From Tepidamorphus gemmatus (GTDB lineage Bacteria; Pseudomonadota; Alphaproteobacteria; Rhizobiales; Tepidamorphaceae): 64,000 bases of DNA. The position numbers were made by a program, and so were the translations under genes. The notes beneath the pieces were generated by a model. That model did no database searches and was not told where the DNA came from. It saw nothing but the letters and a program-made list of their open reading frames with translations. Below are positions 1-64,000 of this stretch, in pieces. The first letter of the stretch is position 1, and the number at the start of each line of letters is the position of its first letter. The stretch covers positions 186,001-250,000 of the forward strand of contig NZ_SMAK01000003.1 in NCBI RefSeq assembly GCF_004346195.1, written 5' to 3'.

Positions 1-117
1 GCCGCCCCATGCGATCCGGTCGCTTTCGAGGTCCCATTCGTACGCGGCCGCGCCGATCGAGGCGAGGATCGCGCCTGCGTCGGGCTCCGTTCGGCCATCC
101 GTATCGTCCTCGCCCAT
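1..117 (-). CDS. N-terminus of a PAS-type sensor protein (partial)
   Basis: The first 39 codons of a minus-strand gene that leaves the window at base 1. The ATG lies at 117 and is preceded by an AGGAG ribosome binding site nine bases upstream. After an acidic stretch the peptide reads ILASIGAAAYEWDLESD and then RIAWGG. This is the usual opening of PAS folds in alphaproteobacterial sensor proteins, many of which continue into GGDEF/EAL cyclic-di-GMP domains. Only the PAS-like start is visible; the output domain is a guess. The frame is too short to be found by length alone but is well supported by its ribosome binding site and family resemblance. Confidence 0.7.
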   Translation of the reverse strand, partial: MGEDDTDGRTEPDAGAILASIGAAAYEWDLESDRIAWGG

Positions 118-321
118 GCCAGCAAGCTCCTGTGGCGGCCGCCGCACCACGACTCATCGACCAGATTACACCCGCCGGCGCACCCCGGCAGCAGTTTCCT
201 GTGGACAATCCGACACAGTCGGCGCGCGAAAGGTTAACAATCGGTTTCCGAACGGCCGGGCGCTTGCTGCGCAACCGGCATGGGGACGTCCGTCGTCCCG
301 AAGCGGCACAGGAGATGATCG

Positions 322-657
322 ATGCGCATCAGCGAACCGGCCGACGGGTTCAGGGCGGGACGTCCGCAGGCCCGGATCGAACCGGGATCGGACGCCGAGA
401 CGCGACAGCCACCGCAGCGCGGCACCGCGGCGCGCCTGCCGGTGCCGGTTCGCCGCGCCGCGGCCGACGACCGTGCCCAACCGGCGGCACGGCTGGCGAT
501 CGCCAGCGCGCCGCTGATCGCCCAGCTGATCGCAACCGAGATGGGTCTGCCGCAGACCCGTCTCAGGCGACTGGCGCCGGTTGCCGAGGCGCTCGCCGCC
601 TATCGCGGCTGCCGATCGCTCCCTGTCCCGGGCCGGTCACAGGCGCGGTCCGCCTGA
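322..657 (+). CDS. small conserved-looking hypothetical protein (111 aa)
   Basis: I do not recognise a named family. The ORF starts at ATG 322 after AGGAG at 310-314, a good ribosome binding site. The protein is basic and Arg/Ala/Pro-rich at its N-terminus, followed by a helix-prone segment (APLIAQLIATEMGLPQTR, then LRRLAPVAEALAAYR, about residues 63-95). Small alphaproteobacterial proteins with a similar core are often annotated hypothetical; that likeness is from memory. There is no signal peptide, membrane segment or Cys motif. It stands alone between the divergent PAS-sensor start and the convergent gamma-glutamyltransferase gene. Confidence 0.6.
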   Translation: MRISEPADGFRAGRPQARIEPGSDAETRQPPQRGTAARLPVPVRRAAADDRAQPAARLAIASAPLIAQLIATEMGLPQTRLRRLAPVAEALAAYRGCRSLPVPGRSQARSA

Positions 658-669
658 GCCGGCCACGGG

Positions 670-2262
670 TCACAGCCCGATCGCGCAACCGTCCTTGCGT
701 GGGTCCGATCCGGCGATCAGCACCCCGCGCCGTCGGTCGATCAGGATCGCCTGACCGCCGCCGAGCGGCGAATCCGCCCGCCTCACCTGATGCCCGAGCG
801 CAACGAGCTCGGCCGCCGTCGCCTCCGCAACGCCCGTTTCCAGGACGGTCGCATCGCCCTCGAAGAAGGCGCGCGGCAGGTCGATTGCCGCCTGCGGATC
901 CATGCCGTAATCGATGAGGTTCGAGACGAGATGGGCGTGGCCGCAGGCCTGGTACTGGCCGCCCATCACGCCGAACACGCCGCGGGTGAGACCGTTCTCG
1001 ACGAGAAGGCCGGGAATCAGCGTGTGCAGCGGACGCTTGCGCGGGCCGACCTCGTTGGGATGCCCGGGCGTCAGGACGAAGCCCGAACCCCGGTTCTGCA
1101 GCACGACGCCGCTGTCCGGCGCAACGATCGCAGAACCGAAGTAATCGAACACGGAGTTGATGAAGGACACCGCCATGCCGTCGGCATCGACGATACAGAG
1201 ATACACGGTATCGGTCTTCTCGCGCGGGTCGATCGGGCCGGTCTCAACCATCCGCCGCCGCGGGTCGATGCGGGCGGCGAGCCGGTCGAGGAACGCCGGC
1301 TCGATCAGCGCAGCGGCCGGCAGGTCGGCGGTCGCCGGATCGCTGACGAAGCGGTCGCGGCAGGCATAGGCGAGGCGCGCGGCCTCGATCTCCAGATGCA
1401 GGCGCTGCGCGCCGAGCGGGTCGAGACCGGCAAGCCCGAGACGCTCGAGAATGCCGATGAGGATCAGCGCCGTGATGCCCTGGCCGTTCGGCGGCAGCTC
1501 GCCGACCGACAGCCCTCGGTAGGGCGACAGCATCGGATCGACCCATGTCGCCTCGGTCGCGGCGAGATCGTCGGGCGTCAGACAGCCGCCGCGGCGGGCC
1601 ACCGCCGCGCATATGTCCTCGGCCACTGCGCCGGTGTAGAAACCGTCGCGGCCGGCCTCGGCGATCCGCCGGTAGGTGCGGGCGAGGGCCGGAAAGCGGA
1701 CGACATCTCCGACCGCGGGCGCGTCGCCCGCCGCGGTCAGGTAGTGGCGCCGCCCGCCCGGGTCGCGCACGAGCCGCCCGACCTCGCCCGCCCAGTCGCG
1801 GGCGACGCGCGGCGCGACCGGCACGCCGGATTCGGCGAGGTCGATCGCCGGCGCCAGCGCCCGGTCGAGGCCGATGCTGCCGAAGCGCTCGAGGAGCTGC
1901 GACCAGGCCGCCACCGCACCGGGCGCGGTGACGGACGTGCCGTGGTCCTCGTCGATCTCGGACAGTCCCTGGGCCCGCACATAGTCCGGAGTCAGGGCCG
2001 CCGCCGAGCGGCCGGAGCCGTTGAGGCCGTAACGGCTGCCGTCCGGCAGGGCGACGATCGCGAAGCAGTCGCCGCCGGCCGAGGTCATGTGCGGCTCGGC
2101 CAGGGTCAGCACCGCCGATGCGGTGATCGCCGCATCGACGGCGTTGCCGCCGCCCTGCAGCACGGCCAGTGCAGCGGCCGCCGCCAGCGGATGCGAGCAG
2201 GCGACCATGCCGCGGGTGGCATAGACCGCGGAGCGGCCCGGCGCCTGGAAATCGCGCGCCAT
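670..2262 (-). CDS. ggt: gamma-glutamyltransferase family protein
   Basis: A 530-aa member of the Ntn-hydrolase gamma-glutamyltransferase family, which is made as a proenzyme and cleaves itself before a nucleophilic Thr. The N-terminal block AVLQGGGNAVDAAIT (residues 34-47) is a family hallmark. The predicted catalytic Thr352 opens TVYLCIVD, where E. coli GGT has TTHYSVVD. The oxyanion-type MGGQYQ follows at about 433. No signal peptide is visible, so the protein is probably cytoplasmic, unlike periplasmic E. coli GGT. It could hydrolyse glutathione or gamma-glutamyl amides, or be a relative acting on another gamma-glutamyl or acyl-amide substrate. It lies 3 bp downstream of a small membrane protein gene, so the two are probably cotranscribed. 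Confidence 0.88.
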   Translation of the reverse strand: MARDFQAPGRSAVYATRGMVACSHPLAAAAALAVLQGGGNAVDAAITASAVLTLAEPHMTSAGGDCFAIVALPDGSRYGLNGSGRSAAALTPDYVRAQGLSEIDEDHGTSVTAPGAVAAWSQLLERFGSIGLDRALAPAIDLAESGVPVAPRVARDWAGEVGRLVRDPGGRRHYLTAAGDAPAVGDVVRFPALARTYRRIAEAGRDGFYTGAVAEDICAAVARRGGCLTPDDLAATEATWVDPMLSPYRGLSVGELPPNGQGITALILIGILERLGLAGLDPLGAQRLHLEIEAARLAYACRDRFVSDPATADLPAAALIEPAFLDRLAARIDPRRRMVETGPIDPREKTDTVYLCIVDADGMAVSFINSVFDYFGSAIVAPDSGVVLQNRGSGFVLTPGHPNEVGPRKRPLHTLIPGLLVENGLTRGVFGVMGGQYQACGHAHLVSNLIDYGMDPQAAIDLPRAFFEGDATVLETGVAEATAAELVALGHQVRRADSPLGGGQAILIDRRRGVLIAGSDPRKDGCAIGL

Positions 2263-2265
2263 GGG

Positions 2266-2670
2266 TCAGCCCTCCCCGTGCGGGCCGATGGCGAAATCGC
2301 GCCGGGCAGCGCGGATGGTGATCGAGAAGCCGGCCACGACGTCGACGAAGGCGATCGCGGTGAGCAGGAAGAAGGTCGAGGTCGCCGCCCGTGCCACGAG
2401 CAGGAACTCGACCAGGCATCCGACGAAAACCAGTGTCGACAGCAAGTGATCGACGATCGACATCGAGGTCGTCCGCGTCGCCTTCAGCACCTCGACGAAC
2501 AGCAACAGCAGGGCGACCAGCAGGAACACGTCGCTCGCAGTCATCGTCCACACCGCGCCCGACATCATGTCGACATCGAACAATGCAGCCTTCCAGTCGA
2601 CGCCGCCGAACAGGAATTCGAGCGCGTTGTAGCCGATCAGCGGGAGGATCATCAGCGGCAGGCCGTACAT
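2266..2670 (-). CDS. small integral membrane protein, unknown function (134 aa)
   Basis: I chose the start at 2670 (MYGLPLMILPL) because CGGAG lies eight bases upstream; the open frame runs further 5' but that part is Pro/Arg-rich and not protein-like. The protein has about four hydrophobic segments: the N-terminal one, one near residues 47-58 (FLLVALLLLFVEVL), one near 76-90 (LLSTLVFVGCLVEFLLVA) and one near 97-115. It ends with a short basic, probably cytoplasmic tail. No catalytic motif is seen. It precedes the gamma-glutamyltransferase gene with a 3-bp gap, so an operon is likely, but no functional link is established. Confidence 0.75.
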   Translation of the reverse strand: MYGLPLMILPLIGYNALEFLFGGVDWKAALFDVDMMSGAVWTMTASDVFLLVALLLLFVEVLKATRTTSMSIVDHLLSTLVFVGCLVEFLLVARAATSTFFLLTAIAFVDVVAGFSITIRAARRDFAIGPHGEG

Positions 2671-2781
2671 CGGCAGACTCCGGTGTTCGGGGACGGGTCG
2701 CGGTCGGTTGCGCGAGCCGGCATCATGCGTTCGCGGCGGGGCGGACGGAAGCCCTCCCGACGGGTCGGGCGAGCTCAAACG

Positions 2782-2809
2782 AAAAGGCCGGCGTGATCGC
2801 CGGCCTTGA
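2782..2809 (-). terminator. intrinsic terminator of rpmF
   Basis: A perfect 10-bp stem (AAGGCCGGCG pairing with CGCCGGCCTT, loop of four) at 2784-2807, followed on the minus strand by TTTT. It lies about 25 bp beyond the rpmF stop codon. This is the clearest Rho-independent terminator in the window. Confidence 0.8.
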
Positions 2810-2832
2810 CGGTCCCCGGTGCGGCCGATGCC

Positions 2833-3018
2833 TCAGTCGGCGTCGACCGGCTTCAGCACCTGCCGGCCGCGATACTTGCCGGACTTCAGGTCGATGTGGT
2901 GCGGACGGCGCAGCTCGCCCGACTCCTTGTCCTCGACATAGGTCGGCGCCTTCAGCGCGTCGGCGGAGCGGCGGTGACCGCGCTTCATCGGCGAGGTCTT
3001 CCTTTTCGGTACGGCCAT
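2833..3018 (-). CDS. rpmF: 50S ribosomal protein L32
   Basis: A 61-aa L32 protein. The start [18 protein letters not shown] is the universal alphaproteobacterial L32 N-terminus and fixes the start at 3018; the open frame extends upstream but is not L32-like. The zinc-ribbon Cys pairs of some L32 proteins are absent, so this is a Cys-free form. The C-terminus contains [16 protein letters not shown], expected for the family. It lies downstream of mtgA on the same strand and is followed by a strong terminator, so it may share a transcript with mtgA. It acts in the large ribosomal subunit. Confidence 0.97.
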
Positions 3019-3211
3019 GGTCTCGTCTCCTCGGAACCGGGTGCCGACGGCGAGGCGGGGGCGCGTCTGGGCTGCCCGGCACCGCGGCAAAATGACGGAA
3101 GTCGGCGGGCTTATAGAGGAAAGCGCGTCGGAACGGAAGGGGCGAGTCGCCGCCGGGTCCGGCCGCGCCGTCGCGGTGACCGCCGCGTCGCAGGACGCGC
3201 GAGCCCGCCGT

Positions 3212-3919
3212 CTACTCCAGGCAAGTCACATAGGCCCCGGCCTGACGGGCCCGTCGCTCGATGATTCCGGCGAGGTAGGTGGTGGTGCGGCCCGGCTTGG
3301 CGGGATTGCGGGCGATCGGGTTCGGGAGGGCGGCTGCCATCAGCGCCGCCTGTCGGCGCGACAGCCGTGCGGCCGGCACGCCGAACCAGTGCTGGGCCGC
3401 GGCCTCTGCGCCGAATACGCCGGGGCCCCATTCGACGATATTCAGATAGATCTCGATCATCCGACGCTTCGACCAGACGAGATCCGCCCAATAGGCAAGC
3501 GGCACTTCGAGCCCCTTGCGGACGTAGCTGCGCGATGACCACAGGAACAGGTTCTTGACCGTCTGCATCGGGATCGTGCTCGCGCCGCGCGTGTCGCCGC
3601 GGTCGAGAACCTCGCGCACGGCTTTCCAGTCGACGCCCCGGTGCGCGCAGAATTGGCCATCCTCCGACATGATGACCGAATGGACAAGCACCGGCGCGAT
3701 GTCGTCGAGCGGGACCCAGCGCTTCTTGATCGGCACCCCGTTGAGACGCTGCCACACTTCCAGCGTCGAGGCCGGTGGCGGCACCACCGCGTAGAGCGGT
3801 ACCAGCACGATCGGCAGCGCCGCGAGCAAGAGGCCTGCGATGGCAATGCCGCGCACCAGCCGCCGCGACCACGCGCGCCACCCGGTCCGCCTGCCGCCCC
3901 TGCTGGTCCTTTCCGCCAT
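3212..3919 (-). CDS. mtgA: monofunctional biosynthetic peptidoglycan transglycosylase
   Basis: A 235-aa GT51 glycosyltransferase that polymerises lipid II into glycan strands at the outer face of the inner membrane. From the start at 3919 (MAERTSRGG) there is a basic cytoplasmic tail, then one membrane anchor ([19 protein letters not shown], about residues 21-41). The GT51 domain follows with the catalytic-Glu motif [14 protein letters not shown], the second motif [15 protein letters not shown], and then [23 protein letters not shown]. There is no transpeptidase domain and the length fits MtgA. An upstream in-frame extension exists but is Arg/Cys-rich and unlikely. The gene lies head-to-head with ispA and upstream of rpmF. 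Confidence 0.95.
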
Positions 3920-4033
3920 GCCCCGAGATAGCTTCCGCCCCGCCGACCCGCAACCGAATTGCGCCGCTGCCGGCCCGTTGCATGTCGCGACGCGCTCGGC
4001 CACTCTCCGCGGCATTGGCTGGAGGGCGTACAG

Positions 4034-4942
4034 GTGGCTGATATCGGCGGGTTCGAGGCGGATCTTTCAGCGACGGCAGCGCGTGTCGAGGCGGTCCTCC
4101 GCACGCGGCTCGCGCCGATCGGCGGCCGTCTCGGCGCGGCGATGCGCCATGCCGCGCTCGGCGGTGGAAAGCGCCTGCGGCCCTTTGTCGTGCTGCGCGC
4201 CGCAGCACTTTTCGGGATCGCCGAAGCCGTGGCGATGCCGGCGGCCTGCGCGCTCGAACTGCTGCACTGCTACAGCCTCGTCCACGACGACCTGCCCGCG
4301 ATGGATGACGACGATCTGCGCCGCGGCCTGCCGACCGTCCATCGCGCCTTTGACGAGGCGACCGCGATCCTGGCCGGCGACGGCCTGCTGACACTTGCCT
4401 TCGAGACGCTGGCCGACCCCACAGCCCATCCCGATGCGGCCGTGCGTGCGGAGCTGGTGGTCGAACTCGCGCGCGCCGGCGGGACGAACGGCATGATCGG
4501 CGGTCAGATGCGCGACCTCGCCGCCGAAGGCCGGTTTGCGGCGGGCCTGCCGCTCACGCTGTCCGAGGCCGAGATCGCGACGCTGCAGGCAATGAAGACC
4601 GGTGCGCTGTTCCGTTTTGCCGCACTTGCCGGCGCGATCCTCGGCGGGGCGGGCGAGGCTGATCGGCAGCGCCTCGCCGCCTACGGGGCCGCACTCGGCC
4701 GCGCCTTCCAGATCGCCGACGACCTGCTCGACGAGGAAGCAAGCGCCGATCAGGTCGGCAAGGCGACCGCCAAGGACCGGACCAGGGGCAAGGCGACGCT
4801 ACCCGCGCTGATCGGCCCGGGTGCGGCGCGCGACAGGCTGGGCGAAGCGGTTGCCGAGGCCAGCGCCGCGCTCGCCGGCTATGGCGACCGGGCAGCACCG
4901 CTGGTCGCAGCAGCCCAGTATGCCGCGGCGCGGCAAAGATGA
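4034..4942 (+). CDS. ispA: farnesyl (or geranylgeranyl) diphosphate synthase
   Basis: A 302-aa all-alpha trans-prenyltransferase that condenses isopentenyl diphosphate with allylic diphosphates. I prefer the GTG start at 4034 because GGAGG at 4021-4025 lies eight bases upstream; the longer frame has no such site. Motifs present are GGKRLRP (44-50), the first Asp-rich motif DDLPAMD (85-91, with the two-residue insert of bacterial enzymes), GGQMRDL (about 156-162) and the second Asp-rich motif DDLLD (229-233). These specify a short-chain synthase; C15 rather than C20 product is the default for this family. It converges on ispG, another isoprenoid gene, and diverges from mtgA, whose enzyme uses an isoprenoid-linked substrate. 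Confidence 0.93.
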   Translation: MADIGGFEADLSATAARVEAVLRTRLAPIGGRLGAAMRHAALGGGKRLRPFVVLRAAALFGIAEAVAMPAACALELLHCYSLVHDDLPAMDDDDLRRGLPTVHRAFDEATAILAGDGLLTLAFETLADPTAHPDAAVRAELVVELARAGGTNGMIGGQMRDLAAEGRFAAGLPLTLSEAEIATLQAMKTGALFRFAALAGAILGGAGEADRQRLAAYGAALGRAFQIADDLLDEEASADQVGKATAKDRTRGKATLPALIGPGAARDRLGEAVAEASAALAGYGDRAAPLVAAAQYAAARQR

Positions 4943-5064
4943 CCGGCCGGACATCATGACCGCCGCCGGCGCCGGTCCGCCTCCCAAGGCACAAGGCTGG
5001 CCTTGTCGCCCGTCAATCGCGACGAGGATGCGCAGACCGGCTCCGCACAGGCTGACCGGACGGG

Positions 5065-6338
<1,274 letters not shown>

Positions 6339-6342
<4 letters not shown>

Positions 6343-6887
6343 GTGCGCTCCGCCGTCCCTGTAGCCGCCCGCTCGCCCGACCCGCGCTCTCCCGACATCT
6401 GCGCTCCCGCCGCCGTCTGCGCGCAGTGCCGGCACAGCCCGTCGATCTCGATCACGGTCAGGTCCGGCGCGAAACCGTTCGCCGCCGCCACCGAGTCGAG
6501 CGCCTCGCCGACGCCTTCGGCCAGCGCCTCGCCGACATTGCCGCAGGCCCGGCAGATCAGGAACACCGTCGCCGAATGGCGGGCGTCGCCGGCGGTGCAG
6601 GCGATGAAGGCGTTGCGGCTCTCGATCCGGTGCACCAGCCCCTGCTGCACCAGGAAGTCGAGAGCCCGGTATACGGTTATCGGGGCCGGCCTGCGGCCGT
6701 CGCCAGCCATCGCATCCATCAGTTCATAGGCGCCCATCGGACGGTGGCCCTGCGCCAAGAGCTCGAGCACCTTCTCGCGCTGGCTGGTCAACCTGGCGCC
6801 CCTGCGGCGGCACACGGCCCTCGCCGTGCGGACGATACGGTCGGCACAATGGCTGTGATCGTGATTCGGTGCCGGAAAATCGGCCAT
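6339..6887 (-). CDS. zur: Fur-family regulator, probably zinc-responsive Zur
   Basis: A 182-aa Fur-superfamily repressor. The winged-helix region spans about residues 20-90 ([26 protein letters not shown], then [19 protein letters not shown]). The dimerisation domain carries two CxxC pairs (CRACG and CRHC), the structural zinc site. An N-terminal HDHSHC cluster is typical of alphaproteobacterial Zur and argues against Fur or Irr. It overlaps ispG by 4 bp and is divergent from the 3-hydroxybutyrate dehydrogenase gene. A weak minus-strand promoter candidate, TTCCGA-N17-TATAGT (6974-6946), lies upstream. I saw no convincing Zur operator in the gap. Tail residues 160-182 are low complexity. Confidence 0.87.
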
Positions 6888-7056
6888 GTGTCCTCGGTGT
6901 CTGCGCCGGTGTTCCGCAGGCCGGGCACGACCGGCCCGGCGGGTTACTATAGCCTCACGACGGTGACATCGGAACGATACCCCGTCTTAACCGCGATGCT
7001 GCATTGCACTATCTAGCCCATGTAGGGCGGCGGGCTAATCCTCGAAAGGAGCGAGC

Positions 7057-7842
7057 ATGTCTCTCAACGGCAAGACGGCGGTGGTCACGGGATCGACCTC
7101 CGGCATCGGACTGGGGATCGCCGACGCCTTGGCCCGCGCCGGTGCGAATATCGTCCTGAACGGTCTCGGCAAGGCCGAGGAGATCGAGACGATCCGGGCG
7201 AACATGGCGAGGACGCATGGCGTCGAGGTGCGCTTCTCCGGCGCCGACATGACGAGGCCCGACGAGATTGCCGGCATGATCCGCGAGGCAGAGACGGAAT
7301 TCGGCTCGGTCGACATCCTGGTGAACAATGCCGGCATCCAGTACGTCGCCGCGATCGAGGAGTTTCCGGTCGAGAAGTGGGATCAGATCATCGCGATCAA
7401 TCTGTCGGCCGCCTTTCACGGCATGCGCGCCGCCGTTCCGGGCATGAAACGTCGGGGCTGGGGCCGCATCGTCAACACCGCCTCGGCGCACGCCCTCGTC
7501 GCCTCGCCGTTCAAGGCTGCCTACGTGGCGGCCAAGCATGGCATCGCAGGTCTGACCAAGGTCGTGGCGCTCGAGACCGCCCGGCACGGCATCACCGTCA
7601 ACGCGATCTGTCCGGGCTATGTCTGGACACCTCTGGTCGAGAAGCAGATTCCCGACACGGCCAGGGCGCGCGGCCTGACCGAGGAGCAGGTCAAGACGGA
7701 TGTACTGCTGGCCGCCCAGCCGACAAAGGAATTCGTTACCGTCGATGAGGTGGCCGGGCTGGCGCTATTCCTGACCACCGATGCCGCCCGCTCGATCACC
7801 GGCGCGATCCTGCCGATCGACGGCGGCTGGACGGCGGAGTAG
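7057..7842 (+). CDS. bdhA: D-3-hydroxybutyrate dehydrogenase
   Basis: A 261-aa short-chain dehydrogenase that interconverts 3-hydroxybutyrate and acetoacetate with NAD, a step in polyhydroxybutyrate (PHB) turnover. It has the cofactor motif TGSTSGIG (11-18), NNAG (90-93) and the catalytic set Asn115, Ser143, Tyr156 and Lys160. The ICPGYVWTPLVEKQIPD segment is characteristic of 3-hydroxybutyrate dehydrogenases and separates it from FabG. AAGGAG precedes the ATG. It is followed after 4 bp by a patatin-like hydrolase, so the two are probably one transcriptional and translational unit. Confidence 0.93.
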   Translation: MSLNGKTAVVTGSTSGIGLGIADALARAGANIVLNGLGKAEEIETIRANMARTHGVEVRFSGADMTRPDEIAGMIREAETEFGSVDILVNNAGIQYVAAIEEFPVEKWDQIIAINLSAAFHGMRAAVPGMKRRGWGRIVNTASAHALVASPFKAAYVAAKHGIAGLTKVVALETARHGITVNAICPGYVWTPLVEKQIPDTARARGLTEEQVKTDVLLAAQPTKEFVTVDEVAGLALFLTTDAARSITGAILPIDGGWTAE

Positions 7843-7846
7843 CGAG

Positions 7847-9010
7847 GTGGCGCGCGCGGCCGACAGCACCCGGGGTACCGCCACCGGCCGAACGAAGGCG
7901 GCCGCCGGCAAGCCGAGGACTGGGGCGGCGGCCGGCGACAGCGGCGAGGCCGTCGCGGTGCGCATCGACGATACCCCTGCACCGCGGCCGGGCAGCTCGA
8001 ACCTGCGCACCGTCAACCTGGCGCTGCAGGGCGGCGGCGCCCACGGCGCCTTCACCTGGGGCGTGCTCGACTGGATGCTCGAGAACGCGCCGGTCGCAAT
8101 CGAGGGCATCAGCGGCACCAGCGCCGGTGCGATGAATGCCGTGGCGCTGGTCTCCGGCTGGCACAATGGCGGACCTGAGGGAGCACGCGAGACGCTGGAA
8201 GCCTACTGGAAGGCGGTCAGCCGCGCCTCTCGCCTCTCGCCGGTGCAGCGCACCCTGCTCGACCGGTTGTTCGGTCATTGGTCGCTCGACTGGTCGCCGG
8301 GCTTCATGATGGTCGATCTCGTCAGCCGCTTCGTCTCGCCCTACGAGTTCAATCCGCTCAATCTGAACCCGCTGAAGGACCTGATCGAGGAGATCATCGA
8401 CTTCGAGGCGATCCGCGACTGCACCTCGATCAAGCTGTTCCTGTCGGCCACGAACGTGCGCACCGGCAAGGTCAAGGTGTTCCGCAATCACGAGATCACC
8501 GCCGACCATGTCATGGCGTCGGCCTGCCTTCCGCTGATGTTCCAGGCCGTCGAAATCGACGGCGTGCCCTACTGGGACGGGGGATTCTCGGGCAACCCGG
8601 CACTCTGGCCGTTCTTCTATGCCACCGAAACCGAGGATCTGCTGCTCATCCAGATCAATCCGATCGAGCGGCCGGAAACGCCGAGGACGGCTCGCGAGAT
8701 CCTCAACCGCATGAACGAGATCACCTTCAATGCCGCGCTGCTGAAGGAGCTCAGGGCGATCGAGTTCGTCGACCGGCTGGTCAGCGAGGGCAAGCTCGAC
8801 AGCGAGCATTATCGGCGGATCCGCGTTCACGTCATCGACGGCGGCGAGTTCCTCAACGATCTGACCGCCTCGAGCAAGTTCAATGCGGAATGGGCGTTCC
8901 TGACCTATCTGCGCGACTGCGGCCGCCAGGCAGCGGCGAAGTTCGTCGACAGGCATCGCGCCCATATCGGCTCGATGACAACCGTCGACATGCGCAAGAT
9001 GATCGACTGA
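7847..9010 (+). CDS. patatin-like phospholipase/esterase
   Basis: A 387-aa patatin-family serine hydrolase. I place the start at GTG 7847 because GGAG (7836-7839, inside the end of bdhA) lies seven bases upstream. Residues 1-50 are a disordered Ala/Thr/Arg-rich leader. The oxyanion loop GGGAHG (62-67), nucleophile motif GTSAG with Ser92 and catalytic dyad partner Asp in WDGGFSGNP are all present, so it should be active. No signal peptide or membrane segment is seen, so it is probably cytoplasmic. Tight coupling to bdhA suggests a role in lipid or polyhydroxyalkanoate turnover; PHB or oligomer hydrolysis is inference only. Confidence 0.88.
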   Translation: MARAADSTRGTATGRTKAAAGKPRTGAAAGDSGEAVAVRIDDTPAPRPGSSNLRTVNLALQGGGAHGAFTWGVLDWMLENAPVAIEGISGTSAGAMNAVALVSGWHNGGPEGARETLEAYWKAVSRASRLSPVQRTLLDRLFGHWSLDWSPGFMMVDLVSRFVSPYEFNPLNLNPLKDLIEEIIDFEAIRDCTSIKLFLSATNVRTGKVKVFRNHEITADHVMASACLPLMFQAVEIDGVPYWDGGFSGNPALWPFFYATETEDLLLIQINPIERPETPRTAREILNRMNEITFNAALLKELRAIEFVDRLVSEGKLDSEHYRRIRVHVIDGGEFLNDLTASSKFNAEWAFLTYLRDCGRQAAAKFVDRHRAHIGSMTTVDMRKMID

Positions 9011-9141
9011 CAGGCCGGCGCCCCGACTCGACCAGCCTTGCTGTCGATGCATGGCGAAGCGGCCGTGAGCCCGCTTCCATCGCCGCGCAGCGCGGCTAGG
9101 ATGACCGCATCGAGACTGGCTTTCCGGGGAAACGGCACCTC

Positions 9142-10380
9142 ATGGCAGCAGACACCTCCAGCGCGGCGGGACCTCTCGCCGGCATCCGCGTCCTCGACCT
9201 GACCCGCGTGCTGGCCGGACCGAGCTGCACGCAGCTGCTCGGCGATCTGGGCGCCGACGTCATCAAGGTCGAGAAGCCCGGAGAGGGCGACGACACGCGG
9301 CGCTGGGGCCCGCCCAACCTGAAGGATGCATCCGGCGCCGATACCGCCGAGAGCGCCTACTACCTGTCGACAAACCGCAACAAGCGCTCCGTGGCGATCG
9401 ACGTCGCCAGGCCCCAGGGCGCGGCGCTGGTGCGCCGTCTCGCCGCGCACAGCGACGTCCTGGTCGAGAACTTCAAGGTTGGCGGACTCGCCAAGTACGG
9501 GCTCGCCTATCCCGACCTCCGCGACGATCTGCCGCGCCTGGTCTATTGTTCGATCACCGGCTTCGGCCAGACCGGTCCCAACGCCCACCGGCCGGGCTAC
9601 GACTTCCTCGCCCAGGGCATGGGTGGCATCATGAGCATCACCGGCGAGCCGGACGGCGAGCCGGTCAAGGTCGGCGTGGCGATCGCCGACATCATGTGCG
9701 GCATGTATGCGACGACCGCGATCCTGGCAGCGCTGCGCCACCGCGATGCGACCGGCATGGGCCAGCACATCGACATCGGGCTCGCCGACACCCAGGTCGC
9801 CTGGCTCTATAACGAGGGAATGAACTACCTGCTCGGCGGCAAGGTGCCGACCCGGCGAGGCAACGCGCACGCCAACATCGTGCCCTATCAGGTGTTCGAG
9901 ACCGCCGATGGCCATGTCATCGTCGCCGTCGGCAATGACAGCCAGTTTCGCCGGCTGTGCGACTATCTCGGCCGCCCCGAACTCGCTGCGGATCCGCGCT
10001 TTGCGACGAATCCGGCACGCACCGCCAACCGCGGCGAGCTGGTGCCGCTGATCGCTGCGATCCTGAAGACGCGGCAGCGCGCCGACATCCTTGCCGGGTT
10101 GGAGAGTCGCGGCGTGCCCGTCGGCCCGGTCAACGACATCGCCCAGGCCTTGGCCGAGCCGCAGGTGGCCGCGCGCGACATGCTGGTCCGCATGGCCCAT
10201 CCGCTCGCCGCCTCCGGCGAGGTCACGCTGATCGGCAATCCGCTGAAATTCTCCGAGAGCCCCATCACCTATCGCCGGCCACCGCCCACCCTCGGCGAGC
10301 ACACCGACGAGGTGCTGGCCGAGATTCTCGGGCTCGACGAAGCCGATCGGCGGAAGCTCCGCGACGACGGCGCGATCTGA
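9142..10380 (+). CDS. CaiB/BaiF (class III) CoA-transferase
   Basis: A 412-aa family III CoA-transferase that moves CoA between carboxylic acids through an aspartyl-CoA anhydride. The N-terminus GIRVLDLTRVLAGP is a family signature and the catalytic Asp is Asp154 in GYDFLAQG. The C-terminal part holds GVPVGPVNDIAQALAEPQ, which completes the interlocked-ring fold. The substrate cannot be read from the sequence; formyl-, succinyl- and aryl-CoA transferases all look alike here. It stands 131 bp after the patatin gene and 220 bp before atpH, so it may or may not belong to the bdhA unit. Confidence 0.9.
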   Translation: MAADTSSAAGPLAGIRVLDLTRVLAGPSCTQLLGDLGADVIKVEKPGEGDDTRRWGPPNLKDASGADTAESAYYLSTNRNKRSVAIDVARPQGAALVRRLAAHSDVLVENFKVGGLAKYGLAYPDLRDDLPRLVYCSITGFGQTGPNAHRPGYDFLAQGMGGIMSITGEPDGEPVKVGVAIADIMCGMYATTAILAALRHRDATGMGQHIDIGLADTQVAWLYNEGMNYLLGGKVPTRRGNAHANIVPYQVFETADGHVIVAVGNDSQFRRLCDYLGRPELAADPRFATNPARTANRGELVPLIAAILKTRQRADILAGLESRGVPVGPVNDIAQALAEPQVAARDMLVRMAHPLAASGEVTLIGNPLKFSESPITYRRPPPTLGEHTDEVLAEILGLDEADRRKLRDDGAI

Positions 10381-10599
10381 GCGATCACCGGCGGCGGGCC
10401 GACGCGGCCGCACCGCACAAAACTGCCGATTGATGCACGCCCGGCATGTTGAAAGGGGTGGGGGAGTATGCTAGCGAAGCGCCGGCTTCGGGGGCACGAG
10501 GTCTCCCGAGGCCTCCGGCCGGCTGTCCGGGTCCGACTCCGCTTCCATCGGGTCATACGATCCGCGCCGCTCACCAGGTCGCATCAGAGAGCTCGCCGC

Positions 10600-11160
10600 G
10601 TGACCGCAGAAGACACGACCGTATCTGGCGTTTCCGGCCGCTATGCCACGGCCCTGTTCGAACTGGCCGTCGAGGAGAAGTCGATCGACACGATCGCTGC
10701 CGATCTCGACGCGATCGACCGCATGATCGAAGAGAGTACCGATCTCAAGCGGCTGGTCATGAGCCCGGTGTTCTCCGCCGAGGAGCAGACCCGCGCGCTC
10801 GCGGCCATTCTCGACAAGGCCGGTATCACCGGAACCACCGCGAACTTCATTCGTGTGGTCGCCGCCAATCGCCGGCTGTTCGTGCTTCAGGGCATGATCG
10901 CTGCCTTCCGCAAGCTGGTGGCCGCGCATCGTGGCGAGGTCTCCGCCGAGGTCACCTCGGCCGAGGAGCTCACAGAGGCGCAGGTGGAATCGCTCGCCGC
11001 AGCGCTGAAGGCGTCGATCGGCAAGGATGTCCGGCTGTCCCGCAAGGTCGATCCGGGCCTGCTCGGCGGGCTGATCGTGAAGGTCGGCAGCCGGATGATC
11101 GACACGTCGCTGCGCACCAAGCTCAACAATCTCAAAATCGCTATGAAAGAGGTCGGCTGA
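10600..11160 (+). CDS. atpH: ATP synthase F1 subunit delta
   Basis: A 186-aa delta (OSCP-type) subunit that links the F1 head to the peripheral stalk. The GTG start at 10600 ([23 protein letters not shown]) gives the normal family length; the longer frame upstream is Arg-rich and not conserved-looking. The C-terminal motif [20 protein letters not shown] is diagnostic. It opens the atpHAGDC operon, and the 220 bp upstream should contain the promoter, though I found no convincing -35/-10 pair. The Fo genes are elsewhere, as is normal in alphaproteobacteria. Confidence 0.95.
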
Positions 11161-12692
11161 TGGACATTCGGGCCGCTGAAATCTCCTCGATCCTGAAGGA
11201 GCAGATCAAGAACTTCGGCAAGGAGGCCGAAGTTACCGAGGTCGGCCAGGTGCTGTCGGTCGGCGACGGCATCGCGCGCGTCTACGGCCTCGACAAGGTC
11301 CAGGCCGGCGAGATGGTCGAGTTTCCCGGCGGCATCCGCGGCATGGCGCTCAATCTCGAGACCGACAATGTCGGCGTCGTGATCTTCGGCTCGGACCGCG
11401 ACATCCGCGAGGGCGACACGGTGAAGCGCACCGGCGCCATTGTCGAGGTGCCGGTCGGCAAGGAGTTGCTCGGCCGTGTCGTCGATGCGCTCGGCAATCC
11501 GATCGACGGCAAGGGCCCGATCAAGGCCAAGGAGCGTCGCCGTGTCGACGTCAAGGCGCCCGGCATCATTCCCCGCCAGTCGGTTCACGAGCCGATGGCG
11601 ACCGGCCTCAAGGCGATCGACGCGCTGATTCCGATCGGTCGCGGCCAGCGCGAGCTGATCATCGGTGACCGCCAGACCGGCAAGACCGCGATCATTCTCG
11701 ACACCTTCCTGAACCAGAAGCCTATCAATGAGGGCGACGACGAGAGCCGCAAGCTCTACTGCGTCTACGTCGCCGTTGGCCAGAAGCGCTCCACCGTTGC
11801 GCAGTTCGTCAAGGTGCTGGAGGAGCGCGGCGCACTCGACTACTCGATCGTGATTGCCGCGACCGCCTCGGATCCGGCTCCGATGCAGTACCTGGCGCCG
11901 TTCTCCGGATGCGCGATGGGCGAGTACTTCCGCGACAATGGCATGCATGCGGTGATCGCCTACGACGATCTGTCCAAGCAGGCCGTCGCCTATCGCCAGA
12001 TGTCGCTGCTGCTGCGTCGTCCGCCGGGACGCGAGGCCTATCCGGGCGACGTGTTCTACCTGCATTCGCGCCTGCTCGAGCGGGCGGCGAAGATGAACAA
12101 GGAGAACGGATCCGGTTCGCTGACGGCGCTGCCGGTGATCGAAACCCAAGCCAACGACGTGTCGGCCTATATCCCGACCAACGTGATCTCGATCACCGAC
12201 GGCCAGATCTTCCTCGAGACCGATCTGTTCTACCAGGGCATCCGCCCGGCGCTGAACGTCGGCCTGTCGGTGAGCCGTGTCGGCTCCGCTGCCCAGATCA
12301 AGGCGATGAAGCAGGTCGCCGGCAAGATCAAGGGCGAGCTCGCGCAGTACCGCGAGATGGCCGCCTTCGCCCAGTTCGGCTCCGATCTCGACGCCACCAC
12401 CCAGCGCCTGCTCAACCGTGGCGCTCGTCTGACCGAACTCCTCAAGCAGCCGCAATTCTCGCCGCTCAAGGTCGAGGAGCAGGTGGTCGTGATCTATGCC
12501 GGCGTCAACGGCTTCCTCGATCCGCTGCCGGTTTCCGCCGTGCGCCGCTTCGAGGAGGAGCTGCTGCGCAACATGCGCGACAAGCACGCCGACATTCTCG
12601 ATGCGATTCGCAACGAGCGCGAGATCTCAGAGAAGACCGGCGAGAAGCTGCACAAGGCGGTCAGCGCGTTCGCCAAGGCCTTCGCGGCCTGA
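11160..12692 (+). CDS. atpA: ATP synthase F1 subunit alpha
   Basis: A 510-aa alpha subunit, the regulatory nucleotide-binding subunit of F1. The ATG at 11160 overlaps the atpH stop by one base (TGATG). Walker A is GDRQTGKT (169-176), and the inter-subunit arginine-finger region [10 protein letters not shown] is present. Residues 1-25 form the N-terminal helix that contacts delta. Length and sequence are fully typical, with no frameshift or lost residue seen. Confidence 0.99.
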
Positions 12693-12738
12693 GGCCCCGG
12701 ATGGGCGGGCGCAGCGCAGCGAACGGACAGGGCCGGAC

Positions 12739-13623
12739 ATGGCGAGCCTCAAGGACCTCAGGAACCGCATCGCCTCGGTGAAGGCGACGCAGAAGATCAC
12801 CAAGGCGATGCAGATGGTCGCCGCCGCGAAGCTGCGCCGTGCGCAGAGTGCGGCGGAGACGGCCAGACCCTATGCTGCGCGCATGGAGCAGGTATTGGCC
12901 GGACTGGCGGCCGCGATCCCGCCGGGCACCGGCGGTTCGCGGCTGATGGTCGGAACCGGTCGCGACGACGTCCACCTGCTGGTGGTGTGTACCGCCGAAC
13001 GCGGCCTGTGCGGCGCCTTCAACTCCTCCATCGCGCGTCTGGCGCGCGAGCACGCCAACCGGCTGATCGGCGCCGGAAAGACCGTCAAGATCCTCTGCGT
13101 CGGCCGCAAGGGGTTCGATCTCCTGCGTCGCACCCATGGTGGGCTGATCGTCGACACGATCACGCTGCGCGACGTGAAGCAGGTCGGCTTCGTCAACGCC
13201 AAGGCCGTGGCCGACCGGGTGCTGGAAATGTTCGCGGGCGGCCAGTTCGACGTCGCAACGCTGTTCTATGCGCACTTCAAGTCGGTCATCAGCCAAGTGC
13301 CGACGGCCCAGCAGATCATCCCGGCGGTGTTGCCCGAGGTCGATCCGGCCGCCGGCACGCAGGCGCTTGCGGTCTACGAGTTCGAGCCCGAGGAGAGTGA
13401 GATCCTCGAGGATCTGCTGCCGCGCAACATCGCCGTGCAGATCTTCCGGGCGCTGCTCGAGAACGCCGCGTCCGAACAGGGTGCGCGGATGACCGCGATG
13501 GACAATGCCACCCGCAATGCCGGCGACATGATCCACAAGCTGACGCTCAACTACAACCGTACGCGTCAGGCGCAGATCACCAAGGAACTGATCGAAATCA
13601 TCTCGGGCGCCGAGGCGCTCTGA
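12739..13623 (+). CDS. atpG: ATP synthase F1 subunit gamma
   Basis: A 294-aa gamma subunit, the central rotor shaft of F1. The N-terminal helix starts [36 protein letters not shown]-like and the C-terminal helix holds [12 protein letters not shown], both of which form the coiled coil inside the alpha/beta ring. The start at 12739 is set by this conserved N-terminus; open sequence upstream belongs to the 46-bp spacer and the end of atpA. Length is normal. Confidence 0.98.
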
Positions 13624-13645
13624 CCGACAGGCCGAAAGGGGATAG

Positions 13646-15112
<1,467 letters not shown>

Positions 15113-15134
15113 GCCGAACGCGAGGACACCGGAC

Positions 15135-15548
15135 ATGGCCGAAACTTTCGTCTTCGAGCTGGTCTCGCCCGAACGGCTGCTGATGTCGGAACAGGTCGAG
15201 CAGGTCGACGTTCCGGGCAGCGAGGGCGATTTCGGCGTCCTCGCCCATCATGCCCCCTTCATCTCGACCCTGCGGCCGGGACTGATGCGGATCCGGACCG
15301 GATCGCAGACCAGGGAGATCTTCGTGCGCGGCGGTCTCGCCGAGGTGCGCGCCAACTCGCTCACGGTCCTCGCCGAGCAGGCGATCCCGGTCGAGGAGAT
15401 CGACGAAGGCAAGCTTGCCGAGGAAATCCGCAATGCCGAGGAGGACGTGGCCGACGCGCGCGACGAGGCAGCCCGCCACCGGGCTGAAGTCCATCTTGCC
15501 CAGCTTCGCGAGGTCGTCTCCGCGCTGAAGGCAGCCGGTCACGCCTGA
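15135..15548 (+). CDS. atpC: ATP synthase F1 subunit epsilon
   Basis: A 137-aa epsilon subunit that caps the rotor and modulates ATP hydrolysis. The N-terminal beta-sandwich contains FELVSPERLLMSEQVEQVDVPGSEGDFGVLAHHAP, split by the expected glycines, and a helical C-terminus follows from about residue 90. It closes the F1 operon 22 bp after atpD. The start at 15135 gives normal length; the frame continues upstream into atpD sequence. Confidence 0.97.
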   Translation: MAETFVFELVSPERLLMSEQVEQVDVPGSEGDFGVLAHHAPFISTLRPGLMRIRTGSQTREIFVRGGLAEVRANSLTVLAEQAIPVEEIDEGKLAEEIRNAEEDVADARDEAARHRAEVHLAQLREVVSALKAAGHA

Positions 15549-15583
15549 CGGACCCGGTCAAGGCGGTTGGGGACGACGCGGAC

Positions 15584-16255
15584 ATGATCGACGAGCCCTT
15601 CAGCCGCGCGGCTTGGCGCCGCAACGAGACGCTCTACGAGCGTATCCGGACGATGCCGTTCAACATGGCACTGGCCGCCGGAACGCTCGAGGCGGACCGC
15701 TTCCGCCACTACATCATTCAGGATGCGCATTACCTGACCGCGTTCGCCCGCGCGCTCGCCATCGCGGCAGCGAAGGCCGACGATGCCAACGGTATCGTCC
15801 AGTTCGCCGAGGCCGCGCGGGTCGCGATTGTCGTCGAGCGAAGCCTGCACGCCGACTACTTCGTCCGGTTCGGCGTCTCGCAGGAGGCGTTCGCCGCGGC
15901 AGGGCTGTCGCCCGCCTGTCATCACTATGTGTCGTTCCTGCTCGCCACGGCCCATGCCGAGCCCTACCCGGTCGTTCTCGCCGCGGTGCTGCCCTGTTTC
16001 TGGGTGTACGCCGAGGTCGGCCAGGACATCCATCGCCGCACCGTCGCCGCCAACCCCTATCAGGCATGGATCGACACCTACGCCGGCGAGGACTTCGCGG
16101 CGGCGGTCGCCGCGGTGATCGAAACGACCGATCGAGCCGCCGGAAGAGCCGCCCATGACACGCTCGAAGCGATGCATGCCGCCTTCACCCGCGCCATGCA
16201 GCTCGAATGGATGTTCTGGGATTCGGCCTGGCGTCTCGAACGATGGCCGGACTGA
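15584..16255 (+). CDS. tenA: TenA-family thiaminase II
   Basis: A 223-aa TenA protein, which salvages thiamin breakdown products by hydrolysing aminopyrimidines to HMP. The family residues are recognisable: QDAHYL (Asp47, Tyr50), the nucleophile region LPCFWVYAEVG (Cys138) and the C-terminal acid in LEWMFWDSAW. The active-site Cys makes it a TenA_C-type enzyme rather than the Cys-less TenA_E class. It begins 35 bp after atpC and could be read from the ATP synthase operon. A core neighbour (yggS) lies beyond the two accessory genes that follow. Confidence 0.92.
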   Translation: MIDEPFSRAAWRRNETLYERIRTMPFNMALAAGTLEADRFRHYIIQDAHYLTAFARALAIAAAKADDANGIVQFAEAARVAIVVERSLHADYFVRFGVSQEAFAAAGLSPACHHYVSFLLATAHAEPYPVVLAAVLPCFWVYAEVGQDIHRRTVAANPYQAWIDTYAGEDFAAAVAAVIETTDRAAGRAAHDTLEAMHAAFTRAMQLEWMFWDSAWRLERWPD

Positions 16256-16427
16256 CGCGGCAGCGCTCCCGTCGGGCCGGCACGGCACGTGCCGATTGCC
16301 GCATCTGCGGGCAGCCGCACGCGCGCCCTGTTCCGGCCATCGGCCGACATGCTAACTGGAATTTCGCCGTCGGGGCAGACGAACCCGGCTGAGGCGTGGA
16401 ATTGGCTTTTCGCGAGGGTTCGACGAC

Positions 16428-18377
16428 ATGCGCATCCTGATCTACGGCGCGGGCAAGACCGGCACCACTGCGGTCTACTACGCCTTCAAGAACCTGCTGC
16501 CGAATCACATCGCGTTCTTCGAGCCGCCTTCGCTTCTGCAGCTGCCCTACGACCAGCATTCCGACATGCTGGTGAAGTCGCTGTCCGTCCTGCGGCATGA
16601 CAAGATGGCGTCGTCCTTCGAACGCTATCAGCAGAAGATCCTCATCGTCCGACACCCCTTCGACCGACTGGTCAGCTACATCCTGTTCGCGCCGAACAAT
16701 GGTCCGGGCTTCCTCGACGACCGCAACATGGAGCGCTACCTGGACCTCCTGCGCCGCAAGCTCGAGTCCCCGCGCAGCGTCTCGATGCGCGAGATCACCG
16801 CGATGGTCGAGGAGTACTACCCCTCGCGTGCGGCGATGCACGATTCGGTGACGGTCCTCGAGACCATTGCCCACACCTATCCCGACTTCTTCCTGCTGCG
16901 TTACGAGGACTTCGTCGACGGCAGGCTCGACGCGCTCAGCGCCTATTGCGGCCTGCCGCTGTCGAACGAGCCGGAGATCACCGGATTCGCCACGAAGGTC
17001 GCTCGTTCGAAATCCCATGGCGACTGGCACAAGTGGTTCCTGCCGGAAGATGTCACCCATTTCCGCGAGATATACGGCTCCTATCTCGAGCGCTTCGGCT
17101 ACGAAACGCAGATCGAGGAGGCCGAACCTCTCGATCTCGACACGACCATCAACTACAGCATCAAGGTCGGCAATCAGGGACGCCAGAACCGATGGCTGCC
17201 CATCTACGTGCCCGGCGAGGTCCACATGACCTGGGAAGGTCCCGCCTATCATGCGGCGCGTAACGCCTTCCAGCGCGGCTCCAAGGACGAGGCGCTGCGC
17301 ATGGTCGACGAGGTCATTGCAGGCGGTACCGCGATCGCCGGCTTCTTCGAACTCAAGTCACAGATCCTCGCCCAGGCGGAGGATTTCGCCGGGGCGGCAG
17401 AGGCGCTGCGCCAGGCAATGGCGCTCGCACCCGGAGAGGAATCTTTTGAGAAGCGGTTGAAAGGACTGCTGTCGAAGGAGAAATCTTCGGCCAGGCGAGT
17501 CCCGCCGCCTGCCTCAGCGCGGGGAACCGGGACGGCCGCCGGGTCCGGAGCGGCGCCGGCCGTGGCGCCAGCGGGACAGCCTGCCGCACGTCCGGCCGGC
17601 ACGGCGGTCCACCGAACGCTGATGCTGGGCCAGAGTCACATGCAGGGCATCAAGAAGGGCGCGACCATGCTCCGCACGGCCGGTCGCTTTCCCGCCAATC
17701 TGGCGCTCGAGTTCATCCAACTTCGGGCAGCCCGGTTCAACCCCTATTTCCCGGATGGCGGCGATACACTCAACGAGGCGTTGCTCCGTGAGATAGACGC
17801 GCATCTCGCCGCGACCGACCTCGTCGTCTCGGTGATCGGCGGCAATGCCTACAATGTGCTGGGGCTGGTCAATCACGAGCGCCCGTTCGATTTCGAGCTC
17901 TCTACCGATCCCGATCTGCCGCTGGCGGAGGATCGCGAGATCCTGCCCGAGGAGGTGGTTCGCGCCAGCCTGGACCGCCAGAATGCGAACGCGTTGCGGC
18001 TGCTCGGTGCGTTGAAGGCGCGGATCGGCAGGCCGTTTGTTCATGTGCAATCTCCCCCGCCCATTCCCAGCGAGGCGCACATCCGGGCCCATCCGGGCAA
18101 GTTCGCCGACAAGATCGCCCAGTTCGGCGTGACGCCGGCGATCATCCGCTACAAGCTGTGGAAGCTGCAGTCGGAGATCTTCCGCGCGTTCTGCGCCGCG
18201 AACGGCATCGCGTTCCTCGACGTTCCGGCGAATGTCGTCGATGAACGGGGCATGCTGGTCGAGGCGGCCTGGAGCAACGATCCCACCCACGGCAACGCCT
18301 GGTACGGCGAGCAGGTGATAGGGCAACTCTCCGGGTGGCTCGCATCTCAGAACGGCAGGTACGCGGGCGCGCACTGA
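16428..18377 (+). CDS. three-part fusion: sulfotransferase, TPR segment, SGNH hydrolase-like domain
   Basis: A 649-aa protein with three regions. Residues 1-225 resemble a PAPS-dependent sulfotransferase: GAGKTGTTAVYYAF (7-20) is the 5'-phosphosulfate loop, VRHPFDRLVSYI (74-85) the 3'-phosphate motif, and LRYEDFVDG (158-165) and DWHKWFLPED fit the family. Residues 272-350 are helical with TPR character. An Ala/Pro-rich linker (352-394) leads to a C-terminal SGNH-like domain with LGQSH (400-404), IGGN (470-473) and DPTHGN (618-623), giving a possible Ser403-Asp618-His621 triad; block I has Gln where GDS enzymes have Asp. No signal peptide is seen, so cytoplasmic action on a sugar or lipid-linked intermediate is likely. 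It is coupled to the GSCFA gene. Substrate unknown. Confidence 0.82.
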   Translation: MRILIYGAGKTGTTAVYYAFKNLLPNHIAFFEPPSLLQLPYDQHSDMLVKSLSVLRHDKMASSFERYQQKILIVRHPFDRLVSYILFAPNNGPGFLDDRNMERYLDLLRRKLESPRSVSMREITAMVEEYYPSRAAMHDSVTVLETIAHTYPDFFLLRYEDFVDGRLDALSAYCGLPLSNEPEITGFATKVARSKSHGDWHKWFLPEDVTHFREIYGSYLERFGYETQIEEAEPLDLDTTINYSIKVGNQGRQNRWLPIYVPGEVHMTWEGPAYHAARNAFQRGSKDEALRMVDEVIAGGTAIAGFFELKSQILAQAEDFAGAAEALRQAMALAPGEESFEKRLKGLLSKEKSSARRVPPPASARGTGTAAGSGAAPAVAPAGQPAARPAGTAVHRTLMLGQSHMQGIKKGATMLRTAGRFPANLALEFIQLRAARFNPYFPDGGDTLNEALLREIDAHLAATDLVVSVIGGNAYNVLGLVNHERPFDFELSTDPDLPLAEDREILPEEVVRASLDRQNANALRLLGALKARIGRPFVHVQSPPPIPSEAHIRAHPGKFADKIAQFGVTPAIIRYKLWKLQSEIFRAFCAANGIAFLDVPANVVDERGMLVEAAWSNDPTHGNAWYGEQVIGQLSGWLASQNGRYAGAH

Positions 18378-19486
18378 TGGCCACACCCTATTCCGATCAG
18401 CCGCCACACGCCTTCTGGCGCTCCGCGATGGCCGGCGTCCCGGCCGATGACGTTGATCCGGTCGTCCGCGCTGCCTTCCGCATCCCGGCCGACGCGCCGG
18501 TGATGACCGCCGGCAGCTGTTTCGCCCAGCACATCGGCCGAAACCTCGAGGCTCGCGGACTCAACCATCTCGTCACCGAGACGGCCCATCCGCTGATGCC
18601 CCCGGACATGGCTCGCGCCGCCGGCTACGGCGTCTTTTCGGCGCGCTACGCAAACATCTACACCGCGCGGCAGTTCCTCCAGCTGCTGCAGCGTGCCTAC
18701 GGGAGGTTCGAACCGGTCGAGGACGTGTGGAGCACCGAGACCGGGCGCTTTGTCGATCCGTTCCGGCCACGCATCGAGCCGCAAGGCTTCCGCAGCGCCG
18801 CAGCCTGCCGCGCTGATACGGTGCGCCATCTTGGCTGCGTGCGCGCAGCCGTGGAACAGATGTCGGTGCTGGTCTTCACCCTGGGGCTCACCGAGGCCTG
18901 GCGTTCGCGCGCCGATGGCGCGACCTATCCGCTCTGTCCGGGCGTCGCCGGTGGCAGCTTCGATCCCGCGCGGTACGAATTCGTCAATTTCGGGGTCGAC
19001 GAGGTCGCCGACGACCTGACAACCGCGATCGGTCTGATCCGGGACGTGAACCCATCGGCGAAGGTGATCCTCACGGTCTCGCCGGTGCCGCTGGCCGCCA
19101 CGGCGGTCGACAGGCATGTGCTGGTCTCGACCACCCTGTCAAAGGCCGTCCTGCGCGTCGCTGCCGAACAGGTGGCCTCCCGGCTGTCGGATGTCGCCTA
19201 TTTCCCCTCCTACGAGATCATCACCGGCCCGCATGCGCGCGGGAGCTACTTCGGCGCCGACCTGCGTTCGGTGACCGAGGCCGGCGTGGAGCATGTGATG
19301 CGGCTGTTCTTCCGCCACTACATGGGGCTCGAGCCCCGGACCGAGGTTGCCCGTTCGCCCGTTCCCGCGGATGCCCGCAGCGATGCCCACACCGAGGAGA
19401 TGGCCGAACTGGTCGAGGTCGATTGCGACGAGGTTGTGCTCGAGGCGCTGGCGCCGGAGAATGGCGATTCGGAGCCCGCGCGATGA
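18377..19486 (+). CDS. GSCFA domain protein
   Basis: A 369-aa protein carrying the literal family motif GSCFA (46-50) in VMTAGSCFAQHIGRNLE. GSCFA proteins are related to SGNH hydrolases and often sit with polysaccharide genes; that is family knowledge, and enzymatic activity is unproven. Further family blocks are YGVFSARYANIYTARQFLQL (split at Tyr), LVFTLGLTEAW and VILTVSPVPLAAT, followed by YFPSYEIITG. The acidic tail (about 340-369) looks disordered. The ATG overlaps the stop of the sulfotransferase fusion by one base, and its own stop overlaps the yggS start by four. The two accessory genes are therefore wired into a core gene's transcript. Confidence 0.88.
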   Translation: MATPYSDQPPHAFWRSAMAGVPADDVDPVVRAAFRIPADAPVMTAGSCFAQHIGRNLEARGLNHLVTETAHPLMPPDMARAAGYGVFSARYANIYTARQFLQLLQRAYGRFEPVEDVWSTETGRFVDPFRPRIEPQGFRSAAACRADTVRHLGCVRAAVEQMSVLVFTLGLTEAWRSRADGATYPLCPGVAGGSFDPARYEFVNFGVDEVADDLTTAIGLIRDVNPSAKVILTVSPVPLAATAVDRHVLVSTTLSKAVLRVAAEQVASRLSDVAYFPSYEIITGPHARGSYFGADLRSVTEAGVEHVMRLFFRHYMGLEPRTEVARSPVPADARSDAHTEEMAELVEVDCDEVVLEALAPENGDSEPAR

Positions 19487-20145
19487 GCGCCGCCGACCGT
19501 CTTGCCGACATCCGCAGCGCGATCGACCGGGCCACCGCCGCCGCCGGACGCCCGGACGGCGCCGTGACGCTTGTTGCCGTCTCGAAGACGTTCGGCGCCG
19601 CCGACATCGCACCGGTGATCGCTGCCGGCCAGCGCGTCTTCGGCGAGAACCGCGTCCAGGAGGCCCAGGCCAAGTGGCCGGCTCTGAAAGCAGCCCATCC
19701 CGACATCGAGCTGCACCTGATCGGCCCGCTGCAGACCAACAAGGTACGCGACGCCGTGGCGTTGTTCGACGTCATCGAAACCGTCGACCGCGACCGTCTG
19801 GCTGAGGCCTTGGCGAGGGAAATCGCCCGCCAGGGTCGCACGCCGCGGCTGTTCGTACAGGTCAACACCGGCGCGGAGCCGCAGAAGGCCGGCGTGTTGC
19901 CTGAAGAGACCGCTGCCTTCGTCACGCGCTGCCGCGACACCTACGGCCTCGACATAGAAGGACTGATGGCGATTCCACCGCTCGACGAGGCGCCGGCCCC
20001 GCATTTCGCCCTTCTGGCCAGGCTCGCCCGCGAACTCGGACTGCCCGGACTGTCGATGGGCATGAGCGCCGACTTTGAGATCGGGATCGCCCATGGCGCC
20101 ACCCATGTGCGTGTCGGCAGCGCCATCTTCGGCAGCCGGGGATAG
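19483..20145 (+). CDS. yggS: YggS/PROSC family pyridoxal phosphate homeostasis protein
   Basis: A 220-aa single-domain PLP-binding TIM-barrel protein related to the alanine racemase N-terminal domain. The PLP lysine is Lys35 in LVAVSKTF. FGENRVQEAQAKW, HLIGPLQTNK and LSMGMSADFEIGIAHGATHVRVGSAIFG (phosphate-binding end) are all present. These proteins control free PLP and amino acid balance and are not racemases. The start at 19483 overlaps the GSCFA stop (ATGA). In related genomes yggS normally lies near leuS, as here. Confidence 0.93.
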   Translation: MSAADRLADIRSAIDRATAAAGRPDGAVTLVAVSKTFGAADIAPVIAAGQRVFGENRVQEAQAKWPALKAAHPDIELHLIGPLQTNKVRDAVALFDVIETVDRDRLAEALAREIARQGRTPRLFVQVNTGAEPQKAGVLPEETAAFVTRCRDTYGLDIEGLMAIPPLDEAPAPHFALLARLARELGLPGLSMGMSADFEIGIAHGATHVRVGSAIFGSRG

Positions 20146-20382
20146 GGCGGGCTCAGGTCTTGACGGACGTCTGCCCCGGTCTTGGAGGGGGTCGGAGTGG
20201 ACCCTGCCGCCAGAGGGGACTGCCGCGGACGGGTCGACCCTGAACACGGCCCGCGCCTGTCGTGAGCCGCAGTCGGCGCCGGACCGATCCGACGCGCCTG
20301 CGCTGAGGGCCGTTGACCCCGCGCCCCTTTCCGGTCCATCTACGCTCGACCCTGTACACATCCGCTACTGAACGAATCCGGA

Positions 20383-23007
20383 ATGGCGAGCGAACGCTAC
20401 AATTCCCGCGAGGCCGAGGCGCGCTGGCAGAGGGCCTGGGAAGAGGCCCGAGTCTTCGAGACCTCGAACGATGATCCCCGGCCGAAGTACTACGTGCTGG
20501 AGATGTTTCCCTATCCCTCGGGCAAGATCCACATCGGCCACGGTCGCAACTACGTGATGGGCGACGTCGTGGCCCGTTACAAGCGGGCGCGCGGCTTCAA
20601 CGTCCTGCATCCGATGGGCTGGGACGCCTTCGGCCTGCCGGCCGAGAACGCCGCCATCGAGCGCAAGGTGCATCCGCGCACCTGGACCTACGAGAACATC
20701 GCGACGATGAAGGCACAGCTCAAGCTGCTCGGGCTGTCCATCGACTGGACCCGCGAGATCGCCACCTGCGATCCCGAATATTATGCACGCCAGCAGAAGC
20801 TGTTCATCGAATTCCTGGAAGCCGGCCTCGTCGAGCGCAAGACCTCGATGGTCAACTGGGATCCGGTCGACCAGACCGTGCTCGCCAACGAGCAGGTGAT
20901 CGACGGGCGCGGCTGGCGGTCGGGAGCGCCGGTCGAGAAGCGCGAGCTGGCGCAGTGGTTCTTCAAGATCACCGACTACGCCCAGGACCTGCTGGATGCG
21001 ATCGAGACGCTGGACAACTGGCCGGAAAAGGTCCGGCTGATGCAGCGCAACTGGATCGGTCGTTCGGAGGGGATGCGGTTTTCCTTCGCGATCGAGCGCG
21101 CGGACGGGACACCGCCCGATGGAACCGTTCCGGCCTCGCTCACCGTCTATACGACGCGCCACGACACCATCTTCGGTGCGAGCTTCTGCGCCGTTTCCCC
21201 GGACCATCCGCTGGCCAGGGCGCTCGCGGAGACCGACCCGGCGCTCGCCGCCTTCCGCCGCGACTGCGCCGCCCTCGGCACCAGCGAGGAGGCGATCGAG
21301 CGGGCGGAGAAGCGCGGCCACTTCACCGGTCTCTATGCGCGCCACCCGTTCCGCGCCGGCGTGCGCCTGCCGATCTATGTCGCCAATTTCGTGCTGATGG
21401 GCTATGGCGAGGGTGCCATTTTCGGCTGTCCGGCGCACGATCAGCGCGATCTCGACTTCGCCCGCAAGTACGGCCTGCCGGTAATCCCGGTCGTGGCACC
21501 GGCCGACGCCGATCCGGCGACCTTCAAGATCGGCAGCGAAGCCTATCTGGAGAAGGACGGCGAGGCCGTCCGCATGATCAATTCCGATTTCCTCGACGGC
21601 ATGAGCGTCGCCGAGGCCAAGGAGGAGATCGCCCGACGCATGGAGGCGGCCGGCATCGGCGAGCGCAAGGTCAATTTCCGGCTGCGCGACTGGGGCATCT
21701 CGCGGCAGCGCTACTGGGGCTGCCCGATACCCGTGGTCCACTGCGAGGCCTGCGGCATCGTCCCGGTGCCGATCGACCAGCTTCCCGTGCGCCTGCCGGA
21801 CGACGCGACCTTCGACAAGCCCGGCAATCCGCTCGACCGCCATCCGACCTGGAAGCATGTCGATTGTCCGCGGTGCGGTGCCCCGGCGCGGCGCGAGACC
21901 GACACGATGGACACCTTCGTCGACTCCTCGTGGTATTTCGCCCGGTTCTGTTCGCCAAAGGCCGACGACGTGGTCGAGCGCGGCGCCGTCGACGCCTGGC
22001 TGCCGGTCGATCAGTATATCGGCGGCGTGGAGCACGCGGTGCTGCATTTGCTGTACTCCCGTTTCTTCATGCGCGGCATGAAGAAGACGGGGCATACCTC
22101 CGTGGAGGAACCGTTCCGCGGGCTGTTCACCCAGGGCATGATCACCCACGAGACCTATCGTGATCCGGGTGGCGGCTGGCTGTTCCCCGAGGAGGTCGAG
22201 CGGCTCGCCGACGGGTCCGTGGTGCGGCGCGACAGCGGGACCGCCGTCGAGGTCGGCCCGCCGGAGAAGATGTCGAAGTCGAAGAAGAACGTTGTCTCGC
22301 CGGAAGCAATCGTCGAGACGTACGGCGTCGACGCGGCGCGCTGGTTCATGCTGTCCGATACCCCGCCGGAGCGCGACAGCGAATGGACCGAGGCCGGGGT
22401 CGAGGGTGCCTGGCGCTTCGTGCAGCGGCTGTGGCGGATGGTCGGCCAGACGATCGAGCTTGCCCCTGCAGCGGGCACGGCGATGCCCGCCACCTTTGGC
22501 GAGGCGGCCATGGCACTGCGCCGGGCGACACATCGGACCCTCGCTGCGGTGTCGGAGGATATCGAACGGCTGCGCTTCAATCGCGCGATCGCCCATATCT
22601 ACGAACTCGCCAATACCCTGAATGCGACGCTGTCTGCAGCTGGAACCGCGCCCGCACCCGATCTGGCCTGGGCGTTGCGGGAATGCGCCGAGATGATCGT
22701 CCGCATTTCCGCCCCGATGGTGCCGCATCTGGCCGAGGAATGCTGGCGCAGGCTCGGGCACACGTCTATGCTGGCCGCCACCGAGTGGCCTGTTCTCGAT
22801 GCCTCGCTCCTGGAGCGGGCCACCGTCACCTTGCCCGTCCAGGTCAACGGAAAGCGACGCGACGAGGTCACGGTGGCACGCGACGCCGAGCGCGACGAGA
22901 TCGAACGGATGGTGCTCGGTCTGGCGGGAGTCCGACGGGCGATCGGGGAAAGGCCGGTGCAGAAGATCATCATCGTCCCCCAGAGGATCGTGAATGTTCT
23001 GGTCTGA
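20383..23007 (+). CDS. leuS: leucyl-tRNA synthetase
   Basis: An 874-aa class I aminoacyl-tRNA synthetase that charges tRNA-Leu. The HIGH motif is HIGH at residues 50-53 and KMSKS lies at 629-633. The CP1 editing domain contains the threonine-rich [13 protein letters not shown] and the conserved [17 protein letters not shown]. The zinc-ribbon region near residues 455-500 has CEACG and CPRCG pairs. A 237-bp gap separates it from yggS and may hold its promoter; I saw nothing definite in it. The end overlaps lptE by 14 bp. Confidence 0.98.
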
Positions 23008-23632
23008 CAGATGCCGCCGGGGCCGGATGGCCGTTGCCGCGGCGGGGCTGCTGCTCGCGCTGTCGGCAGCCGGCTGCAACGTCCGCCCGCTCTACGGCAC
23101 GGCCGCGACCTCCGAAGCCGATACGGTGCGTGCGGCGCTCGCATCCATCGAGATCGATCCGGTCGAGGGGCGGATCGGCCAGCAGATCTACAACGAGCTG
23201 AACGCGCTGCTCGGAACGGGCAGCTCCGACGAAGCGGCCTACGCGCTCAGCTTCACCGTACGGTCCCAATACGCCAACATCATCACGCGGAACGTCTCCG
23301 GACTGCCCGGCGGCCGCAATGTCCGGCTGACCGTTCGCTATCAGCTGCGCAAGAAGGATCAGATGGACGTGCCGGTGCTGTCGGGCGGCGTGGTCCGCAT
23401 CGCGCCCTACGAATACTACACTCAGCGCTTCGCCAATGACCGCGCCCAGATCGACGCGGAGAACCGCGCCTCGCGCGAGATCGCCGAGGATATCCGCACG
23501 CGTCTGGCGGCCTATTTCGCCACCGGCCAGGTGCCGACCGTTGTCACCGCACCGACCGACGGCATCGTGCCAGACGAGTTCAAGGACACGCTGTTCGACA
23601 CCGATACCAGCAACTACGGCGTGAGTTACTGA
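22994..23632 (+). CDS. lptE: LPS-assembly lipoprotein LptE
   Basis: A 212-aa outer-membrane lipoprotein that plugs the LptD barrel during lipopolysaccharide export. After a basic start, the hydrophobic signal ([14 protein letters not shown]) ends in the lipobox LSAAGC, giving lipidation at Cys28. The mature part shows NVRPLYG and a repeated alternating pattern as in alphaproteobacterial LptE (RlpB). It overlaps the end of leuS and its stop overlaps the holA start by one base, the conserved leuS-lptE-holA order. Confidence 0.9.
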
Positions 23633-24660
23633 TGACCGTCCTTCAGGGGGCATCGATCGATCGCTTCCTGTCGCGGCCGGATCGGTCGCTGGTGCTGATC
23701 TACGGACCGGATAGGGGACTCGTTCAGGAACGATCGGCGGCGATCATCGCGACATTCCTGGGACCGGACGCCGATGCCATGTCGCGGACCGTCCTCGAGG
23801 GCGACAGACTCGCCGACGCACCGCAGCGGCTCGTCGAGGAGGCGTACAGCGTTCCGATGTTTGGCGGCCGCACGGCAATCCGTGTCACTCCGACATCGGA
23901 ATCGCTGCTGCGGGCCATCGAACCGCTGCTCCGGCAACCGCCGCGCGATTGCCTGATCGTGATCGAGGCCGGCGATCTGAAGCGATCCGCCCCGCTGCGC
24001 CGACTGGTCGAACAGGCTGAGACCGCGGTCGCCCTTCCCTGCTATCCAGACGACGACAACGCGCTCGACCGACTGATCGCCGAGGAGCTGACGGCGCACG
24101 GCATTGACGTCTCCCGGGACGCCCGCGAGGCTCTGCATCACCTTTTGGGCGGCGACCGGCTGGCCTCCCGCGGCGAATTGCGCAAGCTTGCCAGCTACGC
24201 GCTCGGCCAGCCGGAAGTATCTCTGGAGGATGTCGAGGCGGTCATTGGCGATGCCTCGGCGCTGGCAGTCGATTCGCTCCTCGACAGCGCCTGCACCGGC
24301 GACGCGGCGGCAGCACAGACGGCGTTCTCGCGACTCGTCGCCTCGGGGACCGGCGCCGGCTCGATCCTGGGCGCTCTGTCGCGGCACCTGCTGCAGATCG
24401 CCGAAGCGCGGACCCGTGTCGAGGCAGGCGCCACCGCTGACGCGGCCATGAGGGCGATGCGTCCGCCGCCCTTCTTCAAGCGCAAGGAGGCCATGCGGCG
24501 GCAGCTTGCGCTCTGGCGTCGCGACATGCTCGAACAGATGCTGGAAACGCTGCTCACCGCGGAAGGCGAGACACGCCGCCATGGCGATCTTGCCGAGGCG
24601 ATCGCGGGTCGCGCACTCCTCCTCGTGACCCATACCGCGCGACGGGAAATCGGCCGGTAG
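23632..24660 (+). CDS. holA: DNA polymerase III subunit delta
   Basis: A 342-aa clamp-loader delta subunit, which opens the beta clamp. It has the family start LVLIYGPDRGLVQERSAAII, an AAA-like fold without a working P-loop (PDRGLVQER replaces a Walker A), and the middle segment DCLIVIEAGDLKRSAPLRRLVE. The C-terminal helical collar domain follows from about residue 210. It starts on the stop codon of lptE. A 67-bp convergent gap separates it from parB. Confidence 0.94.
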   Translation: MTVLQGASIDRFLSRPDRSLVLIYGPDRGLVQERSAAIIATFLGPDADAMSRTVLEGDRLADAPQRLVEEAYSVPMFGGRTAIRVTPTSESLLRAIEPLLRQPPRDCLIVIEAGDLKRSAPLRRLVEQAETAVALPCYPDDDNALDRLIAEELTAHGIDVSRDAREALHHLLGGDRLASRGELRKLASYALGQPEVSLEDVEAVIGDASALAVDSLLDSACTGDAAAAQTAFSRLVASGTGAGSILGALSRHLLQIAEARTRVEAGATADAAMRAMRPPPFFKRKEAMRRQLALWRRDMLEQMLETLLTAEGETRRHGDLAEAIAGRALLLVTHTARREIGR

Positions 24661-24727
24661 GCGACTGTTGGCCCGATGACGTTACGGATATGAAACGAAC
24701 TGCGCGGCGTGATGGCCTCGCTAGCGA

Positions 24728-25654
24728 TCAATCCGGCCGTGTCGTCAATCGGGCCACGACGTAGTCGAGCTGCTCCAGCGACGCGTAGCGCAGCCGGATC
24801 TCCCCCTTCCCGTCGGGCCGATGGCGGATCTCGACATCAAGGCCGAGCACCTCGGTGAGGCGTGCCTCCAACGCCCGCGTGTCGGCGTCCTTTGCCGGCG
24901 CTGGGGAGCGCGTCGACTGGCGCTCCTGGCGCTCGACGACCGGTCGCCGCGTCAACGCCTCTGCCTCGCGGACGTTCATCCCCGCCTCGATGATCGCCTT
25001 GGCCGCCGTCTCCGGATCCTCATGCGTGACGAGGGTCCGTGCGTGCCCGGCGCTCAGCCGGCCGTCCTGGATGTGCGCGCGAACACTTTCGGGCAGCTTG
25101 AGCAGCCGCAGCGTGTTGGCGACGTGACTGCGGCTCTTGCCGATCACGTCGGCCAGTGCCTGCTGCGTGTAACCGAACTCGGCGATCAGGTGCGCATAGC
25201 CCTCCGCCTCCTCGAGCGGATTGAGATCGGCGCGCTGGACATTCTCGATGATGGCAATTTCGAGCGCCTCGCGGTCGTCCACCCTGTGAACGATCACCGG
25301 CACCTCGTGCAGCCCGGCCTGCTGCGCGGCCCGCCAGCGCCGCTCGCCGGCGATGATCTCGAAACGTTCGCCGCCCTCGCCGAGCGGCCGCGCCAGGATC
25401 GGCTGGACGATCCCCTTCTCGCGGATCGAGCGGGCGAGATCCGCGAGCTCCTCCTCCGCAAAGGTCTTGCGCGGGTTGCGCGGATTGGGACTGAGCATCT
25501 CGATCGGCACCCGCCGCTGCCCGCGGGCGCGCTCGATGGCCTGCTTCTCGGTATCGACGTCACCGATCAAAGCCGCCAGACCGCGGCCGAGCCGAGATGG
25601 ACCGCCTTCACGAGCGGAAATCGTTTCGGGAGTAACCTTAGCGGCGCTGGTCAT
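24728..25654 (-). CDS. parB: chromosome partitioning protein ParB
   Basis: A 308-aa ParB/Spo0J clamp protein that loads at parS and spreads using CTP. The N-terminus holds SRLGRGLAALIGD, the ParA-stimulating peptide. The CTP-binding part has GERRWRA (103-109) and ENVQR (137-141). The helix-turn-helix is GYTQQALADVIGKSRSHVANTLRLL, spread over 161-185, and a C-terminal dimerisation domain closes the protein. It lies 28 bp after parA at the end of the mnmG-rsmG-parA-parB run. Two parS sites lie within 4.4 kb on this window. Confidence 0.98.
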   Translation of the reverse strand: MTSAAKVTPETISAREGGPSRLGRGLAALIGDVDTEKQAIERARGQRRVPIEMLSPNPRNPRKTFAEEELADLARSIREKGIVQPILARPLGEGGERFEIIAGERRWRAAQQAGLHEVPVIVHRVDDREALEIAIIENVQRADLNPLEEAEGYAHLIAEFGYTQQALADVIGKSRSHVANTLRLLKLPESVRAHIQDGRLSAGHARTLVTHEDPETAAKAIIEAGMNVREAEALTRRPVVERQERQSTRSPAPAKDADTRALEARLTEVLGLDVEIRHRPDGKGEIRLRYASLEQLDYVVARLTTRPD

Positions 25655-25682
25655 CGTTCCGCCCTCGATACATTAATGGTTG

Positions 25683-26471
25683 CTAGGCCGCCCGCAGCCG
25701 CCGTTCGCGTTGAATGATTTCGGAGGCGAGCCGGATATAGGCCTGGCTTCCGGCGCAATGCATGTCATAGAGCAGCGCCGGTTTGCCGAAGGACGGCGCC
25801 TCAGATACGCGGACATTGCGGGGGATGACGGTCTCGTAGACGCGATCGCCCATGTGCCGTCGCACATCGTCGACAACCTGGCCCGACAGATTGTTGCGTC
25901 TGTCAAACATGGTCAGGACGATGCCATGGATCGTCAGCTCGGGATTGAGTGCGGTCTTCACGTGCTCGACGGTCTGCAGCAGCTGGCTCAGCCCCTCGAG
26001 CGCGAAGAATTCACACTGCAAAGGCACCAGCACCGCATCGGCGGCTGCCAGCGCATTGATGGTCAACAGATTGAGCGAGGGTGGGCAATCGACCAGCACG
26101 TAACTGTAGTCCGCTCCGGACCCCAGTGCCTGCACCGCCTTGCGCAGCCGATAGGACCGGTCGCGCGCCCCGAGGATCTCCTGCTCGAATCCGAGAAGAT
26201 CGAGCGTCGATGGCACCAGTGACAGCCGCGGCACGGCCGTTTCCATGATTGCATCCCGGATATGGCGCTCGCCGATCAGCACGTCATAGACAGACCGGTC
26301 GCGGGCACGGCGGTCGATGCCGAGCCCGGTCGAGGCATTGCCTTGCGGATCAAGATCGATGATCAGCACCCGTTCGCCGATTGCCGCCAGCGCCGTCCCC
26401 AGATTGATCGTCGTTGTGGTCTTGCCGACCCCGCCCTTCTGGTTGGCAATGGTGATCACGCGCAGCGTCAT
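25683..26471 (-). CDS. parA: chromosome partitioning ATPase ParA
   Basis: A 262-aa MinD/ParA-type ATPase that drives origin segregation. The deviant Walker A KGGVGKT lies at residues 12-18 with the signature Lys12, and LIIDLDPQGNAS and the YVLVDCPPSLNLL block follow. I prefer ATG 26471 because GGAGG lies seven bases upstream and the ATG overlaps the rsmG stop as ATGA; an upstream TTG at 26489 is also in frame but has no such site. It is the next-to-last gene of the run that ends with parB. Confidence 0.98.
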   Translation of the reverse strand: MTLRVITIANQKGGVGKTTTTINLGTALAAIGERVLIIDLDPQGNASTGLGIDRRARDRSVYDVLIGERHIRDAIMETAVPRLSLVPSTLDLLGFEQEILGARDRSYRLRKAVQALGSGADYSYVLVDCPPSLNLLTINALAAADAVLVPLQCEFFALEGLSQLLQTVEHVKTALNPELTIHGIVLTMFDRRNNLSGQVVDDVRRHMGDRVYETVIPRNVRVSEAPSFGKPALLYDMHCAGSQAYIRLASEIIQRERRLRAA

Positions 26472-27154
26472 ATCCCGGCCTCCGGACAATGGCTCCCGTC
26501 CCCGCTCTGACGATCCCTGGCGACACAGTTGCGCACAATGACGATGGCGGCACCGGGCTGCGTCCGGCTGGGAATGAGCTCATGGGTGAATTTCCAACAT
26601 ATTGAGGCTCGGGTCAATTCGCGCTCTACATCTTGACCCTTGTGGAAAACGCCGACAGCACCACGGGCGAGCAGCGGAAAGGCCAGCGTGAGCAGTCGGT
26701 CGAGCGGCGCCAGGGCGCGGGCACTGACCGCCTCGATGTCCGCAGGCGCCGTCACCACATAGTCCTCGATCCGCCGGCACTGGATCTGGGCAGCGGCGCC
26801 GGTTGCGCGTTGCGCGGCACGCAGGAAGGCGCATTTGCGGCCGTTCGACTCGACCAGATCGACGCATGCGCCGGGCCGGTCGGCAAGAAGGATGGCAATG
26901 ATCAGGCCGGGTAGGCCGGCGCCGGAGCCGAGGTCGGCCCAGCGCCGCGCCGCGGGCAGGCATGCCTGCGCCTGGGCGCTGTCGGCGATATGGCGTGTCC
27001 ACAGCCGCGACAGCGTATCGGGACCAACCAGGTTCTTTGCCGACGACCAGCGCCGTAGCAAGTCTGCATAGCGATCAAGACGGTCGCGTGTTTCACGTGA
27101 AACATCCGTGATCGACTCGAGCAGGGCGAGGCCTCCGGCCCGGTCGGCCATCAT
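26468..27154 (-). CDS. rsmG: 16S rRNA (guanine527-N7) methyltransferase
   Basis: A 228-aa GidB-type SAM-dependent methyltransferase. The SAM-binding motif is [19 protein letters not shown], and the N-terminal [19 protein letters not shown] block is typical. ATG codons at 27154 and 27151 are both possible; 27154 overlaps the mnmG stop as ATGA. The codons for DVSRET near the N-terminus coincide with a perfect parS site, so this stretch is under two selections. Residues after about 215 are an atypical hydrophilic tail that overlaps parA upstream sequence. Confidence 0.96.
27089..27104. promoter_or_regulatory. parS centromere site, perfect 16-bp palindrome
   Basis: TGTTTCACGTGAAACA, an exact match to the bacterial parS consensus bound by ParB. 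It lies inside the 5' coding part of rsmG and about 1.4 kb upstream of parB in the transcription direction. The predicted oriC is about 8.6 kb away. Confidence 0.95.
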
Positions 27155-29016
27155 CCGCGGTCGCGCCCCCCGGACAGGCGCCGCACATGCGCGCCGATCA
27201 GCAGCAATGCCGCCGGTGTCATCCCCTCGAGTCGCGCGGCCTGACCGAGCGAGGCCGGCCGCACCCTCGCCAACCGTTCTCGGATCTCCGTTGTCAGACC
27301 CTCGATCCCGGCAAGGTCGAAGTCTCTCGGGATCATCAGCATCTCGTCCCGACGTACAGCCTCCGCATCCTGCTGTTGGCGCCGCGCATACACCGCGTAG
27401 CGCGCCTCGATCTCGAGCTGCCGGACAATTTGTTGCGGAAGCGAATCGAGTTCCGGCCAGATCCTGCGCAGCCGCGCGATCGTGATGTCGGGGTACGCCA
27501 GAAGATCGAGTGCCGAGCGCCGCTGGCCGTCCTGGTTGACCGACAGGCCCTGTCGGGCCGCTTCGTTCGGCGTCAGGGTCAATGCGCCAGCAAGCGCCAT
27601 CGCACGTTCCAGATCGGCGAGCTTCTGCCGGAACCGCGACGCCCGCTCCCCGCCCACACAGCCGATCGCGATGCCCCGCCCCGTCAACCGCTGATCCGCA
27701 TTGTCGGCCCGCAGTGTCAATCGGAATTCCGCCCGCGACGTGAACATCCGGTAGGGCTCGCTCACACCGCGCGTCACCAGGTCGTCGATCAGCACGCCGA
27801 TATAGGCTTCGGCCCGTGACAGCGTGATCCCGTCCGCGCCACCGGCACGCCGCGCCGCATTGACTCCCGCCACGAGGCCCTGCGCCGCCGCCTCCTCGTA
27901 GCCGGTCGTGCCATTGATCTGGCCGGCAAGAAACAGCCCCCGCACCCGTCGGGTCTCCAGTGTCGGATCGAGCTCGCGCGGATCGACGTAATCATATTCG
28001 ATGGCATAGCCTGGCCGCAGTATCCGCGCGCGGCCAAGGCCCGGCATGGAGCGGATCATCGCCACCTGCACATCCTCCGGCAGCGACGTCGACACCCCGT
28101 TGGGATAGATCGTGTGATCGTCGAGACCTTCCGGCTCGAGAAACACCTGGTGGCTGTCTCGATCCGAAAAGCGAACGATCTTGTCCTCGATCGAGGGACA
28201 ATAGCGCGGGCCGCGGCTTGCAATCCGCCCCGAATACAGCGCCGAGCGGCCGAGATTGCCAGCGATGATCGCATGTGTATCGGTCGTCGTGCGGGTAATA
28301 TGACAGTCGATCTGGGGGGTCGCGATCCGTTCCGTGAGAAAGGAAAATGGAACGGGATCCTCGTCCCCCGGCTGGCGTTCGAGCCGCGCCCAGTCGATCG
28401 TCCGCCCGTCGAGCCGCGGCGGGGTGCCGGTCTTCAACCGCCCCAATGCCAACCCGAGCGCCTCGATCCGCTCGGCAAGCCGCACGGCGGGTGCATCTCC
28501 GATCCGTCCGGCCGGCCAGCACTGCTCACCCATGTGGATCAGACCGCGCAGGAAGGTTCCCGTCGTGATGACCACCGAACCTGCCGGGATCCTTCGGTTG
28601 TCGGCGGTCATTACGGCAACGACCCGATCGTCATGCACCTCGAGGTCAGCCGCCTCCCCCTCCAGGATGGCAAGCCCGTCCGTTGCTTCCAGTTCGGCGC
28701 GCATCGCCTCGCGATAGAGTCTGCGATCGGCCTGCGCCCGTGGTCCCTGGACGGCTGGCCCCTTGCGGCGGTTGAGAACCCGGAACTGGATCCCGGCGCG
28801 GTCGGCCACCCGGCCCATCAGTCCGTCGAGCGCATCGACCTCGCGGACAAGATGGCCCTTCCCGATGCCACCGATCGCCGGATTGCACGACATCACGCCG
28901 ATCGTTGCTGCAGAGTGGGTCAGAAGCGCCGTGCGCGCTCCCATGCGCGCGGCAGCGGCCGCTGCCTCACACCCCGCGTGACCGCCGCCGATCACCACCA
29001 CGTCATAGCCGGACAT
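27151..29016 (-). CDS. mnmG: tRNA uridine 5-carboxymethylaminomethyl modification enzyme MnmG
   Basis: A 621-aa FAD protein that, with MnmE, modifies U34 of certain tRNAs. The dinucleotide fold motif GGGHAG is at residues 10-15, followed by [23 protein letters not shown] (in two blocks) and the catalytic Cys region around CWPAGR and DCHITRTT. I chose ATG 29016 ([12 protein letters not shown]), with GGAG nine bases upstream; in-frame ATG at 29031 is an alternative. Its stop overlaps rsmG. Two parS sites bracket the gene. Confidence 0.97.
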
Positions 29017-29102
29017 CGAACACGTCTCCATCTGGTGCGCGTGTCGATACCCCGAATCATCCTGACGGCTCAAGCAATCCTCAGCGCCCGCGACGCCCGC
29101 GA

Positions 29103-29118
29103 TGATTCACGTGAAACA
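29103..29118. promoter_or_regulatory. second parS site, one mismatch
   Basis: TGATTCACGTGAAACA differs from the palindromic parS consensus at the third base only. It lies in the 129-bp gap between mnmE and mnmG, outside coding sequence, about 2.0 kb from the perfect site. ParB usually tolerates such single changes. Confidence 0.85.
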
Positions 29119-29145
29119 CTTCCCGTCGCAGATCGCGGCACGTCG

Positions 29146-30495
29146 TCACTTGCCGATGCAGAACCCGGCAAAGATCGCGTCGAGCACGTCCTCTACATCC
29201 ACCCGCCCGACGATCCGCCCGATCGCCGTCGCCGCGGCCCGCAGATCCTCGGCCACCAGCTCCGGATCCCGCGCGTAGTCCGCTGCAGCCGCCCGCTCGA
29301 CCGCCTCGAGTGCCCGTTGCAGCTCCGTTCGATGCCGAAGGCGCGTGATCAGCGTATCCGATCCGCTCCCGACCCGTTCTGCAACCCATGCCTCGAGCCG
29401 GGCCAGCAGCACCTCGAGCCCCTCGCCGGTCACCACCGAGATCGCCAGCTCACCCGGCGGCGGCGGCGCCACAGCCAGATCGGCCTTCGTCCGCACCCGC
29501 CAGTATCCGGATCTCTCGGTCACCGTCCGCCCTCTCGCCGTCTCGCCATCGCCGATGCCCGTCTCCTCGAGCCACAGAACGAGATCCGCCCGCTCGGCGC
29601 GGGCGCGGGCGCGCCGCACCCCCTCCGCCTCGACCGCATCGCGCGTCTCCCGCACGCCGGCGGTATCGACCACCGTCACCGGGACGCCGGCCAGCTCCAG
29701 CCGAACCTCGAGAGCGTCGCGCGTGGTGCCGGGAATCTCGGAGACGATCGCCACCTCGCGCCGGGCCAGCCAGTTCATCAGGCTCGACTTGCCGGCATTG
29801 GGCGGGCCGGCGATGACGATCTCGACACCCGCGCGCAGCATCTCGCCGCGACGATCATCGGCCAGCGTTCCCCGCAGCCGCGCCCCAAGATCGGCAAGAC
29901 TGCCTGCCAGCTCAAACCCGATCGACGCCGGTACGTCGTCCTCGTCGGCGAAGTCGATCCCCGCCTCCGCCAGCGCCAGCGCCTCGATCACCCGGCCGCG
30001 CAGCGCCTCGAATGCCGCCCCGGTCTCTCCTTCCAGCTGGCGCAGCGCTTGCCGCCGCTGCGCCTCCGTCTCCGCATCGATCAGATCGGCGAGACCCTCG
30101 ACTGCGGTCAGATCGAGCCGCCCATTGCCGAACGCCCGCCGCGCGAATTCGCCCGCCTCTGCCGGCCTCAGACCCGGCACGGCGCTGAGCGCCGCCAGCA
30201 CCCCCGCCACCACCGCACGGCCACCATGCACGTGCAGCTCGGCAATATCCTCGCCGGTGAAGCTCGCCGGACCTGGCATCCAGACCACCAGTGCCTGATC
30301 GAGCAGAGCTCCCGAGGCGTCGCGCAATCGGCGCAACACCGCGCGGCGCGGCTCGGGCACAGCGCCGCTCAGTGCCGCCAGCGCCCGACCCGCCCGAGGA
30401 CCCGAGATCCGGATCACCGCGACGCCGGCGCGACCCACCGCGCTCGACAACGCGAAGATCGTTTCCGATTCGCAGTCCCACTGCGCCCTGTCCAT
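29146..30495 (-). CDS. mnmE: tRNA modification GTPase MnmE
   Basis: A 449-aa GTPase that works with MnmG on U34 of tRNAs. The N-terminal tetrahydrofolate-binding domain starts [22 protein letters not shown] (in two blocks). The G domain has GPPNAGKS (230-237), GTTRD (256-260) and DTAG (277-280). The C-terminus is FCIGK with the conserved Cys. The start at 30495 ([17 protein letters not shown]) fits the family; upstream in-frame codons run into the divergent neighbour's leader. It heads the mnmE-mnmG-rsmG-parAB block, with the second parS between it and mnmG. Confidence 0.97.
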
Positions 30496-30554
30496 CCGCC
30501 CCGCCCGTCCTAGATTCAGCCGTCGCGACCACTCAGCAGGAAGCGCCATCCGCC

Positions 30555-32615
<2,061 letters not shown>

Positions 32616-32685
32616 CGCGCCCATCGCCGCCAGCCGCGCGCTGCAGCGGCCTCCGACAACCATCGACGCCGACGGCGCGACCCGA

Positions 32686-33951
<1,266 letters not shown>

Positions 33952-34109
33952 CGGGGAATACTCCTCGGGCATGGTTCGCCCATTCTGTCTTGGGGATCAG
34001 AGACCGCCGCAGCGTCGCGACCGGGAACACACGGGGATTGCGTGTCGTGAGCCGGAGCCCGTTGCAAAACGGGCCGACATCCGTCGCTCTGGGAGGTGAG
34101 TCGAGAACG

Positions 34110-34138
34110 TATATATACGCCCCGCGCCGCACTCACAA
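34110..34138 (-). promoter_or_regulatory. predicted promoter of rho
   Basis: On the minus strand TTGTGA (34138-34133) and TATATA (34115-34110) are separated by exactly 17 bp. The -10 lies in a 12-bp palindrome, CGTATATATACG (34108-34119). Transcription would give rho a leader of about 150 nt, with a 7-bp GCCCGTT/AACGGGC hairpin at 34057-34074. Confidence 0.55.
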
Positions 34139-34174
34139 CCCATCAGCCATGCCTCTCGGGGCTGACCGCGACAA

Positions 34175-34696
34175 TCAGAACGGTTTCACCACCACGAGAA
34201 TGACGATGCCGATCATCAGCAGTGTCGGCACCTCGTTGAGGACGCGATAGAACGTCTGCGAGCGACGGTTGCGGTCCTCGGCGAACGCACGCACATGGGC
34301 GGACAACACGCCGTGCACAGCCGACAGGGCCAGCACCAGGACGAACTTGGCATGGAACCAGCCGGAGGCGAACCAGCCTCCCTCCCAGGCGAGCCACAGC
34401 CCCACCGCCCACGTCACAACCATCGCCGGATTGATGATCGCCCGCAGCAACCGGCGCTCCATCACCTTGAAGGTCTCCGACTGCGCCGAGCCAGGCGGTG
34501 CCGCACAATGATAGACGAACAGCCGCGGCAGATAGAGCATCCCCGCCATCCACGCGATGACGGCGATGACATGCAGCGCCTTGAACCATGGATAGAGCCC
34601 GGAAGGCTGCCACAGCACCAGAACGGCCAGGAGTCCCGCCGCGGCCGCCACACCGATCACCGCCCGCATCGCGATCCGAGAGCGGGGTGCGGTCAT
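34175..34696 (-). CDS. hemJ: protoporphyrinogen IX oxidase HemJ
   Basis: A 173-aa membrane protein of the HemJ/CopD family, which oxidises protoporphyrinogen IX in bacteria lacking HemG and HemY. Four or five membrane helices are visible (about 11-30, 40-62, 86-105, 117-135 and 155-172). The conserved heme-ligand region [23 protein letters not shown] contains His42. It overlaps the stop of hemE as ATGA, so uroporphyrinogen decarboxylase and protoporphyrinogen oxidase are made together. The gene order hemE-hemJ-rho is usual in alphaproteobacteria. Confidence 0.93.
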
Positions 34697-35736
34697 CTGC
34701 CGACAGCCCTCAGCCTCGCCAACATCCGCTCGACATGCTCCACAGGCGTTTCGGGCAGGATGCCGTGACCGAGATTGAAGATCAGCCGGCCGCCCCCGAG
34801 CGCCGCGAGTATCCCGTCAACGGCCGCATCCACCGCGGCGCCCCCGGCCAACAGTGCCAACGGATCGAGATTCCCCTGAACCGCGACACGCGGTTGCAAT
34901 CGATCCCGCGCAAAACCGAGCGGCATCGACCAGTCGAGGCCGATTGCATCGACCCCGGTCCCCTCGACATAGGCCACGGCCCGGGCTCCCGCGCCTCTCG
35001 GAAAGCCGATGATGCGCGCCGCCGGAAATTCGGCGCGCACCAGATCGACGATCCGCCGCGTCGGCGCGATCGACCACCGCGCAAAGCCCTCTTCGGTGAG
35101 GATCCCCGCCCAGGTATCGAAGATCTGCACCGCATCCGCGCCCGCGCGCAGCTGGGCGACGAGATAGCGGGCCGACGCCTCGACAAGGATGTCGATCAGC
35201 CGCTGGAAGGTCTGCGGATCCCGATACGCCATCAGCCGTGCCGGTCGCTGATCATCCGTGCCCTGCCCGGCGACCATGTAGGTTGCAACCGTCCACGGTG
35301 CCCCGCAGAAGCCGAGCAATGTCGTTTCCGAGGGCAGACGGGCGCGAACGCGCTCGACCGTCTCTATCACCGGCGCGAGATGCGCTTCGACGCGGGAAGG
35401 ATCGAGACGGTTAAGCTGTGCGGATGTCGCGATCGGCTCGAGCCGCGGCCCTTCGCCAGCGACGAACCGGACCGACTGTCCGAGTGCATCGGGCACGACA
35501 AGGATGTCGGAGAACAGGATCGCTGCGTCGAAGCCGAACCGCCGGATCGGCTGCAGCGTCACCTCACACGCCCATTCCGGGCTGTAGCACAGCTCGAGGA
35601 ACGAGGAGAACCGCTCGCGAACCTCGCGATACTCCGCCAGATAGCGCCCTGCCTGGCGCATCAACCAGACCGGCGGGCTCGCCAGCACCTCACCGGCGAG
35701 TACCCGCATCACCGGCCTGACCGTCTGTTCATTCAA
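34693..35736 (-). CDS. hemE: uroporphyrinogen decarboxylase
   Basis: A 347-aa TIM-barrel enzyme of heme synthesis. The substrate-binding N-terminal motif [17 protein letters not shown], the [13 protein letters not shown] block with a conserved Asp, and [13 protein letters not shown] are all present. The start is uncertain. I favour TTG 35736 (then [15 protein letters not shown]), which gives normal length; ATG 35709 has a weak AGG upstream, and GTG 35808 would extend into the origin region. Its upstream edge borders the predicted oriC, as in Caulobacter. Confidence 0.95.
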
Positions 35737-36090
35737 CAGAGTCAATAGACAGGAGTCCTGTGATTCCGATTCCTTGTGCGCCGATTGGGGGGATCGGCGC
35801 CTGTCCACATCCTCCTATAGCAGCCTCGAGGACAAGTCGCGATGGAAACCGCCTCGGCGGGACCGCCGATGGCAGCGGCGAAGTTTACTGTTCATCAACC
35901 ATTCCGGTCGCCCGACCGGTCGAGGCTGGCGGCGCGTTAACGCTTTGTTAACGCAATCAACTGTCGGTCTGACGACTCGTCCTCGGCGGAAGAAGCTGTT
36001 GATGCCGTCGTGGGATCGGCGCTAAGTCAGCGGACGGCGCGGGCGATGAGGCGCCGCAATGCTGGCGTTCTCCACAGGCGTCCACATCTC
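35737..36090. other. predicted chromosomal origin of replication (oriC)
   Basis: A 354-bp gene-free stretch between hemE and the DUF299 regulator, the same flanking pair as the C. crescentus origin. It holds a full CtrA box TTAACGCTTTGTTAAC (35937-35952). Five GANTC methylation sites lie at 35739, 35753, 35762, 35768 and 35974. DnaA-like boxes are TTCTCCACA (36068-36076), CTGTCCACA (35801-35809) and the weaker GCGTCCACA (36078-36086). A comparatively A/T-rich patch lies at about 35881-35905. Two inverted repeats (ACAGGA/TCCTGT at 35749-35761 and GCCGAT/ATCGGC at 35780-35798) lie at the hemE side. Exact limits are inferred. Confidence 0.8.
35937..35952. promoter_or_regulatory. CtrA binding site within oriC
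   Basis: TTAACGCTTTGTTAAC matches the full TTAA-N7-TTAA(C) CtrA consensus exactly. In Caulobacter CtrA binding at such boxes in oriC blocks replication start. It is the only full CtrA box I found between annotated genes in the window. Confidence 0.85.
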
Positions 36091-36918
36091 ATGCCGCACC
36101 GTGTGCAAAGCTATGTCCACCTGCATCTGGTGTCGGATGCAACCGGCGAGACGCTGATCGCTGTGGCGCGCGCGGCCGCCGCGCAATATGCCTCCGTCCG
36201 CGCCATCGAACATGTCTATCCGCTGGTGCGGGCGCCCAAGCAGCTCGACCGTGTCATTGCCGAGATCGAGGCGGCGCCCGGCATCGTGCTCTACACCCTG
36301 ATCAATCCCGAGCTCAGTGAGCGGCTGGAAGCCAAGTGCCAGGAATTCGGCGCTCCCTGCGTGTCGGTGCTCGCGCCGGTGCTCGGGGTGTTCCGATCCT
36401 ATCTCGGTACCGAATCGACGCCCCGCATCGGCGGCCAGCATGTCCTGAACGCGGAATATTTCCGCCGTATCGACGCGCTCAACTACACGCTGCTGCACGA
36501 TGATGGCCAGATGACCGAGGATCTGGAGGACGCCGACGTCGTGCTCATCGGCGTCAGCCGCACCTCGAAGACGCCGACCAGCATCTATCTCGCCAATCGC
36601 GGCATCAAGACCGCCAACATTCCCCTCGTTCCGGGTATTCCGTTGCCAGGCAATCTCGAAACGCTGAACAGGCCGCTGGTCGTCGGCCTCGTCGCAAGTC
36701 CGGAACGGATCGTGCAGATCCGTCAGAACCGGCTCCTGTCGCTGAACGCCAGCGACGATTCGGCCTATGTCGACCGCGCCGCCGTCGCCGAGGAGATCGC
36801 CCAGACCCGACGCCTGTGCGCCCGCCATGGCTGGCCGACGATTGACGTCACCCGCCGATCAATCGAGGAAACCGCCGCTGCCATACTGGCCCTGATACAG
36901 GAACGCCGCCATGTCTGA
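36091..36918 (+). CDS. DUF299 pyruvate,phosphate dikinase regulatory protein
   Basis: A 275-aa bifunctional serine/threonine kinase and phosphorylase of the DUF299 (PPSR/PDRP) family, which switches PEP synthase or pyruvate,phosphate dikinase. From ATG 36091 it opens [21 protein letters not shown], split by the family histidines, and the nucleotide-binding loop is [11 protein letters not shown] (about 150-160). [10 protein letters not shown] and [12 protein letters not shown] follow. In alphaproteobacteria the partner is usually pyruvate,phosphate dikinase, but that gene is not in the window. It borders oriC and overlaps maf by 8 bp. Confidence 0.95.
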
Positions 36919-37543
36919 TGCCACGCCGTCCCCGTTCTGCCGCGAGCCGATCGTGCTCGCGTCCGCCAGCGCGGCGCGGATCGCCATGCTGCGCGCCGCG
37001 GGCCTCGCCATCACGGCCATTCCCTCCGGACTCGATGAACGCGCGATGATTGCGGCGATGGCCGGTGATCAGGGCGCCCTGCCACCCGCCGATGTCGCGG
37101 CAGTGCTCGCCGAGGCCAAGGCGCAGACCGTCTCGGCCTCGCATCGCGGACGGATCGTCATCGGCGCAGACCAGACGCTCGACCTTGATGGCGAACTGTT
37201 CGTCAAGGCCGAAAGTCGCGACGAGCTGATCCGCAACCTGCAGCGGTTGCGTGGCCGGATGCACGCCCTGCATTCGGCGGTCGCGGTGGCCCGGGACGGC
37301 GAGACCCTGTGGTCGCTTACCGAGACCGCCTGGATGACCATGCGGATGTTTTCGCCGGAGTTTCTCGGCCGCTATGTCACCGCCGCCGGCCCGGCTGCCC
37401 TCGCCAGCGTCGGCGGTTACCAGATCGAGGGGCCGGGCGTGCAGCTGTTCGACCGCATCGACGGCGACTGGTTCGTGATCCTTGGCCTGCCGCTGCGCCC
37501 GCTCCTGACCGAGCTGCGCCGTCTCGGCGTGCTGGAGACGTGA
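36911..37543 (+). CDS. maf: Maf-like nucleotide pyrophosphatase
   Basis: A 210-aa Maf/HAM1-type fold that hydrolyses nucleoside triphosphates (dTTP, UTP or modified pyrimidine/guanine nucleotides) to monophosphates. The start [17 protein letters not shown] is the conserved LASxSxxR loop, and [11 protein letters not shown] and GGYQIEGPG follow. It overlaps the DUF299 gene and runs into aroE after 2 bp, so all genes from 36091 to at least coaE look like one transcript. House-cleaning or septum function cannot be told apart from sequence. Confidence 0.92.
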
Positions 37544-37545
37544 AC

Positions 37546-38385
37546 ATGATGCCGCTCAAACGTGCCTGTGTCGTCGGCTGGCCGGCCAAGCATTCCCGCT
37601 CGCCGCTGATCCATCGTCATTGGCTTGCCGAGCACGGAATTGCCGGCGACTACCAGATCGAGGAGATCGGCCCGGACGACTTTCCCACTTTCATACGGTC
37701 GCTGGCGGACCACGGCTATGTCGGCTGCAACGTCACCGTTCCGCACAAGCTGGCGGCTGCCGCCGCCATGTCGCGGCTTGATGCCGCCGCAGCTGCCCTC
37801 GATGCCGTCAACACCGTCTGGTACGACGGCAACGAGCTGTGCGGCGACAATACCGACGTGCACGGCTTTCTCGCCAATCTCGACGACGCGGCGCCTGGCT
37901 GGGATGCGAGGCTCGAGAAGGCCGTCGTCCTTGGAGCCGGCGGCGCGGCGCGCGCCGTGGTCCTCGCGCTGATCCGGCGTGGCGCGCGCCGCATCGAAAT
38001 CGTCAACCGCTCGCCTGCCCGCGCCGACGATCTCGCTGCGGCATGGTCCGACCGCGCACATGCCCTGCCTTGGTCCGACCTGCCCGAGGCACTGGACGGC
38101 GCCGCGCTCCTCGTCAATACCACCTCGCTCGGCATGGCGGGCATGCCGCCGCTCGCCATCGACCTGTCGCCACTGCCCGGCGATGCGGTCGTCAACGATA
38201 TCGTCTACGTTCCGCTCGAGACGGGTCTTCTTGCCGCGGCACGCCGGCGCGGCCTGCACGTGGTCGATGGTCTCGGCATGCTGCTGCATCAGGCCGTGCC
38301 CGGCTTCGAACGCTGGTTCGGTATCCGGCCGGCGGTGACGCCGGCCCTGCGCATGCTCGTTGAGCAGAGCATCGGAGGCCAGTGA
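37546..38385 (+). CDS. aroE: shikimate dehydrogenase
   Basis: A 279-aa NADP-dependent enzyme of aromatic amino acid synthesis. SRSPLIHRHWL binds shikimate, and Lys in TVPHKLAAA and Asp in GDNTDVHGF are the catalytic pair. The nucleotide-binding motif is GAGGAARAV, followed by VNRSPARA, which favours NADP. Tandem ATGs at 37546 and 37549 leave the start open by one residue. The stop overlaps the coaE start by one base. Confidence 0.96.
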   Translation: MMPLKRACVVGWPAKHSRSPLIHRHWLAEHGIAGDYQIEEIGPDDFPTFIRSLADHGYVGCNVTVPHKLAAAAAMSRLDAAAAALDAVNTVWYDGNELCGDNTDVHGFLANLDDAAPGWDARLEKAVVLGAGGAARAVVLALIRRGARRIEIVNRSPARADDLAAAWSDRAHALPWSDLPEALDGAALLVNTTSLGMAGMPPLAIDLSPLPGDAVVNDIVYVPLETGLLAAARRRGLHVVDGLGMLLHQAVPGFERWFGIRPAVTPALRMLVEQSIGGQ

Positions 38386-39011
38386 TGTTCCTGATCGGTC
38401 TCACCGGATCGATCGGCATGGGCAAGTCCGCCACCGGCCGGATGTTCGCATCCCGCGGCATTCCGGTGCACGACGCCGACGCGCAGGTGCACGAGCTCTA
38501 TCAGGCCGAAGCCGTGGCGCCGATCCGCGAGGCCTTTCCCGCCGCTGTGGTGGAAACGGGCGTCGATCGCGAGCGTCTGTCGCAGATTGTCGTCGGCGAT
38601 CGTGCCGCGCTGCGGCGGCTCGAGGCGATCGTTCATCCGCTGGTGCGGGCGCGTGAGCGCCGGTTTCTCGACCGCTGCTTTGCAGCGGGGCACCGCCATG
38701 TTGTGCTCGAGGTGCCGCTGCTGTTCGAGACCGGCGGCGACCGGCGTGTCGATGCCGTCGTCGTCACCTCGGCCCCCGCGGACGTGCAGCGCCGCCGTGT
38801 CCTGGCGCGCGGCGGGATGACCGAGGCGAAGCTCGAGGCGATTCTCGCCCGGCAACTGCCCGACCGCGACAAGCGCCGCCGCGCGCATTTCATTGTCGAT
38901 ACCGGCCGCAGCTTCGCCTTCGCGGAGAAACAGGTGGACGACATCCTGCGCGCCATTGCAGCCTGCCCCGGCAATGCCTATCGAAGGGGGGCGCCGATCA
39001 GCGACGGGTGA
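38385..39011 (+). CDS. coaE: dephospho-CoA kinase
   Basis: A 208-aa P-loop kinase for the last step of CoA synthesis. Walker A is GSIGMGKS near the N-terminus, with VHDADAQVHELY and EVPLLFETG following. I chose ATG 38385, six bases after GGAGG (38374-38378) and overlapping the aroE stop; GTG at 38382 is too close to that site. The last 20 residues are variable. CoA synthesis also appears at 50.9 kb (coaA). Confidence 0.96.
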   Translation: MFLIGLTGSIGMGKSATGRMFASRGIPVHDADAQVHELYQAEAVAPIREAFPAAVVETGVDRERLSQIVVGDRAALRRLEAIVHPLVRARERRFLDRCFAAGHRHVVLEVPLLFETGGDRRVDAVVVTSAPADVQRRRVLARGGMTEAKLEAILARQLPDRDKRRRAHFIVDTGRSFAFAEKQVDDILRAIAACPGNAYRRGAPISDG

Positions 39012-39054
39012 CCAGGACGGCCCCCGGGCGCTGCCGGAGGACGGAACCCCGCCG

Positions 39055-39771
39055 ATGCGCGAGATCGTGCTGGATACCGAAACGACGGGGCTCGATCCCC
39101 GCAATGGCGACCGCATCGTCGAGATCGGTGGCGTCGAGCTGCTCAACCACATCCCCACCGGTCGCACCATCCATCTCTACATCAACCCCGAGCGCGACAT
39201 GCCCGCCGAAGCCTTCGCCGTGCACGGGCTCTCGACGGAATTCCTGGCCGACAAGCCGCGCTTCGCCGATGTCGCGGCGACGCTTCTCGATTTCATTGCC
39301 GACGCCAGGCTGGTCATCCACAATGCCAGCTTCGACCTGGCTTTCCTGAACGCCGAGCTGAGCCGCTGCGGCCTGCCGCCGATCCCGTTCGAGCGGGCGG
39401 TCGATACGCTGATGCTCGCCAGGCGTCGCAATCCGGGCGCACCGAACAGCCTCGACGCGCTCTGTCAGCGCTACGGGATCGACAATTCGCGGCGCGAGAA
39501 GCACGGCGCGCTGCTCGATTCCGAACTGCTCGCGGAGGTCTATATCGAGCTGCTCGGCGGCCGCCAGGCGCGGCTCGAACTGGTCGAGACGGAACAGGCC
39601 GGAGCAATGGCCGCCGCGATGGTCAGGCCGCGGCCTCAACCGCTGCCGCCGCGCATCACGGCGGCGGAGATCGAGGCGCACGCGGCGTTCGTGTCGAGCC
39701 TCGGCGGCGAGGCGATCTGGCTGCGCTACCGGACGGCAGACCTGAAACCCGAAGGCGGCGGCGATCTCTGA
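39055..39771 (+). CDS. dnaQ: DNA polymerase III subunit epsilon
   Basis: A 238-aa proofreading 3'-5' exonuclease. The Exo I motif LDTETTGLD (Asp7, Glu9), Exo II HNASFDLAFLN and Exo III HGALLDSELLAEVY are complete, so the DEDDh set is intact. The C-terminal segment beyond about residue 185 includes the clamp/polymerase-binding part. The start at 39055 (MREIVLDTETTGLD) is the family start. It ends a run of genes from the origin side; 116 bp of convergent gap without a clear hairpin precedes secB. Confidence 0.97.
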   Translation: MREIVLDTETTGLDPRNGDRIVEIGGVELLNHIPTGRTIHLYINPERDMPAEAFAVHGLSTEFLADKPRFADVAATLLDFIADARLVIHNASFDLAFLNAELSRCGLPPIPFERAVDTLMLARRRNPGAPNSLDALCQRYGIDNSRREKHGALLDSELLAEVYIELLGGRQARLELVETEQAGAMAAAMVRPRPQPLPPRITAAEIEAHAAFVSSLGGEAIWLRYRTADLKPEGGGDL

Positions 39772-39887
39772 GCCGGCGACGGCGCCGCGACCCGCATTGG
39801 CGCGAACGGAAGGTTCCCTACCCTGTCGCTGTCACCCCGGCCGGACACGGCGCGGCCCGCGATCGGGATGCCGCCGCGGTGCCGGCC

Positions 39888-40379
39888 TCAGGCGTTGGCG
39901 GCCTGCTGGGCGGCGCGCTGGCGGTAGAGGTGGGCGAAGTCGATCATGCCGAGCATGACCGGCGGGAAACCGCCCGAGGAGATCGTCTCGGCGACGATCT
40001 GCCGCGCGAACGGGAAGAGAAGGCGCGGGCATTCGATCAGGATGAACGGATGCAGCTGTTCCTGTGGCACGTTGCGGATACGGAACACGCCGGCATAGAC
40101 GAGTTCCAGGTTGAAGATTACCGCATCTGCCTCGACCGCGCGCGCCTCGAGCTTCAGCTCGACCTCGACGCCGAGATCGCCGACCGGCTGGGCATTGACC
40201 TGGACGTTGAAGTTGATGCTGGGCTGCTTCGGCCGCTGGTCGGTCATCGACCCGGGCGCCTTCGGGTTCTCGAAGGACAGGTCCTTGATGTACTGTGCGA
40301 GGACATCGAGGCTCGGACCGGCCTGCGCAGCCTGCGCCTGTGCCGCCGCCGCGTTGCCGTTGCCGTTTTCGTTCGCCAT
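39888..40379 (-). CDS. secB: protein-export chaperone SecB
   Basis: A 163-aa tetrameric chaperone that keeps preproteins unfolded and hands them to SecA. The core YIKDLSFENPKAP is diagnostic and ILIECPRLLFPFARQIVAETISSGGFPP (in blocks) follows. The start at 40379 (MANENGNGNAAAAQ) gives the usual short, flexible N-terminus. It is on the minus strand next to fxsA, with 108 bp between. Confidence 0.97.
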   Translation of the reverse strand: MANENGNGNAAAAQAQAAQAGPSLDVLAQYIKDLSFENPKAPGSMTDQRPKQPSINFNVQVNAQPVGDLGVEVELKLEARAVEADAVIFNLELVYAGVFRIRNVPQEQLHPFILIECPRLLFPFARQIVAETISSGGFPPVMLGMIDFAHLYRQRAAQQAANA

Positions 40380-40487
40380 GCAGTGGTCCTCGGTCTGGGA
40401 AGGGTCTCGGCCCGTTTCGGGGAGGCTGGCTAGCACGTCGCCCCGTCCCCGGCAAGTTCGTGCGCCGGATCGCGATCCGCCCGGGCG

Positions 40488-41030
40488 TCAGCCCTTCCGT
40501 TCGCGCCAGGGCGAGGGCGCCCGCGGCTGGCCGTTGCCCGCGCCGGTCCGGTCCGTGTCGTCGATCTCGCAGGCGTCGAGCTCGATGATGTCAGGTCCGT
40601 AGCGTGCGCCGCTCCGGCGGTCGGCAGCCCGCTGCATCATGCCGTCCGGGCCGATGACGATGGCATGCCGTACCAGCCACCCACCGACTGCGGTGACGAG
40701 GCGCGCTCTCAGCGCGGGGATCAGCAGCGCGAAGCCGATTGCATCGGTGAGGAAGCCAGGCGTCAGCAGCAATACGCCGGCGAACAGGATCGCCAGCCCC
40801 TCCGCCATCGGGCCGGCGGGTATGCGCCCGGCGTCGAAGTCGGCGCGCGCCCGCTGCAGCGTCGCGAGTCCCTGTCGACGGACAAGTGTGGCGCCCGCGA
40901 TCGCGGTGAGCACGACGATGGCGATCGTCGCCAGCACGCCGATCTGGCCGCCCACCAGGATGAACAGGGCGATCTCGCAGAGCGGCAACGCAATGAACAG
41001 GCTGAGCAGCACAAGCGGCATGGCGGACAT
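40488..41030 (-). CDS. fxsA: FxsA family membrane protein
   Basis: A 180-aa FxsA protein, named for relieving phage T7 exclusion in E. coli; its normal role is unknown. ATG 41030 has AGGAG six bases upstream. Three or four membrane helices are visible (about 4-24, 27-48, 75-110), with CEIALFILVGGQIGVLATI, TLVRRQG and the ending GFLTDAIGFALLIPALR typical of the family. The tail from about 125 is hydrophilic. It is divergent from the Tim44-domain gene. Confidence 0.9.
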   Translation of the reverse strand: MSAMPLVLLSLFIALPLCEIALFILVGGQIGVLATIAIVVLTAIAGATLVRRQGLATLQRARADFDAGRIPAGPMAEGLAILFAGVLLLTPGFLTDAIGFALLIPALRARLVTAVGGWLVRHAIVIGPDGMMQRAADRRSGARYGPDIIELDACEIDDTDRTGAGNGQPRAPSPWRERKG

Positions 41031-41169
41031 CTGTCTCTCCTGGCGCATCCGGATGGCTGCGTCGCAGCGATCGTACTGGATTGCCGGACACTCTAACTTA
41101 CATAGTGGACAGAGGCGTCGGGCGTATTCATCCTTGGCGCGGGCACCGATTCCCGATAGACGGGTCGCG

Positions 41170-41871
41170 ATGAACGGCTTTTTCGATTTCTACACGATCC
41201 TCTTCCTGGTGCTCGCCGTGGTCATCTTCCTGCGGCTGCGCAGCGTGCTGGGCCGTCGCACCGGCAGCGAACGGCCGCCATTCGACCCGTATTCGCCGTC
41301 GAAACCGAACGGTGCCGCCTCCGACAAGGTGATCGCGCTGCCGCAGCGCGATTCCGCCGACGCGCCGCCGGCTTCCGAACCGGAGCCCGACTTCTCCGAG
41401 ATCGCCAAGGCAGATTCCGATCTCGGCAAGGCCCTCGCTGCCCTGCGCGCGGCCGACCGCAGCTTCGATCCGAAGCGGTTCATCGAAGGTGCCAAGCTTG
41501 CTTACGAGATGATCGTCACGGCCTTTGCCGAGGGCGATCGCAAGACGCTGAAGAACCTGTTGAGCCGCGAGGTCTATGACGGCTTTGTCGCTGCGATCGC
41601 CGATCGCGAATCGCGCGGCGAGACGGTCACCTCGAACTTCGTCGCCATCGACAAGGCCGAGATCACCGAAGCGGCGCTGCGCGGCCGTACCGCCCAGATT
41701 ACGGTGCGCTTCGTCTCGCAGCTGATCACCGCGACCCGGGACAAGGACGGCACCGTCATTCAAGGCGACCCGAATGCCGTTGCGGAGGTTACCGACATCT
41801 GGACATTCGCCCGCGACGTCGGGTCGCGGGATCCCAACTGGAAGCTTGTTGCCACAGAGTCGGCCGAATAG
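41170..41871 (+). CDS. Tim44/TimA domain inner-membrane protein
   Basis: A 233-aa protein with one N-terminal membrane anchor (FFDFYTILFLVLAVVIFLRL, about residues 3-22), a disordered linker with Pro/Ser/Glu (30-80), and a Tim44-like domain from about 95 to the end (FIEGAKLAYEMIVTAFAEGD, then the TVRFVSQLITATRDKDG strands). Alphaproteobacterial TimA-type proteins are thought to resemble the ancestor of mitochondrial Tim44 and to act at the inner membrane. It overlaps the 5' end of mltA. Confidence 0.9.
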   Translation: MNGFFDFYTILFLVLAVVIFLRLRSVLGRRTGSERPPFDPYSPSKPNGAASDKVIALPQRDSADAPPASEPEPDFSEIAKADSDLGKALAALRAADRSFDPKRFIEGAKLAYEMIVTAFAEGDRKTLKNLLSREVYDGFVAAIADRESRGETVTSNFVAIDKAEITEAALRGRTAQITVRFVSQLITATRDKDGTVIQGDPNAVAEVTDIWTFARDVGSRDPNWKLVATESAE

Positions 41872-43093
41872 CCGCGCCGCGAGCGGCCTGGCGCCGCCGT
41901 CGCGCCGTCGGCAGGCGCCGCTCATCGCGGCGGCGGTCATGGCGGCGGCCGGTATTGCGGGCCTGGTGGCGTGGTGGTGGAGGGCAGCCGATCCGATGTC
42001 GGCCCATCCGATCGTGGCCGCCGGGCACCGGCTCATTCCGGTTGCTTTTCGCGATATCCCCGGCTTTGCGGACGACCGCTTTGGTCCGGCCTTCACGGCC
42101 TTCCTGAGGTCGTGCGGGCAGGCGCGGCAGACCCGTCCCGAATCGTTCGACGCGGTCTGCCTCAGGGCGCTCGCGGCCGGCACGGCCGTCGACGACGCGG
42201 CGGCGCGCACCTTCTTCGAGGCCGAGTTCCTGCCCCATCGGGTCGAGCCGTCCGACGGCGCGGGACTGGTGACCGCCTACTACGAACCGGTCGTGCCGGG
42301 TTCGCGCGTGCCGACCGCACGCTTTCGCGAACCCCTCTACCGGCTGCCCGACGATCTGGTGCCGGTCAACGACGCCAACCGGCCGGAGGGCTGGGACGAA
42401 TCGCTGAGCTGGGGTCGCAGGACGGAGGCCGGCCTCGAGCCGTTTCCGACGCGTGCAGAGATCGATGCGGGGGCGCTCGACGGCGTGGTCGAACCGCTCG
42501 CCTATGTCGAGGACGCCGTCGAGGCGTTCTTCATCCACATCCAGGGCTCGACACGGATCGCCCTGCCGGACGGCTCGACCATGCGCATCGGCTTCGCCGG
42601 CAAGAACGGCTGGCCCTATACCTCGGTCGGACGCTACATGCAGGACAACGGTCTCGTGCCGCCGCAGGGCCTATCCATGGACGGGCTGCGCGCCTTTTTC
42701 CGCGAAGATCTCGCGCGGGCGCGGTCGCTGATGCAGGTGAACCGGTCCTACATCTTCTTCCGCGAGATCGCTGGCCTCGACCTGGAGCTCGGACCGATCG
42801 GCGGCGAGGGCGTTCCCCTGACCGCAGGGCGTTCGGTCGCCGTCGACACGGCCTTTCATCGCTACGGCACGCCGGTCTTCGTCGATGCCGCGATCCAGAC
42901 CGGCCCGGAACGCTCGCTCGAGCCGTTTCGGCGGCTGATGATCGCCCAGGATACCGGTTCGGCAATCAGGGGTCCTGCGCGTCTCGACCTGTTCTGGGGC
43001 ACCGGGGCGGAGGCCGGATCGGTTGCCGGCGGCATCAAGGCGCCGGCGGATGTCTACGTGCTGCTGCCACGCGGCGGCAGACCTGGCGACTGA
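41849..43093 (+). CDS. mltA: membrane-bound lytic transglycosylase MltA
   Basis: A 414-aa (from this start) lytic murein transglycosylase of the MltA family. A membrane segment (IAAAVMAAAGIAGLVAWWW) precedes the catalytic part. GLVTAYYEPVVPGS, VEAFFIHIQGSTRI, GKNGWPYTSVGRYM, YIFFREI and the 3D-domain segment with the catalytic Asp, IAQDTGSAIRGPARLDLFWG, are all present. The start is uncertain: TTG 41849 overlaps the previous gene and keeps the anchor, and ATG 41939 would cut it. It lies in the Tim44-mltA-Smr-XRE run. Confidence 0.9.
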   Translation: MPQSRPNSRAASGLAPPSRRRQAPLIAAAVMAAAGIAGLVAWWWRAADPMSAHPIVAAGHRLIPVAFRDIPGFADDRFGPAFTAFLRSCGQARQTRPESFDAVCLRALAAGTAVDDAAARTFFEAEFLPHRVEPSDGAGLVTAYYEPVVPGSRVPTARFREPLYRLPDDLVPVNDANRPEGWDESLSWGRRTEAGLEPFPTRAEIDAGALDGVVEPLAYVEDAVEAFFIHIQGSTRIALPDGSTMRIGFAGKNGWPYTSVGRYMQDNGLVPPQGLSMDGLRAFFREDLARARSLMQVNRSYIFFREIAGLDLELGPIGGEGVPLTAGRSVAVDTAFHRYGTPVFVDAAIQTGPERSLEPFRRLMIAQDTGSAIRGPARLDLFWGTGAEAGSVAGGIKAPADVYVLLPRGGRPGD

Positions 43094-43121
43094 CCGGTCC
43101 AGGGCGAGCGAGTGCCGTGCC

Positions 43122-43751
43122 ATGGGGGACAAGCGCCGCCGACACGATCTGAGCCCCGAAGATCGCGCGCTGTGGCAGCGGGTCACCGAAGGCGTGGCGC
43201 CGCTGCGCCGTCCGGGACGCAAGACGCCCGCCGTGCCCAGGCCGGATGACTCCTCCTCGTCTCCTCCTGCTTCGGGATACGCCGGCGGTCAGGACGACGC
43301 GGCGCCGCCGCGGATGCTCGCCGCCGGGCCGCCTGCCCCGAAGCCGGCAACGGCGGTGCGTCCGCCCGAGCGCGAGCCGGGCCTGCCGGCACTGGACCGC
43401 AAGCTCGCCCGCCGCATCGGCCGAGGCACCCGCCCGGTCGATGCGATCATCGACCTGCACGGGCTGACCCAGCAGGAGGCGCACGCCCGCCTCCTCGCCT
43501 TCCTCAGGAACGCGCGGGCCAGCGGCCACCGGCTGGTACTGGTCGTCACCGGCAAGGGCGAGCCGGCGCCGTTCGCCGACTGGTGGGCACCCGGCAGCCG
43601 CGGCGTGCTGCGCCGCGCCGTCCCGGACTGGCTCGCGACGCCGGCCTTCCGCCCGCTTATCGTCGCCTATGAGCGCGCGCACCGGCATCGCGGCGGCGAT
43701 GGCGCGATCTATGTGCAGCTGCGCCGGCCGGAGCGGGAGCGCGGGACATGA
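43122..43751 (+). CDS. Smr-domain endonuclease-like protein
   Basis: A 209-aa protein with a long disordered Pro/Ala/Arg/Ser-rich N-terminus (about 1-95) and a C-terminal Smr domain: IDLHGLTQQEAHARLL, VLVVTGKG and the terminal QLRR strand. Smr domains nick or bind branched nucleic acid or RNA; the DLHGLT and GKG motifs are intact. Its stop overlaps the XRE gene by ATGA. Same order as in other Rhizobiales. Confidence 0.9.
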   Translation: MGDKRRRHDLSPEDRALWQRVTEGVAPLRRPGRKTPAVPRPDDSSSSPPASGYAGGQDDAAPPRMLAAGPPAPKPATAVRPPEREPGLPALDRKLARRIGRGTRPVDAIIDLHGLTQQEAHARLLAFLRNARASGHRLVLVVTGKGEPAPFADWWAPGSRGVLRRAVPDWLATPAFRPLIVAYERAHRHRGGDGAIYVQLRRPERERGT

Positions 43752-44113
43752 CCCCGTTCGGCGCCAGGCTGCGGGCGCTGCGCCAGGCGCGCGGGGTGAG
43801 CCTGGCGCGCATGGCCGCCGACCTTGGCGTCTCGCCGGCCTATCTGTCTGCCCTCGAGCACGGCCGGCGCGGCAGGCCGCCCTTTGCCTTCGTTCAGCGA
43901 GTGATCGTCTATTTCAACGTCATCTGGGACGAGGCGGAGGAACTGACGCGCCTCGCCGAGCTGTCGCATCCGCGTGTCGTCGTCGATACCGCCGGCCTGT
44001 CGCCAGAGGCGACGGAACTCGCAAACGTCCTCGCCCGCGACATCTCGAGGCTCACCCGCCAACAGGCTGCCGATCTGTTGAGGCGGGTGAAACGCGAGAT
44101 CGAGGGACGGTGA
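43748..44113 (+). CDS. XRE-type helix-turn-helix regulator
   Basis: A 121-aa regulator with a Cro/C1-type HTH at residues 4-45 (LRALRQARGVSLARMAADLGVSPAYLSALEHG, in blocks) and a helical C-terminal part without a ligand domain. It is translationally coupled to the Smr gene. An 8-bp hairpin, GCCCGGGC-GCG-GCCCGGGC (44144-44162), lies downstream without a T run. Target genes cannot be inferred. Confidence 0.9.
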   Translation: MTPFGARLRALRQARGVSLARMAADLGVSPAYLSALEHGRRGRPPFAFVQRVIVYFNVIWDEAEELTRLAELSHPRVVVDTAGLSPEATELANVLARDISRLTRQQAADLLRRVKREIEGR

Positions 44114-44258
44114 AGGCCGAAGGGAAGGGGTTCGCTGCATCCCGCCCGGGCGCGGCCCGGGCCGGGGTCGGAACGTGTCCGCGTCCCTTTCCTTGCCGAT
44201 CCCCGCGCCTTGCGCATTTCGACAGCCATGACGCGGGCGACCCGATGATCGCCGCGCG

Positions 44259-45566
44259 CTACAGCACATACCGGCTCAGATCCGCGTTCCTTGCCAGATC
44301 GCCGATATGCGCCTGCACATAGGCGCGGTCGACCACCACGGTCTGCCCGCTGCGGTCGGTCGCCTCATAGGATATCTCGTCCAGCACCCGCTCCATCACC
44401 GTCTGCAGGCGCCGCGCGCCGATGTTCTCGACCGCCGCGTTCACCTCCACCGCGATCCTGGCGATCTCGGCGATCGCGTCGTCGGTGAACTGCAGGGTGA
44501 CGCCTTCGGTGCCCATCAGCGCCACGTACTGCTTGATCAGATTGGCCTCGGTCTCGGTAAGGATGCGGCGGAAATCCTCCTCGGTCAGTGCCCTGAGCTC
44601 GACCCGGATCGGCAGGCGGCCCTGCAGCTCCGGCAAGAGGTCGGACGGCTTTGCGACATGGAAGGCGCCGGAGGCGATGAACAGGATGTGGTCGGTCTTC
44701 ACCGGCCCGTGCTTGGTCGAGACGGTGGTGCCCTCGATCAGCGGCAGCAGGTCGCGCTGGACACCCTCGCGGCTGACATCGGCGCCGATTCGCTCGGAGC
44801 GGGCGGTGATCTTGTCGATCTCGTCGAGAAACACGATGCCGTGGTTCTCGGTGAGCCGGATCGCCTCCTGCACGACCTTCTCGTCGTCGAGCAGCTTGTC
44901 GGATTCCTCGGCGATCAGCAGATCGTAGGACTCCCGCACGGTGACCCGGCGTGTCCTGGTCTGCCCGCCGAACGCCTTGCCCAGTATGTCGCCGAGATTG
45001 ATCATGCCGACCGAGGCGCCGGGCATTCCCGGCACCTCGAACTGCGGCATCGACAGGCTGGTCTGGCGCAGTTCGATCTCGATCTCCTTGTCGTCGAGCT
45101 CGCCTGCCCGCAGCTTGCGGCGGAAGGCCTCGCGCGTCTGCGGACCGGCACCGGGACCGACCAGCGCGTTGAGCACCCGCTCCTCGGCGGCCAGATGCGC
45201 CTTGGCCTCCACCTCCTTGCGGCGGCGGGCACGCACCAGGGCGATGGCCGATTCGAGCAGATCGCGGATGATCTGCTCGACATCACGGCCGACATAACCG
45301 ACTTCGGTGAACTTGGTCGCCTCGACCTTGATGAACGGCGCGTCGGCGAGCTTCGCCAGCCGGCGCGAGATCTCGGTCTTGCCGACACCGGTCGGCCCGA
45401 TCATCAGGATGTTCTTCGGCAGCACCTCCTCGCGCAGCGACTCGTCGAGCTGCTGCCGCCGCCAGCGGTTGCGCAGCGCGATGGCCACCGCGCGCTTGGC
45501 GTCGCGCTGGCCGACGATGTAGCGGTCGAGTTCGGAAACGATCTCGCGGGGTGAGAAATCGGTCAT
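44259..45566 (-). CDS. hslU: ATP-dependent protease ATPase subunit HslU
   Basis: A 435-aa AAA+ unfoldase that feeds substrates to the HslV protease. Walker A is GPTGVGKT (57-64), Walker [10 protein letters not shown], and the pore motif GYVGRD is present. The C-terminus DLSRYVL fits the HslV-docking tail. The start at 45566 overlaps the stop of the acetyltransferase gene by ATGA, so HslU synthesis is coupled to that gene rather than directly to hslV. Confidence 0.98.
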
Positions 45567-46120
45567 GGCGCCTCGTTGGCGTTGGGGTCGAACTGCATGA
45601 TCAGCGTCGCGCCGGTCCGGCCCTGAAGGGACGGGACCGGCCGGAATCCGGCCTTGTAGCAGGCGCGCACCGCCCGCGTATTGGCGGGGTCCGGGTCGAT
45701 GATGATGGTGCGGTAGCCCTGTGCGTGCAGCCCGCGCACGAAGGCTGCGAGCGCCATCGAGCCGATCCCCTGCGACAACAGCTCCGCCTCGCCGATCGAC
45801 AGATCGACGCCGACCGCGTCGGCAGGCAGCTCGGCAAGCCAGGCATGATCGACGATCCAGGTCTCGTTCTGGTGGTGGCCGATGAACCAGCACTCGATCA
45901 AACCGACCGGCCGTCCGTCCAGCGCGATGATGAACGGGCGGGTGCTGTCGCGGCCTTCTACCATATCGCGGATGTAGCCGAATTCCTCGTCGGGATCGCC
46001 CCACCAGTCGCGCATGTGCGGGGCCGCGAGCCAGCTGCGCATCAGGTCGTAATGCTCCGGCCCCAGCGGGACGAAGGCCATTTCGTCAGGCTGGGTCGAC
46101 ACCTGGCCGTCTGATCGCAT
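45563..46120 (-). CDS. GNAT family N-acetyltransferase
   Basis: A 185-aa acetyltransferase of the AAC(6')/RimJ-like branch. The acetyl-CoA-binding part is [19 protein letters not shown], and [13 protein letters not shown] is the conserved motif of the final alpha-helix. [12 protein letters not shown] and [18 protein letters not shown] resemble aminoglycoside-acetyltransferase-like proteins. Its target is unknown and resistance is not implied. It lies between hslV and hslU, coupled to hslU by overlap, as in other Rhizobiales. ATG 46120 has GGAG just upstream; 46081 is an alternative. Confidence 0.87.
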
Positions 46121-46296
46121 GACGCTCCATCACGTCCCGCACGCCATGTCGGATGCGCGGCCGTCGGGGCGGGCGAGCCACGACCGCGGGCCGCGGGGCA
46201 TCGGCGATTGCGGCGAACCGATCGCGGACATGCGCGACGTTGCGGGCCTGGATGACGGGGGCATACCCGGAGCGCCTCCACGTCGGCAAGTTGGCC

Positions 46297-46866
46297 CTAT
46301 GCGGCATCGAGCGTTTCGACAACGATCTTGTCGTTGGTGTAGATGCAGATCTCGGCGGCGATCGCCATTGCCTTGCGGGCGATCGCCTCCGCATCGAGAT
46401 CGCTGTCGGCGAGCGCCCGCGCGGCGGCCAGCGCGTAGTTTCCGCCCGATCCGATCGCGGCGAGCCCGTTCTCCGGTTCGAGCACGTCACCGTTGCCGGT
46501 GACCACCAGACTCACATCCCTGTCGGCGACGATCATCATCGCCTGCAGGTGCCTGAGATAGCGGTCGGTGCGCCAGTCCTTGGCGAGTTCGACGGCGGCG
46601 CGCATCAGGTTGGATGGATACTGCTCGAGCTTCTTCTCGAGCCGCTCGAACAGGGTGAAGGCATCCGCGGTCGCGCCGGCGAAGCCGGCGATCACCTCGC
46701 CGCCGCCGATGCGGCGCACCTTCCGGGCGGTGTGCTTCATCACCGTGTCGCCGACCGACACCTGCCCGTCGCCGGCGATCACCACCTTACCGCCCTTGCG
46801 GACCGACAGGATGGTGGTCGCGTGCCACTCGCCGTGCCGCCGTCCGTCCGTCTGGCTGGAATCCAT
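46297..46866 (-). CDS. hslV: ATP-dependent protease subunit HslV
   Basis: A 189-aa proteasome-type threonine protease. The mature N-terminal Thr is Thr17 in [16 protein letters not shown], so a 16-residue propeptide must be removed; Rhizobiales HslV proteins carry such a leader, whereas E. coli HslV loses only Met. ATG 46866 has GAGGAG upstream, better than the tandem ATG at 46872. [19 protein letters not shown] and YALAAARAL are typical. A possible heat-shock promoter lies upstream. It heads the hslV-GNAT-hslU unit. Confidence 0.98.
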
Positions 46867-46916
46867 GAACACTCCTCGGGCCGGGAGGCCCCTGCGGCGG
46901 GGCCGGCCGATCGCTC

Positions 46917-46944
46917 ATGTATGTCTTTGCGGCGCCGATTCAAC
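46917..46944 (-). promoter_or_regulatory. candidate RpoH-type promoter of hslV
   Basis: On the minus strand GTTGAA (46944-46939) and CATACAT (46923-46917) are separated by 15 bp, near the alphaproteobacterial RpoH pattern CTTG-N17-CYTATNT with one mismatch in each box plus one more in the -10. It lies about 50 bp before the hslV start. HslV/HslU are classic heat-shock proteins. Confidence 0.35.
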
Positions 46945-47029
46945 GCCCGGGCGCGGCGGCCCGGACCCGCAGCCGCGCATCGTCCGGCATCGCGATCGGC
47001 TGGCATCGCGGGCGCGCGCCTGATACAAC

Positions 47030-47074
47030 CCGCCACCTGTCGGCCTGCCACATGTCGGGCCGCCACCTGTCGGC
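47030..47074. repeat. 15-bp tandem repeat, three units
   Basis: Three adjoining 15-bp units: CCGCCACCTGTCGGC, CTGCCACATGTCGGG and CCGCCACCTGTCGGC. Units 1 and 3 are identical; unit 2 differs at three positions. They lie 33 bp upstream of hisB in the divergent hslV/hisB gap. The frame through them is open into hisB, but an expressed leader is not supported. Confidence 0.8.
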
Positions 47075-47106
47075 AACGAGCAGCCCGAACGATGAGCCCA
47101 GCCACC

Positions 47107-47718
47107 ATGCCAGCCAACGACAAGCCCCGCGCCGCCGAGCTGTCGCGCAAGACCGCCGAGACCGAGGTGCGGGTGAGGCTCGTCGTCGATGGCCAGGGTC
47201 GCGCCGATGTCTCGACCGGGATCGGCTTCCTCGATCACATGCTGGACCTGCTCGCCCGCCATGCGCTGATCGACATCGAGGTGAAGGCCACGGGCGATCT
47301 CCACGTCGATATGCACCACACGACCGAGGATGTCGGCATCGTGCTCGGCCAGGCCCTCGCCGAGGCGCTGGGCGCGCGGGCCGGCATCGTGCGCTACGGC
47401 AGCGTCCATCTGCCGATGGACGAGACGCTGAGCCGGGTTGCGATCGACGTCTCGGGACGGCCGTTCCTCGTCTGGAAGGTCGCGTTCCCGACCCAGAAGA
47501 TCGGCGAGATGGATACCGAGCTGATGCGCGAATGGTTCCAGGCCTTCGCCCAGAACGCCGGCATCACGCTGCATGCCGAATGCCTGTATGGCGAGAACTC
47601 GCACCATATCGCCGAGAGCCTGTTCAAGGGCCTTGCCCGCGCGCTGCGCCAGGCCGTGGCGGTCGATCCGCGCGAAGCGGGGCGCGTGCCCTCGACCAAG
47701 GGCTCGCTGAGGGGCTAG
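47107..47718 (+). CDS. hisB: imidazoleglycerol-phosphate dehydratase
   Basis: A 203-aa enzyme of histidine synthesis that dehydrates imidazole glycerol phosphate. The metal-binding motifs are [26 protein letters not shown] and the C-terminal [12 protein letters not shown]. It is a monofunctional dehydratase without the E. coli HisB phosphatase domain. ATG 47092 is an alternative start. It heads the run hisB-DUF2628-hisH-hisA-hisF-hisE-coaA. Confidence 0.97.
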
Positions 47719-47727
47719 GCTGCAGGG

Positions 47728-48216
47728 ATGAAGGTTTTCACCGTACACGAGCCGCCGGCGCCGACAGAGGGCTCTGCCCGCTTCGACCGTCATGCCTTCG
47801 TCCGGGAGGGCTTCTCCTGGGCGGCGCTGTTCTTCCCCTTCCTCTGGCTGCTGTGGCACCGGATGTGGTGGGTGCTGTTCGGCTGGCTGGCGGTGGCTGT
47901 TGCCACCACGCTGATCGCCGAACTCATTCCGGGCACGGAGGTCGCGGTCGGCATCTTCTCCGTGCTGTTCACCCTGTGGTTTGCGCTCGAAGCCAACGAA
48001 TTGCGCCGCTGGAGCCTCGAGCAGAAGGGCTGGCGGATGGTCGGCATCGCTGCGGGACGCGATCTCGTCGAGGCCGAGCAATCGTTCTTCCGGCGCCAGG
48101 AGCATGCCCGGCCGGCTGCGGGGCCGGCGCGCGTGCCGTCGGTAAACGCCGGCCTGGCCGTCCGGACGGTTGGTGTCGGCGAGCCGGTGATCGGCGTCTT
48201 TCCACACGCCAACTGA
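47728..48216 (+). CDS. DUF2628 domain membrane protein
   Basis: A 162-aa protein with the DUF2628 pattern: [30 protein letters not shown] in blocks, followed by two or three membrane helices (about 30-48, 50-68, 72-90) and [11 protein letters not shown]. The C-terminal 70 residues are hydrophilic. Function unknown. It sits 9 bp after hisB and 13 bp before hisH, the normal Rhizobiales position. Confidence 0.88.
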
Positions 48217-48229
48217 AGACCGAAGGTCC

Positions 48230-48880
48230 ATGCGCGTCGCCATCATCGACTACGGATCCGGCAATCTGCGCTCGGCCGAGAAGGCCTTCGAGCGAGCAGC
48301 GCGCGAGCGCGACCTCAGCCTGGAAATCCGGGTGACCGACGATCCCGAGATCGTCCGCCGCTGCGATCGCATCGTGCTGCCGGGTGTCGGCGCCTTCGCC
48401 GACTGCCGGCGCGGGCTCGCCCGGGTCGAGGGCCTCGCCGAAGCCCTCGTCGAAGCGGTCGAGGCGAAGGGCCGCCCGTTCCTCGGCATCTGCGTCGGCA
48501 TGCAGCTGATGGCCGAGCGCGGCCTCGAATACGAGACGTCCTCGGGCTTCGGCTGGATCGCCGGCGACGTGGTGCGGCTTACCCCGTCCGATCCGGGGCT
48601 GAAGATTCCGCACATGGGCTGGAACACGCTCGAATTGCGCGGCCCGCATCCGCTTCTGGAGGGAATCCGCACCGGCAGCGACGGCCTGCACGCCTATTTC
48701 GTGCACTCCTACCACCTGGCCGCCGCCGATCCCGGCGATGTCGTGGCGACGGCCGATTATGGCGGCCCCGTCACCGCGATGGTGGCGCGCGGCAACGTCG
48801 CCGGCACCCAGTTCCATCCCGAGAAGAGCCAGAAGCTCGGCCTGGCGCTGATCGGCAACTTTCTCGAATGGGCGCCGTGA
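48230..48880 (+). CDS. hisH: imidazole glycerol phosphate synthase, glutaminase subunit
   Basis: A 216-aa class I glutamine amidotransferase that supplies ammonia to HisF. The triad is Cys88 ([10 protein letters not shown]), His196 and Glu198 (FHPEKSQ). The oxyanion strand is PGVGAF. Partner hisF lies 0.85 kb downstream with hisA between. Confidence 0.97.
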
Positions 48881-48890
48881 GGATGCTGCC

Positions 48891-49625
48891 ATGATCCTCT
48901 TCCCCGCCATCGACCTGAAGGACGGTGCCTGCGTGCGCCTCGTGAAGGGCGACATGGACGCGGCGACCGTGTTCAGCCTGTCCCCCGCCGATCAGGCGAA
49001 AGCCTTCGAGGCGGCCGGTTTCCGCTGGCTCCACGTCGTCGATCTGAATGGCGCCTTCGCGGGCCGCAGCGTCAACGGACCGGTCGTGGAGGCGATCCTC
49101 AAGGCCGTTTCGCTGCCGATTCAACTGGGCGGCGGGATTCGCGACATGGCCGCGATCGAAGGCTGGCTCGGCAAGGGCATTCGCCGAGTGATCCTCGGGA
49201 CCGTGGCTGTCCGCGATCCGGATCTCGTCCGTTCCGCCTGCAAATCGTTTCCTGGCCGAATCGTTGTCGGCATCGACGCGCGCGACGGCCGGGTCGCGGT
49301 CGAGGGCTGGGCCGAGACGTCAGAGATGACGGCGGTCGATCTTGCCCGCCGCTTCGAGGACGCCGGCGTCGCGGCGATCGTCTACACCGACATCGACCGT
49401 GACGGTCTCCTGACGGGCCTCAACATCGAGGCGACGCTGGCGCTTGCCCGTTCGGTGTCGATCCCGGTCATCGCCTCCGGCGGACTTGCCTCCATCGCCG
49501 ACATCGAGCGGCTGACCCAACCGGATTGTGCTATTCTGGAAGGTGCGATCTGCGGACGCGCGCTCTATGACGGCCGGCTCGATGCGCGTGAGGCGCTGGC
49601 GATGATCGCAGCGCGGGCGGCATAG
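48891..49625 (+). CDS. hisA: ProFAR isomerase HisA
   Basis: A 244-aa TIM-barrel isomerase that converts ProFAR to PRFAR. Asp8 (FPAIDLKDG) and the second catalytic Asp in [12 protein letters not shown] are present, with the phosphate motifs GGGIRD and [10 protein letters not shown]. It is distinguished from HisF by its N-terminus and length. Confidence 0.97.
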
Positions 49626-49732
49626 CGGGGGCGGGGTGCGCGGCGCCTGGCGGAGCATGTCGTTGCCACTGAACGAAATGCTGCCGGCCCGTCGGTCGCC
49701 TGTCGGCCGGTCGGCGCAACCGAAGGAAAGCA

Positions 49733-50506
49733 ATGCTGAAATCCCGCGTCATTCCCTGCCTCGACGTCAAGGATGGCCGCGTCGTCAAGGGCGTCAGGTT
49801 CGTCGATCTGCGTGATGCCGGCGATCCGGTGGAGGCCGCGCGCGCCTATGATGCGGCGGGTGCGGACGAATTGTGCTTCCTCGACATCACTGCCAGCCAC
49901 GAGGATCGCGGCATCCTGCTCGATGTCGTCCGCCGGACGGCCGAGCACTGCTTCATGCCGCTGACCGTCGGTGGCGGCGTGCGCAGCGTCGAGGATATCC
50001 GGATCCTTCTGAAGGCGGGCGCCGACAAGGTGTCGATCAACACTGCCGCCGTTCGCAACCGCGCCTTTGTCCGGCAGGCGGCGGAAAAGTATGGCAATCA
50101 GTGCATCGTCGTCGCCATCGACGCCAAGCGGGTGTCGGGGGACGGCGAACCGGGCCGATGGGAGATCTTCACCCATGGCGGTCGCAATGCCACCGGCCTC
50201 GACGCGCTCGACTTTGCCGAGGAGGTTGCAGCGCTGGGAGCCGGCGAGATCCTGCTGACCTCGATGGATCGCGACGGCACGAGATCCGGCTACGACATCG
50301 CGCTGATCCGCGCGGTCACCGACCGGGTGCCCGTGCCGGTGATCGCCTCCGGTGGCGTCGGCAGCCTCGACCACCTGATCGAGGGCATCCGCGACGGCGG
50401 GGCCAACGCTGTGCTTGCGGCCTCGATCTTTCATTTTGGAGAGCATACGATCCGCGAGGCCAAGCACCACATGGCCACCGCCGGAATTCCCGTGCGACTC
50501 GACTGA
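49733..50506 (+). CDS. hisF: imidazole glycerol phosphate synthase, cyclase subunit
   Basis: A 257-aa TIM-barrel cyclase that uses ammonia from HisH. Catalytic Asp11 ([10 protein letters not shown]) and the Asp in LTSMDRDGT are present, as are GGGVRS and [16 protein letters not shown] precedes the ATG. The 107-bp spacer after hisA holds no clear hairpin. Confidence 0.97.
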
Positions 50507-50550
50507 CCGGGATGGCGGCCGCCATTGATTCCCCAACCGACCAGTGAGCC

Positions 50551-50877
50551 ATGTCCCGACAGAGTCTGACGATCGAGGAGCTCAATGCCGTCGTCGTGTC
50601 GCGACGCGGCGGCGATCCGGCCGCGTCCTACACAGCCCGGCTGTTCGAACGCGGCGTCGCGCAGTGTGCCAAGAAGCTCGGCGAGGAGGGCGTCGAACTC
50701 GCCATCGCCGCAGTCGCCGGCGATCGCGACGCGGTACGCGGCGAAGCGGCGGATCTGTTGTATCATCTGGTGGTCCTGCTCGCCGCATCCGGTGTCACGC
50801 TCGAGGAGGTCTATGCCGAGCTGGGCCGGCGCGAAGGCATGTCGGGGCTGACCGAAAAGGCGAACCGCCACACATGA
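50551..50877 (+). CDS. hisE: phosphoribosyl-ATP pyrophosphatase
   Basis: A 108-aa MazG-like enzyme for the second step of histidine synthesis. [18 protein letters not shown] and [18 protein letters not shown] carry the Mg-binding acids. It is the separate HisE form, not a HisIE fusion; hisI is not in the window. The stop overlaps the coaA start (ATGA). Confidence 0.96.
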
Positions 50878-51863
50878 CGACACGTCCCCAGATCGTTCAC
50901 AGCCGGGCGACGCCGGACAAGCCGGTGGTACCCTCGCCCTATCGCGTCTTCACTCGCGCCGAATGGGCGGAGCTGCGCGCCGACACGCCGATGACGCTGA
51001 CCGAGGCCGAAGTGCTGCGCCTGCGCGGCCTCAACGAGCGGCTCTCGATCGAGGAGGTCATCGAGATCTACCTGCCGCTGTCGCGCCTGCTCAGTCTCTA
51101 TGTCCACGCCACCCAGGATCTGTTCAAGGCGACGCGCTACTTCCTCGGCGCCAAGGACGGCAAGGTGCCTTACATCATCGGGGTGGCCGGCTCCGTCGCG
51201 GTCGGCAAGTCGACGACGGCCCGCGTGCTGCAGGCCCTTCTGACCCGCTGGCCGAACACGCCGAAGGTCGATGTGGTGACGACCGATGGCTTCCTCTATC
51301 CCAACGCCGTGCTGCAGCGCGAGAACCTGATGGAGCGCAAGGGCTTTCCCGAAAGCTACGACATTCCGGCACTGCTCAACTTCCTGTCGCGCATCAAGTC
51401 CGGCGAGCGCAACGTCGCCGCGCCGCTCTACTCGCATTTCATCTACGATGTGCTGCCGCCCGACCAGCAGGTCATCGTCGACCGGCCCGACATCCTGATC
51501 GTCGAGGGCCTCAACGTCCTGCAGACCGGCCGTCCGCCGCGCGACGGCAAGGCGGTGCCGTTCGTCTCGGACTTCTTCGATTTCTCGATCTACGTCGATG
51601 CCGAGACCGACGACCTGGAGACCTGGTACGTCGATCGCTTCATGACGCTGCGGCGCACCGCCTTCCGCGATCCCGGTTCGTACTTCCACCGCTACTCGAC
51701 GCTCAGCGACGAGGAGGCGGTCGAGACGGCGCTGTCGATCTGGCGGCGGATCAACCTGGTGAATCTCGAGGAGAACATCCTTCCCACCCGCCAGCGCGCC
51801 GACCTGATCCTCACCAAGGGCGACCTGCACCGCATTGACGAGGTCTGGCTCAGGCGGCTGTAG
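50874..51863 (+). CDS. coaA: type I pantothenate kinase
   Basis: A 329-aa P-loop kinase that commits pantothenate to CoA synthesis. The P-loop is GSVAVGKS (106-113), and [26 protein letters not shown] and the ENLMERKG block fit PanK-I. The start at 50874 overlaps hisE. In Rhizobiales coaA regularly follows hisE. The convergent gap to the next gene (74 bp) has only a palindrome, AGCGCCGGCGCT at 51927-51938. Confidence 0.97.
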
Positions 51864-51936
51864 CGACGCCGCCGGCGCGGCCTTCTCCTGTCTCCGGCAT
51901 ACCGGCCGGCGCCAGGGCAGGATGGCAGCGCCGGCG

Positions 51937-52938
51937 CTACACCCGCAGTCCTGACTGGGCGGCCAGGTCCCTCAGGTCGGCCAGCGGCCGGGCGCCGATA
52001 TGCGAGATCACCTCGGCGGCGGCCAGTGCGCCGAGCCGCGCGCAGTCGGCGGCGTCGAGGCCGCGGGCGTGGCCGGTGAGGAAACCGGCGGCGAACAGGT
52101 CGCCGGCCCCGGTCAAGTCGATGATCGTCTCGACCGGGGCGGCGGGAACCTCGATGATGGTCCCGGATTTCAGGATCGTCGCGCCCTTCTCGCTGCGGGT
52201 GATGACCGCGAAGCCGCAGTCCTGTGCGAGCGCCGCCGCCGCTGAGCCGAAATCGGCGGTCTCGTACAGCGATTTCAGCTCGGATTCGTTGCCGAACAGC
52301 AGCGTCACCTTGCCGGAGCGGATCAGATCGAGGAATTCCCCGCGGAAGCGATCGACGCAGAACGCGTCCGACAGGCTGAGCGCCACCTCGCGGCCGTTCG
52401 CCCGCGCGATCTGCGAAGCGTGCAGGAAGGCCTGCTTCGCCTGCGGCGGGTCCCACAGATAGCCCTCCAGATAGAGGATGCGCGAGGCAGCGATCACGTC
52501 CGCGTCGACATCGGCTGGGGTGAGCTCGCGGCTCGCGCCGAGGAAGGTGTTCATGGTCCGCTCGCCGTCCGGCGTCACCAGAATCAGGCAGCGCGCGGTC
52601 GCGGGGCCATCTTCCAGCACCGGCGTCGCATAGGCGACGCCGGCGGCACGGATGTCGTGGCCGAATACGGTGCCGAGCCCGTCGGCTGCCACCTTGCCGA
52701 TGAAGGCGCCGCGCCCGCCCAGCGAGGCGACGCCGGCGATGGTGTTGGCGGCAGAGCCGCCTGAAACCTCGGTCGCCGGCCCCATCGCGGCGTAGAGCCG
52801 CTCGGCCTCGGCTTCGTCGATCAGCCGCATCGAGCCCTTGGCGAGACCTTCGCGGACAAGGAAGTCATCCTGGGCGCGGGCGATCACGTCGACGATGGCA
52901 TTGCCGATGCCGACGACGTCGTAGCGGGTTTCGGGCAT
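51937..52938 (-). CDS. PfkB-family sugar kinase (adenosine kinase-like)
   Basis: A 333-aa ribokinase-family enzyme. The N-terminal strand DVVGIGNAIVDVIA, the GGSAANTIAGVASLGG block and the catalytic motif DLTGAGDLFAAGFL (base Asp) are intact. Alphaproteobacterial homologues in this position are often called adenosine kinase, but related PfkB proteins use other nucleosides or sugars. ATG 52938 with AAGGA upstream fits; the open frame continues upstream as unlikely Arg/Pro-rich sequence. Confidence 0.87.
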   Translation of the reverse strand: MPETRYDVVGIGNAIVDVIARAQDDFLVREGLAKGSMRLIDEAEAERLYAAMGPATEVSGGSAANTIAGVASLGGRGAFIGKVAADGLGTVFGHDIRAAGVAYATPVLEDGPATARCLILVTPDGERTMNTFLGASRELTPADVDADVIAASRILYLEGYLWDPPQAKQAFLHASQIARANGREVALSLSDAFCVDRFRGEFLDLIRSGKVTLLFGNESELKSLYETADFGSAAAALAQDCGFAVITRSEKGATILKSGTIIEVPAAPVETIIDLTGAGDLFAAGFLTGHARGLDAADCARLGALAAAEVISHIGARPLADLRDLAAQSGLRV

Positions 52939-53187
52939 GTCGGTGGCTGTCCTTCTGGCGGGCCGGCTCGGCGATCGGCCCGCACTATACGGACGCGCCC
53001 CGCGCCGGCAACCCCGGGGCGCGGCAGGATCTGCCGTCGCCGGGCCGGCCGCTGCAGGAGCCGCGATCGGCACGCGGGGGCGAGGCGCTGCGCGGACCGT
53101 AGAGCATATCCGCCGGCAGGGCCTTGCGCAGCGCGGGGAGAAGGCGGACAACGCGCCGCCGGGATGGCGGGGCGAACGCGGCGACGC

Positions 53188-54108
53188 CTACCTTCCCCAC
53201 CGCAGCGCCAGGACATCCAGTTCGCGGGCCAGCTCCAGCAGGCCGGCCCGCGTCTCCGGGGCGAGCGGGCTGAGCGGATGGCGCACCGCATCGGAGGCGA
53301 TCACGCCGCCTTCCATCATCACCGTCTTGCAGGCCCTCAGGCCGCACTGGCGGTTCTCGTAGTTGATCAGCGGCAGAATGCGCGCATAACCTGCCATCGC
53401 CTCCTTGCGCCGGCCGGCCTTGTGGTCTGCCAGCACCGGCTTGATCAGTTCGGGCAGCAGCGCGCTCGACATGGTGCCGGTTGCGCCCGCATCGAGATCG
53501 GCCATCAGGGTGATCCCCTCCTCGCCGTCGAACGGGCCGACGATCGCGTCCCCACCGGCCGCGATCAGCGCCCGCAGCTTGGCCGCGGCGAACGGGACCT
53601 CGATCTTGAAGTACGAGGCCTGCGGCACCTCGCGGGCGAGACGGACGAGAAGCGGGACGGGCAGTTCAACGCCGCTCAGCGGCGCATCCTGCACCATGAT
53701 CGGAATGTCGATCGCCTCGGCGACGCGGGCGAAATGCTCGATCAGCAGGGCCTCTGGCGCCCGCAGCGTGGCGCCGTGATAGGGCGGCATCATCATCACC
53801 ATCGCCGCCCCGCGCTCGGCCGCGCGCTTTGCCCGCGCCGCGGCGATCCGCGTCGAGAAGTGCGAGCAGGTGACGATCACCGGCACCCGGCCGGCGACAT
53901 GCTCGAGACACACATCGATGAGCGTGTCACGCTCCTCGTCGCTGAGCAGGAACTGCTCGGAGAAGTTCGCCAGGATGCAGATACCGTCGACGCCCTGGTC
54001 GATCATGCAGTCGAGCGCCCGGCGCTGGCTGTCGAGATCGAGATCGCCGTTGTCGTGGAAGGTGGTCGGGGCGACGGGATAGACCCCGGCGTGAACGCGG
54101 CTCGACAT
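53188..54108 (-). CDS. DapA-superfamily aldolase/dehydratase, possibly 2-keto-3-deoxy-L-arabonate dehydratase
   Basis: A 306-aa class I aldolase-type TIM barrel. The Schiff-base lysine is Lys168 in ASYFKIEVP. Where DapA has the catalytic Tyr motif YNVP this protein reads MVQDAPLSG, so it is unlikely to make dihydrodipicolinate. The blocks MMMPPYHGATL, GPFDGEEGITL and INYENRQ recall 2-keto-3-deoxy-L-arabonate dehydratases, so that is the best guess, from memory. It is separated by about 300 bp from the next catabolic gene upstream and may be a separate unit. Confidence 0.75.
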   Translation of the reverse strand: MSSRVHAGVYPVAPTTFHDNGDLDLDSQRRALDCMIDQGVDGICILANFSEQFLLSDEERDTLIDVCLEHVAGRVPVIVTCSHFSTRIAAARAKRAAERGAAMVMMMPPYHGATLRAPEALLIEHFARVAEAIDIPIMVQDAPLSGVELPVPLLVRLAREVPQASYFKIEVPFAAAKLRALIAAGGDAIVGPFDGEEGITLMADLDAGATGTMSSALLPELIKPVLADHKAGRRKEAMAGYARILPLINYENRQCGLRACKTVMMEGGVIASDAVRHPLSPLAPETRAGLLELARELDVLALRWGR

Positions 54109-54320
54109 CAGCGAATTCTCCCTGTGCGCTTGGTCCTCGGCCCGCTGCCGGGCCTGCCATTATCCGGCGATCCTATGGGCGGGGCAGCCGCGCGCAAGCG
54201 CGGCGGCGGCAAGGCAGTTTCATCGCGCGGGAGAGAGTCGGGCAGGATCGAGGGTGCCTGAAGCCTGCACGAACCCGTCGCCGTCGTCCGTCCGTGCCCG
54301 CCCGTCTCTGCGCTTCGCCG

Positions 54321-54363
54321 GAGTCCGGCCCGGCAATCCGGCATCAGGCCCGGCAATGACGTC
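54321..54363. repeat. short intergenic repeat element
   Basis: GGCCCGGCAAT occurs twice with a 20-bp period (54327-54337 and 54347-54357), ending in GACGTC. Read on the minus strand it is GTCATTGCCGGGC followed by a second ATTGCCGGGCC. It resembles dispersed GTCATTGCCGGG-type repeats common in Rhizobiales intergenic DNA. It occupies the 298-bp gap upstream of the DapA-like gene, which otherwise holds nothing I can identify. Confidence 0.5.
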
Positions 54364-54406
54364 AGCGGGGCGGCGACGAGCAGGCCCGATCCGGATGCCC
54401 TGTCCG

Positions 54407-55381
54407 CTAGACCACCGGCGGCCGCGCCGCGCCCATGTGCTTCAGAAGGCCGACGAAGGCCGCCAGCCGCTCCCGCTGGTAGGTCGGGATGTCGATCTGC
54501 GAATAGTCGAGGAAGCCCTGCCGTGTCCGCAGCCCGATGCGGCCGGCGGCCATGTTGTCCTCGATGATCTTCGGAGCCGCGTAACGGTCGGTCGCAAGCG
54601 CCTGCGACATGTAGCGGTCGGCGTGGAACAGGATGTCGCCGCCGCCCCAGTCGATGAATTCCAGCACGCCGAGGATGGCGAAGCGGAAGCCGAGGCCGAA
54701 TCGGGTCGCCTTGTCGATTTCCTCGGCGCTGGCGACACCCTCCTCGACCAGACGCGCCGCCTCGTTCATGGCCAGCGCCTGCAGCCGCGGCACGATGAAG
54801 CCGGGGCTCGCCTTGCACACCACCGGAACCTTGCCGATACCCTCAAGCAGCGCCACCAGCCGGCCGGTGACGGCAGGATCGGTGTCCCGTCCCGGCGAGA
54901 CCTCGACGAGTGGCACCAGGAAGGCCGGGTTCAGCCAATGCGCATTGAGGAAACGTTGCGGAGGCGAAACGAACGCCTGCAACTCGTCGGACAGCATGGT
55001 CGACGTGGTCGAGGCGATGATCGCGTCCGGCCGCGTCATGGTGGACAGCGCCGCGAAACAGGCGCGTTTCGCCTCCAGCGTTTCCGGTACGCCCTCGAAC
55101 ACGATGTCGGCGCTGGCCAGTGCGGCTGGGGCCGCCTCGCAGGCCGCGAACGACACGCGTGCGAGGATCGGCGCGACGGCGCTTTCCGCCATCAGGCCGA
55201 TGCCTGCCAGCATCTTCAGCGTGGCTTCGATCTCGCCGAGCGCCTCCGCCTTCAGCCTGGCCGCGTCGTCGGACGGGCGATCCTTCAGATCGACCAGAGT
55301 CACCGGATGGCCTGCATAGGCGAAGACGACGGCGATGCCGCGACCCATCCGGCCAGCACCGACGGCGGCGATCGTCTCCAT
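54407..55381 (-). CDS. 3-hydroxyacyl-CoA dehydrogenase family protein
   Basis: A 324-aa NAD-dependent dehydrogenase of the HADH/hydroxybutyryl-CoA family. The Rossmann motif is GAGRMGRGIA (8-17). The catalytic His lies in NAHWLNPAFLVPLVEV, with the partner Glu at its end. Where typical enzymes read PGFIVNRL this one has PGFIVPRL, so the usual Asn is Pro. Substrate specificity may differ, for example a 3-hydroxy acid or carnitine-like compound. It starts on the stop codon of the opine-dehydrogenase-like gene. Confidence 0.85.
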   Translation of the reverse strand: METIAAVGAGRMGRGIAVVFAYAGHPVTLVDLKDRPSDDAARLKAEALGEIEATLKMLAGIGLMAESAVAPILARVSFAACEAAPAALASADIVFEGVPETLEAKRACFAALSTMTRPDAIIASTTSTMLSDELQAFVSPPQRFLNAHWLNPAFLVPLVEVSPGRDTDPAVTGRLVALLEGIGKVPVVCKASPGFIVPRLQALAMNEAARLVEEGVASAEEIDKATRFGLGFRFAILGVLEFIDWGGGDILFHADRYMSQALATDRYAAPKIIEDNMAAGRIGLRTRQGFLDYSQIDIPTYQRERLAAFVGLLKHMGAARPPVV

Positions 55382-56466
55382 CACACGCCCTCCGCCAGCA
55401 GCCGGGTCATGCCGGCACGGTCGAGACCGGCCAGGCCGAGACCGCCGAGCGTGCGACCGGTCTTCAGGAAATCCTCGCCGCAGATTGCCGAACCGATGGC
55501 AAGAAGGCCGGTCGCGACGGGCGCGCTGACACCCGCCCATTGCGCCACGGAGACGAGGAAGGCGAGTCCCTGCTGCACGTCCTCGCGCATGTAGCGGTGC
55601 TGGGTGAGGACGATGTGCTCGCGCCAGTCGCCCGAATCGACAAGCCGCTCGTGGCCCTTGCGGCCATACATCCATTCCTCGCCGTCGCGCGCATAGTGAT
55701 CGGCGAGCGGGAAATGCGGCGCCCCGTAGCCGAGGGCTTCGCGCACCGCCACCCGCTCCGCATCGAGCGCGTCGGTGACGCGGCGGATCGAGGGCTGCGT
55801 ACCCTCGTTGTGAATGTCCCAGTGCTCGAAATGTTCGAGCGGTCCGGCGTTCATGATGATCAGCGGCGGATGGATGATCGGGCCGGCATTCATCAGCGCC
55901 CCCGACAGGCCGTCTCCGCAGTCCTCGACGCTCGGATAGACGCGGGCGATCACCCGAAGCGCATGGTCGTGCAGCGACAGCGGGAACACACCGGTCGGCA
56001 AGCGGGTTGCACGCACGGTGATGGCGACCGTCTCGGGGCCGTGCTTGCGGGTCAGATAGGGCAGCGTGCCGGTCTCGGCGAAGGCGACCGTCGCGCCCGA
56101 ACCCGCCTCCCGCACCGTCTTTGCCATCAGGTAGCAGCCGAAGGTCCCGGGGGCAAGGAATACCACCTGACCGTCGCTCAGATGCGGCGCCAGGGCTGCG
56201 GCGATGTCGGCCTGCGCGAAGGCTGGCGCCGGGCAGACGATCAGCTCGGCGCCGCGGACGGCCTCGCCGATGTCGGCGGTGACCAGCGGGATCGTGACCG
56301 CGCGCGACCCCCTGAAATCCTTCAGCGTCAGCCGGTTGCCGGCCGCCTTGAGCGCCGCGACGCCTGCGGCATCGCGGCGCCAGAAGCGCACCTTGTGGCC
56401 CTGTTCGGCGAGATCGGCGGCGGCGGCGTGCGAGCCGTTGCCCCCGCCCAGTACGGCAATTTCCAT
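55381..56466 (-). CDS. NAD/NADP octopine/nopaline dehydrogenase family protein
   Basis: A 361-aa two-domain dehydrogenase. The N-terminal Rossmann motif is LGGGNGSHAAAADLAEQG and the C-terminal opine dehydrogenase domain shows NAGPIIHPPLIIMNAG and LDAERVAVREALGY. Such enzymes reduce or oxidise a C-N bond between an amino acid and a keto acid, or act on related hydroxy acids; the substrate here is unknown. ATG 56466 fixes the start by its Rossmann strand. Overlap with the hydroxyacyl-CoA dehydrogenase gene suggests successive steps. Confidence 0.85.
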   Translation of the reverse strand: MEIAVLGGGNGSHAAAADLAEQGHKVRFWRRDAAGVAALKAAGNRLTLKDFRGSRAVTIPLVTADIGEAVRGAELIVCPAPAFAQADIAAALAPHLSDGQVVFLAPGTFGCYLMAKTVREAGSGATVAFAETGTLPYLTRKHGPETVAITVRATRLPTGVFPLSLHDHALRVIARVYPSVEDCGDGLSGALMNAGPIIHPPLIIMNAGPLEHFEHWDIHNEGTQPSIRRVTDALDAERVAVREALGYGAPHFPLADHYARDGEEWMYGRKGHERLVDSGDWREHIVLTQHRYMREDVQQGLAFLVSVAQWAGVSAPVATGLLAIGSAICGEDFLKTGRTLGGLGLAGLDRAGMTRLLAEGV

Positions 56467-56513
56467 GAATTCCGGTTCCCTGCTCTCATGCAATGGTGGA
56501 CATGCTGGCTCCT

Positions 56514-56636
56514 GCGTCATCCCGGACGGCGAAGCCGATCCGGGATCGGGGCGACGGAACATCGTCCGTCTGCGCGACCCGGTTCCGGTTGTCCTTGCCT
56601 AGCGCCGGGAGGACGGCCGGAACGATGGGATGACGC
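56514..56636. repeat. 123-bp intergenic element with inverted ends
   Basis: Ends are a perfect 10-bp inverted repeat, GCGTCATCCC (56514-56523) and GGGATGACGC (56627-56636). Inside, CCCGGA-CGGC and GCCG-A-TCCGGG (56521-56544) make a strong hairpin. The sequence resembles the GTCATCCCGGA-type dispersed repeats of Rhizobiales. It fills most of the 228-bp gap between the opine-dehydrogenase-like gene and the TRAP large-subunit gene, so it may divide or attenuate the transcript. No transposase is encoded. Confidence 0.65.
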
Positions 56637-56694
56637 CCCGGGGAGCGATGACGGGGATGACTGCGATGCGGGTTTGGCACGATCACGCGGTCCC

Positions 56695-57984
56695 TCACAT
56701 CGTCGCCGGCAGCACCAGCGCCATCCATGGCAGCGCGATCAGCAGCATGATGCGCACGATGTCCATGGCGATGAACGGCACCACGCCGCGGAAGATGGTG
56801 CCGGTCGGCACCTCCGGCACGATCGACTTCAGCACGAAGACGTTGAGGCCGACCGGCGGCGTGATCAGGCTGATCTCGATCGCCACCACGACGAAGATGC
56901 CGAACCAGATCGGATCGACGCCGAGGCTGACGATGACCGGGAAGAACACCGGTACGGTCAGCAGCATCATCGAGATCGATTCGAGCACCGCCCCGAGCAG
57001 CAGATAGATCATCAGGATCACCAGCAGCACCGCCGTCGGATGCGCGCCGAGCGCGGTGATCCAGGAGCGCAGATCGCCCGGCATGCCGGCGAGGTTGACA
57101 AAGTTCGAGAACAACAGCGCCCCGAACAGGATGAAGAACAGCATCGCCGTCATCCGGCCGGTCTCGACCAGCACCTCGTAGAGCGTCCGGAGGCTGAGCC
57201 GGCGACGCACGAGCGCGATCAGGAACGCGCCGAAGGCGCCGATGCCGGCGGCCTCGGTGGCGGTGAAGATGCCGAGATAGATGCCGCCCATGACACAGGA
57301 GAACAGCGCGAGGATGCCGGCCACGCCCCTGGTCGCCTTGATCCGCTCGATCAGCGGCAGCGGATCGGCGTGACGGGCCTGGTCTGGTCTGAGCAACAGC
57401 GAGAGGCGGACCGCGATCAGATAGCCGAGCACGCCGACGAGGCCCGGAATGATGCCGGCGAGGAACAGCTTGCCGATGTCCTGCTGGGTGATGACGCCGT
57501 AGAGCACCAGCACGATCGACGGCGGGATCAGGATGCCGAGCGTGCCGCCGGCGGCGATCGAGCCGGTTGCCAGCGCCTCGGTATAGCCGTAGCGGTGCAT
57601 CGAGGGCATCGAGACGCGCGCCATCGTGGCGGCCGTGGCGAGCGAGGAGCCGCAGACCGAGGAGAAACCGCCACAGGCGACGATGGTCGCCATCGCGAGT
57701 CCGCCGCGATAATGCCGCAGCCACGCATTGGCCGCGGCATACATGTCGTCGGCAAGCCCGGCCTCGAGCACGAAATTGCCCATCAGCACGAACAGCGGCA
57801 TCACCGAGAGCGTGTAGCTCATGCCGTTGTCGTAGAAGACCTGGCCGAGCATCGACAGGGCTGGAGACATGCCGATCTCGGCGATGATGCCGACCAGCGC
57901 GACCGCCGTCATCGCGAAGGCGATCGGCACGCCGGCAGCGATCACCGCCAGCAGCACGACGATGCCGGTGATCCAGTCAATCAT
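56695..57984 (-). CDS. TRAP transporter large permease (DctM type)
   Basis: A 429-aa protein with about 11-12 membrane helices, the ion-coupled translocation subunit of a TRAP importer. Family blocks are SVMPLFVLMGNFVLEAGL, GGFSSVCGSSLATAATM and GTLGILIPPSIVLVLYG. It overlaps the small subunit by 8 bp. It is not fused to DctQ. Adjacent catabolic genes point to uptake of a carboxylate or similar anion. Confidence 0.95.
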   Translation of the reverse strand: MIDWITGIVVLLAVIAAGVPIAFAMTAVALVGIIAEIGMSPALSMLGQVFYDNGMSYTLSVMPLFVLMGNFVLEAGLADDMYAAANAWLRHYRGGLAMATIVACGGFSSVCGSSLATAATMARVSMPSMHRYGYTEALATGSIAAGGTLGILIPPSIVLVLYGVITQQDIGKLFLAGIIPGLVGVLGYLIAVRLSLLLRPDQARHADPLPLIERIKATRGVAGILALFSCVMGGIYLGIFTATEAAGIGAFGAFLIALVRRRLSLRTLYEVLVETGRMTAMLFFILFGALLFSNFVNLAGMPGDLRSWITALGAHPTAVLLVILMIYLLLGAVLESISMMLLTVPVFFPVIVSLGVDPIWFGIFVVVAIEISLITPPVGLNVFVLKSIVPEVPTGTIFRGVVPFIAMDIVRIMLLIALPWMALVLPATM

Positions 57985-58531
57985 CGCGGATGCCGCCGGC
58001 CGGTGGGACCGTTTGCGCGGACCGGGCCGCGGCGATGTGCTCGCGCGCCACCACGAGCAGCGCCAGCGCGCCGAGCAGGGTGAAGCCCGCCATGGTGTAG
58101 CCGATCGGCCCCTTCGGCATCCTGAGGAAGATCGTCACATCGCCGTAGGAGGCGAGCTGCAGCGAATGCCTGACCAGCCGCCAGGCGATGACGAGCAGGA
58201 CCCCGGCGCAGGCCAACGAGACGATCGCCGCGTGGACATTGCGCAGCCGCGGCCGGAACCGCTCGGTGAGAAGCGTCACCGCGACGTGTTCCTCCTTCAG
58301 GCAGACCAGTGGCAGGCCGATGAAGATCGTCATCGCCAGCATGATCTCGGTGATCTCGAAGGCGCCCGGCAGCGGCCGTGACAGCAGGTAGCGGCCGAAC
58401 ACGTCGATGGTGGTGACGAGCATCATCGCCATCAGCAGCACGACGATCATCAGGCCGAGCACGAATTCTGCCGCACGCAGGGCGCGGCTGCGCCCCGCGT
58501 GCGGGCCGCCCGGATCCGGCAGGCCGGACAT
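57977..58531 (-). CDS. TRAP transporter small permease (DctQ type)
   Basis: A 184-aa four-helix membrane protein that pairs with the large permease. Membrane segments lie at about 22-42, 58-78, 98-117 and 143-163. RYLLSRPLPGAFEITEIMLAMTIFIGLP (in blocks) is the DctQ signature. It is 20 bp downstream of the binding-protein gene and overlaps the large permease gene. Confidence 0.93.
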   Translation of the reverse strand: MSGLPDPGGPHAGRSRALRAAEFVLGLMIVVLLMAMMLVTTIDVFGRYLLSRPLPGAFEITEIMLAMTIFIGLPLVCLKEEHVAVTLLTERFRPRLRNVHAAIVSLACAGVLLVIAWRLVRHSLQLASYGDVTIFLRMPKGPIGYTMAGFTLLGALALLVVAREHIAAARSAQTVPPAGGIRDD

Positions 58532-58551
58532 CGCGGTTCAGCCGGGGCCGG

Positions 58552-59580
58552 TCAGTTGCCGGCCTTGACCTTGGCGATCTCGGCGACCAGCGCGTCGTAG
58601 ACCTCCTGGCCGTTGACGCCCTTGGCGGTGATCTTGGCCAGCACCTGCTCCTGATAGGGCTTGATCGCTGCCTTGATGGCGTCGAGCTCGCCAGGGGTCG
58701 GCTCGTGCAAGGTGATCCTGCCCTTCTGCTTGATCAACGCGATCGCTGCCGCGTCGGCCCGGTCCCATACCTCGCCGGCCATCTTGGCCAGCGCCTCGCC
58801 GGAAACGCTCAGGATCGCGTCCTGATCCTCCTTCGGCAGGGCGTCCCACTTGGCCTGATTCATCACCAGGAACATAGAGGCGGTATAGAGCCCGCCCGGC
58901 ACGATCAGGCCCTGGTCGAGCACCTCGTCGATCTTGAAGGCAGTCACCGATTCCGGCGGGAACTGGATGCCGTCGGCGACGCCGCCCGACAGGATCTCGT
59001 AAGCCTTGGTCACCGGTGCCTGGATCGGCACCAGCTCGAGCGCGTTGGCGACGGACTGGGCGAAGCCGCCGCCGATGCGGATCTTCGCGCCCTTGATCTT
59101 GTCGAGCGAGGTGACGTCACGGCCGCGCGTCCACAGCTGGCCGGGACCGTGCGTCCAGACGCCGAGCAGCTTGGCACCGCGATGCTCGTCGAGCTTCTCG
59201 AGATACTGCGAGTGGATCCGCCACCAGGCCGGCGACAGATAGGCCGACTTCTCGCACAGGAACGACATCTCGGCGAGTTCCGTCACCTCGAAGCGGCCGG
59301 GCGTGTAGTTGTGGACGCCGAAGGTGACGTCGGCGACGCCGTTGACCGCGAAGTCGAAATGCGCCGGCGGCGGGCCGAGCGGTGCGTCGAGGATCTGCAT
59401 GACGACGCGGCCCTGGGTCGCCTCCTCGACCTGCTTGGTCCACGGCACGATGATCTCGGCGAACAACGGATGCTGCGGCGGCAGCCAGTTGGCGACGCGC
59501 AGCGTCGTCTGGGCGGAGGCGGGCAGGCCCGTCAGGGCGACGCCCGCGGCCATCAGCAGAGCAGCGAAAGTCTTCTTCAT
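58552..59580 (-). CDS. TRAP transporter substrate-binding protein (DctP type)
   Basis: A 342-aa periplasmic binding protein with a signal peptide (MKKTFAALLMAAGVALTGLP, then ASA cleaved near Ala23). The DctP fold shows TTLRVANWLPPQHP, GVADVTFG and KGAKIRIGGGFAQSVANAL; the anion-binding Arg lies in this block. ATG 59580 has AGGGG upstream. Ligand unknown; gene context suggests an acid that the downstream CoA ligase can activate. Confidence 0.94.
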   Translation of the reverse strand: MKKTFAALLMAAGVALTGLPASAQTTLRVANWLPPQHPLFAEIIVPWTKQVEEATQGRVVMQILDAPLGPPPAHFDFAVNGVADVTFGVHNYTPGRFEVTELAEMSFLCEKSAYLSPAWWRIHSQYLEKLDEHRGAKLLGVWTHGPGQLWTRGRDVTSLDKIKGAKIRIGGGFAQSVANALELVPIQAPVTKAYEILSGGVADGIQFPPESVTAFKIDEVLDQGLIVPGGLYTASMFLVMNQAKWDALPKEDQDAILSVSGEALAKMAGEVWDRADAAAIALIKQKGRITLHEPTPGELDAIKAAIKPYQEQVLAKITAKGVNGQEVYDALVAEIAKVKAGN

Positions 59581-59631
59581 CAGAACCATCCCCTCTTGTT
59601 GGATGTGTGACGCGAAAGCGCCGTTCCCCCG

Positions 59632-61146
59632 TCAGGCGGGGGTTTGGGTCGCCTCCAAGACCAGTCTGGAAACCTCCTCGACGCGAACCTTGCCGAGCGC
59701 GCTCTTCGGCAGCTCGTCCACGAATATCACGTCGCGCGGCTGCTTGAAGCGGGCGAGACGGCCCTGGAAGTGGGCGATCACCTCCTCCCGGCCGATCGTC
59801 GCATCGGCGCGCACGACGACCGCCACCGGCACCGCGCCCCAGCGCGGATCGGGGCGGCCGACAACGCAGCAGTCGGCGACGCCGGGCAGCTCGCGCAGCA
59901 GGCGTTCGGCCTCGGCCGGATAGATGTTCTCGCCACCGGAAATGATGACGTTCTTGATTCGGTCGCGGAACCAGTAGTCGCCGTTCGCGTCCATTTCGGC
60001 GACGTCACCGGTTCGGAACCAGCCGTCCGCGAAGGCGCGCGCGGTCTCGGCCGGATCGTTCCAGTAGCCGGTTGCGACGTGGTCGCCGCGGACCAGAACC
60101 TCGCCGGGAATGCCGGGGCCGACATCGTTGCCGGCGGCATCCACCAGCCGGATCTCGGTGTTGAGGCCGGGTCGGCCCATCGCGCCGGCGGTGGCGAAGG
60201 CGCGGTCGGGACGCTGGTAGATGGCAATTGGTGCCGTCTCCGAGGATCCGTAGATCTGGATCACCGGCACGCCACGCGCATGGAACGCCTCGATCAGCTC
60301 CAGTGGCACCGCCATCGAGCCGGTCGCGATCGCCCTGAGGCAGCTGAGGTCGGTCGACGGCCAGTCGGCATGGCCGACCGCTGCCGCCATCGTTGCCGGC
60401 ACCAGGACGCTCAGCGTCGGGCGCTGATCGCGCACGGCTGCCAGGAATGCGCCCGCCTCGAACCGCTCGTGCAGGATCACGGTGGCGCCGAGATGCAGCG
60501 CCGGCGTCGTCTGGATGTTCAGTCCGCCGACATGGAACATCGGCAGCACGGTCAGCACCGTGTCCGCCGAACTCATGTCATGCATGTGGATGGCGTTGAC
60601 CGCATTGCAGGCGATGGCCGATTGCGTCAGCACCGCCCCCTTCGGCCGGCCTGTGGTGCCCGAGGTATAGACGATCAGCAGCGGATCCCCGGGCATCCCG
60701 GCGGCATCCGGCGGCGGACCGGCCGCGGCGATCAGGCCGGCGAGGGTTTCGCCGGGCCCGTCGAGCGCAACCACCCGTACCTCCTCCGGCAGATCGCTTC
60801 CCGCAAGTGCGTCGAGGAACTGGCGCTGGCCGATCAGCGCCCGGGCTCCCGAATTCTGCAGGATGAAGACATGCTCCGGCGCAGCCAGACGCCAGTTGAG
60901 CGGCACCAGGATCGCCCCGATCCGGGCCGCGGCGAACAGCAGCGCCAGCATGTCGGGATGGTTGGTCGCGAGCCAGGCGATGCGGTCACCGCGGCCGATG
61001 CCGAGATCGCGCGCCAGCACCGCCGCCAGCCGCTCGATGCGGGCAGCGAGCGCCGCGTAGGTCAGGACCTCCGAGCCGAATCGGATCGCCGGCTTCTCCG
61101 GCTGGAAGCCCGCATGCGTCACGATCCAGCGCGAGATGTCCCGCAT
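59632..61146 (-). CDS. AMP-dependent acyl-CoA ligase
   Basis: A 504-aa ANL-superfamily enzyme. The P-loop is YTSGTTGRPKG (160-170), with GYWNDPAET, WFRTGDVAEMD and the catalytic-lysine tail KSALGKV. It activates a carboxylic acid to an acyl-CoA through an adenylate; the aromatic or aliphatic choice cannot be read. It starts 8 bp after the acyl-CoA dehydrogenase gene. The protein is soluble. Confidence 0.92.
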   Translation of the reverse strand: MRDISRWIVTHAGFQPEKPAIRFGSEVLTYAALAARIERLAAVLARDLGIGRGDRIAWLATNHPDMLALLFAAARIGAILVPLNWRLAAPEHVFILQNSGARALIGQRQFLDALAGSDLPEEVRVVALDGPGETLAGLIAAAGPPPDAAGMPGDPLLIVYTSGTTGRPKGAVLTQSAIACNAVNAIHMHDMSSADTVLTVLPMFHVGGLNIQTTPALHLGATVILHERFEAGAFLAAVRDQRPTLSVLVPATMAAAVGHADWPSTDLSCLRAIATGSMAVPLELIEAFHARGVPVIQIYGSSETAPIAIYQRPDRAFATAGAMGRPGLNTEIRLVDAAGNDVGPGIPGEVLVRGDHVATGYWNDPAETARAFADGWFRTGDVAEMDANGDYWFRDRIKNVIISGGENIYPAEAERLLRELPGVADCCVVGRPDPRWGAVPVAVVVRADATIGREEVIAHFQGRLARFKQPRDVIFVDELPKSALGKVRVEEVSRLVLEATQTPA

Positions 61147-61154
61147 GGCACGCG

Positions 61155-62426
61155 TCAGTCGTCTGTCTCGCCGGGATTGTACAGTGCCTCGCGGCCGATG
61201 CGGTCGAGGCACAGTTCGGCGGTCCAAGGCAGCATGAGCGATCCGCAGCGGCTGTCGCGGTAGAGGCGCTCGAGCGGCAGGCTCTTCAGCATCGACTGGC
61301 CACCGCAGGTCCGGATGGCGAGCTGGGCGAGCTCGTTGGCATTCTCCATCACCGTATACTGGGCCGCATAGGCGCGCAGCACCTGTTCCTTCGTCGGATC
61401 GGCGCGGGCTTCCGAGACCGCCTGGAACCACAGCGCCTTGGTCTGCTGCAGCATCACGAACATCTGGGCGACGGCGATCTGCTTGGTAGGGAACTTGCGA
61501 CGCTTCTCCGGGCCGGTACCGGGGATCTCGCCGCGCAGGTATCGCACCGTGAAATCGAAGACGGCCTGGGCGATGCCGAGATAGGTCGGGGACAGTGTCA
61601 TGAACATGTGCGGCCAGCGCGCGGCGGCCTGATAGTAGACGCCGCGCGGCATCAGCGCCTGGTCGTCCTCGACGAAGACGTCCTTCAGCAGCAGCGTGCG
61701 CGAGACCGTGCCGCGCATGCCGAGCGGATCCCACTCGCCGACCACCTCGACGCCCTCGGCTGTGGCGGGGACGGCGATATACATGGTGTCCTTGCGCGAG
61801 GGACGCTCGCCGGACTTCATCTCGCCGCACAGAACGCCGTAATAGTCGGCCGCGCCGGACAGCGAGGCGAAGATCTTCTTGCCGTTGATGATCCAGCCGC
61901 CGTCGACCCGCTTCGCCGAGGTCGAGAACGGAACGACGCCGGCCGCCGCCGCACCGCCTTCCGAGAATGGCTGGGCGAAGATCGCACCATCCCGGACGAT
62001 CCGCTCATAGTGCTTGGCGCGGCGCCTGAGATGCGTTGCCCGGGTCTCCTCGTCCATGTCGAGATCGTCGGACAGCGGACCCGACCACAGGCACGAGCAG
62101 ACATGCATGTTCCAGGTCAGTGCCGTCGCGCCGCAATAGCGGCCGATCTCAGCAGCGGTCGTCGCATAGGCACGGAAGCCAGCGCCGAGACCGCCATGCT
62201 CCTTGGGCACGCTGATGGCGAGCAGCCCCGTCTCATGCAGGTCCTTGTAGTTCTCGGTCGGGAACGTCGCGTCGCGATCGTATCTGGCCGCGCGCGGGGC
62301 GAACCGCGCCTTGCCGATCCGGCGCGCCAGCGCGTTCAGCTCGGCTTCCGCCTCGTCCAGCCGGAAGGCCGACGGATCGAAGATCGGCGCGTCGACGTCG
62401 ATCTGGTCGAGGTCCATGACGTTCAT
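61155..62426 (-). CDS. acyl-CoA dehydrogenase family protein
   Basis: A 423-aa flavoprotein with the three-domain ACAD fold: an N-terminal helical part with LLAISVPKEHGGLG, the middle beta-domain with GGWIINGKKIFASLSGAADYYGVL (in blocks) and GVEVVGEWDPLGMRGTVS, and a C-terminal helical part with IRTCGGQSML. It may desaturate an acyl-CoA or act as a flavin oxygenase/nitroalkane-type relative. It overlaps the hydrolase gene by 4 bp, so it belongs to the same unit. Confidence 0.9.
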   Translation of the reverse strand: MNVMDLDQIDVDAPIFDPSAFRLDEAEAELNALARRIGKARFAPRAARYDRDATFPTENYKDLHETGLLAISVPKEHGGLGAGFRAYATTAAEIGRYCGATALTWNMHVCSCLWSGPLSDDLDMDEETRATHLRRRAKHYERIVRDGAIFAQPFSEGGAAAAGVVPFSTSAKRVDGGWIINGKKIFASLSGAADYYGVLCGEMKSGERPSRKDTMYIAVPATAEGVEVVGEWDPLGMRGTVSRTLLLKDVFVEDDQALMPRGVYYQAAARWPHMFMTLSPTYLGIAQAVFDFTVRYLRGEIPGTGPEKRRKFPTKQIAVAQMFVMLQQTKALWFQAVSEARADPTKEQVLRAYAAQYTVMENANELAQLAIRTCGGQSMLKSLPLERLYRDSRCGSLMLPWTAELCLDRIGREALYNPGETDD

Positions 62427-63175
62427 CGGGCGTCCTCCCGTATCGTGTCCAGAAACCGCCGCACCGCGTCGGCGAAGCGGTCGGGGCATTCGAGCGGGGC
62501 CATGTGGCCGGTCTTCTCGAGCACCTCGAGCCGGGCGCCCGGGATGATCTCGGCCATGCGCATCATCGTCTTCAGCGGCGCATTGCGGTCCTCGTCGCCG
62601 GCGATCAGCAGGGTCGGCACGGCGATCGCGCCGAGTTCGTCGCGCCGGTTGAAGGTCACCAGGCATTCGAGCCCTGCCCGGTAGCTCGCCTCGGGCAGCT
62701 CCGCCAGCAGCCGCTCGACGGTCACCGCAGCGGTTGCATCCGGTGCCGAGCCGAGCAGTTCGCCGGGCGCGGCCGCGGCCAGCTCGGCCATCGTCCGACC
62801 CTGATCGAGCGGGCCGAGCCGCGCCTTCAGGAAGGCCTGCTGGAACGATCTGTCGCGGCTGCCGAATACCGGTGTCGTGCCCGACAGGATCAGCGCCGCC
62901 AGCCGGTCGGGATGACGGTGCGCGAGCTCCTGGGCGACCATTCCGCCGATCGAATGGCCGAGCGGGATCGCCCGCGCGATGCCGCGCGCGTCGAGATCGG
63001 CGACGATGCGGTCGGCGAGGCTCTCGAACGTGAACGGACCATCGAGCGGCCTGCCGCCATAGCCCGGATAGTCCCAGGCGATGATCGGGATGGCGCCGCC
63101 GAGCCGTCCGACCACCGCATCGAACATCCGGCAGTCGGAGCCGACCCCGCTGAGCAGGACAAGCGGAGCGCTCAC
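62423..63175 (-). CDS. alpha/beta hydrolase
   Basis: A 250-aa alpha/beta-hydrolase fold enzyme. The nucleophile is Ser75 in PLGHSIGGM, the acid Asp in IAGDEDRNAP and the base His in KTGHMAPLECPDRF. It resembles 3-oxoadipate enol-lactone and ring-cleavage product hydrolases. Beside a NicX-like gene it could be an N-formylmaleamate deformylase-like (NicD) enzyme; that is inference. It overlaps both neighbours by ATGA. Confidence 0.88.
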   Translation of the reverse strand: MSAPLVLLSGVGSDCRMFDAVVGRLGGAIPIIAWDYPGYGGRPLDGPFTFESLADRIVADLDARGIARAIPLGHSIGGMVAQELAHRHPDRLAALILSGTTPVFGSRDRSFQQAFLKARLGPLDQGRTMAELAAAAPGELLGSAPDATAAVTVERLLAELPEASYRAGLECLVTFNRRDELGAIAVPTLLIAGDEDRNAPLKTMMRMAEIIPGARLEVLEKTGHMAPLECPDRFADAVRRFLDTIREDAR

Positions 63176-64000
63176 GATGCGGCCTCCACCAGCCGCCCCT
63201 CCTCGACCACGGCGACGCCGTCGAGACGGATCGTGCAGTTGCGGGTCGGCAGGTCGAAATGACCCTTGGTGAACCGACCCGCGAACTCGTTCGCGCCGGT
63301 CGAGAACAGGAAATTGCCGGCGAACGCCCGGATCTCGGTGCCGTTGGTATCGCGCTGGTCGTACATGGCAAGCGCCTCGTAGCGGGCGCCCTCGTTCAGC
63401 CCCCAGCCGACATGGCTGACGGCATAGGCATTGCGGTCGCCCCAGGCGGCGAAGTAGCGACGCATCAGCTCGGCATCGGTGCCGCTGCCGGCGATGTCGA
63501 CCACATAGTCGTCGGCGATGGTGAGCCGGACCGGGCTTTCCAGATAGCGCTTGAAGGTCAGGTTGACATCACCGGCATCGAGAACCAGCGTGCCGTTGAC
63601 CGAACCGGCCTTCGGGAACGAGACGACGATGCCGCCCGGCCAGTGGGCGACCGTCCCCGGCCGGTCGGTGTAGCCCCAGACACCGGCGGTCGCAGCCTCG
63701 CGCATGTTGACGGTAAGATCGGTGCCGGCCCTGGAGACGACGCGCATCTCGCTGGCGCGGCGCACGGCCTTGACCGCGGCCTTGACCCTCGCCTCCATCG
63801 AGGGATGCGGCACCAGCCGTTCCAGCGCCTCGGGATGCTCGTTGGAGATCATCATGATGCGCGCCCCGCCGGAGATGATCTCCGGCAGTTCCGGCGCGTG
63901 CAGCAGCCCCTCCAGCGTGCAGTCGACGACGAGCGAGGCCGCCTTCAGCCCCGCGATCGCCGCGCGCTGGCCCGACAGCGCGCAGGAGGCGCCGGTGGAG
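63172..64000 (-). CDS. NicX-like (2,5-dihydroxypyridine dioxygenase/AmpS family) protein, partial
   Basis: The C-terminal 275 residues of a longer protein whose frame stays open to the right edge of the window. The sequence RPGTVAHWPGG, SVNGTLVLDAGD, WGDRNAYAVSHVGWG and KGHFDLPTRNC matches the NicX/COG2309 family. As recalled, NicX uses two His and an Asp as iron ligands; the SHVGW histidine and the HFD pair stand 51-53 residues apart, as expected. Related proteins were once called leucyl aminopeptidases, so function is not certain. It is coupled to the alpha/beta hydrolase. Confidence 0.75.
   Translation of the reverse strand, partial: STGASCALSGQRAAIAGLKAASLVVDCTLEGLLHAPELPEIISGGARIMMISNEHPEALERLVPHPSMEARVKAAVKAVRRASEMRVVSRAGTDLTVNMREAATAGVWGYTDRPGTVAHWPGGIVVSFPKAGSVNGTLVLDAGDVNLTFKRYLESPVRLTIADDYVVDIAGSGTDAELMRRYFAAWGDRNAYAVSHVGWGLNEGARYEALAMYDQRDTNGTEIRAFAGNFLFSTGANEFAGRFTKGHFDLPTRNCTIRLDGVAVVEEGRLVEAAS

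Follow-up and report, generated by a model that had tools for sequence, protein, structure and literature searches.

SGNH domains take part in several described O-acylating systems. In AT3-SGNH (OafA/OafB-type) acyltransferases, the SGNH domain is the acyl-transferring half of a two-part O-acyltransferase. In PatA/PatB, the SGNH-fold peptidoglycan O-acetyltransferase PatB is periplasmic and works with a membrane partner. Sulfotransferases joined to TPRs are also known. A pair resembling the one considered here belongs to PipDFG of pseudotetraivprolide biosynthesis, which acts on a depsipeptide. Genetic evidence from 2025 shows that losing pipD, pipF or pipG abolishes O-acetylation and that PipF Ser18, PipF His211 and PipG Cys47 matter in vivo for acetylation (PMC12828459). 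In that report, pipDFG is described only from detoxin/rimosamide-like clusters, and E. coli carrying pipDFG is said to give no acetylation (data not shown there; PMC12828459). The capsule enzyme WcbI, which lacked transferase activity by itself, binds CoA and was proposed in a 2013 report to need a partner protein (PMC4104973); among the matches listed in our literature searches, no later report names that partner. A 2022 review describes GSCFA as an SGNH family with no known function or structure (PMC9487903).

Locus layout and domains

The window is a 64,000-nucleotide stretch of the Tepidamorphus gemmatus genome. In it, ORF1 (16428..18377, + strand, 649 aa) is followed by a GSCFA gene (18377..19486, + strand, 369 aa). 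The preliminary description read ORF1 as a single fused protein, and the uninterrupted frame and its domain make-up bear this out: a predicted sulfotransferase domain (16428..17117, +, residues ~1–230), a TPR segment (17226..17492, +, residues ~267–355), an Ala/Pro/Gly-rich linker read from the translation (17493..17609, +, residues ~356–394) and an SGNH (PipF-like) domain (17613..18374, +, residues ~396–649). The overlapping GSCFA gene it reported is confirmed by a PF08885 match (E 4.4e-52, 177.6 bits against a gathering cut-off of 25), with the start corrected to the ATG at 18377 and the length to 369 aa. It overlaps ORF1 by one base (TGATG), and the suggested single transcript for both genes is likely. 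The neighbouring yggS gene (19483..20145, +; PLP-binding YggS family, TIGR00044) begins with an ATG at 19483, in a 4-base overlap with the end of GSCFA, and is probably co-translated. A promoter and terminator scan gave no useful result.

The upstream neighbour, a tenA-family gene (15584..16255, +), lies outside the module. A conserved tenA-to-yggS core run interrupted by the cassette, as first described, was not found in family-mates. Instead, yggS and leuS are divergent and the surrounding stretch lacks tenA (5/5 family-mates with the yggS region fetched), and tenA sits beside atp genes (4/4 with the tenA region fetched); insertion into such a run was rejected on these contexts.

The N-terminal region of ORF1 is, from its sequence, a predicted divergent sulfotransferase. 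Sulfotransferases carry two nucleotide-binding motifs, an N-terminal GxxGTT-like loop and RxPxxRxxS. The ORF1 counterparts, GKTGTT at residues 9–14 and RHPFDRLVS at 75–83, align with sulfotransferases. Pfam Sulfotransfer_1 (PF00685) matches residues 3–162 with E 5.4e-4 and 19.9 bits, under its 22-bit gathering cut-off, and Sulfotransfer_2 matches at E 0.011; a sulfotransferase profile built from related loci with the window left out aligns residues 69–227 at 24.5 bits. The model of the sulfotransferase-TPR (ST-TPR) part is poor (pLDDT 60.7) and too weak to reveal a PAPS site. With this poor model as query, Foldseek matched SULT1C3 with PAP (E 9.8e-3, prob 0.99), and none of the 50 VIA rows listed for it is a sulfotransferase, the TPR part filling the rows. 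Two misaligned sets, alignment A5 and the A4 rows for the sulfotransferase, were kept out of modelling. The TPR segment is weak by sequence (TPR_2 E 0.13 with Pfam; NCBIfam TPR models E 0.004–0.005) and clear in the model at residues 267–355, where matches to TPR proteins reach Z 14.1. The ST-TPR relative that we found differs from ORF1 in having no SGNH domain.

No Pfam family matches the ORF1 C-terminus. By tblastn and alignment it corresponds to free-standing SGNH proteins bearing GxSH and DxTH, which places the catalytic Ser, Asp and His of the SGNH superfamily at Ser403 (in GQSH), Asp618 and His621 (both in DPTH). Across 68 SGNH rows (the window, the fusion L095 and 66 others), Ser403 is kept in 67 with one gap, His621 in all 68 and Asp618 in 64; L095, with an Asn at this position, is among the four rows in which the Asp is replaced, and the free-standing pair of Thalassovita (L006) has an intact triad. 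PDB sequence searches returned nothing useful (best E 0.69). The SGNH fold of this domain is predicted by way of the homologous half of L095, a natural SGNH-GSCFA fusion from Paracoccus lichenicola, which has that fold (Z 12.7 to EstL5). Both halves of the L095 model are SGNH-like, with matches to peptidoglycan O-acetylesterase Ape1 (Z 12.5) and PatB (Z 11.2); their placement relative to each other is uncertain because pTM is 0.62.

Unlike AT3-SGNH proteins, the window pair has no membrane acyltransferase domain: Pfam gives no AT3 (PF01757) match in ORF1 or GSCFA. The highest 19-residue mean hydropathy in the two proteins is 1.3, with no evident membrane span, and both products look cytoplasmic from sequence, in contrast to the periplasmic PatB.

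The pair resembles PipF and PipG. As in the window, an SGNH-type PipF (Ser/Asp/His) adjoins a GSCFA protein, PipG, with an essential Cys in the GSCFA motif; PipF and PipG are both needed, one with the other (PMC12828459). Residues of the same kind as PipF Ser18, PipF His211 and PipG Cys47 occupy the same motifs of the window proteins. Among 410 frames, the SGNH profile matched only the PipF-equivalents of three Streptomyces detoxin-like clusters (E 2.7e-8 to 7e-6 with a larger profile). This homology runs through conserved blocks rather than the full length; hhalign covers 55 columns, and the comparison was made through the Streptomyces equivalents. The window differs from PipDFG in three respects. 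Its SGNH part is fused to a predicted sulfotransferase and TPR; relatives of its pair sit in glycan loci too; and its genome has no clear PipD, as judged with one Streptomyces SpcZ protein (inferred to be the PipD equivalent), which gave a weak genome match with an internal stop (E 0.0175). Among the loci frames, the SpcZ query matched the Streptomyces ones alone. The preliminary description knew of no described system with this layout. That holds for the three-domain fusion, for which our literature searches found none; for the acetylating part, PipF and PipG are an already described equivalent (PMC12828459).

Partners and kinds of GSCFA

The named loci (L numbers) are the best 80 of at least 582 GSCFA relatives and therefore lean to close relatives. 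In this set, 70 of the 80 have an SGNH gene directly upstream of GSCFA, one of them fused; two of the 70 are partial reads (L037, L038). By chosen starts, 41 of the 69 unfused pairs overlap by 1–4 bases. Eight of the other 10 loci have a WcbI acetyltransferase-type protein by Pfam, fused in 6/80 (among them Kordiimonas, L048, and Sphingobium, L064) and adjacent in 2/80, and L075 has GSCFA fused to Acyl_transf_3. SGNH plus GSCFA is thus, from these gene arrangements, a widespread two-part module. WcbI (PF18588) resembles the window SGNH in being fused to or beside the same kind of GSCFA, but it is a different domain, the profile comparison being not significant (probability 1%). In Methylocystis and its relatives the pair is preceded by a small gene of ~92 aa that has no Pfam match over the cut-off.

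We distinguish two kinds of GSCFA. The ‘paired’ kind, as defined in this analysis, has no block-V His, a C-[DE]-[DE] tail and a fused or adjacent SGNH/WcbI partner; almost every protein without the His and with the tail Cys is accompanied by SGNH or WcbI. The ‘solo’ kind keeps the SGNH block-V His, and no partner was seen. The window protein fits the paired kind, with Ser298 at block V, a Cys350-Asp-Glu tail and its SGNH partner in ORF1. A pair of this kind is also carried on pSymB of Sinorhizobium meliloti Rm41 (L164). Cys48 and Cys350 are kept in 84/84 GSCFA rows. The missing block-V His is also the ground on which we rejected ORF1 SGNH and GSCFA as two ordinary hydrolases.

A partner is present for 21/25 paired and 0/12 solo proteins (Fisher p about 1e-6, only a guide because GSCFA rows are related by descent); these 37 proteins include 14 from the class sample, so this count and that of the class sample overlap. 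In new places, where the partner rule was predicted beforehand, a partner was found for 10/10 paired and 0/7 solo proteins. This later test covered 19 places, including one fragment (L193) and one protein that fits neither kind, with no His, tail or partner (L201). The paired count by alignment alone is 9/9 because L187 was misaligned and its CEE tail was read by eye.

The threshold of the profiles used to detect partners was E 1e-3 for the class sample; for the plasmid and later sets it was E 1e-2, with filters off. L142 (9e-4) and L161 (5e-3) had the weakest matches that were accepted. Four paired-kind proteins were not counted as partnered. L156 has no nearby partner, with an SGNH protein on another contig of the same genome; L162 has an overlapping alpha/beta-hydrolase-like gene by eye, with no Pfam match; and L139 and L147 have a C-terminal SGNH-like domain by eye, that of L147 at Pfam SGNH E 0.0025, below the cut-off. 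Our comparisons show the domain make-up, the module, both kinds of GSCFA and the rule on partners. Applied to a new sequence, the rule predicts a partner wherever the block-V His is absent and the tail Cys present. It makes the role of GSCFA and the question of WcbI's partner directly testable.

Proposed mechanism and alternatives

On balance, we favor a cytoplasmic two-subunit O-acyltransferase, most likely an O-acetyltransferase, whose catalytic SGNH subunit is fused behind a sulfotransferase and TPR; a single complex would then both sulfate and acetylate one acceptor. For this organism, we infer the donor, the acceptor and the chemistry. First, SGNH Ser403 would accept an acetyl group, aided by Asp618 and His621, with acetyl-CoA as the probable donor; this step is drawn from the triad, the PipF mutants and the CoA-binding WcbI partner type. 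Second, GSCFA would act as an obligate partner rather than a second ordinary hydrolase, its SGNH fold being without the block-V His and keeping Cys48 and the tail Cys350; it may pass on the acetyl group or form part of the site for the acceptor. Third, and least certain, the N-terminal domain of ORF1 would use PAPS to sulfate that acceptor, with the TPR segment holding the acceptor or a partner. The preliminary proposal of a transcript that adds sulfate and adds or removes acyl groups keeps its link between sulfotransferase and SGNH+GSCFA; its acyl part is narrowed to adding acetyl because the pair resembles PipF and PipG. An enzyme of this kind may place sulfate and acetyl on one molecule, and the comparison extends one natural-product enzyme type to the glycan loci of many bacteria.

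A broader proposal is more tentative. Paired-kind GSCFA may be the general second subunit of cytoplasmic Ser/Cys acyltransferases (SGNH/PipF-like, WcbI and possibly alpha/beta-hydrolases), having lost its own catalytic His on becoming an obligate partner, with Cys48 of the motif and Cys350 of the flexible tail relaying acetyl or completing the active site; in the window, it would be joined to a sulfotransferase in one complex for sulfate and acetyl on one acceptor. The adjacency and fusion data suggest that GSCFA could be the missing WcbI partner.

The nature of the acceptor is where another reading does best. A surface glycan is plausible from the context of relatives, several of which adjoin sugar epimerase, dTDP-rhamnose, rhamnan synthesis and glycosyltransferase genes. 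That context speaks against a soluble peptide, lipid or small metabolite as acceptor, yet such an acceptor has a substantial minority chance of being the right one: the PipDFG substrate is a depsipeptide (PMC12828459), no glycan genes were recognised by eye beside the window's cassette in frames at 10–26 kb of the window, and in L036, L073 and L084 the genes flanking the pair encode glutamine synthetase and RimP, the setting not being a glycan locus.

It is unlikely that the sulfotransferase-like domain makes no sulfate esters any more and serves, with the TPR, only as an acceptor-binding or docking arm of the acetyltransferase. Its score under the Pfam cut-off, its poor fold model and the 30–36% identity of its closest relative found, a single ST-TPR gene spread over two reading frames, would fit such an arm. 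Yet alignment with the sulfotransferases of related loci takes in both the nucleotide-binding motifs and the C-terminal part, the SGNH+GSCFA pair repeatedly has sulfotransferase genes beside it, and the genome has an APS kinase domain (for PAPS).

More improbable is an O-acetyl esterase, in which SGNH+GSCFA trims acetyl and the sulfotransferase acts on the freed hydroxyl. The Ser-Asp-His triad is also that of esterases, and many SGNH relatives by fold are esterases, the closest folds including acetylxylan, sialic-acid and peptidoglycan O-acetylesterases. However, the O-acetyltransferase PatB is also among these fold matches, other loci have WcbI or Acyl_transf_3 partners, and PipF and PipG are needed to add acetyl, not to remove it (PMC12828459).

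Sulfotransferase genes beside the pair

The tie between a sulfotransferase and SGNH+GSCFA, first proposed from the window, recurs in other genomes. By our gene calls, a sulfotransferase gene directly follows GSCFA in at least four of the best 80 of at least 582 loci (L043, L069, L078, L087), and one directly follows the pair in L007 (Octadecabacter). In L008 and L094 it lies within a few kb of the pair, with an APS kinase gene between them in L008.

The fusion itself was seen once. No SGNH-bearing gene matched the sulfotransferase profile in the best 80 of at least 582 loci. In a class sample of 385 genomes, with few candidates scored per genome, the SGNH alignment matched three and the sulfotransferase domain three, and only the window's genome had both. 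Plasmids gave SGNH matches only, and viral contigs no relative of the window's sulfotransferase. Within the sets searched, the ST-TPR-SGNH fusion is known from one genome only. Least likely of all is a chance join of unrelated, merely co-expressed enzymes, a reading that draws on this single genome and on the distance of the other sulfotransferases near pairs from the window's (20–23% identity), but that is opposed by the separate neighbouring genes for both activities in five loci and by their occurrence within a few kb in two more.

A sulfotransferase fused to an SGNH domain

ORF1 (16428-18377, forward strand) is one open frame of 649 residues. It comprises a sulfotransferase domain (residues ~1-230; motifs GKTGTT and RHPFDRLVS), a TPR segment (267-355) that is clear by structure model, an Ala/Pro/Gly linker (~356-394) and an SGNH domain (396-649). 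The GSCFA gene (369 aa, forward strand) begins with the ATG at 18377, overlapping ORF1 by 1 base (TGATG), and its end is overlapped by 4 bases by the start of yggS. The cassette of the preliminary description stands.

The sulfotransferase is divergent, scoring 19.9 bits against Pfam Sulfotransfer_1 (cut-off 22). A profile from sulfotransferases of related loci alone gives 24.5 bits over residues 69-227, and both motifs align with motifs in those proteins. The nearest relative found in 385 genomes of the class is a sulfotransferase-TPR gene, read in two frames. The sulfotransferase-TPR part of ORF1 is poorly modeled (pLDDT 60.7); Foldseek with the poor model gave one sulfotransferase among the 50 matches listed, SULT1C3 with PAP (E = 9.8e-3). 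The SGNH part matched no Pfam family. Its fusion to a sulfotransferase was seen once and is a new variant. Paper searches found no described system with this three-domain layout, but its probable acetylating half has a described counterpart.

SGNH and GSCFA as a probable acetylating module

SGNH plus GSCFA, the probable acetylating half, forms a module that occurs widely and has mostly been overlooked; one counterpart has been described. When ORF1 was searched against plasmids (tblastn), the SGNH part alone matched, in six records, and a GSCFA gene lies downstream of SGNH in all six (by open reading frame in L008 and L011). Named genomes were scanned with an alignment of GSCFA, and the best 80 of 582 relatives were kept. 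SGNH is immediately 5' of GSCFA in 70 of these 80, counting the natural fusion in Paracoccus lichenicola (L095) and two partial reads, L038 and L037 (contig edge). Of the 69 pairs that are not fused, 41 share 1-4 bases where the genes meet, with starts chosen by us. SGNH is one gene apart in L089. WcbI, a CoA-binding capsule enzyme, is fused N-terminally to GSCFA in L046, L048, L064, L067, L068 and L074 and adjoins it in L057 and L088, its identity supported by Pfam in 8/8. GSCFA is also fused to a membrane acyltransferase-3 domain (Acyl_transf_3; Ancylobacter koreensis, L075:7986-10241) and a PhyH dioxygenase domain (a delta-proteobacterium MAG, L032:1484-3757). In L049, GSCFA sits at the edge of its contig and no partner is in view. 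In Methylocystis and relatives, a conserved family-less gene of ~92 aa lies directly 5' of SGNH (L039:6940-7215, L020, L042, L047, L070).

The L095 model (pLDDT 89.7, pTM 0.62) predicts one chain with two SGNH folds: residues 1-267 match SGNH esterases (Z 12.7) and PatB (Z 11.2), and residues 298-592 match the peptidoglycan O-acetylesterase Ape1 (Z 12.5). The tail with the second Cys has low model confidence (49-68).

The described counterpart is in pseudotetraivprolide biosynthesis, where PipG (GSCFA), PipF and PipD are reported to be all required for the last O-acetylation (PMC12828459). As described there, a pipG deletion was rescued by pipFG and not by pipG alone; PipF Ser18 and His211 and PipG Cys47 mattered; the three genes are said to be confined to such clusters and never to occur apart; and E. 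coli with pipDFG gave no acetylation. WcbI, crystallized with CoA, is described as inactive alone, and a need for a partner was proposed (PMC4104973). Against 410 frames, the sole matches to the SGNH profile were the GSCFA-adjacent genes of three Streptomyces detoxin-like clusters (plasmid records), at the GDSH and DxxH blocks (E = 1.8e-5 to 2.2e-4). A larger SGNH profile gave E = 2.7e-8 to 7e-6, and hhalign of the SGNH set with these PipF-equivalents gave a probability of 93% over 55 columns. The likeness to PipF is drawn through Streptomyces cluster genes, not the P. entomophila protein. The cassette probably encodes a two-subunit O-acetyltransferase with a built-in sulfotransferase; our confidence is slightly lowered by the published E. 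coli result and by replacement of the Asp in 4 of 68 SGNH rows.

Two kinds of GSCFA and a partner rule

The most useful outcome is a rule separating two kinds of GSCFA, with the partner proposal that goes with it. In an alignment of 84 rows (window, 80 named and 3 Streptomyces), Cys48 and tail Cys350 are kept throughout, whereas no row has His at position 298 (38 have S, 15 E, 14 N, 12 T, 4 D and 1 L). The same block in Bacteroides finegoldii GSCFA reads DDMLH, with the usual SGNH His. We call proteins with Cys350 and no block-V His the paired kind, and those with the His and no Cys350 the solo kind. Another 37 GSCFA proteins (plasmids and class sample) divided into 25 paired and 12 solo, none combining the two traits. 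By profile, 21/25 of the paired kind had an SGNH or WcbI neighbor versus 0/12 of the solo kind (Fisher p ~1e-6). In the class sample, profiles detected a partner for 13 of 17 GSCFA genes and inspection by eye for another two; the remaining two had none, one of these being solo (two contig-edge pieces of G198 count as one gene, as do two of G122:C4).

A partner prediction was recorded beforehand and then tried on 19 new places among 101 relatives: 1 fragment, 10 paired (9 by alignment, plus L187, judged from its tail residues), 7 solo and 1 neither (L201). All 10 paired proteins had SGNH or WcbI, with Pfam identifying WcbI in L183 and L184; the 7 solo proteins and L201 had no partner. In a tree of 84 sequences (a random 25 of the 80 named plus all the rest), one split sets all the paired kind apart, including L187 (64 members, support 0.895). 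We propose that SGNH/PipF-like and WcbI acyltransferases have paired-kind GSCFA as their obligate partner.

Some neighbors are of other types. On a Gemmobacter fulvus plasmid (L162:1536-2498), paired-kind GSCFA is overlapped by an upstream gene that is not SGNH or WcbI and by eye resembles an alpha/beta-hydrolase (GGSSGA). DUF1501 genes lie near GSCFA in two lineages (L156, G418:C43, by Pfam; L009, by annotation, with an annotated DUF1800 gene). On a Pontibrevibacter plasmid (L171:2318-5747), an acyl carrier protein gene comes after solo-kind GSCFA, with one for ketoacyl-ACP synthase III farther along, a hint that the donor is an acyl-ACP. The B. finegoldii solo gene (L159:2662-6185) overlaps one annotated as a fused MurF-type ligase/alanine racemase; in the window, GSCFA overlaps yggS, a match to the alanine racemase N-terminal domain.

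Origin and sulfate neighborhoods

The cassette had been taken to break a conserved tenA-yggS run, suggesting acquisition. Across the family, yggS is in 8/8 genomes (own and seven others); tenA in the seven others is close in 5 (56-71% identity) and distant in 2 (31-32%). Since yggS is oriented away from leuS in 5/5 fetched yggS regions and tenA adjoins atp genes in 4/4 fetched tenA regions, the window order atp-tenA-[cassette]-yggS-leuS looks like rearrangement, and the interrupted-run argument is not supported. ORF1 has low GC (0.643, 1st percentile of the window's 1950-base windows); that of the GSCFA gene is ordinary (0.683). ORF1 matched 3 of 100 relatives, in the TPR region only, with no more than 12 candidates from each genome scored. 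Paired-type GSCFA scores (E < 1e-100) occur in 10/100 relatives and 0/7 family-mates, one of which carries a piece of GSCFA (E = 3.6e-49) at the edge of a contig. These observations fit acquisition without proving it.

A sulfotransferase gene lies directly 3' of GSCFA in L043, L069, L078 and L087 (best 80 of 582 relatives) and in Octadecabacter L007, and farther off in L079, L065, L094 and Pararhizobium L008, where an APS kinase gene intervenes; L061 has a short piece. Rhamnan synthesis F is the next gene in L007, L043, L069 and L078; these four cases may therefore go back to a single event and shared inheritance. Among 74 immediate neighbors, Sulfotransfer_3 (5) and Sulfotransfer_1 (4) compare with epimerases (8), glutamine synthetases (6) and RimP (6). 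The T. gemmatus genome has one other sulfotransferase above the cut-off and an APS kinase domain within a 652-aa frame. In L036, L073 and L084, SGNH and GSCFA lie between glutamine synthetase and RimP genes, not in a glycan locus; in L054 and L059, checked on the upstream side alone, glutamine synthetase is upstream of the pair. On a Parasedimentitalea marina plasmid (L168:2342-5496), the solo-kind GSCFA gene has two genes with sulfotransferase annotation after it.
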